64,000 bases of DNA. It comes from Pilasporangium apinafurcum (lineage: Eukaryota; Oomycota; Peronosporomycetes; Pythiales; Pythiaceae). Below, in pieces: positions 1 through 64,000 of the stretch. Made by a program: the position numbers and the translations under genes. The DNA lies in assembly GCA_001600495.1 (NCBI GenBank), contig BCKE01000059.1, forward strand, positions 137,575-201,574. The letters run 5' to 3'. Below the pieces are notes generated by a model, which saw only the letters and a list, made by a program, of their open reading frames with translations, did not search any database and was not told the DNA's origin. Each line of letters begins with the position of its first letter. Position 1 is the first letter of the stretch.

Positions 1-2901
1 ACATCTCCATGCTGTCATGATGCGAGTGGCTGCACGCATTTCTCTAAGCACTTGCACAACACGAGTTGCTTGACGACGGCGGAAATTTTTCTGACAGCAC
101 CGAACACTGAAGTGAAAGCGACGATACTTTGTACGTGCGCTAAATTGACGGATTTTTGCTTGAAGAATGGTCGCTTTAATGGTTTGTCGCAGCCATAGTG
201 CGTAGCTACGATCCCTTTGCCCGCGGTAATGCGCTTGGAGCGTCAACGCAGCATACCGTAGACGCAAAAACCACTGTCGATACACGTACCCACGTGCGTA
301 CTTTTGTAGGACTGTGGCTGCCAAGTGACGAACTTCGGAACGAATCGTTTCCAGTCGCTCGTATGGTTGCCGACGGAAGAAAACGCGAGTCTTACCTAAA
401 CTAACCCCACATTGTACCTGCATCTGGCTAGAGTTCGTATCTACTGCGTCTGGGAGTAGGTAATGTATCAACTTTTCCAAACACCTCTCCAACGGATTCA
501 CTGAAGATGATGAAGAAATCGCTCTCGAACCAGGCTGCTGCATTCCGAATCTCGATAGTAAGACATGCTGATAACGATCCAGAAATTGCTGATGTGACAT
601 GCGCACAGGGAAACCCGCGCGCGCAACCCGAACAGCTTCCAGCACACCACCACTGCGCAATTGTTCCACCACGCGTGAACAGCGAAAGTTGTCGCACGTG
701 TTGTTGTCGTTGGGTTTGATGCAACGCACGTAGTGTGGCGTAGTAGAGCGGATCGTATCCAGAAGCTCACTCAGCTGAATCTTGAACTGCGTTCCAACAC
801 TAATTGCTGCGATCGTTGACTTCGCTCTACGGCGGCCGCCACCTCGCGGAGGTGTACTACCATGTGCAAAATCCATTGCGTTCCCAGCAAAATCCGCAAT
901 TTCTTGGGAATTGGCTTTCGCAAGGTTTTGCATGAATGGATTCGACGAATTAGCAAGTAATTTCGCAGCACTTTCGCAAAATGAGTCCTTATTCTTTGCG
1001 AGAAACCCTTCGATTGCGTACGTAACTTTGCCTGCATAGTGCACGACGACGAAATGCGTGCGTCGTTGCGCCGCAGCGGCGCACTGGAAATGCGGATGCG
1101 ACATCTTCTTGTCAAATTCGGCATAGAACTTTGATACAAGCGCTAAATCCGTGCCCTGCGGAAAGAGACACTCTTGATCCGCGAGCGAGAAGATTCCAAT
1201 CGGTTTTCTCTCGAAAAGCTCAAGGCAAGCGACATTATTAGGGAAATCCACAAATTCCCAATGAATTTCCTCATCTTGGTAGAGTTTCTGCTCTTCTTCA
1301 AACACGTACTGATTAAATTGGTGTTGCAGCGCTTCGTTGGCGTAATTGATACAGAGCTGTTCAAACGAGTTCACGGCCATATCCTCAAAGCCAAAGATAT
1401 CGAGCAGACCAATAAAATCGGTTTCCCTGTGCATTTGATCAGCATGGTGGATTTTGCTGTTGATCTTCCCCACAAGCCATTCGAACAGCAGGCGATAGCA
1501 CTCCATCACGAGTGCATTCAGCGTGTTTTCAGCCTGGCGGGCATCGGTTGTGACGACCAACAGTTCGCTCGATGTCTGTAAATATCGTCTTGTCAAAGCA
1601 TGTTCGAGTTGGTGAGTCGATACACCCAGCAGCTGCGCCGCCTTTTCGAAATGTGAGACAGTAATGTCTTCATTATTGTTGCCATCAAATCCAGTGCCGA
1701 GAATTTGAGCTTCCGGGATGTTGTCATTTGCTGTGCTTTGCACTTCTAGGAATGTGATATTGCCCATGTGCAGCATAGCTGCGACGATTTCCAGCACGCT
1801 TGTAATTTCAACGAGACTGAGGCCGATCTGCTGCATTGCCAGGCATGTTCTGCGGAATTGCGTGGCGTCATGTACACCATCGCGTCGCGTGAAGCACCCA
1901 CTTTGGTTGAGCAGCCGGTAGTGCTGCGCATCCTGCAGCTCCCAGGACTGCTGCCGTGTTTTTAGATGCTGGATGATTTGTTCCTCCTGATCTCCGTCTG
2001 TGATGCCTATCGTTTGGGATAGAGATAACAGCTCATAAAATATATGAAAGTTCCTCTCGTTGGGCGACTGCTTGATGACGCGAATTTTCTCCAGCAGATA
2101 TGTCCGAATGCGTGCTCCGACGATCAAGTGCTGTGTTTTATCGAACTGGAGCTCGATAAATTTACCAAAGCGACTACTATTATCGTTGCGTACAGTGCGT
2201 GCGTTCCCAAAGGCTTCCAAAATAGGATTTGACTGTAGCACTTGAGTTTCGATGGACGTCGTCGAACTCTCTGATGTTCGAGGAGAGGATGATGATGTGG
2301 AAGTAGCAGCAGCTCCACAGGTAACAGCGAAGTAGTTCATCATGATCTTGGTGGCTTCGGTCTTGCCCGCGCCACTTTCACCGCTGATAAGTATGGACTG
2401 ATTTCGACCGTTACGTTCAACATCCACAAATGCCGCTTTGGCAACGGCGAACAAGTGTGGTGTGAAGGACACTTGCGTCGCAAAGTTTTGCATAACCGAT
2501 TCGCCATAGAGATCTGTGAGCTTCTTAAAGGGATTGATAGAAATTAAGATCTCGCCGATGTGTGTATAAATAATGTCCTGTTGATAACGCAACCGTAGCG
2601 AGTGCAGAATGGACGCTTCATGGAGATGTGGGAGGCTGATGAGATTAGCCTGGTCTTGTTCTTCAGAGAGATTCTGTAATAACACATTCGTGCATTCGCC
2701 CTTGGCGTTTACCACTAGCGAAATCTCTCTTGTTGTCTTCTCTGCTTCGTGTGAAGAAGATGAGGAAATATCGCAAAGCTGGATAGTGATGACAGGAGGT
2801 TTGGACGAATCTTGGTCGCGTGGGAGAGTGAGGATCTGAGCGGGAAGCCAGATCTCGTCCGCCGTGGGATCTAGAACCCACACGTGTGCGCCGACATCCA
2901 T
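1..2901 (-). CDS. Myosin heavy chain, motor domain plus IQ neck (3' end beyond window)
   Basis: One uninterrupted minus-strand frame from the ATG at 2901 to the left edge, about 967 residues, with no intron seen. Residues about 1-60 resemble the small SH3-like N-terminal subdomain (starts MDVGAHVWVLDP). The motor follows: P-loop GESGAGKTEATK near 2370, switch-I-type NDNSSRFGKF near 2180, relay region LLDIFGFEDM near 1390, and actin-binding/SH1-helix region HYVRCIKPN and EAVRVARAGFP. From about position 440 leftwards the frame becomes rich in IQ-like repeats (ATVLQKYARGY, ALTLQAHYRGQ, ATILQAKIRQF), which should bind calmodulin-type light chains. The tail, which decides class and cargo, lies outside the window. 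Actin-based motor by family knowledge; oomycete myosins form their own classes, so no class is assigned. Loop 1 carries a Thr/Ser-rich stretch near 2300. Confidence 0.95.
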   Translation of the reverse strand, partial: MDVGAHVWVLDPTADEIWLPAQILTLPRDQDSSKPPVITIQLCDISSSSSHEAEKTTREISLVVNAKGECTNVLLQNLSEEQDQANLISLPHLHEASILHSLRLRYQQDIIYTHIGEILISINPFKKLTDLYGESVMQNFATQVSFTPHLFAVAKAAFVDVERNGRNQSILISGESGAGKTEATKIMMNYFAVTCGAAATSTSSSSPRTSESSTTSIETQVLQSNPILEAFGNARTVRNDNSSRFGKFIELQFDKTQHLIVGARIRTYLLEKIRVIKQSPNERNFHIFYELLSLSQTIGITDGDQEEQIIQHLKTRQQSWELQDAQHYRLLNQSGCFTRRDGVHDATQFRRTCLAMQQIGLSLVEITSVLEIVAAMLHMGNITFLEVQSTANDNIPEAQILGTGFDGNNNEDITVSHFEKAAQLLGVSTHQLEHALTRRYLQTSSELLVVTTDARQAENTLNALVMECYRLLFEWLVGKINSKIHHADQMHRETDFIGLLDIFGFEDMAVNSFEQLCINYANEALQHQFNQYVFEEEQKLYQDEEIHWEFVDFPNNVACLELFERKPIGIFSLADQECLFPQGTDLALVSKFYAEFDKKMSHPHFQCAAAAQRRTHFVVVHYAGKVTYAIEGFLAKNKDSFCESAAKLLANSSNPFMQNLAKANSQEIADFAGNAMDFAHGSTPPRGGGRRRAKSTIAAISVGTQFKIQLSELLDTIRSTTPHYVRCIKPNDNNTCDNFRCSRVVEQLRSGGVLEAVRVARAGFPVRMSHQQFLDRYQHVLLSRFGMQQPGSRAISSSSSVNPLERCLEKLIHYLLPDAVDTNSSQMQVQCGVSLGKTRVFFRRQPYERLETIRSEVRHLAATVLQKYARGYVYRQWFLRLRYAALTLQAHYRGQRDRSYALWLRQTIKATILQAKIRQFSARTKYRRFHFSVRCCQKNFRRRQATRVVQVLREMRAATRIMTAWRC

Positions 2902-3539
2902 CCTCTTCTCTAAAGCTCTCGGTTTATCTCGGTGGTGTGTGGTTTCTTTTCTTTTGTGGTGGACTGAGTTCTTCAACACACTGTAGTCGTGACCTACATA
3001 GGGAAGAAGATCGGTGCGATATTTGGAAGAGAGGGAGAAAGGGGCGAGACATGTTTGGCTGCATCACCATCGTGCCCACGCTATTTATAGGTGACTTGTG
3101 GTAGTAGCCAATAAGCAGCAACTGCGTACCCGATATCAGCCAATCAGAGGTGAAGAAAAGCGATCTTTATCGGATAGGGTTCGCGGTTTCTCATTCTGGA
3201 CCGTTCTGCGCACATTACGGTACAACAACATCTGGGGGTGTGCATCACAAGTGTGAACTGATTGGATGGGCAAGTATGATGGGGAAGGGAACGTGGAGCA
3301 CAACGAACGACACACCGATAGCAATCACATAACAAACCTCTCGTCTCTTACCCGAAGCTGGGCGCGAATCTTCGTCGCCATAACAGGATGAACACTTCAT
3401 TTCCTAACTCTGTATCCGCTCACGAAGACGCGTGCCAGCTTTGACTGTCGCACTACCAACATACTATACTTCGTTTCTTCTTTCATCTCCTCGAGTCCAC
3501 GACACGGTTCCTTCCCGCGAATGTGACAGACCAACTGCC
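2902..3539. other. Intergenic: myosin promoter and 3' flank of the Q-rich gene
   Basis: No coding region is supported here. The part near the myosin start holds a TATA-like and CCAAT-type motifs (listed separately). The short frames present have no recognisable similarity or codon signal. Confidence 0.6.
3081..3144 (-). promoter_or_regulatory. TATA-like box and two CCAAT boxes upstream of the myosin gene
   Basis: Read on the minus strand, TATAAATAG lies at 3081-3089, about 180 nt upstream of the myosin ATG. Two CCAAT pentamers on the plus strand are at 3108-3112 and 3140-3144, and an ATTGG is at 3261-3265. The positions suit a core promoter with upstream NF-Y-type sites. Function is inferred from motif and position only. 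Confidence 0.4.
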
Positions 3540-6500
3540 TTACGAGGTCCAGGAATGGGCATGACTGGCAGTGCCGGAATTGCCTTCATTGCTGGCATTA
3601 CCACCTTGGCTGTTACTGTTTCCATATTGGCGGTAGGATTGTTGATGGGACCCTGGGTGCTGCTGAGATGGATTTTGCTGATATCCTTGAGGCACCATAT
3701 GACCCCAACCGCCCATTGGCTGACCACCATACGAGGCCCAACCATAATGTTGACCACCGTAGTTTCCGGCCGACATCCCAGCCGAAACGTTTGGAACTGG
3801 AGGAGACGAAGCATGATCACGAGAGCCAGCACCACTAGCATTCTGATAACTCTGAATACCCGAGTTTGACCGCTGACTGTGAGACTGTTGAGACGCCGAG
3901 ACAGGAGCAGATCCTTTTCCATGACTCTGTGGTCCACTTTGCTGATGACCATGATGATGGTGACCTTGATGTTGCATTGGAGGCTGTTGTAGATATGCGC
4001 CACTAATTTCACCAAAGCCTTGCGCAACGGCTCCAGCATATTCGTGTTGATGGGCAAGCAAGTGTTGATCTTGATACCCGACAGGGATACTATTCAACCA
4101 TTACATTACAACCACAAATGAATCAGTAAGTTCAAATAATTGTAGTTACAACAAAACATATTCAAAGTACCTTGGAGGATTCGAGAAGCCCGGAATGGGA
4201 CCTTCTACGCCATACGGAATCGTTCCGCGTGGAGGATATTGGGTACGAGGGCTGTATTGTGCATACTACAACATGCCAAAGACGTAAGTGTAAGCGTCTT
4301 TACTTCCAAAACTCAAAATATAAGGTAGCTTAGAACATACCTGAGGGTTTTGGTAGTATCCATACCCTTGATAGTAGCCGGCATAGTTATAAGGATTGTA
4401 AGGCAAAGCCATTCCTGGTGGTGGCGGAGGCGCGTAGTGTGGATGGTATCCTTGCGGCCCTGCCTGTGACTGTTGATGATGTTGCGGCCCTGGCTGCTGT
4501 TGAGCCTGACCTGCCTGCTGTGCTTGATGCTGTTGTTGTTGTTGCTGCTGCATCTGAACTTGCTTTGGCTGCTGTTGTTGCTGTTGTTGTTGTTGTTGTT
4601 GCTGCTGTTGCTGCTGCTGCTGCATCTGGAGCTGTTGAATTTGCGCTGCCTGCTGGGCTCCATGCGAAGGTGATTGATTACCACCAGTTGGAGCACCTCC
4701 TGCAGTACTGCTACGACCACTCGAACCCTTTGGTGTACCGGAAGTTGCAGAAATTTGGCCCTGGGCGATCGTGCTTGCATTAGATCCAGTATTGCCTCTT
4801 CCAAGATCCATGGAGTACTGTCCGTAACTCGTTGGATAAAGCCCAGATGATTTAGTACCAAATTCCGATCCATATCCAGAACCTGACCCAATATTCATCT
4901 TCGACGATTGTGGTTGGTTTTGGAAGTGGCTCTGGCCACGCGTAGGAGTACTTCGCTTTACTTCATCCGGTTTGGGAAGCGAAGCAGGAGAAGGTGCAGA
5001 TGGAGCAAAACGTGGAGATTGTGCTGATTTAGGAGTCACCCGACCAGATTCAACAGATAACCCTGGAGGAGCAGATGTGGTTGAAGCTGCAGGTTTCCGT
5101 GGAGCTGTTGAGACATCAAGTGACGCTACGCCATGTTGGTCACCTTCCAACGTTCGAACTGGAGAAAGTGGGGTCTTCTTCTTCGGTGAAGACGCTTGAA
5201 TAGTTCCCCATGCACTTTGAGTTTCAGATGAGCTCGAAACCGTTTTAGTCCCATTGACAGATGTAGCAGACGTCGTCGTTGTTGTCGTTGTTGAGGCCCA
5301 TCCACGTGGTGAAGATGGCTCCCCGTGATCAACTCCATTTAAAGAAAAGCTCCCAAACTGCAGGGAGAGATTTGTGGAAGCAGCGCTATCCCATTTGCCC
5401 ATTCGAAGATATTGTTTTGGACTCGCTGAATTAGATCCAGCCGAACTGGGTTCTGTACGTGGCACTTGAATATCTTTTGGCGAGCCAGGAACAACTGTCG
5501 CAATGGAAGTGGCGCTTTCGGAAGTAGTGACAGACGTTAGGATCGGGCTAGCGCGTGCCCAAGCATTTGGAGTTGATGATCCCTTCTGTTCATTACTAGC
5601 TGAGGGCCATTCACCGATACCTGAAGTCGATACATCCAAAGAGACCCATCCTGATGAAATGGAAGTAGACTCGATCTTTGTTTGCTTCGGTGACTGAACT
5701 TTCTCGACCTTTTCAGCAGCCGTAACCTCAGATGATGTCGATTTAGGAGTTGGACTCTCTTCCACTTTCTTCTTTGAACTGGTCTTTTGTGGAGATAAAG
5801 GTTTTGCGGTTGCTGCGACCGAAGAAGATGTTGGTGTTGGAGACGGAACTGGTGCAGGTTTCTCAGCTGGTTTAGGTGCTGGTTCCACTGGTTTGGGCTT
5901 CGCTCCAATTCCGCCAAGATTCGGTCGTTTCGTCCATGCACCAGTTAATACTGGGTTAACCACAGGAGGTGCTTCCACGGTTTTGACAACCTTTGTGTGT
6001 TCCTTCTTAGAAGAATGCTCTTTACGTGTTTGACCGCCTCCATCACCAGAAATCACCGTGGCGGATGTAATAGACTCGCTGATTTCAACCACCTCAATCT
6101 CTGTACTTTCGTCCGTTTGTTCTTCACCATTCTGTGCGCGAGCGCTACGAGAGCTGGGACCAACAGCAGCTCCACGGCCCCTACCGCCACGGCCACCACG
6201 ACCGCCTCTGGATGAATATATGCCACGACCTCTACCGCCGCCACGCCCTCTGCCGGGAAATCTCTCGGAAGATGATGGAGGCGAGTCATCGCCTTCAGCA
6301 TTCTGTGGTTGCTGTGAAGAATAATGTCCACGCGATATTGGCTGGTCCTGTACAAGCATAAATGACAAACGTCAAGTCAGCCAACGCTACCTCGGATCTT
6401 TGTGCATGTAAGTTTCAGCAGCAGGTTCGTACATTTTTCTTCTTTCCTTTTTTGGCTACAGTCGCCCAGTCATCTTGTCCGCCTCCACGGTAATCTTCCC

Positions 6501-6859
6501 ATAATTCGCTAATTGCATTTTCAATCCGCTGCGCATCGCCCTTCGTTTGTTCCAACATGTGAATGATCTGACTATCTTCTGTGCCTGGAGGACACAACTC
6601 ACAATATTTCGCAACCTGCTGTCATCGCATAGAGCCATTCATATTAGAGACAGAGTCACATGATGTAAATATTCAACCAAAAGAGGATGGATCGTAAGTG
6701 TGTTGTCTCTCCCCCTCACGTCCCCTCTGGTGCATTTTAGCAACATACTTCGCGCGTTTTTTTTCCGCCGCTCGTACTGCCGGTACTGCCGGACGTCGTC
6801 TGTTCGCTTAATTGCTGCAGGTGCAATCCTTTCTGTAGGAAATACTCGCGCTTGCTCAT
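3540..6859 (-). CDS. Q-rich, RG-rich protein with N-terminal CUE/UBA-like segment (Lingerer/Def1-like architecture)
   Basis: Five exons: 6749-6859, 6433-6615, 4341-6347, 4171-4265, 3540-4089. Donors are GTATGT, GTACGA, GTATGT and GTACTT; phases fit and give 981 residues. Start chosen at MSKREYFLQKG; an in-frame ATG at 6946 would add 29 residues. Exon 2 encodes a helical segment (CPPGTEDSQIIHMLEQTKGD ... ENAISELWEDY) followed by DDWATVAKKGKKK. This resembles the CUE/UBA helix plus tryptophan signature of UBAP2/Lingerer and Def1-type proteins. Exon 3 has an RGG-like block (GRGRGGGRGRG, SRGGRGGRGGRG), long Ser/Thr/Pro-rich disorder and a polyglutamine tract; the C-terminus is Gln/Gly/Tyr/His-rich. 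The composition suggests an RNA-granule or transcription-linked scaffold, but the exact orthology is uncertain. Confidence 0.8.
4528..4626 (-). repeat. CAG/CAA trinucleotide repeat encoding polyglutamine
   Basis: Mixed CAA/CAG codons (plus strand TTG/CTG) give two Gln runs separated by a short PKQVQM linker inside exon 3 of the Q-rich gene. Mixed codons make it more stable than a pure repeat, but length polymorphism is likely. Confidence 0.85.
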
Positions 6860-7244
6860 GATCGCCCGCGTCTGTCTTCCGCTCTCGTCTCTTTCCGTTG
6901 AAATCTTCCTCCCTTTCCTTCCAATGCCGTTGTGAAGGCTCACCACCCGAAGAATGATGGTCCCAACCTCAATCTGCGGTGGGGCTGCTGTACTAAGGTT
7001 TTATATGAAAAACCTAAGGCATTTTGGGTTCAACAACAAAGGTTTTATTTTCAAAACCTTCACTTTAATGCAACAAAATAAAACCTCATTCGATTGGAGT
7101 TTCCTCTTGGGAAAAAATGCGTCGTCGCAAGCGAAATTACGGAAATGTGAATGAAATTAAAATTCACGCTCGCTTATGAGCATCTGGGACCAAGCCACAT
7201 ACACCTATTAAGGTCGTCTAAAAATGTTTCTCCTGCCATGACTG
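6860..7244. other. Intergenic with repeated AAGGTTTTA/AAAACCT motifs
   Basis: The 5' flank of the Q-rich gene and 3' flank of PPIH. Between 6995 and 7090 the octamer-like motif AAGGTTTTA or its complement AAAACCT occurs at least four times in both orientations. Similar copies lie at 14103-14136, upstream of CDK5RAP3. No gene is seen. Confidence 0.5.
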
Positions 7245-8230
7245 CTACAATTCACCGCACTCGGTGATGGTGATACTCAATTTCGGTTTGCTACTGGGGC
7301 CGACAGGTACGCTTTCCATTTTGCGTACTAGCAGGAGTGACGCTGGATCCAACACCTTCCCGAATACGACGTGCTTCCCGTCGAGCCAATCGCACGGCGC
7401 GCACGTGACAAAGAATTGGCAACCATTGGTATTTACGCCACTGTTTGCCTGGGCAGGAAAACGCAATGACATGGTCAATATTGTCGCAAGAAGAACCTGA
7501 CTTTCTTTTTTCTTGAGGGGAGAAGCTATTATGTTCTTACCATTGACAGCAAACCTGCTTCCGTGTGCTTGTGGATAAAGTTTTCATCTGGGAATTTGTC
7601 GCCATATATACTGATTCGTCCCGTGCCGTCACCCTATTCGGATAGTTAAAAAGCCTGAGCATCCTGGAAGCAATGGTGCTGAAGCCGCCATAATTAGAGA
7701 CAAACCTTTAAGAAATCACCTCCCTGAATGATATCAAGATGCAAGAAACCGATGAACGTTAAGAATATAAAGCCATCAAGACATCCGCCAATTGTGTGAA
7801 GATACTCCACGAACCTGCACCATAAAATCTTTGATGACACGATGGAAAGTGCATCCTTTATATCCGACAGGCAATTCCGATTGTCTTCATGGGCAAGTAT
7901 GCACGTGTGACAGATATACAAACAGTGAGCATAAGCAGGGTTTAACGCCATTTCTCATCGAGCAGAGTCCGTAATCGTACCTGTATTCACCTGTGCAGAA
8001 TTGCCTAGTGAAGGAGCAGAAGCAACATCAGTTCCGCCGAATGAAAAAGATGTCGTCACCTCATCCATTCGTTTTTCAAGAGTATCGTACCTGAAATTCT
8101 CCACCGTCTTCGGACAATCTTTCTTAAACAATTCCAGCCTCAATCTCCCTACGGGTGCGCCTCCGATGGCGATATCAAAGAACACCACGACATTCCCGCG
8201 CCGCAACGCCTCCGTCAATGGCGCATCCAT
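7245..8230 (-). CDS. PPIH: Peptidyl-prolyl cis-trans isomerase H (U4/U6 snRNP cyclophilin)
   Basis: Six exons: 8091-8230, 7981-8004, 7815-7884, 7706-7723, 7541-7633, 7245-7448, giving 182 residues (human PPIH has 177). The spliced protein reads as a complete cyclophilin: [43 protein letters not shown] (catalytic Arg in FHRVI), [52 protein letters not shown] and the C-terminus ITECGEL match PPIH rather than cyclophilin A. By family it is a prolyl isomerase of the U4/U6.U5 tri-snRNP, bound to PRPF4. Exons of 24 and 18 nt are microexons. ATG at 8230 starts [13 protein letters not shown]; an in-frame upstream ATG at 8254 would add eight residues. Divergent from the annexin at 8480, sharing about 250 nt of promoter. 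Confidence 0.93.
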
Positions 8231-8479
8231 CTCTTGTTCCGAAAAATGGCACACAGGAGATCAAAAATCCTTTTAAATCAAATATATCTACTTATAGAGG
8301 ATGCCAAATTATATATTATGAACCCGTTTGTGAAATAGATAAGTCATGTATCACTGTTATGAACATCTGTGTCCTCTCTTTTGTTCTCCGAAGTGGGTAC
8401 GGGTGGAAACCCAGTCAGTCTTGAAGAAGAACAAAAGGAAAAAAGCGCCATTTCCCCCCCTGCATTCGCCTCTTCAGCT

Positions 8480-10562
8480 ATGCAACTCTACCCGCAATCC
8501 GCGCACAACGCCTTCCATCACGTGGGTATCCAGTTTCCCCGAGATGTGGATGAAGCGGCGCAGCAGATCCACGGTGCTACCAAAGGTTTTGGCACCGATG
8601 AACAGACGCTCATCACGGTGCTGGGCTCCAAGTCCCCAGAGACGCGAAATTTAATCGCCATGCGCTACATGGATCTATACAAACAACCGCTAAAGGAAGT
8701 GATCAAAAGTGAGACATCGGGCGACTTTGGCAAGTTGCTGCGTATGATCTCGACGCCGTTGCCAGATACCGAGGCGTTTATTCTAAGAGATGCTACGAAA
8801 GGCATGGGCACGAACGAGGGGCTCATTACACAGGTAAGAAGCATCAATTATGAAGTGTAATGGTAAAATGAGTGCAATTGGTCAAAGTAGTAGAATATGA
8901 CTATGTTTTGATGATGTAGATCCTCTCTGGCCGAACGAATGATGAGATGAATATCCTCAAGAAGACATACTTTAGTCTGTTTGGAAAAGATTTGGCGGTC
9001 ACTATGAACTCAGAGTTGAGTGGAGACTTTCGGAAAGTGATCATGGCCATGCTGCAGGTAAGAATCTTTGTCCAGTTCTTCTGCTAGTATGCTGTAGAAC
9101 AAATCACTCTGATAATGATCAATGTTGTTGTTTTATTAGTCTCAACAAATGCAGTTCAATCCACAATTTCACAATGCCGCCAAGGCAGAGGAAGATGCTG
9201 TGGCACTCTACAAAGCTGGCCAAGGACGCTTAGGAACGAATGAAGAAGTCTTTATTGGGCTGTTGGTGAAGGCACCAACAGAGTACTTAAAGATGATGGA
9301 TGCGGTCTATGTGGCCAAGTACAACAACAACATCGCCAAGGCAGTGGATAAGGAGTTCAGTGGCGATGCAAAAAAGAGTCTCAACTACTTGGGTGCGTGT
9401 TTGCAAAAAGTATCAGTTTTGTAGGGATGAGTATTGCAAAGTCTAACTTGATCTGCTTGGTTATCTCCAATGCTGTCATACAGTTAAGAGTGTCATGGAC
9501 CCTTATACGACAATCGCGGAAGTGTTTGAGAAGACCATGAAAGGGTTTGGAACGGATGAAACAGCATTGAGCACGGCGCTTGTTCGCTACCAGGCCGTGC
9601 TTCCTCAGGTCAAAACTGCCTACAAGAAAATTTACGGAAAAGAACTCCGCGATCGAATTAGTGGTGAAACCAGTGGGGACTACAAGAAACTGTTGTTAGA
9701 GATCTACGACGCTCCACTTGATGCCCCAGTTTCGAAACATAAGGATGCCACACCTCAGTCAGCCGCTGCCGCTCCAGCTGTAGCTGCTCCCCATGGTCAG
9801 ACATATCCAGGACAAGCACCTGGCCAGCAAGCGTATGCTGTTCCTGGACAACCCGTTCCTGGACAACCCGTTCCTGGTCAGCCAGCATATGGTGCTACAC
9901 CAGGGCAACCACCTGCTCAACAAGCGTATGGAGCCACTCCTGGACAACCACAGACACAGCCACCACCAGGTGCATCCCCTGGACAACCACTGGCTCAAGC
10001 ACCGTATGGAGCTACTCCAGGACAGCAGTCTTCTGCTCATGGATACCCAGGTGCTGCTCCACAAGCACCATATGCTCCACAAGGACAAGTTCCACCTGCG
10101 CAAGGGTATTCAGCGCATGGCCAAACACCGGCTCCAGGCTATGCTTCTCAGCAGCCAGGTTATCCTCCACAACAGGGCTATCCACCCCAGCAGCCAGGCT
10201 ACCCACCTCAACAGCAGCAAAGTTATCCACCGCAACAGCAACCAGGTTATTTTCCTCAGCAGCCAGGGTATCCACCACAAGGCCAAGCACCAGGTTACCT
10301 TGCTCATCAGCCATCGTATCATGCTCCAGGATACCCACCACAGCAGCAGCCGCCGGCATATCCGCAACAACCAGCCTATCCTGGCCAAGCATATCCACCA
10401 CCGCAACAATATCCTCCTCCACAGCAATATCCTCAAGGGCAGTACCCTCCTCAGCAGCAATACCCTCCAGCTCAAGGTCAGTACGCACCAGCGCCAGGCT
10501 ATCCTCCACAGGCCCAGCCACAGTATGGTGCCTATCCTTCCTACCCACCTCGCGGATGTTAG
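8480..10562 (+). CDS. Annexin 1 of the cluster, with long C-terminal PGQ/GYPPQ tail
   Basis: Exons 8480-8833, 8920-9057, 9140-9392 and 9484-10562 give 607 residues. The first roughly 328 are four annexin repeats with type II calcium loops: KGFGTDEQTL, KGMGTNEGLI, QGRLGTNEEV, KGFGTDETAL, each followed by the SGDF/SGDY helix region. Start MQLYPQS is chosen because all paralogues begin M-x-L/I-Y-x-P; an in-frame upstream ATG/TTG region exists. After the core comes a tail of about 275 residues made almost only of P, Q, G, Y, A, S, T and H, with tandem PGQP and GYPPQQ units and the terminus PPRGC. Family role: calcium-dependent phospholipid binding at membranes. The tail recalls the N-terminal low-complexity regions of annexins A7 and A11, but at the opposite end. 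Confidence 0.93.
9750..10559 (+). repeat. Tandem PGQ and GYPPQ codon repeats in the annexin 1 tail
   Basis: First half: units of PGQPV/PGQPAYGATPGQ. Second half: units of GYPPQQ/PQQYPP. No Asp, Glu, Lys or Asn is seen between about 9760 and the final PPRGC, so the tail is essentially uncharged and tyrosine-rich. Confidence 0.9.
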
Positions 10563-10852
10563 GGTAAGTTGTGATGATAAATTGTGCACGAAATACACAT
10601 TTTGATGTATGTCAGAGACAAGTTGCTACTTGATGGATGTGATTGCAATGTAAAAACGATGATGGCAGGTCGTATTATATGTATGAACTGCAAGAGACAC
10701 ACATGATTCACGGTGTTCTCCGTCAAACTGTGTTGGAGTACTTGTCTGATACATTTTGATCAAGCGTCAATAGCAAACTTTACCTGTTCACCATTCTGTA
10801 AATTGCTTTGAAGCGCGTTCAACACTCTCCAGCTGCTTTCGTGTGTGTATCG

Positions 10853-11446
10853 ATGAAGACACTGTTCCTTATATGTTCTGCTGCAGTGGCTCTGATGTCT
10901 ACAATGATGAGTGCTTCTGCGAACCTTCGCCAGCTCCAGGGAGGAGATTTTCCCAATGACCCCGATTGGACTGAAACTGGTGCGAATGATGGTTTGCCCG
11001 ATTTCACTGATAATGAGGGCAATGGCTTGGAATTTTCTGATACAGCGTGGCCAACTTCTGAAAGTAACACCATCGGGTTTGAACTTCCCGATGCAGCGGC
11101 CAATGGATTGACTTCAGAAACGTTACCAGTAAGCACTGACGCTACCGATGGAACTACCACTTTGGAACAAGATACGACCAATGCACCTCAGACGTTATTA
11201 CCAGGATCTGGTCAAGGTGATGTAGCAACGATCATGGTGCTGCTTCCAGCTTCTCTCGCGGGCAGTGATTCCGGTTCAGGAAGTTTTATGTTTGTTGGAA
11301 TGGATGATTCGAAGGAGGGTGCCGGCAGTGAGTCGAAAGGTGCTACCGAAGACACCAAAACGTCTGCCGCTGGAATGCTTCATACTCAGTCTATGTGTGT
11401 GATCTCGGGTATCTTGGCGACAGCGACGTTGCTTTCGCTTGCCTAA
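10853..11446 (+). CDS. Predicted secreted, GPI-anchor-like acidic protein
   Basis: Single exon, 197 residues from the ATG at 10853; an ATG 45 nt upstream is in frame, but only the second start places the signal sequence at the terminus. N-terminus MKTLFLICSAAVALM followed by small residues predicts a signal peptide cleaved after ASA. The mature region begins NLRQLQGGDFPND and is acidic and Ser/Thr/Gly-rich, with no Cys until the end. The C-terminus has small residues (TSAAG) then the hydrophobic stretch CVISGILATATLLSLA, the layout of a GPI attachment signal. NLRQLQ is not a true RxLR motif and no dEER follows, so I do not call it an RxLR effector. Lies between two annexin genes without obvious link; PIG-T of the anchoring machinery is encoded at 54400-56076. 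Confidence 0.75.
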   Translation: MKTLFLICSAAVALMSTMMSASANLRQLQGGDFPNDPDWTETGANDGLPDFTDNEGNGLEFSDTAWPTSESNTIGFELPDAAANGLTSETLPVSTDATDGTTTLEQDTTNAPQTLLPGSGQGDVATIMVLLPASLAGSDSGSGSFMFVGMDDSKEGAGSESKGATEDTKTSAAGMLHTQSMCVISGILATATLLSLA

Positions 11447-11853
11447 GCACTTTGCTGTCTTGTCCATTTCATAGTTGTGTCTGATTACATCATAATAGCA
11501 ATTCGTGTTACCATAAGACGCAATCAGTTCAGGATATTTTGTGGCTGTCACAACGCTTTTGTTCTAATGAATGAAGACGCACTCTCGTCTTCCCCTTAGT
11601 AGGCAGACCCAATATATGCATTATACAAATGAACTTTGCCGTTTGTTGTGCCAAATAAACACTCTCGAACTAGAGATGCGATTATTACGTGCTGCACGTG
11701 CATCACAGACACAATTATTGGAGCATAAGTGAAGCAAAGCAAACTATACGCCATTCAGTGAAGATTAAAGATCTGGATAAAATGAATCGCATGGGAAGAT
11801 GTTGTTCGTGCAAACGACAACAAACGCATCACATTTCAATATATTCTTGTTTG
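11447..11853. other. Convergent 3' flanks
   Basis: Between the ends of the secreted-protein gene and CDK5RAP3. AT-rich and contains AATAAA-like strings; nothing coding is seen. Confidence 0.5.
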
Positions 11854-14042
11854 TCAGAGACTGTTCACTTCGCCGATAATATTCACCTTGTACCCTTTAA
11901 ACAAGACAGGCAGGGTCCGTTCCAACTGCAGCATGAACGATCAGAACTTGACACAATATGCAATGCCAAACTAGAATCAAGCACATACCTCTTTCTTCAG
12001 CTTCTTCGTTGTTGTGACGAGTGCATCAATTTGTGGTTGATATTCCGCTGTGGCATCAATCAAATCAACATTTTTATCCTTTAGCAACTTGATCTCTCGA
12101 CTACACTTGTCCATCTGTGTTGTCATCATCTCTAAAGTCGCCACTTGACGATCTAAATACCGATCAGATGTTTTGATCAGGACAAGTTGCTGAAGGCGCT
12201 TATTCGTGATCAGTTCAATAGTCTGATTCACAGCAATTTCATAATTCTCGATGAATTCAACGCTTTGCTGTTTCAAAAGCACTACATTGCAAGCAGCAAT
12301 AGCTATTAATCAAGAATGCGAACGTATTAATGCAAACCCACAATACTGACACCCACCTGAAGCTCCCTGAAACTGGTTTGCGAAGGCGACGTGATCATCA
12401 TTTCCTGACAGTTCGATTCTACGCTGTCCCAAGAAAGCACGAAGCTCCAACAAATCGTTCAACACTCGCGCACGAAATTCTCCCTCACTCAATAAGCCAA
12501 CACGTGATGTACTGTTGATACCACTGCTAGTCAACCCAGATGCTTCAGTGACAATCAAATCATCTCCAAGAGTGCCTGATTCATTCACAAAGGGTTCAAC
12601 AACATCCGAACTGGTGATATCCCAGTCAATTTTAACGGGAGCATCCATATCGGCATCGCTCTGATCAACTGTTCCAGAGGGGTCGGATGAAAGTGTTTCG
12701 ATGCCCCAATCAATCGCGCCTTCATCAGCTGCATCCATGGTAATATCCCAGCTAATTTCTGCTGCTTCCGCTTCAAAATCGAGTGTTGGTGTAGATGCTT
12801 CCACGTCACCATCGTTGGCCGCACGCAACTCGCGAATTGCTGTAAAGAAGGTCGGTGGAGCAGCTGGTACATTTATGATGTTGTCGTCGACAGACGCCAT
12901 TGACTCCGAGTCAACTGTCACATTCTTCATTTTGTCTTTTTTGGACAATGTTGACGCTCCAGGTGTAGCATTGGGGTCATTACAACTATGCAAGTAGTCC
13001 TGAAGCGCCGCATGATATGCTATGACTGCATCGATACTGTCACTGCAGATAGTTTTCGCTATTTGATCAAAAATCGCGGGGAGTTCATACGGCAATCGCT
13101 GCAACTCTTCACGAAAATGCACACCCTGAACGATGTTGTAGTCACACACACATACACATGAATATACAGCACAATCGGTTAGGAAATCATATCAACTACA
13201 CGCTCAAGACATCTTTCATACCTGAATACCCATTGAAGCGCACGAATTCTCCAGCTGGCGCTTATACTCTGCGATACTTTTAGTAAGATCCTGCAGTATC
13301 ACAGCGGCAAAAATAAGCAACCACAACACATTTCCATATTGCTGATACAACCGTATAAGCATTTACCCCAATCTTTCGTTTGTTGTCAGCCACTTGTTTT
13401 TCATTCTGCTGCATTAACTTTTTGAGAAAAGGACTGGAAGGATTACGACAAAGTTACTTTTATGGTTTTACGCAGACATCATACATAATTTCTTACATTT
13501 CGTAGGCGGTATTTTGCGCAATAATCCGTGCCGCCTCGGCTGCAAAGACATTGTTTTTTTCGTAGAGACGAACCAACGCATTCCATTGCTTTACTACAGG
13601 CGAAGTATACTACAAGACAGACATCATTAACACGATACCGGCTCGATCAAAATCATAATGATCAGAAACCTTAACACGAAGTAGCCACTTACTTGTCCGA
13701 AAAAGTTCTTCTTCCCACCTTCTTCCGTTTCGACAAGGCTTTCGAGAATAAACTTGCAGTCAAAATAGTGCAAATCCTCGTAATTTGGCTTAGCGGAGCG
13801 GAACTTGACCAGTTTCTCACTCTCAAGCGGCAACGTTGGGTATAAGAGCGCAATGCCATCGCGGATCTGTTTCTGTTGGTCCATCCATTTCTGCGGCACG
13901 ATGCGTCGATCCACCAGCGCCTCTGCCATACAAAACGATAGATTCATTCAGCATACCATCATTAAAGGAAACAGCACATCATCTTCTCACCCAGCAGCTT
14001 CTTGTACTGAATGTCGATCGGCACTTTGCTCCGATCCACCAT
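11854..14042 (-). CDS. CDK5RAP3: CDK5RAP3/C53, UFM1 ligase cofactor and ER-phagy receptor
   Basis: Eight exons: 13991-14042, 13693-13922, 13497-13609, 13367-13433, 13222-13290, 12357-13125, 11989-12281, 11854-11925; 554 residues. Landmarks of the family are all present: start MVDRSKVPIDIQYKKLLEAL, LHYFDCKFILESL, YEKNNVF, YEIPFLKK, VLNDLLELRAFLGQR, SDRYLDRQVATLE and the C-terminus KVNIIGEVNSL. A disordered acidic loop (about residues 290-350) carries three short tryptophan motifs: ISWD, IDWG and IDWD. In animals and plants such shuffled ATG8-interacting motifs bind both ATG8 and UFM1, linking the UFL1-DDRGK1 complex at the ER to autophagy of stalled-ribosome products. The ATG at 14042 is confirmed by the VPIDIQ homology. 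Confidence 0.94.
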
Positions 14043-14669
14043 GCTCCTTTCCTCTCAATCGGTTCTGACATGACATACACTCTTCCATTCCTAGCAAAAT
14101 TGTAAAACCTCAATGTTATTTTCAAGGTTTTATAAATACCGGTATATCATACCGCAATTGAAGCAATACCGGTTTGACGCAGCTGACAATCTCATTTACC
14201 ACCCAGTCTAGGGTTCAGAAGTGGCAAATTTTTCCATATAATGGCAGTTACGGGTAGGGTTCAATCCTTTTTTTCATCAATCAAGAGTGTTTAAATGAAA
14301 CATTTTTATTATTTACCGCATTTCATTGGACGAAGGCTGCTCTGTCTTTAAACACTGATGAAGCTGCAAACTGATATTTCGAATTACGCAGGACGTGCGC
14401 CATTCTTGTCACATTTGATAAACTTGAAGGTGCATATATAAAGTTTCAAAGAGATATCCAAAAAGATACATTCTTGAACTTGCAGCTGTTTCACTGGCGT
14501 TGGTCTTAGTCTAAACACTGGGCATAAAAATCCGTTGACCTTGTCAAGATTCATCATCGATCATTTCCATGCATCGGTGCTCTCTGCATTTCCATTCCTC
14601 ACAATTGAAATTTCCACGTCAAGCACAAGCGCAAGTTTTCAAACCACTCCACCTCATTAAACAACAACG
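14043..14669. promoter_or_regulatory. Divergent promoter between CDK5RAP3 and annexin 2
   Basis: About 630 nt. Contains a TAAAACCT ... AAGGTTTTATA inverted pair at 14103-14136, close to the CDK5RAP3 start, followed by two ACCGGT-centred strings (14139-14174). Just upstream of annexin 2, CCATTCCTCACAATTG (14592-14607) resembles the oomycete initiator/flanking promoter region. No gene is seen. Confidence 0.4.
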
Positions 14670-15899
14670 ATGCTGAACATCTACCCGCCATCATCTTTCG
14701 ACATCTACAGAAAGGTCCAGATCCACTACTCCTCTGCCATTGATGCCGCCTGTGACGAAATCTACAAGGCCACTCAAGGTGTTGGCACGGACGAAAAGGT
14801 TTTGGTCAGGGTTCTTGGTCCCCGTTCGCCCAATGACCGTGGATTGATCGTCCACCGCTACAAGGAACTCTACAATACGTCTCTTCGTGATGTGGTCAAA
14901 AGCGAAACTTCGGGTGACTTCAATTACCTCCTCCAATTGACCTGCCTGAACATACCGCAAGCGGAAGCGTTCATCGTCTACCACGCAATGCATGGCGTTG
15001 GCACATCGGAAAATCTGATCTATCCGGTACAATTTTTCTTGTTTGGCTGTAGTAGATTGAAGTTGTGACAAATGAGCTGACGTAATTGTTATGTAGGTCT
15101 TGATGGGACGTACCAACGATGAAATCAACTTGTTGAAGAAGGCATTCTATGAAATGTATGGAACGGACCTCGCGGTTATGTTGAACGATGATTTAAGCGG
15201 TGACTTCAAGGCAATCATGGCGCTGGCTGTCAATGTAAGTGAGATTACTGATGCTGATCCTCTGGTAGCGTTAGGTATGCGGTGCTGACCATTGATCTGC
15301 TGAATGGTGCATAGGAACCCGTGGTTGAATACAAGCAGTCTTATCATACACAATCCAAGGTCGAAGAAGACGCTGATCTCATCTACAAAGCTGGTGAAGG
15401 CAAGTGGGGAACTGATGAAGGCAGCTTCATCAAGACCATCCTCTCTGCCCCACCTCAGCACTTGGTGCACATCGAGCAAGCCTACAAGGCAAAGCACGGT
15501 CATGGATTGGTCAAAGCTATTGAAAATGAGTTTAGCGGCACCTCCACCCAAGCCCTTGTTTTCCACGGTAAGCCCGTACTTTGACTATTGATTAACCTTC
15601 ACTTGATACTTTTACTAAAATGATCTATAACTTGTATTCCAGTTCGTTTAACTCTGGATCCATGGAACACGCTCGCAGATTACATTGACGACGCCATGAA
15701 GGGCATCGGTACAGACGAGTCTGCACTCAGTGCAGCCATTGTCCGCTACCATCCATATCTAAACAGAATCAAGCATGCCTATGAGGAGAAGCACAAGACC
15801 CAACTTCGCGACCGGGTGCAATCGGAGGTTAGCGGCTCGTATCAGGAACTCCTTTTGCACATCATCGACGCTCCACGCTCCGTCGGCAACTACGCCTAA
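14670..15899 (+). CDS. Annexin 2 of the cluster
   Basis: Exons 14670-15026, 15097-15234, 15315-15567 and 15643-15899; 334 residues, a normal length for a four-repeat annexin. Calcium loops: TQGVGTDEKV, MHGVGTSENL, EGKWGTDEGS, KGIGTDESAL. Each repeat carries the conserved acidic cap (KSETSGDF, LSGDFK, EFSGTS, EVSGSY); repeats 3 and 4 have SGTS and SGSY, so the usual Asp is missing there. Start MLNIYPPSSFD matches its paralogues. No tail: it ends shortly after the repeat 4 helix with IIDAPRSVGNYA. Membrane-binding role is by family. Confidence 0.94.
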
Positions 15900-16434
15900 G
15901 TTTGATTTTGTTTTGGTTTATGCTTTCCATTTATCAAGCTTGTCATGAAAGTGTTGACGATGTCGGTGACAAACGAAGTCCATCAGACCCTAAAACCAAA
16001 GCCATGCAATTGTTTGCATTTGTCAATTTTCGCAAAAGTAACATTGTAATAAAAAGAGTGTGAAGTTGTGTCTTAAGCGCGTTCCAAAATGCTTCTTCAA
16101 CCTCAGTAGTAGTACGAACGACGGGCACTAATAACACGTCAGTCGCGTCGGATACTCATTTTTTTTGCTATGTATACTTGCGTCCAACAAACACTACCCA
16201 TATATCCTGCCTGTCCTAATTGTATCCTTCCTGTGATTGGGTGACATACAAATCAGCCACATCCTATCAGTTCGCGGCCCAATCACATGGCGCTTGCACT
16301 GCCTGTACAATTTGATTTTGGGTTAGAAAAGCATACGAGACTGAAATGAAGAGGTGCCTGACAATGTCTGTTACTTTTTCCGTATCAGGCGCATCGCACT
16401 CGTCAATTTACTTCACTTCGCCTAAGGGAAAAAA
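15900..16434. promoter_or_regulatory. Annexin 3 promoter region
   Basis: Contains ATTGG at 16236-16240 and CCAAT at 16279-16283, forming an inverted pair about 40 nt apart and 150-200 nt upstream of the annexin 3 start. No coding frame is supported. Confidence 0.4.
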
Positions 16435-17690
16435 ATGCAGAATCTTTATCCTCCATCCGCACATGATGTCTACTTCCAACGGCAGATCTCCTTCCCAGCC
16501 GCAGTCGATGCCGCCTGTGAGAAGATCCGCCACTCGACCAAAGGGCTGGGGACGGACGAGCGCACGCTCATCAAGACTCTCAGCTCCTTCTCCCCAAACG
16601 ACCGCATACTCATCACACTCCGATACAAGCAGCTCTATCGTGAAGAGCTAAAGGATGTATTAGCAAGTGAGACGAGTGGAGATTTCGGATTTCTGTTGCA
16701 ACTGGTGGCAGTGTCGTTGCCTGAAGCTGAAGCGTATATTATCGACGCTGCGACATCTGGGGCTGGCACGACAGAGAAATTGCTCTATCCGGTACTTTGG
16801 ACGCAGTCGTCTTGAGATTATGCAGGCATTGTAACTCTATTGATGATCTATGATAATCCATGACATTTTAGGTTCTCCTCGGCCGCACGAATACTGAAAT
16901 GGAGATCTTGAAGAAAACCTATTTCGACATCTTCAACCAGGATCTTTCGGTGGTGGTCGATTCGGAAGTTGGAGGCGATTATAAAACGGTTCTAATGGCT
17001 GCTGTGCAGGTAATGCTTGCTTTTTACGCTTTTGCTACGGGATATTACGATTGTCAGGAGTAGTTTTACCGATCAGATTTTATTCTCATCTGTGCAGGGT
17101 ACTCGTATGGAGTATAATGCGGAGCTTCACACGAGAAAGAAGGCTGAAGAAGATGCTGAAGCATTGTACAACGCAGGAGAAGGCAAGTGGGGGACGGATG
17201 AAGATGCGTTTGTGAAAGTGGTCTTGTTCTCTCCTCCGTTGCACCTGCAGCATGTGAACGATGCTTATTTGAAGAAATACAACAAAGGAATAAAGGTCGC
17301 CATTGACAAGGAATTTAGTGGATATGCACGAACTGCGCTTCTCTTCTACAGTAAGAAGCGAAAAACTATCACATACGGAGCTGTATACACCTGATAGTGA
17401 TGAACTATTGCCTCATATTTATTATTGTATTTGTAGTGGATTTGGTGCTAAACTACAAGGAAGCACTCGCAAATCTTTTTGAAAGCACTATGAAGGGATT
17501 TGGTACGGATGAAAAGGGGCTCAGTTCAGCTCTTGTTCGTTACCACTCGTTTATCCCATACTTCTCCAAGACGTACGAGAAGTTGTTTGGTCAGACATTG
17601 AAAGACCGTATCGATGGCGAGGTTACTGGCGATTACCAAGATCTGCTCATGGCGCTTCTTGATGGTCCTTACTCGCCTACAGCACCTTGA
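16435..17690 (+). CDS. Annexin 3 of the cluster
   Basis: Exons 16435-16791, 16872-17009, 17098-17350 and 17437-17690; 333 residues. Exon lengths 357, 138 and 253 are the same as in annexins 2 and 4, and the intron phases (0, 0, 1) are shared. Calcium loops: KGLGTDERTL, SGAGTTEKLL, EGKWGTDEDA, KGFGTDEKGL. Acidic caps: ASETSGDF, VGGDYK, EFSGYA, EVTGDY. Repeat 3 has SGYA where Asp is usual. Starts MQNLYPPSAHD, ends GPYSPTAP. No low-complexity tail. Confidence 0.94.
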
Positions 17691-18398
17691 GAGTCATAAT
17701 GATGTCACAATTTACTTGTTGGATAAAGAACTGACCTAATATCATTAATAATGGTTGCGTTTTGCTTGTTAGTTGAATATATCATGCACCACATCGACAT
17801 CTCCATTGCTGACTAATTTCGTTCAACGTAATCCATTTTCTGAACAGTGCCCAAAAATGGTAACTGTTTCAGTTGCAAGTTAAATTGCTTCAGTAATTTC
17901 GATCTATCGAGCACCTTTTGAAATGGCTTGTAGTACATTTGTTCGACAGTGGTGGTGGCAGGATAAGGCACCAAACTAAAAAAATGTTAAGGCCATACTG
18001 CTGGTCTCTTAAGAACGAAATGATACACTCGAGTTTCTTGTAGTGCATTAAGAGGATGGCAAGTAACACACAAAGATGATTTCCCACAAGCAGGAAGTGC
18101 TGCTCACCTGATTTGTGTGTGTACCGCACAGAAAAGTGAACCCACATACCTTCCCACCCCTCTTTAAAGTGATATGAGATGACTGATATTTTGTATCAAT
18201 GATAAGTGGCAGTGGAGATGAAAATGAGCCCACTTCTCATGTCTACCCATTTTCGACGTGGGTAAAGTATAGACGTCAGCACACTTACGTGTGGGTACAA
18301 GAAAGACAAGGGAAGTGAGAAGTCAGTGAATGGCGAGCACCACTTCAGAAATCACAGGCATCTTACCACAATCAAGACATCGCTTTTAGCGCTTGACA
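17691..18398. other. Intergenic between annexins 3 and 4
   Basis: About 700 nt with no supported gene. The 3' part contains the repeated GTGGGTA/TACCCA strings near 18246-18296, which may form weak hairpins upstream of annexin 4. Confidence 0.4.
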
Positions 18399-19639
18399 AT
18401 GCTCAGCCTCTACGACCCCATATCCATCGACTTACACTTGAAACATTTTGTGATCAACTCACCCACGATCGACAATGCCTGCACAACTATTCGAGAAGCC
18501 ACGAAGGGACTTGGAACGGATGAAAGACAGCTAATCCGCGTGCTGTCGGGGTTTTCTCCGTACGAACGTGAACTCATCGCTAGCCGCTACAAAGAGCTTT
18601 ACAAACAGGAGCTGACAGATCTGCTCAAAAGCGAAACCAGTGGCGATTTCGGCTATTTGCTGCAATTGATCTGCCGATCGCTGCCTGAAACCGAAGCCTT
18701 TTTGCTGCGTAAAGCAACAAAAGGCGCAGGTACCAAAGAAGACGCGATTTATCCAGTGCGTAGTATTGGAAGATGTATGCGTATAGGGAGATATTCACGA
18801 CATTTGCTGACGTGCTGTTGATATCCGTGCCTATAGATTATCATGGGTCGAACGAACGAAGAAATTCAAATCCTCAAGCAGACCTACTTTGATAAATATA
18901 ACGAAGATCTCAGTGCGCTCATGAACTCGGAGCTAGGAGGAGATTTCAAGAAGGTGATCTTGGGTATGCTACAGGTGAGACTTCATCCAGTCTTGTCCTC
19001 TTCGTATCTACTTTTTTATATTTCGTTTTTTGTCATTTATTATCAGTCTCCATTGCTTCCTTACAATCCATCCTTCCATACGAAGGAAAAAGTTGAAGAG
19101 GATGCCGAAAAACTCTACAAATCGGGCCAGGGCAAATGGGGGACTGATGAGGAAACCTTTTTAAAGACGCTATTTACATGTCCACCGGAGCATCTCAATC
19201 ACATTAATGACCGTTACTGTCAACAGTATGGAAATAATCTCATCACTGCCATCGAGAAAGAGTTTAGTGGAGACGCAAAGAAGGCGCTCGTGTTTCACGG
19301 TGAGTGGGCAGTTATATACAATAGAGCACGGATAATAAATATATCTGACGGTTGTTTGTTTATCCTGTAGTGCGATTGAATCTCGACCCTTATTCACTGG
19401 TGGCGGAGCATTTTGAACACACCATGAAGGGCTTTGGAACGGATGAGAAAGCACTCAGTGCGGCTTTGATACGCTATCACCCCTGGCTCAAGCAAGTCGA
19501 AGAAGCCTACCAGAACAAGTACAAAAAGTCTCTTCGTGAGCGTATCCATGGGGAAGTGAGTGGAGACTATCGTAGACTCTTGTTGTCGCTCTATGACGCG
19601 CCACAAAGGAGTAGACCCCAAGTCCATCAAGTACTGTAG
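18399..19639 (+). CDS. Annexin 4 of the cluster
   Basis: Exons 18399-18755, 18837-18974, 19047-19299 and 19371-19639; 338 residues. Calcium loops: KGLGTDERQL, KGAGTKEDAI, QGKWGTDEET, KGFGTDEKAL. Caps: KSETSGDF, LGGDFK, EFSGDA, EVSGDY, so all four look intact. Start MLSLYDPISID aligns with the M-x-L-Y start of the paralogues (the ATG at 18399; a TTG two codons earlier is ignored). Ends YDAPQRSRPQVHQVL. The gene shares the 357/138/253 exon plan with annexins 2 and 3 and appears to be part of a tandem duplication series. Confidence 0.94.
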
Positions 19640-21353
19640 GAAAATGGAATGATGAGTGTGTTATCTTCTCTTGTTCGTACATCATACTGCAGCTCCTTTT
19701 ACTGTCAAAATACACCAAACCTCAACTTGAAATGGACCAGAACATCGGTATGAGTGTATCCAGGAAACTGTCAAAATCGGGTCAAATACAAATCACCTCC
19801 AACTAATTTTTGGCCACGTAATCAATTTTTCCTTTCCGTGTAGGTGCTTATTATTTGCCACAATCACTATAGTAAGAAAGTGATTGCGGCAATGAATTGC
19901 TCCTCCCTCGCCGATTCGGTCCTACGTGCCGATTGTTTGTCAAATCTAGCAGAGTGGGACAGGTCGACACGAGTGGCCACGCGATCCCCACATTTTTTTA
20001 CACACGTGCAATGATTGGTTCTTGACATACACACTTCAAGCATCAATGGGTGAAGAGAGGAATCTTGGTCAACGGCCCGATTTTAATTTTTCCACACCAT
20101 AGCCATTGATATTGGCTAGGAAGTGATAATTATACTCAACACCCTTCCACGTGTGGTTCCCTGCCGCTTGAAATAGCTTCATTACGTACCCCATGCTACC
20201 CATGCGCATATGTGCGGCTACCAAAACAAAAGGGATGAGATAAACAGTCTAGGAAGAGACGGCAGCCTCATCGCACCTACACTTCCTTCCCTTTTCCATG
20301 TGGTTGGGGAGACATTTCACCTAACCCTTTTAAATGGGAAGATGACGCGTAAACCATCACTCTTGCTCTTTCCGCCCAAACCCTCGATTTCCCGTGGCTG
20401 TGCAAGTGGTAAACATCCAGATTTTATCCACGGCAAGTGAGGCAGTGCCATAGAGACAACTATTTGTCCAACGGAATGATGTGAGTGGAAGAGTGTACAA
20501 ACATCTCTAGTCAAATTTCCAGAACAAATCCGGTTCTCTTTCATTGAACTTGCATGAGTGCTCACAATTTGACATACCATGAAATGTGGCTAATGCTACT
20601 ATCACCTTCTGTTTCACTTGACCTTGAGCAAGAAATCGCACAAAGAAAACAAAGTAACTTGCTTGCCAAGAATATTCCTTCTGAACCAGGGACGTTTTCC
20701 GACCATTTATTCATGTGGTCATTCACATTAGGCTATTCTAATCGATGCGACATGCCATGGTGGAACATCAGCAAACCAAAAGGTGGAGTAATCGCGCATT
20801 TTCGTTTGCTTGCTCTCCTGTCCCCCACCATTCCTTCCATCCGAATGATTGCGGCACAACTCCGACCTTCCCACGATTATGACAAAAACACGCAGATAAA
20901 ACAAGACCTACCCCTCTAAACGATTATGGTATACTTGGTTTCATTCGCGTTAAAGCCTTTTACCCACAAATGGGTTAAGCCCGCACTTAAATTTTGTACT
21001 TGAAAGTGCGGACTTATACATGTACTGCAGCAGCCATTTTTTCCTTTCATATAGTACTAGTTACTTTTGACAAAGCCAGTGTGGTGCGTGTTTTATTGAT
21101 ATTGCGTACTTAATATTTGCGGGTTTATTACATGTTTACCTCATCTACCCTTTGGTGGATGGTTTCCCTACCCGCATTGAGTGATTTCGCACCGGTTCTT
21201 GGTCTAAACATCCATAAACATGACCACAGACACACACTCATCGCGCATGAATTCCTTCTTTCTTTCCGCAACTGGGCGTTGTAAATTGTTGCGATAGGCC
21301 ATTCACACGCGCTTTTTCCATCAACTACAAAATTAGTCTTGTGTTAAACAAAC
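19640..21353. other. Long gene-poor spacer
   Basis: About 1.7 kb. No frame has protein-like composition over a useful length. It contains several short inverted repeats (19855-19892, 20099-20118, 20981-21011) and the 5' flank of the kinase gene. Could hold an unrecognised RNA gene or distal regulatory sequence; none can be named. Confidence 0.5.
19855..19892. repeat. Near-perfect inverted repeat (hairpin)
   Basis: Arms TTGCCACAATCACT and AGTGATTGCGGCAA pair with a single A/C mismatch around a 10-nt loop (13 pairs). It lies 220 nt downstream of annexin 4. Could be a transcript-end hairpin or an extruding element; no partner copy was noticed. Confidence 0.6.
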
Positions 21354-22715
21354 ATGGGCGCGGTCGGTCTGCATGACGACGCGCTAAAAGATCATCATCG
21401 ATCGTCATTCCTTACGACCACAAGCACATGCTGCTCTGTTGTCAGTGAAAGCCGACGATTAAGCTCTTATGATTCCTATACTACTCAGGACTGGCGTGCG
21501 ACCGAACGCATCTTGGAAGAGGAGGATCCCGATACGGTGAAATCTCAAAAACAGCTACAGACGCAACTCTTTGCCTCCTATTCGATCCGTGTCCTGAAAC
21601 AAGTACCTTTGCCTGACTGGGTGAAGATATTTGTGCCGCGCATCGTCCGGTTACAAACTGGTACAGTTCCCTATATGGAGTATAAGCGGTCGGAGATGGG
21701 CGAGATTCGCCAGCGGAAACTACTTAGTGTTTGGACACGTGTCGACCGTCTGCCGAAGAACGCTCTTTCCATTGATTTCCAGCAACCTGATGTCTCGTCA
21801 AACGATCGAAGTAGCAGTGATAAATGGGTTTTAAAGTTCGAGACGAAACACGACCGTGATGTGTGGGCCAAGAACATTCAGGACGCTATTGATTTGCTGG
21901 CTTGGATCAACAAATTCACACTCGGAACAGTGCTCTTTTCCTCAGCCAACTCTCAAATTGCGGAGTGCTACACCTGGAACGACCGTGACGGCCGCCCATC
22001 ATTCGTGCTGAAGGCCATGAACGCTGATTCAAAGAAGAAAACCCATAACGCACGCAATGAGATCAATATTCAACGGAAACTAACCAACTACTCTACCCAC
22101 CCAAACCTTGTGCATCTTCAAGATGCTTTCCGACAGAGGGACCGAGCCTACTTGATCCAAGAAAACTGTGCTGGTGGAGATCTCTATGAACACCTGAGTC
22201 AGAACGGCTACATGGCTGAAGCCCAGGCTAAAATCCTTTTCCGTCACATCGCAGAAGCCATTGCTTACATCCATGAGCAAGGTGTAGTTCATTTAGATAT
22301 CAAACCGGAGAACTTGTTTTTCAAGACGTCGCCCATGCAGTTAGAAACCATCAAGCTGGGCGACTTTGGTTCTGCTCATAGTCTGAATGAAGAGCTTGTG
22401 CAAGGCCCTGTGAGCTGCACTATCGGGTATGCGGCTCCAGAAGTGCTGGAATTAGGGGAAGTGAATTTTGCTGCTGATGTGTTCAGTGCCGGAGCTGTAT
22501 TGTACACCGTGTTATGCGGCTACTCACCGTTCAATGCTCCCTCGGACGAAGAGATGCTGGAGCGTACGTTGGTCGGCGAGATTGTGTTTGATGACTTGGA
22601 ATGGGCGCGTGTAAGCAATGAAGCCAAGGAATTGATTTCTGGTATGCTTCACCCTGACCCAAAGTTAAGATTGAGTATGGAAGAAGTACTCGATCATCCA
22701 TGGTTGCAATTGTAG
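21354..22715 (+). CDS. PH-domain serine/threonine protein kinase (CAMK-like)
   Basis: Single exon, 453 residues. Residues about 75-185 look like a PH domain (VKIFVPRIVRLQTGTVPYME ... WVLKFETKHDRDVWAKNIQDA, with the C-terminal helix Trp). Residues about 190-452 are a kinase: VLK (ATP-contacting Lys), HLDIKPENLF (catalytic loop), LGDFGSAH (DFG), GYAAPEVLE (APE), and DVFSAGAVLYTVLCGYSPF. HLD in place of HRD is seen in DAPK/MLCK-type CAMKs. The glycine-rich loop is degenerate: LGTVLFSSANSQIAECY lacks the GxGxxG pattern. Likely membrane-phosphoinositide-directed kinase; substrate unknown. Begins MGAVGL, so N-myristoylation is possible but not strongly predicted. Confidence 0.88.
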   Translation: MGAVGLHDDALKDHHRSSFLTTTSTCCSVVSESRRLSSYDSYTTQDWRATERILEEEDPDTVKSQKQLQTQLFASYSIRVLKQVPLPDWVKIFVPRIVRLQTGTVPYMEYKRSEMGEIRQRKLLSVWTRVDRLPKNALSIDFQQPDVSSNDRSSSDKWVLKFETKHDRDVWAKNIQDAIDLLAWINKFTLGTVLFSSANSQIAECYTWNDRDGRPSFVLKAMNADSKKKTHNARNEINIQRKLTNYSTHPNLVHLQDAFRQRDRAYLIQENCAGGDLYEHLSQNGYMAEAQAKILFRHIAEAIAYIHEQGVVHLDIKPENLFFKTSPMQLETIKLGDFGSAHSLNEELVQGPVSCTIGYAAPEVLELGEVNFAADVFSAGAVLYTVLCGYSPFNAPSDEEMLERTLVGEIVFDDLEWARVSNEAKELISGMLHPDPKLRLSMEEVLDHPWLQL

Positions 22716-23911
22716 AGTCGCAGTTGTTTTATTTATAAGAGCCTCGCAGTAGATTAAGGCAGGTATTTAATGACTCGAACATAACTTATCATAAATGGAG
22801 AAGAGAGCATTTTCGATTTTGGAAATTTACAAGCATGGAAGTGTTTAAGTTCATCTCTTTCGAGCTTGAGGAGAAACTACAGATTACAATCCAAGAAAAT
22901 TGTTGGAGATCCATCACCAACCTATGAATTACAGGTCTCCTGATGTAAGACTGTGATATACAAGAATCAGCACGTGAAGTGACTAAAACATTTCTTTGAT
23001 GGACATGATTTTAACTACTGACTAGTGCTTTGGGGAATGTCGCATGTGTTGACTACATGCCATGGGCATGTGTTTTCACGCGTTATGAGATGGAACTGGT
23101 TATCAGCGCGGCAGATTTCTTTCTATCAGCCGCTTCTCACGATGCATTGGCAGAGTCCAATATGTTGATATAGATCTTAGAGAGTCAGAAGTTGCTGTTA
23201 TTACTGAAGATTCAGCTGGCATGTTAATGAGACACGGATACGCCAACCCATTAGGCGACCAAAAAGCAGATGGTCCTACCCACGTTTTGGTGCTTTAGCC
23301 TCGAGCGTATGAATTATATAAGATTGCCACATAAGGAACCTGACGCCAATAGTTTTCATGGCGATTCAAACATTTTGGAAATATTTTGAGCAAGGAATTC
23401 GACTCTAGACTCTGTCGATGGAGTAAATGAATGAGTCACACGAGGAAGAGGAAAGCAAAATATCATTGATACCGAGCCAATCTTCTATCAATGGAGTAAA
23501 GGCGGCAATGGTGGATGCGCCATGTATCCTCAGCCATTATTATTCTCAGCAACCAGAGGAAAATTCATACAAAAAAGGTGGACTGATCCACTAACCCTTT
23601 CCCTTATCAAGCCTTATGCGCAAACGCGGGTTCACATGTATCGCGCCGATAAAATAACCGCTAAGATCTATCGATTAACCTCTTTAAATGCATAACAACG
23701 TACAATCACAGTGGTATTAACGAAAATTACTATTACAATTAACTGTATAATTGAATAACCTGCTAATGTGAGTTTATGTTCACTATACAATGGTCGGTGT
23801 TTCCACTGGCTGTAATATGACAATCGATCCATTTCTGAAAAAGCAAGCACGCGTGCACATAGTTCCCAATCACTCCATTATACGCAATCTATCACAGACT
23901 ACTATCACACC
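22716..23911. other. Gene-poor spacer before P5CS
   Basis: About 1.2 kb without a supported gene. Contains the perfect palindrome-like ACATGCC-ATG-GGCATGT at 23055-23071. The last roughly 250 nt should hold the P5CS promoter. Confidence 0.5.
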
Positions 23912-26182
23912 ATGCGGCGAGAAACTATGAGCCACGCCACCTCCGCCTTTGGCGCGCTCCAACAACGCGGTGTTACGCGAGGAGATCTCCAATATGCCAA
24001 CCGCATTGTCATCAAAATGGGCACAAGCGTCGTGTCCACAAGCGACGGCGAGCCTGCTCTCGGTCGAATCGCCTCAATGGTCGAGCAGATCTGTATGCTC
24101 AAGCGACAAGGGAAGGAAGTGCTGCTGGTCACGAGCGGCTCCATTGGTATCGGTCGCAAGCGGCTCAACAAACAGATTCTACTTTCCGCTTCCCTGCGTA
24201 CGCATGTACAAGGAAATCAACAGATGTTGGCACTGGAGAAACAGCGTGGTGCTATGGCAGCCGCAGGCCAAATTGGTCTCATGTCGTTGTACGAGACACT
24301 CTTCTCGCTCTACGATGTTGCTTGCTCACAGATGCTGGTGACTGGATCGGATTTTAAGACCGCTAAGAACCGTGCGAATATGAAGGACACGTTACTGAAT
24401 TTGCTAGAGTTGGATGTCATTCCGATTGTCAATGAGAATGACGCAGTTGGTGCATCTGATGGCACAGTATTCAAAGATAACGACTCATTGGCAGCGTTGG
24501 TCGGTGGCGAAATCGACGCGGATCTTCTGCTGCTACTGACCGATGTGGAAGGATTGTACAACAAACCTCCTTCACAACCTGGTGCCAAGATCATCTCAGT
24601 TTTCCACACGGACACGTCAGAATATGAAATTGGTGAGAAATCTGCTGTCGGTCGCGGTGGCATGGGCTCAAAGATTGAATCAGCGCAAATGGCGATCAAT
24701 CGTGGTGTGAAAGCAGTAGTCATCGCCAGCGGGTTTAAGTACGGGATTGTCACGCAAGTACTGAATGGTGCTAATTTGGGTACGCTGTTTGTGGCAAACC
24801 CAGGCGATTTATCAAAGGATTTCGTGTCTGCCGAAGACATGGCAATCGCTGCACGCGAAGGCTGCCGTCAATTACAGCGATTGACGTCACAAGAACGTGC
24901 CAACATTCTTCACCGAATTGCTAAAGAATTGGTAGATCAAAGTGCAGCTATATTGAAGGCTAATCACATGGATATACAAGCTGCGGAACTCTCGGTGCTG
25001 GACGAAGGGTTGCTGGCGCGATTGAAACTGACTAATGCTAAACTGAAAACCCTTGCGGATGGGATTCGAAGTATCGCACAGGCAGAAGAGCCCATTGGGA
25101 AGATGCTTAAGCGCACAGAACTTGCGTCTGGGTTGATTTTGCATCAGGAAACTGCTCCCATTGGTGTGTTGCTTGTTATCTTTGAAAGTCGACCTGATTC
25201 CTTACCGCAGATCGCCGCTTTGTCACTACGCAGTGGTAATGGACTGCTGCTCAAGGGAGGCAAGGAGGCTTTGCATAGCAATGCCATTCTGCATCGCATC
25301 ATTGTTGACGCCGTGGAAAGCGAAACGAATGGTAAAGTGAGCAAGAACGTCATCGGTCTTGTGACTTCTAGAGAAGAAATTTCAGATCTACTGCGATTGG
25401 ATGATGTCATTGATTTGTGTATCCCACGTGGATCCGGATCGATGGTTAGCCACATCAAGAAAAACACGCGCATCCCTGTGCTTGGCCATGCAGAAGGAAT
25501 TTGCCATATGTACATTCACAGCGCTGCCAAGTTGGAGACCGCTACAAAATTGGCTGTGGACGCCAAGATTGATTATCCAGCCGCTTGTAATGCACTTGAA
25601 ACGCTTCTCATGGATGAAGCATTGGTCGTGGATGGACGAGGCAAAGCGATCTTAGATGCGCTTGAAAACGCTGGTGTGACGCTGCATATGGGACCACGTA
25701 GCACAGAACTTGGTTTCGTCACGCAACGTTCGTTAAGCGCCAAGTCATTATCGACAGAATATGGTACGAAGGACTTGACAGTCGAAGTGATCAGCGGAGT
25801 AGATGCGGCAGTGAATCATATCAATGCCAATAGTAGCGGTCATACCGAGTGTATCGTTACAGAAGACGGTGAGGTTGCCAATTTTTTCCTACAAAACATT
25901 GATAGCGCCTGTGTCTTCCACAACGCTAGCACACGCTTCGCTGATGGCTATCGCTTTGGCCTTGGAGCAGAAGTGGGCATTAGTACCGGCAGAATCCATG
26001 CACGTGGGCCTGTGGGTGTGGAAGGATTGCTGACGACTAAATGGAAATTATGTTCCGAGAATGGTCATGCAGTATCGGAATTTTCCTCTTCTCGTGCAAA
26101 TCCTCTCAGTTACACGCACAAGCAGCTGGAACTCATTCAGAAAGAGGCAAATGTTGCCCGCCCAAAGAGCAGTCGACTGTAA
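23912..26182 (+). CDS. P5CS: Delta-1-pyrroline-5-carboxylate synthase (glutamate 5-kinase + gamma-glutamyl phosphate reductase)
   Basis: Single exon, 756 residues. Residues about 28-300 are the amino-acid kinase half: VIKMGTSVVS, LLVTSGSIGIG, VIPIVNENDAV, FKDNDSLAALV, TDVEGLYNKPP, GRGGMGSKIESA. Residues about 325-745 are the reductase half: PIGVLLVIFESRPDSLPQIA, LLLKGGKEALHSN, LCIPRGSGSMV, and DYPAACNALETLL containing the catalytic Cys; C-terminal region YRFGLGAEVGISTGRIHARG. It converts glutamate to glutamate semialdehyde/P5C with ATP and NADPH, the first committed part of proline synthesis. Fusion of both halves is the form known from plants and animals. Start at 23912 (MRRETMSHATS); MSHATS, five codons later, is an alternative. 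Confidence 0.97.
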   Translation: MRRETMSHATSAFGALQQRGVTRGDLQYANRIVIKMGTSVVSTSDGEPALGRIASMVEQICMLKRQGKEVLLVTSGSIGIGRKRLNKQILLSASLRTHVQGNQQMLALEKQRGAMAAAGQIGLMSLYETLFSLYDVACSQMLVTGSDFKTAKNRANMKDTLLNLLELDVIPIVNENDAVGASDGTVFKDNDSLAALVGGEIDADLLLLLTDVEGLYNKPPSQPGAKIISVFHTDTSEYEIGEKSAVGRGGMGSKIESAQMAINRGVKAVVIASGFKYGIVTQVLNGANLGTLFVANPGDLSKDFVSAEDMAIAAREGCRQLQRLTSQERANILHRIAKELVDQSAAILKANHMDIQAAELSVLDEGLLARLKLTNAKLKTLADGIRSIAQAEEPIGKMLKRTELASGLILHQETAPIGVLLVIFESRPDSLPQIAALSLRSGNGLLLKGGKEALHSNAILHRIIVDAVESETNGKVSKNVIGLVTSREEISDLLRLDDVIDLCIPRGSGSMVSHIKKNTRIPVLGHAEGICHMYIHSAAKLETATKLAVDAKIDYPAACNALETLLMDEALVVDGRGKAILDALENAGVTLHMGPRSTELGFVTQRSLSAKSLSTEYGTKDLTVEVISGVDAAVNHINANSSGHTECIVTEDGEVANFFLQNIDSACVFHNASTRFADGYRFGLGAEVGISTGRIHARGPVGVEGLLTTKWKLCSENGHAVSEFSSSRANPLSYTHKQLELIQKEANVARPKSSRL

Positions 26183-26271
26183 GTTCATTGCAAAACCCAA
26201 AAGCTTGTCTATTAGATAAATTCCTATTGCTTTTTAGCTAGCAATGACGAATGATAGAAAGACATGATTAA

Positions 26272-28959
26272 TCAAAATTCATCTTCATCACCCTCTTCAT
26301 CCTCATTCGATCGCTTGAGCCGCTTCCGACGGTCGCTTTCTGCACAAACCACATGCAAAATCAAAATAAGAATGAGACAATTGAGAAACAATAAAGTATC
26401 AAGCTCAGCGTACCGTTAATTGCTGAGAGATCCCTTGTGGCTTTGGCTCGTAACGTATCGATATCATCAGCATCCTCTGCCCACTCCAAGACCAGATGTC
26501 GACCATACAAATGCGAGCTCGAGAGCGCCGAAAACGCATTTAGTGCTTCCTGTTCGGTTAAAAACTCAACAAACGCAAATCCACGATGCTTGCCGTCGAA
26601 TTTCTTGGGCATTCGCACACGTTTTAATTGCCCAAACGCACCAAAAAGCTCTCGGATTTCGTTGCTAGTGGCTTCAAATGCAACATTCCGCACGATAATC
26701 TTGGATTTCCGTCCGCCGGCCGCCTCCTGTTCTGCTTTCCTTTTCGCCGACGCTATCACCCGTTTCTGAGAAAGTTTGAGATTCAGCGCATGACCATCCA
26801 CCACTGTCGATTGGAGCTTTGTGAGTGCAAGTTCTGCGTGCTTGGCATCCATAAACTCTACAAATCCAAAGCCCATGGACAACATTCCGCGCTTCGGGTC
26901 TTTCCGACGTGCGACTGTAACTTTGCGCAGTTTCCCGCACTGCTGGAAGAGCTTTTCGAGTGTAACTTCCTTTGTGGCAAAATTTAAGTTCTTGACACAA
27001 ATTGTGTTATTCGCATCGGCGGCAGGTTCTTCGTCACCATCTGCCACATCAGGCACGACTGCCGCAGCCTTGATACCTTTCTCTTCTCGCTTCTCGTCCT
27101 TTGACGCTGCTGTGGTGAATACCTTCACAGGTGCCCATTCCAAGTATAACGGCACATGTTGATATTTCTTATACGCCAATGCTCGGAACGCTTTTCGTGC
27201 TTCAGTTGGCTCGAAAAACTCAACTAGAGCCAAAGTTTTGGACGGAGGGACCAGGAAGCGGCCAATCGAGCCGTGTTTACGGAAGAGCTGCGCAAGCTCG
27301 TCTTCATCGGTTGTGTGGGGTAGATTCTTGACCAAAATGATGGTCGTACTACGCTCCACTTTTTGCTTCTGGTTGGTTTGTTTTACAAGTGCTCCTTCGA
27401 TTGCGTTCAAATCCACACCTTCTTTCGCAAAAAAATCTTTGTTTTCCTTCACCAACATTGTTTCTCCGATAGCTAATCGTACTGCCATATTGCCGTTCTC
27501 CTTGTCCATAATATCCCCACGCTTCACGCCCATCCGCTCTGCCAAAGAGCCCACAGTTGTATCACCTCGAATGTACGACGCGTTCCAGCCTGCCTGCTTG
27601 TTGGCGTTGAGCTGTCGCTCGAGCTCTTTCTTCTGTTTATAGGTCAAATTCGGATTCTCCAGCGCTGCCGCTGGATCCTGCTTTTCTGGCTTCATTCGTG
27701 CGTACATCACGTGCAACAAACGGCCCTGAAACGCAAAACCACTCAACGCCCTCAACGCTGCCTGAGCGTCGACTGTAGACTTGAACAACACAAAACCAAA
27801 ACCTTTGCGTCGTCGCGTTTCGTCCAGAGGCATATGTACCTCCAGAATTTGACCATACGGAGAAAAGAGATCTGTCAAATCTTCTTCGACAGCTGTGAAA
27901 GGGAGATTGCGTACAAATAACCGTGCTGTGGGTTTATTGTCGTCATCAGGAGTATCATTTTTGCTGTCTGTGGTATGTGTCTGCTTTACAGCTGCGTCTT
28001 TCGTTTTACTCTTATGTTCTGTGTTATCTTCTTCATCGTCTTCTTCAATGTCCTCTGCATATTCCTTCTCACTGCTGTCATCACCAAATTGTTTTTCTTC
28101 TCTGTCAATGTTCTTGCTGATTTTGGAACGCAAAAAGTCCATATCCGACATCTCCTTCTTCGGTTCTTCCTGCTTATCTGTCTGGTTAAGCTCTTCATAC
28201 TCGTCATCGCTATTTTCGCTGTCATCGTCATCTAATTCGTCCTTCAGCAATTTTGCTGCTTTTGCCTTCACCAGTCCCTCCGGCCCTTGAACATCGTCAT
28301 TTGCCCAGAAACGTGTCTTAGAACGTGCCTGCATAGTCTCCATAAATTCCTGAAACTCTTCGCTGGTTTCCGCATCGTTTCCAGTTGTCTTCTTGCCTTT
28401 CTTATCCGTTTTTGGGTCAGTTGAGGTTGTAGATTCGTCATTGATTGCTGGTGCTTTTTGTGTTTCACTACTAGTCTGTTGCTGTTGCTGGAAGCGAGAA
28501 CTACCAGCTGAATATCTACTCCACGGACGCGCAATCTCATTCGATTCTCTCTATTAAATCACAAAGACACAGTATTAGACATTGCATGCATGGGCTTAGA
28601 AGATTGCATTCATTTATGTTTCTTACTGATAGCGCCAGTCGCACGTTGATTTTGCACGTATCAAAAAAAGATTGATGGAAAAATCGGAGTGCTTGTTGTG
28701 TCTGCTCCGATGTCTTGTAGCCTACGAAACCAAAGCGCCGTGATTTCTTCCCATCCTTCGTGCGAATGACACAGGCATCTGTGACTTCGCCCTTGCTGGC
28801 AAAATGCTCTCTCAGCCGGTTCGTGTCCACATACGCAGGAAGATTTTGCACATATAAACGCGTGCAGTTGGCTTCTTTTGTATCCTGTTTCGCTTTGTCT
28901 GCCGGCGAGAGCGACTGCTGCTTCTGCAAAGGTGTCTTTATAGCTTCACTCATGCTCAT
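26272..28959 (-). CDS. MRD1: Multiple RNA-binding domain protein MRD1/RBM19
   Basis: Three exons: 28627-28959, 26414-28550, 26272-26339; 845 residues (yeast Mrd1 887). Five RRMs are visible: RLYVQNLPAYVDTNRL, RLFVRNLPFTAVEEDL, IILVKNLPHTTDEDEL, ICVKNLNFATKEVTL, IIVRNVAFEATSNEI. Each has an RNP1 (RRFGFVGY, KGFGFVLF, TLALVEFF, MGFGFVEF, RGFAFVEF). The linker after RRM1 (SRESNEIARPWSRYS) has the RPWS motif found in RBM19. An acidic/Lys stretch lies between RRM1 and RRM2, and the tail is KRLKRSNEDEEGDEDEF. Family role: nucleolar U3-snoRNP-associated factor for early pre-rRNA cleavage in 18S maturation. A CCAAT box at 29044-29048 lies 85 nt upstream of the start. Confidence 0.95.
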
Positions 28960-30324
28960 TCAGTGCCGCTTCCAGTCAATGTCTATTGATGATAGCCGCT
29001 CCAGCAGTTCCTACTGGTTGTGGACCACACCTATTTTCCCCAACCAATGAAGTACAACGAGGAAAAATTTCTAGAATGAGGGACAATTGAATTAATTTTA
29101 GCGAATACAATAAAGGATTTTTATTAATTTTAGCCAATCATCGTTAACTGAAAGTCGACATTCAGATGCATCTGTAGCTCATCATGAGTGCTTTTGTGTC
29201 ACCGCATCCTTTCGCGAATGGAAATTTAATATGTTGGCAAGATTTAATCGATGAAAGCTTTCCACACTCGTCTCTTTCAACAAGCAGTAGTCACGACAGC
29301 ACAGTACTAGCCAAACGACTCGACGTAGAACACAATTCTTTGATTATAAATAATTAAACTGAGATTGGTGCCATCCAGATCCACCGAATCACCATTATGT
29401 GGAGGACACATCAGATATAAAGAACGATTAACTTCCACCCCATTTCAACTTGAAGGATGGATGTGACAACTCAAACACGTCGAACACATGACATCACTGG
29501 TATATTATGCTATGGAATTACCGTTTTTGTAAGTAGCATGTGGATTTTTTTCTGTTTGTCGCAAATAGTTGCACACGAACAATATTGGTACTTATACTCC
29601 CATCATGAAGAATTTTGTTTAAAGCGACGGACACTACCTTCTTCATATCAAATACGATCGTTTGCTATGAGGCCAACACAAGCAACAATTGTGACATAGT
29701 AATGAAATATGCCGCTCAAAAGTGTTCTACTTATGCTGCCTTAACATACTGAACCTTGTCTGTACATGGGAACACCTTAACACTTTGAACATCACGCTCC
29801 CACATGCAAATATGATCAGTATGCTAGGAAGTGTTTGAGATCAACAGCCCAAATGACTGCGATATCAATAGCGACGACTTCGGTACTATTTGAAGAGATA
29901 TAAAGCTTTATTCTCTTTTTTCTATATGCATATATGCACCAAAGCCTGGATCATTTCCATAGGGTAGGCTGTAAGTGGACTCTGTTCTCACGAATAATCT
30001 TAGATATTACTATCAAGATAGCCCGAAGTCATCCTCGAGTTGCTACATGCCTTTCTTCAGCGCATGACGTGCGCCTTTTGTCCCATATAGTGATGTGGTC
30101 ACTCATCTCTCATATCGGTCCATGGCAGGAAAGTAGATCGAAATTGAAAAGATTACTTGATATCAACGAAGCAAATCCACACAACATGAGAGTCATGAAT
30201 TCTTGGGCTACAATATCTATCTATGCCATCCATTTATGAACAACAGTAGCGGATCAAAAAAAAACCATATTATCATGCGGTTAAATTCCATTCCAAATCC
30301 AATATATATACAACACGCACACAA
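28960..30324. other. Gene-poor spacer
   Basis: About 1.35 kb. The direct repeat ATTAATTTTAGC occurs twice within 29091-29135, and a CCAAT box (29044-29048) belongs to the MRD1 promoter. Frames here are short and without recognisable features; I do not call a gene. Confidence 0.5.
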
Positions 30325-30855
30325 TTAATGCAGAATGAAATTGAGCGAATGAGATTTCGGAGCCGAGTGGGAGCCATCCGAGTCGTCACTGTGATGACCA
30401 CTACCATTTTCACTCTCTTCTCGTTGCTGACTGTACTCTCCGCGGTGGTTTATCATCGAATCATTTGCAGACGATGAAGAATTGGCGTAGCTCCTATGCA
30501 ACTGCCCCTGTGTAGTCCCTTGGCGGCCACTCTCGTAGCTGTACTCGCCCACGTGGGGAGGAGCCACTCCTCCATTACCATTGTTGTCTCTTCCTACCGT
30601 CATCACTGTGCTGTTATTGCCATTGGTGTTACCGCCTTCTCCGTTGGTGAGTGTGTGGGTTTGGTTTTGCAGAAAGTCTTCCTTCATGGCCTTCAGATCT
30701 GCCAGCGGCAGCCCCATAAACACACCAAAGCCATAGTAGACCTTCTCGTCCTCATTCTCCTCGAGCTCTGACCCAGCGCCACTCGCACTACTCGCACCAT
30801 ATCCGTCGTGTGGTACCATCCCCCCACTTGGTCGCAGTGCCAGTCGATCGTCCAT
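30325..30855 (-). CDS. Hypothetical low-complexity protein
   Basis: Single frame of 176 residues with ATG at 30855. Not recognised. The only non-repetitive part is DEKVYYGFGVFMGLPLADLKAMKEDFLQNQ (residues about 37-66, first 20 shown as DEKVYYGFGVFMGLPLADLK), which could be a short conserved helix. The rest is Asn/Gly/Ser/His-rich. No signal peptide or membrane segment is seen. It may be real because the frame is open from a clean start and the Gly/Asn composition resembles disordered oomycete proteins, but it could also be spurious. Confidence 0.5.
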   Translation of the reverse strand: MDDRLALRPSGGMVPHDGYGASSASGAGSELEENEDEKVYYGFGVFMGLPLADLKAMKEDFLQNQTHTLTNGEGGNTNGNNSTVMTVGRDNNGNGGVAPPHVGEYSYESGRQGTTQGQLHRSYANSSSSANDSMINHRGEYSQQREESENGSGHHSDDSDGSHSAPKSHSLNFILH

Positions 30856-31039
30856 GCCGTTCTTTCTTCAGTTAGTCGGTCAGTCTAATAGACGCACTCG
30901 TTCTCGGACTGTTCTGGTCTGAATGGCTTCTTTTGAGTTTTCTATTCATCAGTTTCTTGTGTTATTAACACAAAATAACATATGCGTATCAGATACATGT
31001 TCTTAATCATCATGTTCCTCTCTAATTGTAGTCTATATC

Positions 31040-33726
31040 TTATCTTCGGCGAAAGCGCTTGTAAGACTTCTTGGTCTTGGTTGCCAAATCTTCACTCGCA
31101 TTCCGCTTCCTATATTCGCCATCACCGCTCAACTGTGTGCCAATGTCCTGATATAATTGACGGAATTTTCGGGTGGAGCCAATCGGTCGTAGTGGTTCCG
31201 CCAGTAGACGCGCCAGATTCCCTCGAAGTGACTCTACGGACTCTCCTTGGTGCTGTTTCTGCTGCTTCTGATCCTTGCTACGTTTCTTGGCATCGAGTTC
31301 AAAAAGCAAATCATCATCTATTTCCAGGTCAGCTGCTGCTGCCATCTGACTGAACCATGTCTCCTCCGACGCAATCTTCCCACTGGCATTTTCCATGTCG
31401 TTGATGGCCTTGGCAAGCCGCATGCGTTCGTCAATTGTGGGGAGAAACCGATGATCGAATGGAAAATCTGCCAGTCCTGTAGGACGTTGTAACAATTTAC
31501 AGATTTGTTGGTGGTATTTAGCGTCCACTGGCGCCACCAGTGATATACTCAACCCGTCTTTATTCGCGCGCGCTGTTCTTCCACTGCGATGCACAAACAC
31601 TTCAGTTGATCGAGCTACATGGTAGTGCACCACGTAATCCACACTCGGGATGTCCAACCCACGCGCAGCAACATCCGTGGCAATCAAAATGCCACTCTTA
31701 TGTGCACGGAACCCGTCGAGTTTCTTCAATCGCTGCCGCTGCTGCATCTCGGCATGTAAAGCAAACACAGGCAGCTGTAGCAGCGTCAGCAACGCTGTCA
31801 GTTTTCGCACTTGGTGGATTGCGTTCAAGAACACGATCGTCCGTCCAGGGTACTGCGTCAAGAAATAGTAGAGGAAGCTGTCACGTGTGCTGTCGGTGAC
31901 TTCGTGTTGACAGAGTTCCAGCCCCGCTGGCAGCGACAACGCTACATTCTCCTGTTGTTTCTTCAGTTTTTTCGCTGCCTCATCAGTTGATAGAGTACCA
32001 GTCGATTTGCCATCCACGCTTTCATCAATGCTCAAGTCCACAACAGCAGGCTTGCCACGTAGACCAACACGCTTCATCACGCTCTCCAAAACTGTTAGTG
32101 CGTTACGATTCTGTGATTTCTTCTTGCCGGTCTGGAAGCGCCCACCTTCAGGAATTGTCAGGGTGGCTGAAAACAAAAACGTTTGACGAACGCGATAAGG
32201 TGTTGTCTGTTTCTGTTGCATTTTTTCCTCATCTTCGTCTTCCTCTTTTTCCGCTTCATCTGATTGTTCATCTTGTTGTTGTTGCATCTTTAGAACATCA
32301 TCCAGCATCATTACATTTGCACCACTGGCAAAAGCGGATGCATCAATATCCTCTTCATCGTCATCATCATCATCCGCTTCGTCAGAATTTTCATCTTCAT
32401 TTTCGTCATCCGACATATCCACAAGCGCTGACTTGGCTTTCTTGTTGCGGCGAAGTACTTCGAAGATCTGCTCCACTTCAGGGTATGAGCCTGTTTGCAG
32501 CATACGATCGGCTTCATCAATCACCAAGAAGCGCAGCGTCTGGTGAAGCAGTTTAAAATGGTCGTGATTAGAGTCAATCATCTCCCACAACCGTCCAGGT
32601 GTACCAATCACAATCTCTGGTGCATAACTAAGTAGGCGCTTCTGCTTCTGAATCGCCATCCCACCGACGAGCGTCACGATACCGATCTCGCGATTTCGCA
32701 CCATTTTCTCCAAATGCTGGTGGATCTGCAGCGCCAATTCACGTGTAGGAGTCAAGACGAGTACCTTGCATTCCTTCTTGTAGCCTGGTTGGTCACGTTC
32801 GTACAGCAATTGACTGAGAATGGGTAGTCCAAACGCTAGTGTTTTTCCTGAACCAGTGGGCGCTGCGCCAACAATGTCTCGATTGTCAATTACGGCAGGG
32901 TAGATCGTCCTCTCCTGGATGAGCGTCGGAGTGGAGAAGCCGCAAAGAGCGAGCGACTCGAGTAGTAATGGATGGAGTTTGAATTTGGTCCATTTTGATA
33001 CATCCACCTTTTCTGCTGCTTTAGTGATCTCAACCTGCTTCTTCATGTTCTTTGCAGCGTCTGCCGTCTTCTTCGATTTATTCTTCTTATCCCGTTTATT
33101 CTTAATTTCGTCCGTTCCAGTTAAAACAGGTTTATTCTGCTGTAACTCTTCCGTCTCGCTTTTGGTTGCATCCTCCTCCACTGCATCTTGTATATCAGCA
33201 TCGATTGTGTCTTCCTCTGTGTCTCTATTGTCGCCTTCTTGTGACTCCTTCTGTGATTTTGATTTCCTTCGCTTCTTTTTCTTCTTTGACTTGTTCGTTT
33301 CGTCTGCATTATTCTCGCTCTGTTTCTCACTGAACACGACGCCATAAGCTCAGAACGTTCAGCAATCGATACACATATAGATATGCCATTGGTCTTACCT
33401 GCCGATCAGCATGTAGCCACCCGACTCTGTTTTCTCCACATTATAATCTGTACATGTTTCCCAATAGTGAGATGTTGAGCAGTTCAGTTGTGATAACTTA
33501 CACTTGCACTCTTACCTGTCAGTTCCTCCAGTTCAAATGCACAGCCGTCCTCAAAGCCTTCAAGGTGGATTTCTTCCAGATCCACTTTCTTCCATCCTCC
33601 AGAGTTTGCAGCACCACCGCTTTTCTTTCCACTACTGGATTGGTTCTTTCGCATCTTGGACGCTTTCTTCGCCACCGAATTTGATGCGTCCAGCAGTGCA
33701 TAACTCACCTTCTTCAAGCCACTCAT
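31040..33726 (-). CDS. MAK5: DEAD-box RNA helicase Mak5/DDX24
   Basis: Three exons: 33516-33726, 33399-33447, 31040-33329; 849 residues. Exon 1 (MSGLKKVSYALLD ... GGWKKVDLEEI) joins the 49-nt exon 2 to read FELEELTDYNVEKTESGGY, matching the WK-x(n)-FEELTDY N-terminus of DDX24/Mak5. Then comes a Lys-rich region, the Q-motif region FKLHPLLLESLALCGFSTPT, and the helicase motifs: AAPTGSGKT, TPTRELALQ, GTPGRL, VIDEADRML, FSATL, TIVFLNAI, ATDVAARGLDIP, HRSGRTARA. An acidic insertion of about 90 residues sits between DEAD and SAT, as in this subfamily. Nucleolar role in 60S biogenesis by family. Start MSGLKK at 33726; an in-frame upstream GTG/ATG at 33762 is less likely. Confidence 0.94.
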
Positions 33727-33911
33727 CTTAATACAAAATGACCAGCAGCTCCATTTCACCATCCATTTTCAGCCAATTATATCTATCAACGACCTTTAAC
33801 CAACGCTTGTCCAGTGAATATTAGCCAATGATAAGTAGTTATTATAGAAAACGATCTCAAAACGCAGAATACCCAAAGCTGCGAGAAACCCAGACATCAA
33901 AGCAGTTCATC
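33727..33911. promoter_or_regulatory. Compact divergent promoter with two CCAAT boxes (MAK5 / TWNK)
   Basis: Only 185 nt separate the two start codons. CCAAT pentamers lie at 33773-33777 and 33824-33828. Both genes probably share this region. If translation of the helicase-primase began at the earlier in-frame ATG (33828), the shared region would be 101 nt. Confidence 0.5.
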
Positions 33912-36534
33912 ATGCACGCCTTTGCAGCTGCTAGGAAAGTGCGTGTTGGCTCGGGGATGCTGCGTCATGTGCGTGGTCGTTGCACTCCAGCTATGCGGAT
34001 GTGTCTGGTCCAGTCCTCTCCTGCTTTCGCTGTTGCTACCGACTGCTCCTCCTTTTGTGCCACGCACCATCGACTCCTCCACCGTAATTACTCCTCTAGT
34101 CATAACACATTCGTGTCAAGTTACTATCAACTCGCAGATCCGCAAGAGATCAGTGAGTTCCTCAGTCGCAAGCGACTCGTATGCAAAGAAACAGACACGC
34201 ACTACATTGTGCGCGAGTGTCCGTTCTGTCATGCCACGCACGGCAAGCGTGACAATTTATTCAAATTGTACGTCATGAAAGCGCAGGGCGTATACAAGTG
34301 CCACCGATGCGGCGCCTCAGGTAGTTGGTTTGACTTTAAAAGCAAGGCAAGTACAATCGCATGAGTTATATGATTGATCTGTAGGCATGTATTGTTGCTT
34401 ACTCTCTGTGTGTTTGTGTTTATGGCAGCTGCAAAGCAATGTGTCCGTGACCTCAGTGGAGGGGATAATGCATCATGGCTCCCCTGCTCATGTGGATCGC
34501 GCAGCAGAGATTAAGGTCATTCAAGCGCTGGACAATGAAAAAGCCATGGCGATCCAGCAGAATTTGTTGGAGGAACCCGAATACGCTGGTGTGCTGCATT
34601 ACCTCACCCAGAAGCGCGGACTCAAGAAGGAAACGCTGCAAAAATACTGTGTTGGGGCGATTGACCAGCCATTCTATAATGAATCAGGAGAGCAGATCGT
34701 CGCGCAGTGCATCTCGTTCCCGTGGATGGCACGAGCAATGGATCTGCACGCCATGGGCGTCATCTGTGAGACAAATGATACAGACGAGAGCAACCACCGT
34801 CAGGACAAGAATCTTTTTGACGTTGTGCGACTGAAGATTCGCGCAGTAGACGACAAGGCAAAGCAGCGGCTCGTTCCGAAAGGTGGTAGTTGGGGATTGT
34901 TTGGTTGGAACACCATTCCTACGACTGCGGAGGAAATTGTGTTGACTGAGGGCGAGTTTGACGCTATGGCTGTTTACCAGGCAACAGGGCTGCCATCTGC
35001 GTCGCTTCCAAACGGCTGCCAGTCCTTACCACCGAGTGTGCTACCGCTGCTGGAGCGATTCAAAAAAATATATTTGTGGATGGACAGCGACGCAGCTGGT
35101 CAAGCTAATGTTGAGAAGTTTGCCACGAAACTAGGGATTACGAGATGCTATATTGTTAGACCAGCTACTTCCACATCCACCAAAAGCATTAAGGACGCAA
35201 ACGATGCTTTGTTAGCGGGGATGGATCTGAAGAAGATAGTGCAAGCAGCTGAGCGGATCCCACATAGTCAGATCGCGACCTTCGAGCAGTTGCGACGCGA
35301 TGTTTATGAAGAAATTCTAAATCCATTGCGAGCCTGTGGCGTGCAATCGCGTTCTCTGCCATCACTAAACAGATTGTTGAAAGGTCATCGAATGGGTGAA
35401 GTCACAGTACTCACTGGCCCCACTGGCTGCGGAAAAACGACGCTATTGAGTCAGCTATCGCTTGACTTATGTGGCCAAGGAGTAAGCACGTTATGGGGGT
35501 CGTTTGAGATCAAGAACACACGACTGATCCATAAAATGCTCACACAACTGTCTGGTCGCAGTCTGCAGGGAGACATCGCGACATTTGAGCGAGCGGCAGA
35601 CAAGTTTGAGGCGCTGCCCATGTACTTCATGCGCTTTTTTGGTAGTACCGAGGTGGACGAAGTGCTGGACGCCATGGAATACGCAGTCTACGCCTACGAC
35701 GTGCAGCACATTTTGCTGGATAACGTACAGTTTATGATGGCTGGGCAAGGTCGAGGATTTGACAAGTTTGAACGCCAGGACGCAGCATTGGACAAGTTTC
35801 GACGTTTTGCCTCGCAAAAAAATGTGCATTTAACGCTTGTGATTCACCCTCGAAAAGAGCAGGAAGACGTGGATCTGACACTCACGTCGGTCTTTGGTAC
35901 AGCAAAAGCGACTCAAGAGGCAGATAATGTGCTGATTTTGCAACGCACGCGGGGAAATTCGAAATTGGATGTTCGCAAGAATAGATTTGATGGCACGTTG
36001 GGATCAATTCCACTGTGGTTTGATAGCAAGTCGAATTGTTTGAAGGAGTTTAATGAGGAAACAATGACTGAGGAAGTGGCTTCGGTAGATATGGAGGCAC
36101 AGATGGTATTTGAGCAGAAGCTGCGACAGCAACACTCGACCAAACAAGTCACAGCTGAGCAAGAAGAAAAAGAGTTGCTAGTATCACTTCCATCGTCACA
36201 ACAACAGGTAGAAAGTGAAGAAGAAGCGTCGAGCAGCGTGGTGTACAATTACCATCGCGACGATGAGTTTTTCGAAGAAGAAAACACGCCACTAGTTGCA
36301 CAGCAGTACCAATACGCTTCTTCCAATAGAGTGAATGGGTCAAGTTCTCACAAAATGAACAGCAATGACTCCTACAACGGTTGGCATAATGATGAAGACC
36401 GACAAAAGAATCCCAACGGCGCCTCTAGTGGTGGTCTTAATGGCAATTCCAAACGCAGTGGCCCCAACGGAGCAGTGAATGGTTCGATCGGCGGTGAGCC
36501 GTTTGCATCCTTTACTCCCATTATCACACGATAA
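33912..36534 (+). CDS. TWNK: Twinkle-type mitochondrial primase-helicase
   Basis: Exons 33912-34346 and 34429-36534; 846 residues. The donor reads AAG|GCAAGT, i.e. a GC-AG intron of 82 nt in phase 0. N-terminus MHAFAAARKVRVGSGMLRHV is basic and lacks acids, like a mitochondrial presequence. A zinc-binding module is intact (Cys103, Cys106, Cys130, Cys133 in CPFC ... CHRC). TOPRIM residues: TEGEFDAMAVYQ and LWMDSDAAG. The RecA-like helicase has Walker A GPTGCGKTT, Walker B HILLDNVQ, and LVIHPRKE. So both primase and helicase motifs persist, as in plant Twinkle and phage T7 gp4, unlike human TWNK, which lost the zinc ligands. The last roughly 140 residues are low-complexity (Asn/Ser/Gly). Acts at mitochondrial DNA replication forks by family. 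Confidence 0.93.
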
Positions 36535-36674
36535 GGCATGCAGCATTTGGTAAATGTTAGTTTAATGGTTGACTAGATGTTATTGCTGCTGTTTTGTTTT
36601 ATTTCGTGCTTTCTAAGGCGATATATACACAAATGACTAGGAATGCAGATTGCTTTTTCCATCGTTAAGTCTTT

Positions 36675-37568
36675 TTATCGCAGTGACAGTTGTTCGTAGA
36701 TCGTCCACGTGACAGCCGTTGACAACGTCCGCTTGAGCACTCGTGGAACGATGCCCTTTGTGAACCCTCGCCAACCTTCGCCCGTCAAAATTTTCTCCAC
36801 AGTCTGTCGCAGCGTCAGTGAATTCGTTAGCATTTGCACTTTTCCACTGGCGTCTCTACCCACAACAGCCAATTGCATACGTGTCTTCACCACATCAGCT
36901 GGGTGGACGATTGTCGTGGCCAAGATTCCCGCAGCCACACCACTGCTAAAGTGTACACCGTAGGTAGGTGCATGAGGGAATTCGAACTCCATCATTGCCT
37001 TCAGTCGCGTATAGAGCAGCACGTAGAGTCCAGAGAACGGCACATCTCTGATAAGTGTGGGAATCATGCCCCGATAGAGTCCCCGGACTCCTTCTTGTCT
37101 CAAAACGTGCTGCAGCACCTGCCAGTTGCTGCTGTAGGTACCCGGTGCTTGCCACTCCATCCTTGCCTTTACGATCGTTAGTGGTGACATGACACTGCCG
37201 GCAAAGGTTCGAGCGAACGCCCCAGAGAAGAAGGTGTTGATATCCGAATGCGGCAGTATTTGCAAACAGTGGTCGAGTGTAGTGAAGTACAAACCAGCGC
37301 CGCCAGCCACACGCAGCAATGTGGACGATGTACCGCGCCACATGCCACGCACGCGCATAAGCAACTGTTGTTGTGACTGGGGAGCATGACTAGTGTTGGT
37401 GTTGACACTGCCAAAAGCGCCTTGTTGATGTGTCCGCAGTACATCTAGTGGCTGAAACGCTAATGCCGACAAAACACCAGAAAGCGCACCCACCAGCAAC
37501 TTTTTGGTTCTGCGGTTAGTCCCACTAGAGACGTCTTCTGTCAACCGCAAGGAAGGAGCAGCCGCCAT
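36675..37568 (-). CDS. SLC25A38: Mitochondrial carrier SLC25A38/Hem25 (glycine importer for heme synthesis)
   Basis: Single exon, 297 residues from the ATG at 37568. Three carrier repeats with signatures FQPLDVLRT, MSPLTIVKARME and VHPADVVKTRMQL. Family-specific stretches match SLC25A38: RDVPFSGLYVLLY, GIVPRVLKRTLSTAVTWT, IYEQL. Six membrane helices are expected in the inner mitochondrial membrane. In animals and yeast this carrier imports glycine for 5-aminolevulinate synthesis. Its end faces the Twinkle 3' end (140 nt apart). It is transcribed in the same direction as the EZH gene, whose stop lies 188 nt upstream. Confidence 0.93.
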   Translation of the reverse strand: MAAAPSLRLTEDVSSGTNRRTKKLLVGALSGVLSALAFQPLDVLRTHQQGAFGSVNTNTSHAPQSQQQLLMRVRGMWRGTSSTLLRVAGGAGLYFTTLDHCLQILPHSDINTFFSGAFARTFAGSVMSPLTIVKARMEWQAPGTYSSNWQVLQHVLRQEGVRGLYRGMIPTLIRDVPFSGLYVLLYTRLKAMMEFEFPHAPTYGVHFSSGVAAGILATTIVHPADVVKTRMQLAVVGRDASGKVQMLTNSLTLRQTVEKILTGEGWRGFTKGIVPRVLKRTLSTAVTWTIYEQLSLR

Positions 37569-37756
37569 CTCCACAGAGATTAAGCGATTATGATTCCCTA
37601 CTTGACGATGTCACTCAAGATTCTTAACGAGTCGGCGGACGATTGTGATTCGCTAAAGTGTATGGTGTGAGGTCTACAACTACTTCGTCATATATGCTGC
37701 TTGATAGGTTATGGTCATTTCAATAAATGCGTGTCTTTTCTACCAAATTCACTTGC

Positions 37757-40700
37757 TCACTTTCCTCCATCCTTGTCATTGTTCTCTATCACTTCACTAC
37801 GTGACGACCCAGTGATGCGCAATTGGCTCCAATCTGGTGCCGATTCACCTCGATATCCATAATTGAAAAACAATTCCTCACCCTTTGCAATGTCCTGTTG
37901 AGCCCAAATGGAGATTCGGTGTTCCCCACCAACGCGCAGGATCTTGGCCTTACACTTAGGATTGATGGACGAATGATTAGCAAATTTGCTCTTGTTGCCC
38001 ATGCGGATGGCATCTACGACTGTATCTTCGTTGGCGTTAAATAAAAAGCTGATTGTCATCTTGTCGTAAATGCTACCACGACGTTCAGCTTCGTCATGCG
38101 ACAGCATTGCGCCTTTGTATTCGTAGATAAACTCTCCACGCTTGATGGGCTCGCGAGCAAACGCGCCCCAACCGTGCGTGACAGAGAACGCAATCCCAAG
38201 TTTCTTGTGCAATCCACGCAAAATGTTAACGTTGTGGCAAATCCCCAACGTTGTGGCCGACTGGTCCTTCAGATTGTCATTGTAAACCAACGCGGGGCCT
38301 TCACTGGCGCCACAGGTGAAGCACAAGTCTGGATTGCACTCGCGTAACGCCACAAAGCATGGACACGCGTTTGTGCGGCAATTGCCATAACTGCATTTGC
38401 AGCCGTCAAACCTATACAATTAACAATAAAACACGAAGCATTAGTCATTAAGACTCGAAATTTATATATGGCCAGAAGTTGATGATGTTCTTACCGATTG
38501 GAGCAATCTTGAGAGCAAGAGCAGGCTTTCTCGCATATGTGATTGCGTGTCATGCACGAGCATCCTGTAGCGTCACAGACGCCTTCATGGTTGCACGGTT
38601 CATACTCCTGATCCCACCCGATATCTTTCAGACGTTGATAGCGCGTTCGCTTGAGCATCTCTCGGTTATTCGTGGTTGTGCTTCTTCCACGCTTTCGGCT
38701 TTTGGCCGTTCGTACATCAGGGGAAAAACTTTCTTCATCCATGGAATCATGTTGAGCCGATTTCTTTTTCTGCTGAATGGACAAATAAGCATGCAGATCC
38801 TTGCATGTTATTGACTTAATAATGGATGCGATCATGCACGCATTACGTCCGATAGTGTATCTCAGTTTTTGAAGTAGAACCAACTCGGTTGGAGTCAGTG
38901 ATATGGGTGACTCAGTCGTTGCAGCTCCCACATCACTTTTATCCACGGTTAAATTACTCTCACCATATTGCTTAGGATCATTTTTCCAGCAATGCTCACT
39001 GCACTTCATGTTAGCCGAAAAAGACGCTTTCACAGTAGCTTCAACCATTTCGAAATGCGAATTATCTATGTACTCCGATTCATCCACTGCTTTCACTGTA
39101 ACTTTCGGTCGAGTTAATCGAGCGGACTTGTTCTTCTCAGGACGAACACTCTGTAATTCCAAATTTGAACTGGAAATTGTGCTTGCTCGCGTCTGCGATC
39201 GCTCGGAACGACGTCTTTCCTGCAAAGCTTCAGTGGATAAAAGATCCTCGGCTTTGATTGACTTGTTTTCCTTATTTTCATTCTCTGGAGATACCTTTTC
39301 AAACATGTCTGCTCTGTCACTTACTACATCTTGTTCTTCATCCGTCGTATTCATTTCAAAAGACCGTACAATTGGTGTTAATCGGAGTACTGGATTCACT
39401 GGATCTGCACGGCGTGATGGTAATGGATGCTTAATACCATGCTCGTGACAGTCGTACTTATAGCACATGCGACAAAACAAGTCTCGATATGTTACAGAAA
39501 GCTCTGCATAATCACTTGTTTGGTGCAAACCTAATCCATGCAAACGTTCTAAATGGTATCGCACAAGGTTTGAGTTAAAGTATGTCGGAGGAGGCGATAA
39601 CCGTTCTGACAGCGACTTCATTGGTTCTCCGCAACCATCAAACAGCGATGTCAGCTCGAACAGCCGAACCACAGCATCGTCCTTAGAGCATCCACGTATC
39701 AGCTTCTTAGCCTCTTCGATTTTTCGAGCTGCAATTCGTCTCGAATCGTGAAGTTTCTTAATTTCACCATAGTCAGTGTATGCCTGTGCGAATTCGGATC
39801 GATTCTTTAGCGCATTAAAAACCTTGTCAGAATCACCGTAGTTAGCCACCACCAGTCTCAGCAAATATTCGTTCACTTCGTCGTCCAAAGCACTGTGCTG
39901 TGCTACCGCTTTGGATCTAATTTTCTCGTAGTGAGCGGCATCAATCGCTTCACCATCATCTTCATCACCAAAGTATGGAATATGTCTCAAAATTGGATCG
40001 TCATCGACACGAACACTGGATTTAATGCCGATAAACGTAGTCGATCTACTGAGTGGTTTGAGTTTACGCAACTCATATGTGTCTCGTGGTATAATTTGAG
40101 TTTCATGGGTTTCTTCTTCACCCCAGCCAAGTGTATATGGTTGTAAATCTGTAGTATGAGTTATATGCTTTGGCTGCATGATCTGTTTCATCAGTAGACG
40201 CTCCGTAGGACAGACTACAAGCTTCAACCGTTGAGCTAAGCGCATTGAACAAAACAACAAACGTTAGCAGGAATTAAAATATAGTGCGTTCATGGAACCC
40301 ATGCACATGACATACATGCAGGAATATGAGATGCGTGTCGGTTGGAAGCATGGGCTTTGAGGTATTTCGTGACCCGCGACCGAGTTTCTCGCAAGATTTC
40401 GTTCGTCTTACGTCGATAGCACTCGAGAATCCTCGGCTGCTGCTGTTCAATGAGTGCAGCAACCTTTTTATCCATTTCTTCTTGTGTAGTTGTGTCCTTG
40501 TCGCCCGAGGACAAATTTGACGATGCAAATTGCTTTGCCTCCCCGAAATTGGGCAAAATTTTGCATTCGTTCTCAAGAGTTGCAAATTTATCTGTTCAAT
40601 ATAGCTTGTTAATCGTGCTTACATCTGCAGTCAATACACATTTGAAACCAAGACTTACCGTATGCTGAAAGCGGACGATTAAGCTCGGAACAGAATTCCA

Positions 40701-41862
40701 CCGGATTATCATCATCTACAATCAGAATATTTGATGGTGCCACTTTCAAAAAGGTCTCACGCCACGAGGTTGAGTGGATAACTGTATCAGTTGCATCCCG
40801 AGGAAACGGTAATATATCCGAAACAACCGCTGGCGCTGCTTGAATGACAGATCCCTTAATAGTCCCAACAACATTGCTGCCTTCACGAACTTTTTTGATC
40901 GAACGACGTGCACCTTGACGCGTGTTTTCGCTCTTGACCTTCGACACACTCGATGACCGCACCTGTGTTGCCTCCACTTTTGTCATGTCATGAATCTCGA
41001 TTTTCTCAGCCACAATTGTATCTACCATCACGGTTTTCTGCGAAGATTCCACCTTGGTAACGATTTCGTTGACATTATGGTTGGAACTGGAATATGAATC
41101 GATGCGACTCTCTTTTGTCTTCTTCTTCATCCTCACCATCTTTGTCCCAGCATGCACCTGACTAGAACTTTGGGTTTTCATCTTGTGCGCGAATCGTGCT
41201 AACTCTCTTTCCTGCGCCTGTAACTCACCATATGTCATCGGTGGAGTTGTCAGTGACCCTGTAGCCCGTCTTGTCCGCGTTGCTGGCATCGTTTCTTCCT
41301 TCGTTACAGCATTCTGCACATGTGGAGACGAGTCAAGCATGTGTGCAAATTCGACCTCAAATAGCGATGGCGATGCAGACTTTTTGCACACCCGTGATAC
41401 GAGTGTTGATGCGGGCGCCATTCTCTTCTTGGAGTTGTACAGTTCTAACATATGCTGTTGAGCTTGGAGATCACTGAGTGAGAGAGACTCATTAAGCAAT
41501 CGTCTATTTGATTTTGGTATTGCCGTGCCATTAGCCATTTCCTCCGTCGTCTTCTTGGATGAGACGGATGGAGTATAATCGGAATGGTCATCTTTAGCTG
41601 AGGAGGCGGTGGCAATTGATGACATGTCAATGTAATTCAATGCTGTTCGAACATGCGTCGTTAATTGCTTTTTTTCTGTGGATCTGTCATTGACTCGTTC
41701 TTTTTCCTTGTCGTATTCACTGTCATCGGATAATGAAGATGCATTTGTACTGTGGGGGCGCGAAGTGCCTTTGTAATGTGAATAAGCTGTGTTGTGCATC
41801 TCGTCAGAGGAGGCCGCGTCGCTGCTATCATCCACTACGATCACGTTCTCCTCCGCATGCAT
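37757..41862 (-). CDS. EZH: Enhancer of zeste (EZH) histone H3K27 methyltransferase with long N-terminal extension
   Basis: Exons 40659-41862, 40316-40591, 38495-40235, 37757-38411; 1291 residues, against about 750 in animals. Family landmarks: DDDPILRHIPYFGDE, LFCRMCYKYDCHEHG, CSEHCWKN, LRYTIGRNACMIASIIKS (SANT-like), then the CXC region CNHEGVCDATGCSC ... CEKACSCSQDCSNR / CKCSYGNCRTNACPCF, and the SET domain with GWGAFAREPIKRGEFIYEY, FANHSSINPKC and ELFFNYGY. The first roughly 490 residues (exons 1-2) are disordered and Ser/Thr/Glu-rich, with no animal counterpart. In NHS-x-NPxC one residue is inserted (NHSSINPKC). Catalytic subunit of PRC2 by family; gene silencing through H3K27 methylation. 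Start is the ATG at 41862. Confidence 0.93.
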
Positions 41863-42155
41863 TTCTACATCATATATAACCGTTCAGATTCACAATTATT
41901 AAAGCAGTTCAATGATAGTGCTGCACATGTGCACATGAACTTTTTTGCGCGCTCTCACCTTTCATCATTCCCTGTGCGCATCCGTTATCGGTTGACCCAA
42001 CCACCAACACGAATCAAAAAACCTCGGACAATATTTTTGTGACTAATTTATGATATTTAACCTATACTATATGGTATAGAAGTAAAATAGTGTAGAAGCC
42101 TTGATTGTGAAGATACTTGGAGAAACCACGAAGAAGGGCTTGAGAGAAGGAACGA
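41863..42155. promoter_or_regulatory. Divergent promoter EZH / golgin-84
   Basis: 293 nt between the two start codons. AT-rich strings ATATATAAC (41872-41880) and TATACTATATGGTATAGAAG (42062-42081) could act as TATA-like elements; the latter contains the near-palindrome CTATAC..TATA. No other gene is seen. Confidence 0.4.
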
Positions 42156-44269
42156 ATGAATTGGGTCAACAGTTCGTTGCAGCTGGCTGGCAATCTCTTA
42201 GAGTCAGTGGATCAGCATGCTGCCATAACGTTGTCTGGTGCGAGTGACATACTGCAAGCCGTTCTTCTTTCGTGAGGGTTCAATAGCTCAACTGACATGG
42301 CTGTCACATCCAACAGGTACAGCGGAAGATGAGGACGAAGGTTTATTATCGTCCATTAAGCAGCGGATTAGCAAGAGCACCGTGCCCGAAGACAAAAATG
42401 AAGACGAAGAGAAGGAGGATGATAATATTAGTCGCGGCAGTATTCATGAAGAAGTGTTGAATGGGAAAACTTCGTCCACCACCATCCCTCTTCCAAGTGT
42501 AAGCAGCAGATTTCCATTTACCGGTGTATCATTTCACTTAGATGTATCTAACATTTGAATGTAATGCAGAGCGCGAGTACGACAGACGGCACATCTGTGG
42601 AGAGCATATCGAAGAGTACGCCTCCACATTCTGGTTCAGGCACCAGGTTGTCGAGTTTCGTCAGCGCAATCGCCACACCACCGAATAGTAATTCTGCGTT
42701 GTCGGAACAAGATCCTAGTCGATTACGTAAGGAAGTGGCACGACTAAAAGCAGATATACGCACAAAGGAGAAGCTGCTCGCGAAGACGCAGAAGAATTTG
42801 CAGGTGTGCGAAGAAGAGATAGAGGCGCTGGAGAGCGAATGCAAAGAGAAGATCGCGCAAGCGCGACTGGAGGTAAATTTACACCACCTTTGTATTTACG
42901 TTAAGTAGACCCATAATTGATGATATCCTGTGGGTTCTGCTTGATTGAATAGATGATCCAATTACAGCAAGACAAAGATACCAACGAACAGAATTTCGTC
43001 CAAGCATTAGAGCTCAAGGATACTCATATTCGAACTTTGAAAGAGGAGTTGGATGCTCTCGAATTGACAAAGATTCAACATACAGCAGAAATCGCCAAAT
43101 TAAAAGAGGCAGTAGCGAATGCAGTGGAATCAAAGGAGAATATATGGACCTCAGCTGCTTCTGCTTCAAATGAATCGGAACAACTAATTCAATCGCTGCG
43201 TGCCGAACTGCAAGAAACGTTGACAACTATGAACAACCTGAAAAGAGAATATGGAGACTCAAAGATGGCGATGTTTGTCCGACAGTCGCAGTTGGAGAAA
43301 ACAAATACAGAGTTGGTGACTAATATCGCCAATTTGGAGCGGGAGTTATCGAAATCAAAAGAACTCCTTGCTGCTGTGCACACATCTTCAGGAAACGCCA
43401 CCACACATGGTAACAGCTCTGGATTAGCGGTCAATGGATTCGGGGGCCAACCATCCTCTAGGAATAATGCTCTTTCATCTATTCAGGAAGACTATCGTCG
43501 TGTTCAACAAACGCTGGTGTTGACGAAGAAGGCGCTCCATGATGAGTCGCGAAAAAACGAAATCCAGAAACAAGAGGTACTAACATTGACTGATGAAGTC
43601 CAACATCTGAAGCAGGCGTTGGAAACCACTCACAAGACGGCATCAATACAGCTAGCTGCAAGTAATCAAGAGAAAGACGAATTGAAGACAAAACTGTCGC
43701 AACTGTTGGCTAATACAAATGCGACTGCAGCAGCGGAAAGCGAGTCTCGCATCCAGATGCTCACGAATCGGCTTATTGAGAAACAGGAAACAGTGGATGC
43801 ATTACGAACCAAGACCACAACTCTGGAAGTGCGGCTATTGGATGCACAGACAAGAGCAGAAAGTGCACAGGAAAGATTGGCTCAGATCGAGCGCAACGGA
43901 GGCATTGACGATATGGAAATGGCGACGCCCGTGGGTAAACAATCCGCCATAGGTATTCGTTCACGTCCAAATCGCATGGCGAACATGATCTCCCGTGTCG
44001 CGCCAGTAGTTGAACGCAGCTCGCGTGTCGTCACAGCATTGGATGTGCTGGACCGTTGGCTGCTCTTCCTCGGTCGCGTGTTTCTCAGCTACCCATTCGC
44101 TCGACTGGGGCTCATGTGCTACATCGCGTTGATCCATTTCTGGGTCTTTGTAATCCTTAGTTTCCACACCAGTCATTTGAACGAAGAGGTACAGCACACT
44201 GGTGATGATGCAGGGGCTAATACTGTGCCACATGGCGTTTTTCCTATGGAACCAGGAGTACTTCCTTAG
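42156..44269 (+). CDS. GOLGA5: Golgin-84-like coiled-coil membrane protein
   Basis: Exons 42156-42237, 42317-42498, 42570-42872 and 42953-44269; 627 residues. N-terminus MNWVNSSLQLAGNLLESVDQ resembles golgin-84 and plant golgin candidate starts (MxW ... AGxxLExVDQxAA). The middle is a long coiled coil (residues about 140-500; Leu heptads, KEELDALELTKIQHTAEIAK and similar). The C-terminus has a conserved basic stretch (RPNRMANMISRVAPVVERSS) and one membrane segment (ARLGLMCYIALIHFWVFVIL) with a short lumenal tail, as in golgin-84 and CASP. Tethers vesicles at Golgi rims by family. The 82-nt first exon is supported by phase and by the N-terminal homology. Confidence 0.85.
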
Positions 44270-44842
44270 TTGCTGGTGATCCATGATTTAAGGCAAGAGG
44301 CATAGTCCTGCTCTGTTAAGTTCGGCGATGGCCTTTACATAAGGCATGATATTTGATTAAGTAAGCTCACTTTGCAAGTGCGCAATACAATGCAATGATG
44401 ATGGCGTTGATGATTTTGCTTCTATTTGTTGGGTGTGGTTGCCACAAAGCGTTTGCATTGCGTTAATCTCTACTGGATTTGGATCTTCGTTCAGCTCACT
44501 ATGAGAATGTACTACAACATCGCAAGCACACGACTGAGACGGAGACTGATGACGCTGAAGAGTCAGTCGAGCGTCCCTCGTTTCGTTCTACATATGCAAA
44601 AATCCCCAATTTGACGACCGTGTGGTAACGTTCAGGCGCTCGAGATGGCTCGCACTCCAACTCTTGCGCTGACACGCCGGCCACTTGGCGTCGTCCTCTC
44701 TCATCCGCAGCGACCCTAGGCGTCTGCACTGTAACAATTCCTCACAGAGTGTTCCAACCGCACGCGCGCGCGCTCTCTTTCTGTCTCAGTCACCACGGCG
44801 TCACATTCCATTCCTCCACCTGCCGCCGACGCCTTCGCGTAC
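44270..44842. other. Intergenic, golgin-84 3' flank and promoter of the 44843 gene
   Basis: No coding frame is supported. The part just before 44843 is GC-richer and has repeated CATTCCATTCCTCC (44807-44820), similar to the CATTCC-type initiator of oomycete promoters. Confidence 0.4.
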
Positions 44843-45747
44843 ATGGAGATGAGCGATATCGGCCGCGCAATTGATACGACCAAGAGCTCTACCACCACGG
44901 ACGCAGAGATCGCATGGCTGCGTCGCTGCGTGCCCATCTTCGTGCAGCCACAAGTCGATATCGCCAACAAAAATGAACTAGTCAAGGTCTTTTTCGAGTT
45001 TGAGCGACAAGACGATACAGGGCTGCTCAATTGCAAGCTCTGCGTAGTGTTTGCGGGCGAATCATCGTATAACCGCCTGCAGGAACATCTAGAGAATACG
45101 ATCGCGACAATCTGCTACCGCACATTCAATCGCAGGACATACAAGCGCACGGCCGATATTAACTACATGGAGTATAGGTACGACTGACTACATCAAAGCG
45201 CATTGTCGTAGTTGGATTCTAATAGATTTTCTATGAATTTATTAGGAATATCGATCTTCGTCCAGACTCACCAATGCCTTGGGCAACGATCTTCAGTCAG
45301 GACCACGGTGGCGAGCAAAAGTGGTCACAGGGGAAGAAACGTGACGTGGGTAATTGGTTCTCACTCATGCACCACTACCGCGTGGAAACGTCCTATCATG
45401 AGTGGAAGAAGGATACCAACTCCCATCGCCCCTATATCTACCTCAACACGTGCAATCACATGATCGGTGAACATGACAACAACGAACGTATGGTTAAATA
45501 CGATTGGCGAGATTACCCTCTCCAGGCGGGGGATCCACAGGACGCGTTACTGTATGTGGTGGAGCACGTGCCGACAAAATTCAATCTCTACTCGTACATA
45601 TGTTGCTGGAGCGCGCGCAACGGTGGCGGCTGGTGCGACCGCCATCGCACAGGCAAAGTCACACGCAATGGAAAATCCATTATCGTCATTGAAAGTCCTA
45701 TCACAGGCGAGGTCTATGCACCTGTACATACCAGCAAAATCCTTTAA
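44843..45747 (+). CDS. Conserved-looking protein of unknown function
   Basis: Exons 44843-45177 and 45246-45747; phase 2 join; 278 residues. I do not recognise the family. Exon 1: VPIFVQPQVDIANKNELVKV and FFEFERQDDTGLLNCKLCVV. Exon 2 is rich in aromatic and His residues: GNWFSLMHHYRVETSYHEWK, PYIYLNTCNHMIG, WRDYPLQAGDPQDALLYVVE, YICCWSARNGGGWCDRHRTG. The ordered, Trp/Tyr/Cys-rich composition suggests a compact folded domain, possibly beta-rich, not a disordered protein. No signal peptide or membrane segment. Its stop lies 59 nt from the stop of the convergent RUN-RhoGAP-ELMO gene. Confidence 0.8.
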
Positions 45748-45806
45748 AGTCATGTTATGTGGAACAAATACAAACACGGTCCATTATCCAATTCATGCAC
45801 ACTAGA

Positions 45807-48752
45807 CTAATACGCTTGTGCAAGCTCAGTTGGCTCAGTTATCGCTGCTTTCAATGCTGTTGTTGGTTGTTCTTTCTTGACCACATGATCCATCTCATCT
45901 AGCATCATGTTTTCTTGAAGTGATGTACTTGGTGCTGGCAATTTCTGCTCGACTAAGAGATCACTCATCATTGACGATATCGACGACGACGATGAGGATA
46001 AAGACGCAGTTAGCATTTCATCTGCAATCCCAGGCGAATGCATAGCAGCGTGTTGCTCTCGCGCTTCCATCCACTTGGTCCACATGTCGTCCACCGTTTG
46101 AGGTGCTTGCTCCAAAAGCCACCCCATTTGCCGACGTGTCGAGTCCAGTACCGGCTGAAAGCCCATTTGCGTCGCGCCAGAGTGGATCCAGTGGAGATCC
46201 AATAGCATAAACGCCATGGAATGGAGTTTGTAAAAGGCGTTGGGATCATCAAAAATCTTCCAGAAGGGAGTTCGACTCACTCGTTCTGCGATGCGCATTT
46301 TTAAAACAGTCGTGGGAATGGTGGGGTCCGCTGAGTGCAGAACGAGTTTACTGCACGTATCTGGCGCTTCGTCCAACATTAACAGCTTCATCATCATCCG
46401 CATGACGTTGATACTCGCGACTGGGAACGGATAGCGATTACCACCAGCGACGGCGTTACGTTCCATCATGGCTTTAGCTTTCTCAGGGTATTCTTCAATG
46501 AAAAACACCAAACACTCCAAAGAGAGCAGTCCACCACCACGAAAACCTCCCAAAGGGCTTTCGGTGTGGAATCCACTCGCTTTCCAGCGTTCCGAAGCAA
46601 GCACAGCTTCAATATCTAATGTTGACAGATTGTCACTGTCCATAAGTGCAAGTTCTTCCTGCTCTGCTAGGAGCAGAACCTTCCAAAGTCGTTTCAAAAG
46701 CGTCACATGATTTGAATTGGTAATGTCAATGGGCTCTTCCATCTTGTAGCGAATGGTTTCCAGACACAATACTTTCTCCTGCATTTTCGCGCGTCTAACC
46801 ACCAATTCTTGTCGGAAATCACTCAGAATTTGCATGTGATTGCTAAAGAGCAGCTTTAGAACGTAGGAACTTTCCTCGGCATCACGTGTGGCGTGACGGA
46901 CCATTCTCTTTTCTGTCGCAAGACGCTGCTTCTCACTAAATGGGTACTCGTCCTCACTGGGAATCAAGCGGTAACGCACAGAGCTCGAACGTTGATAACC
47001 CACGGGATACTTGCGATAGCTCGCATCTTCATATTCGTGAAAACGAGAGCCATGTTTCTTCCGAAGCAAGAGTGGCGCAAAGGTGTTGGCGACAGAGTAG
47101 AGAGTCAACCCGTTCTTCTCTGCATGAACGGGCTCCAAGGCAGTCATGATCAAATGGCAAAGTCTTTCCAATGTCGGCTTCGATGACCATGGCAAATCAT
47201 TGACCAATACTTGCAGCAACATTATCTTTTCCTCTTCATTCATTCCATTGTCTGCTCGTCCACCACAGACCAGAAAATTCTCAAGTCGCTCTTCGGTCAG
47301 TATTGAGTCTGGAAGTTCCCATAGATACTGAAAGAGAATGGCTGTCACCTCGTGTGGATCCACAGCCATTTGCTTGTGAAAGCCACCCAATTCCTCAATC
47401 GTGTCACGAAGTTCTATCACATGGTCAGCCTCTAAATGCACTTGAAAGAGTCCTGGTGAGTCTAAATGTTCATAAAGGTAGCAAAAACAAGCCTCCACGA
47501 CATCAGGAATACCCATCGCAGTCTCAAATCGAGCCATTCCACTAAGAAACGGATTGCATAGGACGTCAAACAGGTCGGTGCCGAAGACATCATATACTGG
47601 GTACCCCAACTCCAAGAATCGCAGGACTGCCGTCGCGGCATCCTCGATCTTTTGCGTTTTGGCTGCCTGTTTCAGCACATCGGAAAGCGGATTTCCGCCT
47701 TTGAGTGAGTTGAATGCGCTGCGGATTTCATGATACGAGACCAACTTCTCCGCCAACAAAGTGGTATCATGATCTTCTTCACAAAGTCGCACGCGACCGC
47801 CAACCATATCTTCTGGGTCGATCAACTTAGGCGCTACCTTTTTGATCTTCTGTGCTTTTGGACGCGGTAGTGGCTTCAGGAACGGGAATGAATCAGGCGA
47901 GAGATCCAACCGGGGGTCGTCAATCACAAATGCAAACGAGAGCTCATCCAATCCCGAGAGCATACTAAGAAACATTTTCACCTCATCTCGTTGACGGAAG
48001 AGCGCAAACTCTGTGTAGTATGAGGCTAACAAATCCATATTAGTTTCCGATAGGATCATACTCATACATGACTGCAGCAAATGCATGTTAAGTGCTTGAC
48101 GAACAAACGCACGTGCCTTCCCTTCATCCGTGTTCACGTTTGTGAGGCTACTTGTCGAGCGAACAGCACCAAAAAAACCACGAATGTGGCGCGGTAGATC
48201 TGGTTCGACACTAGAAGTGACAACTTCGCACACATTTCTCTCTCCAGACACACTCGCGCGATGCATGGCACTCAGCAGTTGTTTCTGACGGATGGCCTCC
48301 ACACGTGTGCAGGTCCATTTGACTACTCCAAAGAATTTGACAGTTGCCTCTTCGTCTTTTTCCACTGGACGTAACCCATGCGTCATACAGCGATCAATAT
48401 GCATACAGAGTGTGTTGACAACAGGCAAAGCATCATTTAGAAGCAAGTTCTTTTGATCATCTGTGCTTTCCATCATGGCGGCTTGAGCTGGTGTCGAATC
48501 CGAGTCTTGACCCTCATGGGTCAGATCCATTGATAAACGCTTCGCCATGCCATTTGCAGTGGTTTTGCCCGAGAGAAAGAGCTGGAGTGCCTGGATGGAA
48601 TGCTCAAGATCTTCCAGAAGCACACTGCGCTTGCTCTTGGCGAGCATCTCCAGTTTGGTGTATTGACGTAAACGTTGCTGTTTCTCCAGTTCGGTCTCTT
48701 CTTCTGCTTCGCCGAGGATCATGTTGCCTAAGCGCGTGAAGAAGGACTCCAT
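45807..48752 (-). CDS. RUN-RhoGAP-ELMO fusion protein
   Basis: Single exon, 981 residues from MESFFTRLGNMILG (ATG 48752); an in-frame ATG at 49007 adds 85 low-quality residues and is probably 5' UTR. Residues about 100-282 fit a RUN domain (CMHIDRCMTHGLRPV, ARAFVRQALNMHLLQSC, SYYTEFALFRQRDE). Residues about 395-570 fit a RhoGAP domain (VVEACFCYLYEHLDSPGLFQ, LFQYLWELPDSIL, LYSVANTFAPLLL). Residues about 680-870 fit an ELMO domain (WKASGFHTESPLGGFRGGGL, YPFPVASINVMRMMMKLLML). The RhoGAP arginine finger (usual GLFR/GIFR) is Gln437, and the usual P-N-L is APLLL, so GAP catalysis is doubtful. ELMO domains act with DOCK or on Arf/Rac GTPases, and RUN domains bind Rab/Rap GTPases. A multi-GTPase scaffold is inferred. 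Confidence 0.85.
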   Translation of the reverse strand: MESFFTRLGNMILGEAEEETELEKQQRLRQYTKLEMLAKSKRSVLLEDLEHSIQALQLFLSGKTTANGMAKRLSMDLTHEGQDSDSTPAQAAMMESTDDQKNLLLNDALPVVNTLCMHIDRCMTHGLRPVEKDEEATVKFFGVVKWTCTRVEAIRQKQLLSAMHRASVSGERNVCEVVTSSVEPDLPRHIRGFFGAVRSTSSLTNVNTDEGKARAFVRQALNMHLLQSCMSMILSETNMDLLASYYTEFALFRQRDEVKMFLSMLSGLDELSFAFVIDDPRLDLSPDSFPFLKPLPRPKAQKIKKVAPKLIDPEDMVGGRVRLCEEDHDTTLLAEKLVSYHEIRSAFNSLKGGNPLSDVLKQAAKTQKIEDAATAVLRFLELGYPVYDVFGTDLFDVLCNPFLSGMARFETAMGIPDVVEACFCYLYEHLDSPGLFQVHLEADHVIELRDTIEELGGFHKQMAVDPHEVTAILFQYLWELPDSILTEERLENFLVCGGRADNGMNEEEKIMLLQVLVNDLPWSSKPTLERLCHLIMTALEPVHAEKNGLTLYSVANTFAPLLLRKKHGSRFHEYEDASYRKYPVGYQRSSSVRYRLIPSEDEYPFSEKQRLATEKRMVRHATRDAEESSYVLKLLFSNHMQILSDFRQELVVRRAKMQEKVLCLETIRYKMEEPIDITNSNHVTLLKRLWKVLLLAEQEELALMDSDNLSTLDIEAVLASERWKASGFHTESPLGGFRGGGLLSLECLVFFIEEYPEKAKAMMERNAVAGGNRYPFPVASINVMRMMMKLLMLDEAPDTCSKLVLHSADPTIPTTVLKMRIAERVSRTPFWKIFDDPNAFYKLHSMAFMLLDLHWIHSGATQMGFQPVLDSTRRQMGWLLEQAPQTVDDMWTKWMEAREQHAAMHSPGIADEMLTASLSSSSSSISSMMSDLLVEQKLPAPSTSLQENMMLDEMDHVVKKEQPTTALKAAITEPTELAQAY

Positions 48753-49050
48753 AGTGAGCGCTACTAGTGATTGCTTCTTGTTGTTGCTGCTACTATTGTT
48801 GTTGTAAGCAAAAGGAATGGAGAGGAGGAATGAGGAAAAATAGAGAGACTTGCACCTCTTCGCAAAATGGTTTCCATGCTTTTCAACGAAAGATCGCGAC
48901 GGTCTAGACACATAAATCTGACGCTTGTACTGACACATCCACGTAGGAACCGACGCATTACCGGTAGGAGGATACATGGCGATAGGTTGATGAGAAAGAA
49001 GAAGCAATTACCCAACTTGGGCAATCTTGACGTATATTTTGTGCATCGTG

Positions 49051-49590
49051 TCAATCGAACTGCTGTCGCATGACCATCTCTGTCTCGGACTTCCAGGCAC
49101 GAAAGTCGTTTCCAATACCTGCCTGACCTTTCAGTCGTTGTCCTTTGACTCGTTCTTTCGCATTTTTTTTCTCGCGTTTGGTTGAAGGAGGTTTTTCAGA
49201 CGCGGCGACTGGTGGAGGCCCTCGCTTCTTAGTAGAGGAAGCATGGACTTCGTCCCTGTCACGGGCGGCACGGACCTTGGATCTATTGCCTAGAGATTCG
49301 GTAGCAGATGTCTTGTCTTTCCTCATATCTTCCAAACGGTCAAACACTTTGACTGTGCGGATGGATGATGTAGCTTGCTTTGGTGCCAAAAATGACGCGC
49401 TTCCCTTCGTGACACTGGAAAGAATGCTGTCGGCAGAGGGTAGTAAAGTCACATTCTCTCCACTTTCCATAGCTACTGCTGTAGGTGTGTCTGTGGTATC
49501 CAATTGAACGCTCTGCTCTTGTTCTTCATCGTCATCACCACTCTCGCTGCTCCCACTGCTCTCGTATTCGTCGCCCAACAGAAACGACAT
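49051..49590 (-). CDS. Small conserved-type nuclear protein, unknown function
   Basis: Single exon, 179 residues, ATG at 49590. N-terminus MSFLLGDEYESSGSSESGDD is an acidic Ser-rich tract; the C-terminal half is basic (KREKKNAKERVKGQRLKGQ) and ends GIGNDFRAWKSETEMVMRQQ. The C-terminal block looks conserved rather than random, but I cannot name the family with confidence. Probably nuclear because of the Lys/Arg-rich stretches. Divergent from the TRIP4-like gene, with 101 nt between starts. Confidence 0.75.
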   Translation of the reverse strand: MSFLLGDEYESSGSSESGDDDEEQEQSVQLDTTDTPTAVAMESGENVTLLPSADSILSSVTKGSASFLAPKQATSSIRTVKVFDRLEDMRKDKTSATESLGNRSKVRAARDRDEVHASSTKKRGPPPVAASEKPPSTKREKKNAKERVKGQRLKGQAGIGNDFRAWKSETEMVMRQQFD

Positions 49591-49691
49591 GGTTTTGTCG
49601 GTTAAGTTCGGATTGGTTGGTAAACTCGAACTTATCGCGGCAATCGATCATTTTGTGTGACCATCGTTCACAATTGGGTTGAAAGCTAGCG

Positions 49692-50561
49692 ATGCAGTTG
49701 GACGAAGCTACGAAGACATGGCTGAAGAAGGAGCTGGTGAATGCACTTGGGTTCTCTGAGGTAGATGATATCGTTTTCTACATTACCAGCACCTTTAATA
49801 CGAAAGAAGAAATCGAGCCATACCTCACAGAGCTGCTAGGCATTGCACAGTCGCGTGCAGCAGCCATCAGCGCTCGCTTGCTAGGGTCCAAGCCGAAAAA
49901 AGAACGACATATCTCCAATCTCTCTGCTGCAGCCACGCCATTCTCTGCCTCCTCTGGGCTCGTTCCTGTACCAGCGGCGCCTAACTCACGTATCAAGCAG
50001 ACGAAAAGCAAGAAAACCACGAATGTGCTGAGTAGCCAAATCATTAATTGCCTCCGTTGCGGCAAGATCGAGTACAATGGTGGCCGTAAGTGCTTGTTCT
50101 GTGATACCGAATTACGGTATGAAGAGTTGAGTCCAGAGGAAATTGATCAGACCGCGCAAGCGCATATGGAGAAACTCGTTCTCTTCGATCAAACGAGTGC
50201 AGAGCGCACGACTGTAATCGATACAGAAGAGTTTTTCTACGACGAACAAGACGCCACGAAAGACGAGAATGGCAACCGCAAGCGACAGATCCAATTGAGT
50301 TTGGATGTAGAGAAGAAACAGTTTGTCATGACGTCTAATGACAATAGCAACGCACCACTGAATGGAGGAATCGGGCACATCAGCAGGAATCAGGACCTCA
50401 CAAAAGAGGCACGCGAATTATATGAAAGCATTCAGCGTACGCTGGAGAAACAGCAAGCAACGGAGAAGAAGGCACGTGAAGGAGCATTAAACACAGTAGA
50501 GCAATGTCATGAACAAAGCAATGCGGTCGTGGATGAGGAATACAATCTCCTGTACGTGTAA
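49692..50561 (+). CDS. TRIP4: TRIP4/ASC-1-like zinc-finger protein
   Basis: Single exon, 289 residues. N-terminal helical region MQLDEATKTWLKKELVNALG ... PYLTELLGIAQ, as in the ASC-1 family. The zinc-finger region INCLRCGKIEYNGGRKCLFC is followed by LVLFDQTSAERTTVIDTEEF, which matches the LLEFDRTSxRRTxVIDD block of human TRIP4. The usual upstream CxC-x(n)-H half of the C2HC5 finger is absent here; SKKTTNVLSSQI precedes INCLRC. TRIP4 scaffolds the ASC-1 complex (ASCC1-3) acting in transcription coactivation and splitting of collided ribosomes. C-terminal ASCH domain is missing, so this is the short form. The C-terminus is a charged helix. Confidence 0.82.
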   Translation: MQLDEATKTWLKKELVNALGFSEVDDIVFYITSTFNTKEEIEPYLTELLGIAQSRAAAISARLLGSKPKKERHISNLSAAATPFSASSGLVPVPAAPNSRIKQTKSKKTTNVLSSQIINCLRCGKIEYNGGRKCLFCDTELRYEELSPEEIDQTAQAHMEKLVLFDQTSAERTTVIDTEEFFYDEQDATKDENGNRKRQIQLSLDVEKKQFVMTSNDNSNAPLNGGIGHISRNQDLTKEARELYESIQRTLEKQQATEKKAREGALNTVEQCHEQSNAVVDEEYNLLYV

Positions 50562-51695
50562 TAGATCATCCCGTTAAAATAAAACAGCCATTGTAGGTAT
50601 CTACCCGACTCTTCCTGAAGAAATGCTTGACATCCTCATGCGAAATGTCATTTTGGTATCCAAGCGACCACTGCGACACGTTGGGTGGATGTGTCGTGAG
50701 GGATAATTTCCACACCCAGCGCCCGAATGTTCCGCTTCTCCGTTAAATTTCACATCGATGCACAATGCATTGGATCTGCCACATGCCTCTGGATTTTCGT
50801 CGGCATATGCTGTTCACAAATGAACAACCACCATTACGATATTCCGTCGTTTGGATGAATCCAAATTTAGATCTGACATATGTTCACAGTGTCTCTTTGC
50901 TGGTGTTTCTTGCGGATTTGGCGCATTGGCTATGTCAATTACGAATGGCTGAGAGGTGACAGGAGCTATAGCCATGCGGTTTCTAAATGCAACAAATGAT
51001 TCTAACAGGTAGTTTTTATGAAGCCGATGGCTGAGGATGATGCCAATAATGAGGTGGGAAATGTTGAGGAATTGGTAACATGTCGCGGTCGAGCTGTTGT
51101 CGTCATTGTCAGCCAACTTGTTTGACACGAAAGAGGAATCTCTGGTGTGGTTGTAACCATTAATTCTGAAGCGTATGTCTGGCTATTTCCTCTGCGGCAC
51201 AGTTTCGGACGTACGGATAGGAGAATAGAGCGATACAGGGTAACTAACGTGAAATATTTCATGTAATTTTGCTTACGTCAGTGGCAAGTTCTGATCCCAG
51301 ACTTGAAGTATGCAGTGTGGGAATTAGAGGTTTCACTGTAAGCACCATAGAGGAAGAAGCACGTACGTTCTCGTGTCAGAGAAAGAAAAAAAATCATCCT
51401 TCATTATCGCCTGGCGCACGTAGGACAAAGTGCACGCCGCTGACAGTGCAGCCGTATTGGATTATTTCGTATTGTAAACAATTCAGGCACAAAAAGACTC
51501 GTTGGTTATTTATTCTCTTGGTAATTTTCTCGCACACCACCCATCCTCATTTTGTTGCTGTTGCGAAGGGCCGGTGTGGAGTTGTGGTGCCTCTTTGGGT
51601 GAACGAGCGCAAACGAATGCGAACGGAGGAGCGTGAACACCATTTGGAGATTTGCAACTAACCGTCCAAGACTACTGTCTGCTTACACTATCAGA
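50562..51695. other. Intergenic, about 1.1 kb
   Basis: Several short frames on both strands, none with protein-like composition or a good start. Nothing else recognised. Confidence 0.5.
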
Positions 51696-51959
51696 ATGCC
51701 GATTACTGAGACACCTACCGCGACAGCGAATGCGAAGTCGAAGTGCCCCACAGATCCAAACGATCCGCTCTGGGCGTTTTACGCTTGCGACCAACAAGGC
51801 GACGACAGCGAAGATACAGAAGATGAACGAGAGACACAGGACTGGATCAAATTCCAACGCATGCGTGCACAGTTGCGCATGAACGAGTCTTGCCAACGGC
51901 AGAATGGCCGATCGGAGTCTGCAGCAGCGACGACCGAGCGAAAGGCGGCTTCGGCGTAG
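51696..51959 (+). CDS. Small hypothetical protein
   Basis: 87 residues from the ATG at 51696. The segment CPTDPNDPLWAFYACDQQGD followed by an acidic run and DWIKFQRMRAQLRMNESCQR looks like a genuine short conserved module: aromatic/proline segment, acidic linker, amphipathic helix. The ends are low-complexity. I do not recognise the family. Confidence 0.5.
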   Translation: MPITETPTATANAKSKCPTDPNDPLWAFYACDQQGDDSEDTEDERETQDWIKFQRMRAQLRMNESCQRQNGRSESAAATTERKAASA

Positions 51960-52577
51960 CAGCGCATCGAACTGCACCGAAATTAGAAAGAAAAACGAAC
52001 ACCTCGATTTTTTTTAGAAATGTACAATAGTAACTAATAATCAATTGAGAAATCATGTGGTGACGTGTCAAAGCTGTTGTAAATCATACGAGACATATTC
52101 TTTCACTCACTAGTCGCTTACCAGCCAAGTTCTTTCTTGAGTTGACAAGTCCGCCCTTGAGATTATGGACAGGGTCACTTTTGCTTGCATAAATAAAATG
52201 AAGCCTGAATGACTTGTGTAAGAAGATACGATCTGAGAGCGAACGTACATCCTTCGTTGTTATTGATACGATAGATATTCTAAACGTCCCTTTCAGCTTG
52301 TTTGGGCTTTCAGCCAGACGTTCTGCCCCGATTGATTCCATAGATCGTGGTCGCGCTTATGGAAATGTGCATGTGCAACAAGGACTTACCATATGCAGCT
52401 GCTGCTGACAACAGTGGACTAACATCATATGACATCTATTTACGAAATTAGTCCCATATTTTATCATTTAAAAGATATGATGTGGTCCACACGATGTCAC
52501 TCGATTTTTGTTGTGTTACCCTCAGTCAACTCAGGTTGGACGGACGAGACAGACGAAGAAGGAAGAAGGGTAACACC
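51960..52577. other. Intergenic, MFS gene 5' flank
   Basis: No gene supported. An in-frame extension upstream of the chosen MFS start (to an ATG at 52494) has a leader-like Arg/Lys-rich sequence, RRRRKKGNT, and could be translated, but is more likely untranslated leader. Confidence 0.4.
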
Positions 52578-54233
52578 ATGGACGAGAACTACGGCGCCGT
52601 GGAGCTCTCCAAGCACCACCATGACGCTTCTGAAGGGGAATATCTCTTCAAATATCTCATCCTTGTGCAAATTTTCATGTACCTTGAGGCTGGGGCGGTG
52701 CCGTCTTTACTCCAGCAATTTACATTTACGTTCCATCTCAGTCCACAAGAACAAGGGTTGCTCGGCGCCATCGTCTACATCGCCATATCTTCTGCATCCC
52801 CCTGGTGTAGCACGCTCTTCCGTCGCTTCAGCCCACGCTCACTACTGGGTTGGACACTCGTCATCAACAACCTCGCAGTGCTGGTGTTTGCGTGCACGCC
52901 GACTGGACACTGGATCTCGAAACCCATTCTCATCATCATGCGCGGTTTCGTTGGTGTTACACAGGCATTTCACTGTGTCTACTCGCCGCTATGGGTACAT
53001 GAATACGCTCCAAAATCCCAACGTGGGAGCTGGATGAGCTATCTGCAGGCCGCAACCCCACTCGGTATCACCTTGGGGTATTTGGCTGGGTCTGTAACGC
53101 TCTGGTTCGCTGCGCGTGGGTCAGAAGCGCTTAGTATCGTTGGAAGCACTAATTTTCGAAGACTTGCCTCGATTGTACTGCCAGTGGTGTATGATGCGTC
53201 AACTATTGCACCTACAGCCATGGACAAAGCTGGTTTAGATCACCTCTTCGACGATGTGGGCGAGGGTAGTACGAGTCTCTGCCATGGCATCTACTGCTGG
53301 CGCTGGCCGTTCTTCCTGCAGTTTTTGCTGATACTGCCACTCTCGATTGGGATCTTTTTCGTACCAATGGATCACATCACGCTGCATCGCCCCAGAAGTC
53401 GATCGATGATTCTGATGGAATCGATTAATGAGGACGTAGATGATGATGATGACGATGGGAATAAGGACTTTGAGAAACCCCATGAGCTGACGCGTCTGCG
53501 TGGTCCTGGACCTGTCGAATCAAAAAGAGACGCTCTTAAATGGGAGAATCTACGTCTGCTTTTTCAAGAACGAGTCTACGTCTGCATCGTGCTCGGTCTT
53601 TCCGCACTATTTTACGTGGTTGCGGGTGTTCAATACTGGACGACACTCTACTTGGCGACGAATACGGATGACTCAGTTTACGAAATTCATATTTCATATT
53701 TACTTGTGAGTGGAACGGGCCCCATCCTGGGTGTGTTCTTTGGTGGATGGCTTATTGATCAGTTTGGCGGCTATGCTGGTCCTGTACAGCAACTGAAAGC
53801 ACTTCGCATCAGTATGATATTGGGTGGGATGGGTTGTCTTGCGTCTCTCCCCGTATCCTACTTTCACGACACCCTCTATATTGCGATCTTCTTGTGGTTG
53901 ATGTTGTTCTGTGGGGGGAGTATCTTGCCAGCGTGTTCAGGCATCGTGATTTCGTCTGCACCACATCGACTTCGACCACTGGCATCTTCGGTTGCCTACG
54001 CTAGTTATAATTTGCTCGGGTATGCAGCTTCAAATTATATCCCTGGGCTTATCATGAACTTCATCGTGCGCCATGTCGACACCGCCTCATGCGATACAGC
54101 GTGCACCTATCGCATAGGTTTTCGGATTGTGTTAATGTGGAGTGTGTGGGCATTTTTCTGTCTGTTTTGTGGGTACGTTTCATCTGCAAGAAAGCTGGCT
54201 CGGGAATTCAGCAAGGGACAAGCAGATGTTTAG
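52578..54233 (+). CDS. Major facilitator superfamily transporter (Spinster-like)
   Basis: Single exon, 551 residues from MDENYGAVELSKHHH. About 12 hydrophobic segments, for example LFKYLILVQIFMYLEAGAVP, GLLGAIVYIAISSASPW, RVYVCIVLGLSALFYVVAGV, GPILGVFFGGWLIDQFGGYA, GYAASNYIPGLIMNFIV. A cytoplasmic loop between the halves is strongly acidic (DVDDDDDDGNKDFEKP). The topology and motifs (EYAPKSQRGSWMSYLQ in loop 4-5; VQYWTTLYLAT) resemble Spinster-type and related oomycete MFS proteins. Substrate unknown. The start is set at 52578; a longer form from 52494 is possible. Confidence 0.88.
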   Translation: MDENYGAVELSKHHHDASEGEYLFKYLILVQIFMYLEAGAVPSLLQQFTFTFHLSPQEQGLLGAIVYIAISSASPWCSTLFRRFSPRSLLGWTLVINNLAVLVFACTPTGHWISKPILIIMRGFVGVTQAFHCVYSPLWVHEYAPKSQRGSWMSYLQAATPLGITLGYLAGSVTLWFAARGSEALSIVGSTNFRRLASIVLPVVYDASTIAPTAMDKAGLDHLFDDVGEGSTSLCHGIYCWRWPFFLQFLLILPLSIGIFFVPMDHITLHRPRSRSMILMESINEDVDDDDDDGNKDFEKPHELTRLRGPGPVESKRDALKWENLRLLFQERVYVCIVLGLSALFYVVAGVQYWTTLYLATNTDDSVYEIHISYLLVSGTGPILGVFFGGWLIDQFGGYAGPVQQLKALRISMILGGMGCLASLPVSYFHDTLYIAIFLWLMLFCGGSILPACSGIVISSAPHRLRPLASSVAYASYNLLGYAASNYIPGLIMNFIVRHVDTASCDTACTYRIGFRIVLMWSVWAFFCLFCGYVSSARKLAREFSKGQADV

Positions 54234-54399
54234 ACCGCTGCGTAGGTTCCAAACGTCGATATTTATGTTCTTGAACGGAGCACATAGAGAGAAGAGATAT
54301 AGAAAAAAAAAATTGCGATGGGAGTGAGTTGTAGCGACGTTTCACTGCATAATGCAGACTAGAAACAAATGAATACAGTTATTTGGCGTAAAGATTCGA

Positions 54400-56076
54400 C
54401 TATGTTTGTTTTTTAGTCTCCTCCGCCATCATCTGTTTGATCCGTGGAGGTTTTCGGAGGAGAGTGTTGAGCATACTACCCACAAAGAATGCCACGACTG
54501 TCGAAGTCATCGTAATGACATTGTATGGCATACTGAAATCTGGAGTGGGCAAGGGCACCAATAGTGGTTCAGTGAACAACGTCTTTGTAAATGCTTTCCC
54601 GTCTGCGTTCAATACTCCGCACAAAGTGTCTTTTGCATCTGGTGATATCACTTGAAAAGTTGCAACTCCCGGTGGAATGTCAAAGCCACGATTCGCGTCT
54701 GGTGGATGCTCTGACAAAGGCAGGAACGTCTTCTCTAATTGTATTGAAAATACCAGGGATGTGTTGGCAGGAAGAATCGTTTCTAAGTGGATTTGATTGG
54801 GTCGATTCCGCAATTCCGCAGGAACAAAATCAAAACTCCGAATCAATTCTTCTGCCTTCGGGCCAATCGTACCACTCAATGTCAGCGTTTTGGCTCGAAA
54901 GGTGCTGAAGTATATGCGAAGATACCAAGGTAACACGTCATGGTACGTCACTTCCATAGCACAGGAGGGATGGTTGTTTGTTAACTGTACTGCAATGCCA
55001 CCTCGTACCTGGCCGTATCCAGTGATATACCGATGGACAGACACCACGTCATGTCGTGCATTGATAGCCTCAAATGAAGGTTCCGACCGGTGATCCGCTG
55101 AATAAAGATCCCAAGCGGCCGATACACTCACAGGATGCTCCTTCAGATTTGTCACGCGTCCACCTAGTTCCTTACGAGTAGCCAGCGAGGATGCCATTGG
55201 AATTTGACGTTGTTCAAAATCAGGTAATGGCTCCATGTGCAGGAAGCTTTCAGTCGCAAGTGGACAGGAATCCACAACAGTATCTTCAGGTGGCAGACTT
55301 TCAAAGAACACTGAACCGATACTTGGCTGATCTTTTACATTAGATGCCAGGGGTTGGACAGTTGTGAGGTGCTGATGGATAGCCCATTTCTCACCGTTTT
55401 GAGATCTGGACGCAAATATAGATAGCGACAAATACTCGCCTGATAGAACATTGATAGGATCAATGAGCTTGCCAATTCCAGCAATGGAACGGCATGGAAG
55501 CATCTTCAGCCACGGGGTCAAATTTTCAGTGCACACTTCTTCTCGTGCTAATGCACCATGAAGAAATAGAGAGGACGAACTTGAATTATTAACTATATAT
55601 GCCCCCAAATGATGTGGTGTAGACCCTTGTAACAAGTCTGTGACAACTGTTTCATCCATCTGGTTCAGTGATGCTGAAAATACTCCTCCAAGCTCCGAAG
55701 TGATACCCTTCCACCGTTCCAATGGTGAGACTGATTCATCTGGTCGTAGTTTCACTTGCAATCGCGTGCCGAATGGACCCTGAATTACATCTGCTGCTGG
55801 TCCGTAAAAGCGATCAGCGTACTTCCCAACGACGAACGTGAGATGAAACGATTCCACTTGGTATTTCGTCAGGATTTGCTGGATGACGATCGGATAGGCA
55901 TTGTTATCGCTACTTGGATCTGTGACAGCAACTTCTGTTCTAAAGTCAAAATGTCCAAGGACTTTGCGGCTAGATGGTAAGGGACGGATTGTCAACCGTT
56001 CTGTGTATTCTGCAATGGCTACATGGGCGCAGAGCAGCACGATCCAGCAGCAAAAGGCCATGTTTAGCTGTTGCAT
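54400..56076 (-). CDS. PIGT: GPI transamidase subunit PIG-T/Gpi16
   Basis: Single exon, 558 residues. Signal peptide MAFCCWIVLLCAHVAIA (from MQQLN or from the second Met). Lumenal domain with family stretches FHLTFVVGKYADRFYGPAAD, ERWKGITSELGGVFSASLNQ, CTENLTPWLKMLPCRS, HRYITGYGQVRGGIAVQLTN, MEVTYHDVLPWYLRIYFSTF. C-terminal membrane helix PDFSMPYNVITMTSTVVAFF followed by a Lys-rich cytosolic tail (KPPRIKQMMAEETKKQT). In the ER membrane it forms the transamidase complex with PIG-K, GAA1, PIG-S and PIG-U; a Cys of PIG-T links to PIG-K. Ends 166 nt from the MFS stop (convergent). Confidence 0.95.
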   Translation of the reverse strand: MQQLNMAFCCWIVLLCAHVAIAEYTERLTIRPLPSSRKVLGHFDFRTEVAVTDPSSDNNAYPIVIQQILTKYQVESFHLTFVVGKYADRFYGPAADVIQGPFGTRLQVKLRPDESVSPLERWKGITSELGGVFSASLNQMDETVVTDLLQGSTPHHLGAYIVNNSSSSSLFLHGALAREEVCTENLTPWLKMLPCRSIAGIGKLIDPINVLSGEYLSLSIFASRSQNGEKWAIHQHLTTVQPLASNVKDQPSIGSVFFESLPPEDTVVDSCPLATESFLHMEPLPDFEQRQIPMASSLATRKELGGRVTNLKEHPVSVSAAWDLYSADHRSEPSFEAINARHDVVSVHRYITGYGQVRGGIAVQLTNNHPSCAMEVTYHDVLPWYLRIYFSTFRAKTLTLSGTIGPKAEELIRSFDFVPAELRNRPNQIHLETILPANTSLVFSIQLEKTFLPLSEHPPDANRGFDIPPGVATFQVISPDAKDTLCGVLNADGKAFTKTLFTEPLLVPLPTPDFSMPYNVITMTSTVVAFFVGSMLNTLLRKPPRIKQMMAEETKKQT

Positions 56077-56425
56077 CCTGTCGCAACTAGCTCCAAAACC
56101 TGGATACTTCCAACTCTTCCTAAAAGTAGGACATCATCTATTATTTTAGGACAACACCCTAATTTAGGTTTTTAACAAATTCAAATTGGTACGTTAGGGT
56201 ACGGTTACGAGTCAGTTTGGGTGAGAGGGGTTGAAGAAAGGGGTGGCGGCGAGAGAAGCTCTTTGTGTGGACCAGAGTGAGGGGGAAATGTGTTGGCTGC
56301 CCTCTTTTTTTTTTCTTCCTGTTTTTATATGGCCATGGTCATATTCTACAACTAGCGGGTGGATTTGAGACATGGAGAACGACAACAACATCTTCTCTAT
56401 GCAGACACGACACGGCATCGAGAGG
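56077..56425. other. Intergenic, PIG-T promoter and CCT-gene 3' flank
   Basis: 350 nt; contains a T9-10 run near 56305 and an AATTTAGG/CCTAAATT-like pair around 56148-56168. No gene seen. Confidence 0.4.
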
Positions 56426-57436
56426 CTATGTAAAACTCATCAACTGGCAAAGAAGTTCTTCATCTTCCTTCTTCACAAATCGTCCTTTGACACGCAGACG
56501 CGAGTTAGCAAAATTCTTGCGTACATCATAATCCACTTTCTTGGCCCAGACGCGACGCTTGCGTTTCTCAAGGAAACGCTCAATACGTTTTCTCCTTGCT
56601 TCCGGAGAGTAGCTGCCAATGTACTTGGACTCTGAGCCAGGCGAGGTCCCTTCAATCTGGTTGCCTTCATTCACGGCTGAGATTTCCATACGAATAAATT
56701 CCTCCAAATGTTTACGACCCAGGCCACCATACTCACTGCTGCTTCCTTCGGATGAGCATATGGAAGCGAGACGTACACGCTGCTTGTATTCACTTGTTTG
56801 ACGATATGAATCAAACCATGCACTATCTTCTTCCACGCCAGTGGGACTGCTATCAAGACCAAGGTATGACGACTCTTCTTTCACCTGTGACAAACCCCAC
56901 TTTTGGTTCTGTCCATACTCCAAACGGCTCGACTTGGGATCATGTTGGTGTCGACTTGATTGCATCGGGATCATAATTGGTCTCGACGATGAACTAGATG
57001 ATGAGTAGTCATCGTTGTCATCCTGGTTTGAGGCGGCTCGCGCATGATCCCGTGCAGCGGCTACAAGTCCATCAAACGGGGATCGATAAGAAGGCCATGT
57101 CCTACTGCATTCATCGTCCTCTTGTGAATCCATGTCCACATCGCTATCGTCATCATCTTCTTCTTGTTGTCGTGGGATCATCGAGGTCAGCGGGCGCTCC
57201 TGAATTTTGTGATGTAACAACGAAAACGACGAAAAATTGTCTGCATGTGCTTGCATAAAGGACTGGTTGGGTAGTGAATTGGGCATTGAACTTGGTGGTG
57301 ATGCATTAAAGGAGCCAAAGGCATTTTTCTTGTTGGCATGCCATGGTAGCTCGTCGGCGTAGAGTGGAGATGCGTATTTGCGCTCATCCGGAGCAGAGAG
57401 ACTCATGAGAGTTTCCGCTACTTCGGTGTCAATCAT
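56426..57436 (-). CDS. CCT-motif (CONSTANS/CO-like/TOC1) protein
   Basis: Single exon, 336 residues from MIDTEVAETLMSLSAPDERK (ATG 57436). The C-terminal residues about 280-325 match a CCT motif: ARRKRIERFLEKRKRRVWAK, VDYDVRKNFANSRLRVKGRF, then VKKEDE. Key positions (R-x5-KR, Y-x2-RK-x2-A, RxRVKGRF) are conserved. The rest is disordered with Asp/Ser runs (DDDDSDVDMDSQEDDE). In plants CCT motifs mediate DNA binding with NF-Y subunits and nuclear localisation; several stramenopiles carry CCT proteins without B-box or response-regulator domains. A CCAAT-dependent role is possible, given NF-Y partnership in plants, but is inference only. Confidence 0.88.
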   Translation of the reverse strand: MIDTEVAETLMSLSAPDERKYASPLYADELPWHANKKNAFGSFNASPPSSMPNSLPNQSFMQAHADNFSSFSLLHHKIQERPLTSMIPRQQEEDDDDSDVDMDSQEDDECSRTWPSYRSPFDGLVAAARDHARAASNQDDNDDYSSSSSSSRPIMIPMQSSRHQHDPKSSRLEYGQNQKWGLSQVKEESSYLGLDSSPTGVEEDSAWFDSYRQTSEYKQRVRLASICSSEGSSSEYGGLGRKHLEEFIRMEISAVNEGNQIEGTSPGSESKYIGSYSPEARRKRIERFLEKRKRRVWAKKVDYDVRKNFANSRLRVKGRFVKKEDEELLCQLMSFT

Positions 57437-58408
57437 TCTTGCTGTTTCTGGGATCGCGAGTGACGTTTTGAAATGGGTGGTGGGGTCTTCAATGGAAAAC
57501 GAACACACAGATGATTTGATTCGGGGTGATCACTTCCTTCCTTCAACACTTCTTTCTCTAAACCTTTCCGTTTCGCCTGCGATTGCGTTTATGTCACCCA
57601 GCTGCGCGGCTCATAACACAAAAAAACCGGACCAGCTGCCAGTTCTTTCAATCCGCCATAAAAAAACCTCGGAATCCACTTAAAAACCTTGTCTCCTCTC
57701 CGCCACGACACTACCTACCCCTCGCTTCCCTCCAATTGTGCGAGCCAGAGCTCTTGAAGCCATACGCCAACCCGATTGGTGGAGGAGCCACTGGCGGAAG
57801 AGGAGGAGCAATGGAGGGTGCGTGTAGGCGAAAATCCAATGTTGAAAGAGAGAGGGTCACGCAAGCGTTTCATTATTATTCTAGGTGGCTAAAAAATTAG
57901 CTCTCTCGAATCCAACATGCACGAATATTGGCAATATTGTTTAACCATTTTTCCCCAAGTGTACTACCGGAAGTACACTTGCAACGATCGTTTTCTATGC
58001 GATTCGAAGCAGAGATGTGCATCGGACACAGATTTCATCAAGATTAGAAGCAATAAACACCTCTTTTGGCTCAGACGAAACCCATATAGCAAGAAAATAG
58101 TAGTACCTCCCTTAAGCATAGATGTCAACAACTTCCATTCATATCCACACTCCAGACACGAACAAAATCACAATGCATGCCATCCTCACTTAAGTGGAGT
58201 CAAGAACAAACAAACCGCGAACATTCTACGAAGTAAACCAACCAACAAGGAAAATCAGGCACATTGAGGTACAATAATACGAGTGGACATAAGTACATGT
58301 TATGATCCAGACATGCGCCTCAATCCATATGCGTACTCAAGTACAAACTGCGATTTCTCGTTACATTTTCTTTTTGTTTGGCTGCCGTGAGCTAAACTGC
58401 GCCTGCGT
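57437..58408. other. Intergenic, CCT-gene promoter and spacer
   Basis: About 970 nt. ATTGG (57775-57779) and a purine-rich GGAGGAG block (57780-57815) lie 340-380 nt upstream of the CCT gene. No coding gene is supported. Confidence 0.5.
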
Positions 58409-58678
58409 TTAAATCCTTGGACCAGCGTAGATCCACTGCTCGCGGATGTGTCCCAGGAATGGCTCCATTGGGATCTCAGCCACCGGCTGGAATTGAACGA
58501 TACCGTCAATCTTTTCTTTGATCTCCGGCATAATCTTGTCCACAAATTCCAGAGCCTTGAGGTTTTCATCCTATTGAATGCCGCTGGTCGCATCGAGGAT
58601 CATGATCGACACGTTCGTGTTGGCGGCACACCATGCCACCAATAACTGTACCAATGAGCAACCGACTTCTTTGGCGAC
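58409..58678 (-). pseudogene. Remnant of a Kv-beta-type aldo-keto reductase (C-terminal part)
   Basis: In the minus frame ending with TAA at 58409-58411, the text reads AKEVGCSLVQLLVAWCAANT, then NVSIMILDATSGIQ, an in-frame TAG, then DENLKALEFVDKIMPEIKEK and IDGIVQFQPVAEIP. This aligns throughout with the C-terminal end of Kv-channel beta-subunit aldo-keto reductases (pattern A-x-ELGxxLxQLAxAWCxxNxNVSxxIxGATS-x4-ENxxAxxVxxx). Only the last roughly 90 codons are present; the NADPH-binding barrel and the Tyr/Lys catalytic residues are absent, and the upstream sequence (58680-58780) falls into other frames. Clearly a decayed fragment. Confidence 0.7.
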
Positions 58679-59042
58679 TTAGGATTCATTGGATGGAGAG
58701 ACTCCTTAGTGGCTCTTGCTGCGTGCGCAAGCATCTTGAAAGACCATGTTGACGATCAATCGCGTTTCCAGAAAAATGAAATTATACACCTTGGGTGGGG
58801 AAAAAAGATATATGGAGTTGGAAAAATCAACTCTTGAATGAATCGTTTCAGGCTTCTCAATAGCGAAGCGTATTGAATTCAAGTATTTACTACCTCACGT
58901 CCTAGCAGCCATCCATTGAGTGTTGCTTCAACACCATTTGCCAAGATAGAAAGAACTGCAGCTTTGAGAAATAGCATAATCAAAGGCACCGAAAAAATCA
59001 AACCAACTACGAGGCGTCCTTGTTTTTGGATGTTATGATAAA
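58679..59042. other. Degraded sequence upstream of the AKR remnant
   Basis: Between the AKR remnant and the Fanzor start. Around 58730-58790 the minus strand reads FLETRLIVNMVFQDACARSK in one frame, perhaps a further decayed part of the reductase. Nothing intact. Confidence 0.35.
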
Positions 59043-60423
59043 ATGGCATCAACGAGCGATGGTATTGAAGAGAAGACCACTAAAAAGCGGAGAGCCCGCC
59101 CGGATTTTGCGGAACGGAAAGTTCGACAAAAGCAAAGCGTGTACACCACTGTGAAGACTGGCTGGCGAAAGTTCTCCAAAGACAAAAGAATGGCGGAAAA
59201 GATTGATGAGGCTGTGCGAGTTTGTTCAAAAATAGCATGTGAGGCATCCATGCTGGCATCCGTCCATGTTCTGCGATTATTGGAAGCTGGCAAAGAACTT
59301 CCTCCATTGGATAATGACTTCTTCAATCGATGCACATCTGCAATAGCCAACTTGACCGGCAACAGAAAGGTCGTCAATCCTGAATTGGAAACCAGTCGGA
59401 ATATTTACATGGACCAGTACCCTTCAGTTTATGAACCGACAGAGAAGAAATCCTATATGACTCAGATGTTGGTCCTGATCGCTCAGCACGCAAGACAGAA
59501 TTTTCAAGTCAGCAACCGATTGACGTTCTACTCCCGGTTGTGTAAGTGGATGCACCTGCAGATACGTCTTCACAACAGTGACTATTTTGAAAAGCACCAA
59601 GGCAAGATAATCAAGAGTGCTGTTTCATTGCTGGTCCGTGCAAGCACCCAAACTCAGCATAGCTTATCCAACCTGATGCCTGCGTACTTCAGGTTCAAGA
59701 AGTATCCCATCCCTACTGAGAAGATTGTTTGGATGCAGGAGTTATCGGATAGAGTGAGAAACGAGATCGGACCGCTGCCACTCGACTTGAACAAATCATC
59801 GGAACGTCACATACCCTTTCTCCGCACAATGTTGAAAGACACAAGCTCACGTGGATGATGGAATGAAGGGTTGCCAAGTCTGGTCTCTGCTTCCACAGAA
59901 ACACTTCAAACCCATTTTCATCAAGATCAATACCACCGTCCTGAAGGAACTTGCTAAGGCTTTGGGTGACCCTTTCGAGCTTTACGCCGACAAAGCTGAG
60001 TTATGGCGCATGTACTTCAATATAGATCTTGTGACCAAAGACAAGCGAAAGGAGTTTGAGCACTTCATCTCGACCGACGGTATGTCAGTTTGACAATCTC
60101 CCGTCCAAAGCTTCTCGCGAGAGAGCAAAAAGAGACATTTTCTCTTGAAGACTGGATCTTTGGTTTAGACCCGGAAAGAAAGAAGATCTTCACTGCTGTT
60201 GTCTACAAAGAGGAAAGCATGACTACATTGCAAAAACCGAAAGGAGAGAACGTGGAATATGAAGTCATCCACTGGTCTAAGGGTCGTTTCTACAGAGAGT
60301 GCGGCTACCATAGACGAACAAAGTTGACCAAAGAGTGGATTGATGCTGAGCCTGACATCAAAACCTTCAATGAAAACATTCCTTCGGCAAAAGTTGCGAA
60401 CCTTGTCTCCTATTTGAAACGGG
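59043..60423 (+). pseudogene. Fanzor-like (eukaryotic TnpB family) RuvC nuclease, frameshifted and truncated
   Basis: Three overlapping frames: 59043-59858 (271 residues), about 59851-60090, and about 60090-60423. They join into one continuous protein if one base is removed near 59855 and one added near 60094. N-terminal region: helical, Lys/Arg-rich, RLTFYSRLCKWMHLQIRLHN. Middle: VWSLLPQKHFKPIFIKINTT and FISTDGMSV. Then the RuvC-I strand FGLDPERKKIFTAVV with its catalytic Asp (codon 60168-60170), followed by SKGRFYRECGYHRRTKLT ... EWIDAEPDIKTFNENIPSAK, typical of Fanzor after RuvC-I. RuvC-II, the zinc ribbon and RuvC-III are missing because the sequence breaks at the undetermined base 60424. 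By family, an RNA-guided DNA nuclease of mobile-element origin. Two indels suggest decay or sequencing error. Confidence 0.7.
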
Positions 60424-60424
60424 N
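60424..60424. other. Undetermined base: assembly junction
   Basis: Single N within the Fanzor frame. The coding similarity stops exactly here and the sequence to the right has a different character, so this is likely a contig join or collapsed gap rather than a simple uncalled base. Confidence 0.8.
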
Positions 60425-60893
60425 GAGATTTTGTCTCGTGTATTTGGATCGTCTTCTTGCCTTCTATTTATCAAGGCCGCCAGAGTGATCAGGATGCAGG
60501 AGCAGATCAGAACATGTATACAGATGCATATAGGATGCATAGAACGTTGCCGAGAACGTTAGATCAGAGAGTGCAGAATAATAGGTTAACCTGACTTGGC
60601 CATAACTACACATCAATAAACACTTTCCTTTCTACTCCAAGAAGCAGAGCAGCTACATGTGTTTAAGTAATCTGTCTATGCGATCCCGCAGCATTAACTT
60701 CCAACAACCTATCCATTGCAAAGGGCCTTGAAACAAGAGCACTATAATAAACCTGAACAATACGACTGTAGTATATTAGATCTCGACTTTAATGTAGTTT
60801 TTATCTTTCGGAAAGTGCAAATTCTTATGCACTTTTTTGTCAAACTCCTCACAAAGGTCTCGAGATTGGTCTCCTTTACAGTGTTCCTTATAA
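60425..60893. other. Non-coding segment, possibly LTR-like repeat remnant
   Basis: After the N, about 280 nt contain TCAATAAACACTTTCC (60611-60626) and end near ACTTCCAACA (60698-60707), features often seen near the 3' end of an LTR. No second copy, primer-binding site or polyprotein is in the window, so the assignment is weak. The remainder is AT-rich. Confidence 0.25.
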
Positions 60894-63638
60894 TTAAAGT
60901 TGGCATTTTGGATGATCCGTGAGGTACTTGTTGAGCTCCTTGATTGTTTTCTCGCTCGGATGACCATAATTCTGCCCATTGGTGCTGACGGCAATGACTT
61001 TCGTGTCAATAATTTTCAGCAGTTCGGAAGAATTGTTCAAATCTGATCCATGGTGAGGCATGTCGATGTAATCGAAGTGGTACTTGCCGTCAGCATCGAC
61101 TTCAGCAAAGTCGCAGTTTTTGAGGACTTTAGCAATGCCACCTCCGTCTGCGTCACCAGTAAATAGCAGTCGCTTGCCCTCGAGCTCAGCTATGGCTACG
61201 GTGCCGGTGTAATTGATTGGTGAAAGTTTCTGACTGCGCGCTGCGGCCTTCTTTAGATGCGTTTTCGCTTTTTTTAAGTGACTCGTTTGGTAGCAGGATT
61301 CGAATCACGTTGTTTTCAGACAGCTCAAACTTATCGTTCTGAAGTATTTTTGTTATCAAATTAGCAACTGCCGCTTTGTCTGGATCCTTTGATTTGTCTT
61401 TTTTTTGCTTCACAAGCGAACTTAGCGATGGTGTTGGCGTGAATCCAACCTCTTGTGGAGCCACTGCTTGGCCACCGTTCGTCGTCAGCTTGCACCAAGA
61501 GATTTCGAATGGAGGGGCCTTCATTTGGAAAGTGGACCTTGCGCTGCATAAACGCCCAAAATCCACTAGCGTGATCGACGTCACCGTGCGTAAGCAGCAT
61601 GCAATCTATCGTTGGCACAAAGCGTATGTACTTCCATGCAGCGAACGTTTTCTTATCACCAATTTTAAGATCGCTGTCTTTTATAAGATAGCCACCATCG
61701 ATAATAATTATTTTCCCAGATGGTGTTTGCACGAGCGAGCAATCACCTCCTCCGACCTGGAACAGGAATAGCCGAAATTTCCCATCACCGACAGGTGTAA
61801 AATCTTCAGGGCAATTGTCATTCTCAGACGGTAATGAAAGGGTATCCGCACAGCGCTTCTGATCCCAAACGGCCAAGCGGTGCACCGGCACCTGCTTGAA
61901 AAACTCAGCGTCAAGTTTATCAATATCAAAAGTTGGAGGTGACAGGTCGTACAAGGTTGGTAAAGCACCTTGTGCTCGAATTGGGCCGTGACATGTTGGC
62001 GTGATGTATACACTTTGTCCATTTTTCGATAGCCAATAACTGACAGAATTGCGTAGACCAACCCGTTTACGCTGCTCCACGATGCACTTAAGAAAGGCTT
62101 TTTCAAATTCAAGTTCGGGTTGCTTTGTCTCATCTAACGTGACGTTCACCAGATGTGGTAGCACTTTAAGATAATAATTCATCATATTACTCGACAAGTC
62201 TTTGCCTTTTGGATCCTTCATCATGTTCGCTGCAAACAAAGTGGCATGACAGCAATTGAGCAGCAGATGAAGGCGAGGAAAGTAAGTAATGAAAGAGCGA
62301 TCGAACGCACAGCGCAAACTGTGACCAGAGTACGGCCCATCGCGGAGTTCGATGTCACCGCACTCATTCCCGTGGCCAGAGTAGGCAAAGTGCACCATGG
62401 TTCCCAAGATATGTTCGTTAAACACCGCGATTTTTTTTTCGAGCTCAGAGCTGGTTGGGTTCCACACCACACGAACACGGGTTTTCGGATTTTTACGTGG
62501 AAAAAAAGTCGTAGTCCAACTGCTCGACCGGTATTTCTGTGGGGTTGTTAACAAACTTAACAGAGTGTCTTGGACATTTAACAAAGTCCATTACAAGTGC
62601 TTTTGCGTACAACCGCGATAAGCCAACAGCTTCAGCCATATAAAAGATATCTTTGACGAGGTCTGTCTCGAGGTAAATCGGATTGCCGACAATCAGCAAG
62701 CACTCGGTCTCGATTGTCTCTATCTGCAGCATTCTTTGATGTGCTGTCTGGACATTTTTGAGAGTGGGGGCCGACAGTTTGCGCGACACTACGCGCGAGT
62801 CACGGATGGAGAACAGGATGGCATCTGGCGAAGTGCCCATATCGAAATGGGAAAAATACTTTTGCAAGAAATGTGAATTGTCGATTTTTACAAAATAAGC
62901 TATGGCCGCTCTCGTAATCTGAAAGATAGCGTTGTCAAGTCCTGTAACCGCGGTATCGCTCATGAGGAGATAGAAATCGCGCGGAGTTGTGACGCCGGCG
63001 GGATTGTCATCTCGACGGAGGTGAGAACGTTCATGTTCATGGCCATATACGCGCAGCAACATGTGTAAGATCTGTGCCTGACACGACATCTTTTCGACGG
63101 CGTTTGGATTGACGATAGCTTCGTTTATTGCGTCAAGAAGACCGTCAAGGATTTGTAAAACTCCCGAATAATTAAAGTTGGGTTCATTCGCAGGTATTTC
63201 GTCATAAGCACACGACAGCACCTCTAGGACGTGATGCACATCGGCTACAGTAGGTTGGCTGGCTACTGGTATAATTGCAGACTTGAGGATCTTGATATGA
63301 ATTTCGCGAACGCGGCAGCAGAAAGCCTTGGCTTTTTCAGAGCTTTTAATAACGACTAATGACAGATAGAGCTGTTTGCACAGGGCAGCGAGATCCAGAC
63401 GTAATCTACATACATCGCTGAGCTGATCGCGTGGGCGCTGTAGTAGCGTGAGGACTACTTCGGCGTTGATATCTTCAGTATGAGGATTGCTGGACGACGT
63501 GAGCGGCAAAAGTTTACGTACGACCTTTTGCGTTTGCAGCATGCTTGATTGATCATTACCAGAGGATCTGATTTCGCAGAGGTGTTGAACGAAGTTGTCC
63601 CATTCAGACAACGGCGGAATATCGGATTCATTCTTCAT
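60894..63638 (-). CDS. Caspase-like plus ComEC-like metallo-beta-lactamase fusion, split by three homopolymer frameshifts
   Basis: No introns seen. From the ATG at 63638 (MKNESDIPPLSEWDNF) the frame is broken at A7 62501-62507, T8 61399-61406 and T7 61269-61275. Dropping one base from each run gives a single protein of about 913 residues. Residues about 1-300: helical, unrecognised. Residues about 305-480: caspase/metacaspase-like fold with ECLLIVGNPIY, VRVVWNPTSSELEKKIAVF, HFAYSGHGN (His about 421) and HLLLNCCHATLF (Cys about 460). Residues about 590-910: metallo-beta-lactamase fold of ComEC type, FQVGGGDCSLVQTPSGK, LLTHGDVDHASG, LLFTGDADGGGI, IDMPHHGSDLNNSS. Such pairings of peptidase and hydrolase are known from prokaryotic conflict systems; role here unknown. 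Frames are otherwise stop-free, so sequencing error is likelier than decay. Confidence 0.75.
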
Positions 63639-64000
63639 TTGTAGCTTTTGGAGAAATGGGAGTCGCCGTGACTCCCATTTCTCCAAACTAGCGATGCGAG
63701 AGACTCTCGTTACAGCAACTGTATTACAACAACACAGATGCTTATAAAGTCTCTTTGTGCAACTGTAACGGTTAATTTTTACTTAAGAATGCAACGTTAA
63801 CCGTACTGCAACACTAAAAAAAGGCACTCTGGGGTTATATGCCCGCATCTGAATTTTTCACGCTTACAAAATAAAATACATGTAAATTTCAAATTGGCGA
63901 AATATATTAACAAGCAATCCGCGAGCCAACGGTGCCAGTTTTCAGTTGTTTTCCTAAACTCAAAAAATCCGCAACTGCCTTTTAGCACATAATATTTTGG
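63639..64000. other. 5' flank of the caspase-MBL gene
   Basis: Contains a 17-nt inverted repeat GGAGAAATGGGAGTCGC / CGTGACTCCCATTTCTCC around 63652-63684. No gene is seen to the window edge. Confidence 0.4.

What the first reader, a model, noticed from the sequence alone, without database searches (positions are those of the whole stretch)
60894..63638. Caspase-like domain fused to a ComEC-like metallo-beta-lactamase in a eukaryote
The sequence shows SGHG and NCCHA about 40 residues apart in a caspase-like alternation of strands and helices, then HGDVDH, FTGDADGG and HHGSD of a metallo-beta-lactamase, in one reading unit after an unrecognised 300-residue helical region. Fusions of caspase-like peptidases with hydrolase effectors are known from prokaryotic conflict systems. 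In an oomycete this would be a candidate immunity or cell-death switch, possibly horizontally acquired: the gene has no intron and sits in a region of broken genes. This is the strongest candidate for an undescribed system.
Basis: partly seen in the sequence, partly recalled or inferred. Interest (0 to 1): 0.85.

Follow-up and report, generated by a model that had tools for sequence, protein, structure and literature searches.

The report
Caspase-nuclease-like fusion in an oomycete
A water-mould genome carries genes that join, in one protein, a caspase-like protein cutter and a domain related to bacterial anti-virus DNA cutters, hinting at a built-in self-destruct or immune switch that has been described in bacteria as separate genes.

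The parts
60894..63638 (-). caspase-MBL fusion gene of the window, in pieces in different frames
62493..63638 (-). first piece: N-terminal mostly helical region and the first strand of the caspase-like domain (LLIVGNP)
   Evidence: only Pfam match DUF1069 at E 0.15, below cut-off
61361..62590 (-). second piece (409 aa): most of the caspase-like domain and the first half of the MBL
62369..62380 (-). SGHG, predicted catalytic His of the caspase-like domain
   Evidence: His in 24 of 24 rows with letters there, this window piece included
62249..62257 (-). NCC; the second Cys is the predicted nucleophile
   Evidence: second Cys in 25 of 26 rows with letters there, the exception P0023 begins at this place; first Cys replaced by S, F or A in 4 of these 25
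61571..61591 (-). THGDVDH metal-binding motif of the MBL
   Evidence: T-H-x-D-x-D-H in 26 of 26 rows
61186..61605 (-). linking frame between second and third piece
   Evidence: no Pfam match
60894..61304 (-). third piece (136 aa): second half of the MBL; PADLOC LmuA 1.6e-22, NCBIfam Avs1a 5.3e-20
61143..61160 (-). TGDADG, metal-ligand Asp of the MBL
61041..61055 (-). HHGSD, His motif of the MBL

Best explanation
The gene encodes a single-chain caspase-nuclease: an N-terminal region that may regulate, a clan CD (caspase-like) cysteine peptidase with a His/Cys dyad, and a ComEC/LmuA/Avs1a-type MBL hydrolase that is probably a DNase. Most likely a trigger (infection or damage, sensed by the N-terminal region or a partner) brings copies together, the caspase domain switches on and cuts within the chain, in the linker or in a loop beside the MBL active site, and so frees the nuclease to destroy DNA and kill or arrest the cell. 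Shown here: the architecture, its conservation, the catalytic residues, the kinship of the MBL. Supported by a model only: the caspase fold. Inferred from the bacterial Canu system: protease-activated DNase. Inferred without direct evidence: trigger, oligomerisation, cleavage site, role in immunity or death. The window copy is either misread at A/T runs or a pseudogene; an intact copy exists elsewhere in the genome.
Against: No experiment. Foldseek alone gave no match at E<=0.001 for the caspase domain and ranked G proteins above the first caspase (rank 32); pLDDT 67.8; Pfam C14 reached by 1 of 7 members, E 0.13. The second gating insertion, which carries a cut site in the bacterial proteins, is short in 24 of 25 fusions (19-31, against 34-79 in 14 bacterial rows and 10 in ComEC); only P0024 (109) and L031 (53) have a long one. 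The first-loop size is not special to CanC: four other bacterial rows have 39-45. Trees do not tie the fusions to the CanC clade rather than to LmuA-, Avs1a- or S8-linked nucleases. No trigger or sensor domain is recognised.
Confidence: 0.5

Rival explanations
1. Two active enzymes that merely travel together: the caspase domain cleaves other proteins, and the MBL is a housekeeping phosphodiesterase or RNase, without self-activation.
For: The second gating loop is short in 24 of 25 fusions, so the MBL may be open; structural matches of the MBL also include phosphorylcholine esterase and RNase J/CPSF73 types.
Against: Best sequence matches are defence nucleases; the paired order is kept in oomycete, chytrid and blastoclad.
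Confidence: 0.2
2. A scaffold or structural protein, like the animal MAP1 family, whose enzyme-like domains serve binding rather than catalysis.
For: Pfam MBL_MAP1B is matched by 18 of 18 members of A5, best 4.2e-15, and PDB MAP1S at 1.4e-9; 6 of 18 reach MAPB1_N over the caspase core (best 2.4e-4), in the order found in MAP1.
Against: In the fusions the catalytic residues are kept; in MAP1S the aligned positions read AGP for SGH (a 2.2-bit stretch) and THAGADS for the MBL motif. A profile of the caspase domain alone does not find MAP1S.
Confidence: 0.12
3. Cargo or relic of mobile elements, with the window copy simply a pseudogene without function.
For: The neighbour 58980-60488 belongs to a repeat family with 135 matches in the genome; the window copy and a C9 copy of the L031 type are broken; the window copy is shorter at its end.
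Against: Each of the two types keeps one open copy of 882 or 650 aa with the catalytic residues.
Confidence: 0.13

Closest known systems
Canu (caspase-nuclease, CanABC) antiphage systems, PMC12799240
   Same: Caspase-family protease with an MBL nuclease of the LmuA/Avs1a group; protease first, nuclease second; first MBL loop of like size
   Different: Bacterial, separate genes, a third gene CanB; long second gating loop; CanA is MALT1-like with an Ig-like fold, which I did not look for or see here; the fusion MBL is not shown to be of the CanC clade
Gated MBL nucleases of AVAST (Avs1a), Lamassu (LmuA), Hachiman (HamM), DRT (RTasMBL)
   Same: MBL family, best PADLOC and NCBIfam matches
   Different: Trypsin-like partner in another protein (PMC12799240); long loops; score far below the NCBIfam equivalog cut-off (100.9 against 420 bits for Avs1a)
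Animal MAP1 family N-terminus (MAPB1_N + MBL_MAP1B)
   Same: Same order of an N-terminal and an MBL-like domain; PF25281 above cut-off in 13 of the 17 proteins whose bits I saw
   Different: Catalytic residues lost in the aligned MAP1S; N-terminal match weak
ComEC/Rec2 nuclease domain
   Different: Membrane DNA-uptake protein (recalled), no gating loops, no caspase
Metacaspases, paracaspases, legumain, Raptor
   Same: Predicted fold and placing of His and Cys
   Different: Sequence below the Pfam C14 cut-off; none is known to me to bear an MBL (recalled)

Membership tests
Clan CD / caspase-like peptidases | His after strand 3 and Cys after strand 4 of a caspase fold | tested here: met
Peptidase family C14 (Pfam PF00656) | Profile match above the curated cut-off | tested here: not met
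   1 of 7 members at E 0.13, none above cut-off; Raptor_N in 2 of 7, best 0.011
ComEC/LmuA/Avs1a-type MBL | MBL metal motifs and family-profile match | tested here: met
   T-H-x-D-x-D-H in 26 of 26 rows, HHG in every row that reaches it (P0018 ends before); LmuA 1.3e-35
NCBIfam Avs1a equivalog | Score above 420 bits | tested here: not met
   100.9 bits
Canu | Caspase-family protease and MBL pro-nuclease together | tested here: met
   Both kinds of domain in one frame; that the MBL is a pro-nuclease is not tested
Canu | Separate genes, with CanB | tested here: not met
   Single 882-aa frame
Canu | Two gating insertions in the nuclease | tested here: inconclusive
   First loop of CanC size; second short in 24 of 25, long in P0024 and L031
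Canu | Nuclease falls in the CanC clade | tested here: inconclusive
   AU p 0.149 for holding the fusions with the seven-row clade that contains CanC; LmuA 0.168 and Avs1a 0.227 equally allowed
Canu | Caspase cleaves and activates the nuclease | not testable with these tools
   needs biochemistry
MAP1 family | MBL_MAP1B domain above cut-off (37.6 bits) | tested here: met
   P0013 55.9, L031 40.4; the L002 copy with 29.3, P0001 with 33.2 and P0014 with 36.7 are below
MAP1 family | MAPB1_N domain above cut-off (27 bits) | tested here: not met
   best seen 20.8 bits (P0019)

The most novel reading that the evidence does not exclude
Eukaryotes possess their own single-chain form of the bacterial caspase-nuclease immune module, an intramolecular protease-activated DNase used for immunity or programmed death in oomycetes and zoosporic fungi, and the animal MAP1 microtubule proteins descend from such a fusion with both active sites dead.
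Probability: 0.15. Interest if true: 0.95.

Novelty: new variant of a known kind. Interest (0 to 1): 0.8.

Why it matters
Canu was described in bacteria in 2025. A one-chain version in oomycetes and zoosporic fungi would extend the list of immune modules shared by prokaryotes and eukaryotes, would name a candidate death protease tied to its own nuclease in an oomycete genome where a six-frame, exon-by-exon search found no C14 match (the control rang in only 1 of 14 genomes, so this absence is weak), and makes protease-gated nuclease activation testable within one polypeptide. The weak but collinear link to MAP1 raises a testable origin for a microtubule protein family.

Tried and rejected
Chance motifs or two unrelated genes: rejected by the intact paralogue. 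Contaminant contig: unlikely; the window carries eukaryotic-type genes (AA_kinase+Aldedh in one frame, CCT motif, Gpi16, ELMO/RUN/RhoGAP) and the intact copy lies on another contig. Prokaryotic or viral carriers of the fusion: two genome-contig scans, two viral-contig scans and one phage search with P0013 (110) gave no confirmed relative; plasmid searches with P0003, L002 and P0013 gave matches over the MBL part only in the rows listed (36, 37, 111; 33 of 63 records were not listed), and with L031 none (128). The contig scans rest on one or two short peptide patterns, so absence is not proven.

MAP1 link through the caspase domain: the caspase-only profile brought no MAP1S (best hit E 0.53, unrelated). 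PDB search with L031 gave nothing under E 1. Tying the caspase domain by profile to plasmid caspases: hhalign probability 17.6%, though both motifs fell in register. The AU test (p 5e-86) is invalid, since the set split the CanC clade; one search replaces it. The VIA list for the full model (76) is filled by the MBL; other folds are not excluded. Iterating the protein search with A2 gave only the two Geranomyces proteins. The hairpin arm of 63647-63687 occurs only there in the genome (120). PF20434 was a mis-recalled number and says nothing.

Literature for a eukaryotic caspase-MBL fusion: searches; for oomycete metacaspases 124, 142 (listings only). Of the papers I opened only PMC12799240 bears on it. 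PMC10732462: passages; 'caspase' and 'metallo' do not occur in its main text (83). PMC7159879: passages; 'lactamase' does not occur (144). PMC10910872 came up in 141 and was not opened. Burroughs and Aravind 2020 (PMC7685563), cited in PMC12799240 and by its title relevant to eukaryotic reuse of such modules, is not held and was not read; it could hold a prior notice.

Full report
WHAT IS THERE. The minus strand of 60894-63638 holds three long frames and a link that together encode a helical region, SGHG, NCC, THGDVDH, TGDADG and HHGSD. The three frame changes lie in zones with A/T runs of 7-8 bases. The gene holds four runs of seven or more (7, 8, 9 and 7 bases); 16 long open frames of the window (29.8 kb) hold five, all of seven. 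This fits sequencing error or recent decay; the data do not decide. The window copy also stops about 40 residues before the end of the intact copy.

ONE GENE, NOT TWO. A search of the own genome (36.5 Mb, 136 contigs) finds a second copy on contig C33 with one open frame of 882 aa. All three window parts align to it in order at 46-52% identity. From its first Met it has 841 aa. A Pfam search for MBL_MAP1B found a third gene on C131: a 650-aa open frame with SSHG, LNSCYS, THVDADH and PHHGS. A profile of ten other members scores it 98.4 bits in two collinear stretches (caspase part 14.6, MBL part 81.8); of 200 shuffles the 89 that were listed reach at most -0.6. Broken pieces of a relative of this third type lie on C9. 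So the genome shows two types, each with one open and one broken copy.

HOST. The own chitin synthase scores 1770 bits with PDB 7wjm and 8k52 and 359 bits with the next group; I recall 7wjm as Phytophthora sojae and 7xs6 as yeast. Window genes are of eukaryotic type. An oomycete is well supported on that recall; the genus is not known. A six-frame search for Peptidase_C14 found nothing here (control positive in 1 of 14 genomes).

FAMILY. Two protein searches gave 24 members besides the own genome's (7; 21 rows, of which P0004-P0006 were already known and P0025, a ComEC, was dropped). Named ones: P0001 and P0002 Geranomyces variabilis, P0024 Paraphysoderma sedebokerense. Alignment of 25 whole rows and three window pieces, rows with letters at the site: His of SGH 24 of 24 (P0007 and P0023 have no letters there); second Cys 25 of 26, the exception P0023 beginning at this place; first Cys replaced by S, S, F, A in four of those 25; T-H-x-D-x-D-H 26 of 26; P0004 has N for D in TGD; P0018 ends before HHG. 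A residue kept while its neighbour varies marks the second Cys as the likely nucleophile. A notebook entry of mine gave lower counts; those here are re-read.

RELATION TO PROKARYOTIC DEFENCE. The MBL of the intact copy scores LmuA 1.3e-35, RTasMBL 1.8e-26, Avs1a 1.2e-24, far below the equivalog cut-off. Tuck et al. 2025 (PMC12799240; abstract, Results and figure legends read, Discussion in passages, supplements not seen) show that such MBLs are pro-nucleases gated by two insertions, cut by trypsin-like partners in Hachiman and AVAST, and that a caspase complex activates the MBL CanC in Canu. I opened 18 plasmid neighbourhoods; of the 16 that are not ComEC, 4 are annotated caspase/orf/MBL loci and 2 have an S8 peptidase gene directly before the MBL. 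The main text of the paper has no word beginning 'fung'.

LOOPS. From the metal motif to the next anchor 25 fusions have 35-49 residues; ComEC 29; four CanC 39-46; Avs1a, LmuA-like, NACHT- and S8-linked rows and Retli 58-77; but four more bacterial rows (Sbal175, Vibrio, Cupri_L010, Agro13) 39-45, so this size is not special to CanC. The second loop has 19-31 in 24 of 25 fusions, 109 in P0024, 53 in L031; ComEC 10; 34-79 in 14 bacterial rows; 61-66 in four CanC (row labels such as LmuA are mine, from gene neighbours). Most fusions thus keep a first gate and have a reduced second one. In a fused enzyme the linker or the caspase itself may do the gating; this is inference.

TREE. The fusions are one side of a branch in four trees (98/98 with 8 rows; 89/84 with 12; 100/99; 99/97), which are not independent. 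With L031 the 13 fusions stand against 16 bacterial rows at 83/84, L031 on the longest branch (2.14). Grouping with the clade that holds CanC, with LmuA or with Avs1a is not rejected (p 0.149, 0.168, 0.227), and the S8-linked rows are next to the fusions at 87/85. The bacterial source is therefore open. GC of the gene and paralogue (0.465, 0.462) lies within one SD of 16 window frames (0.485, SD 0.025).

MAP1. All 18 members of A5 match MBL_MAP1B at E<=1 (best 4.2e-15) and 6 match MAPB1_N (best 2.4e-4, P0019, below cut-off) over the strand-helix-strand-SGHG stretch in the five whose ranges I saw. The A5 profile finds MAP1S in the PDB at 1.4e-9; aligned MAP1S reads AGP at SGH (a 2.2-bit stretch) and THAGADS at the MBL motif. 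The caspase-only profile does not find MAP1S. So the MBL kinship is good, the N-terminal kinship is a lead.

MECHANISM AND VERDICT. See Best explanation. Architecture and conservation: near certain. Caspase fold: likely. Nuclease: likely by family. Protease-activated nuclease in one chain for defence or death: about even. New variant of a known kind.

Noticed in passing
window 58980-60488: Neighbouring frame-broken ORF belongs to a repeat family with 135 matches in the genome (many 80-87% identical, many with stops), no Pfam match; probably a mobile element.
   Followed up: partly
window 63647-63687: Perfect 18-base inverted repeat with a 5-base loop just 5' of the gene; its arm occurs nowhere else in the genome.
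   Followed up: partly
L031 628-2580 (own genome C131): Third, divergent caspase-MBL fusion with a long second MBL loop; broken relative on C9.
   Followed up: yes
L009 5798-8621 and L012 5366-8549: Plasmid loci pairing an S8 subtilase with an MBL of this group, another protease partner beside trypsin and caspase.
   Followed up: no
L002 3-608: Frame beside the intact fusion gene that looks RNase H-like to my eye (no family search), near the end of contig C33.
   Followed up: no
window 60424: Single N base, the only one in the window.
   Followed up: no
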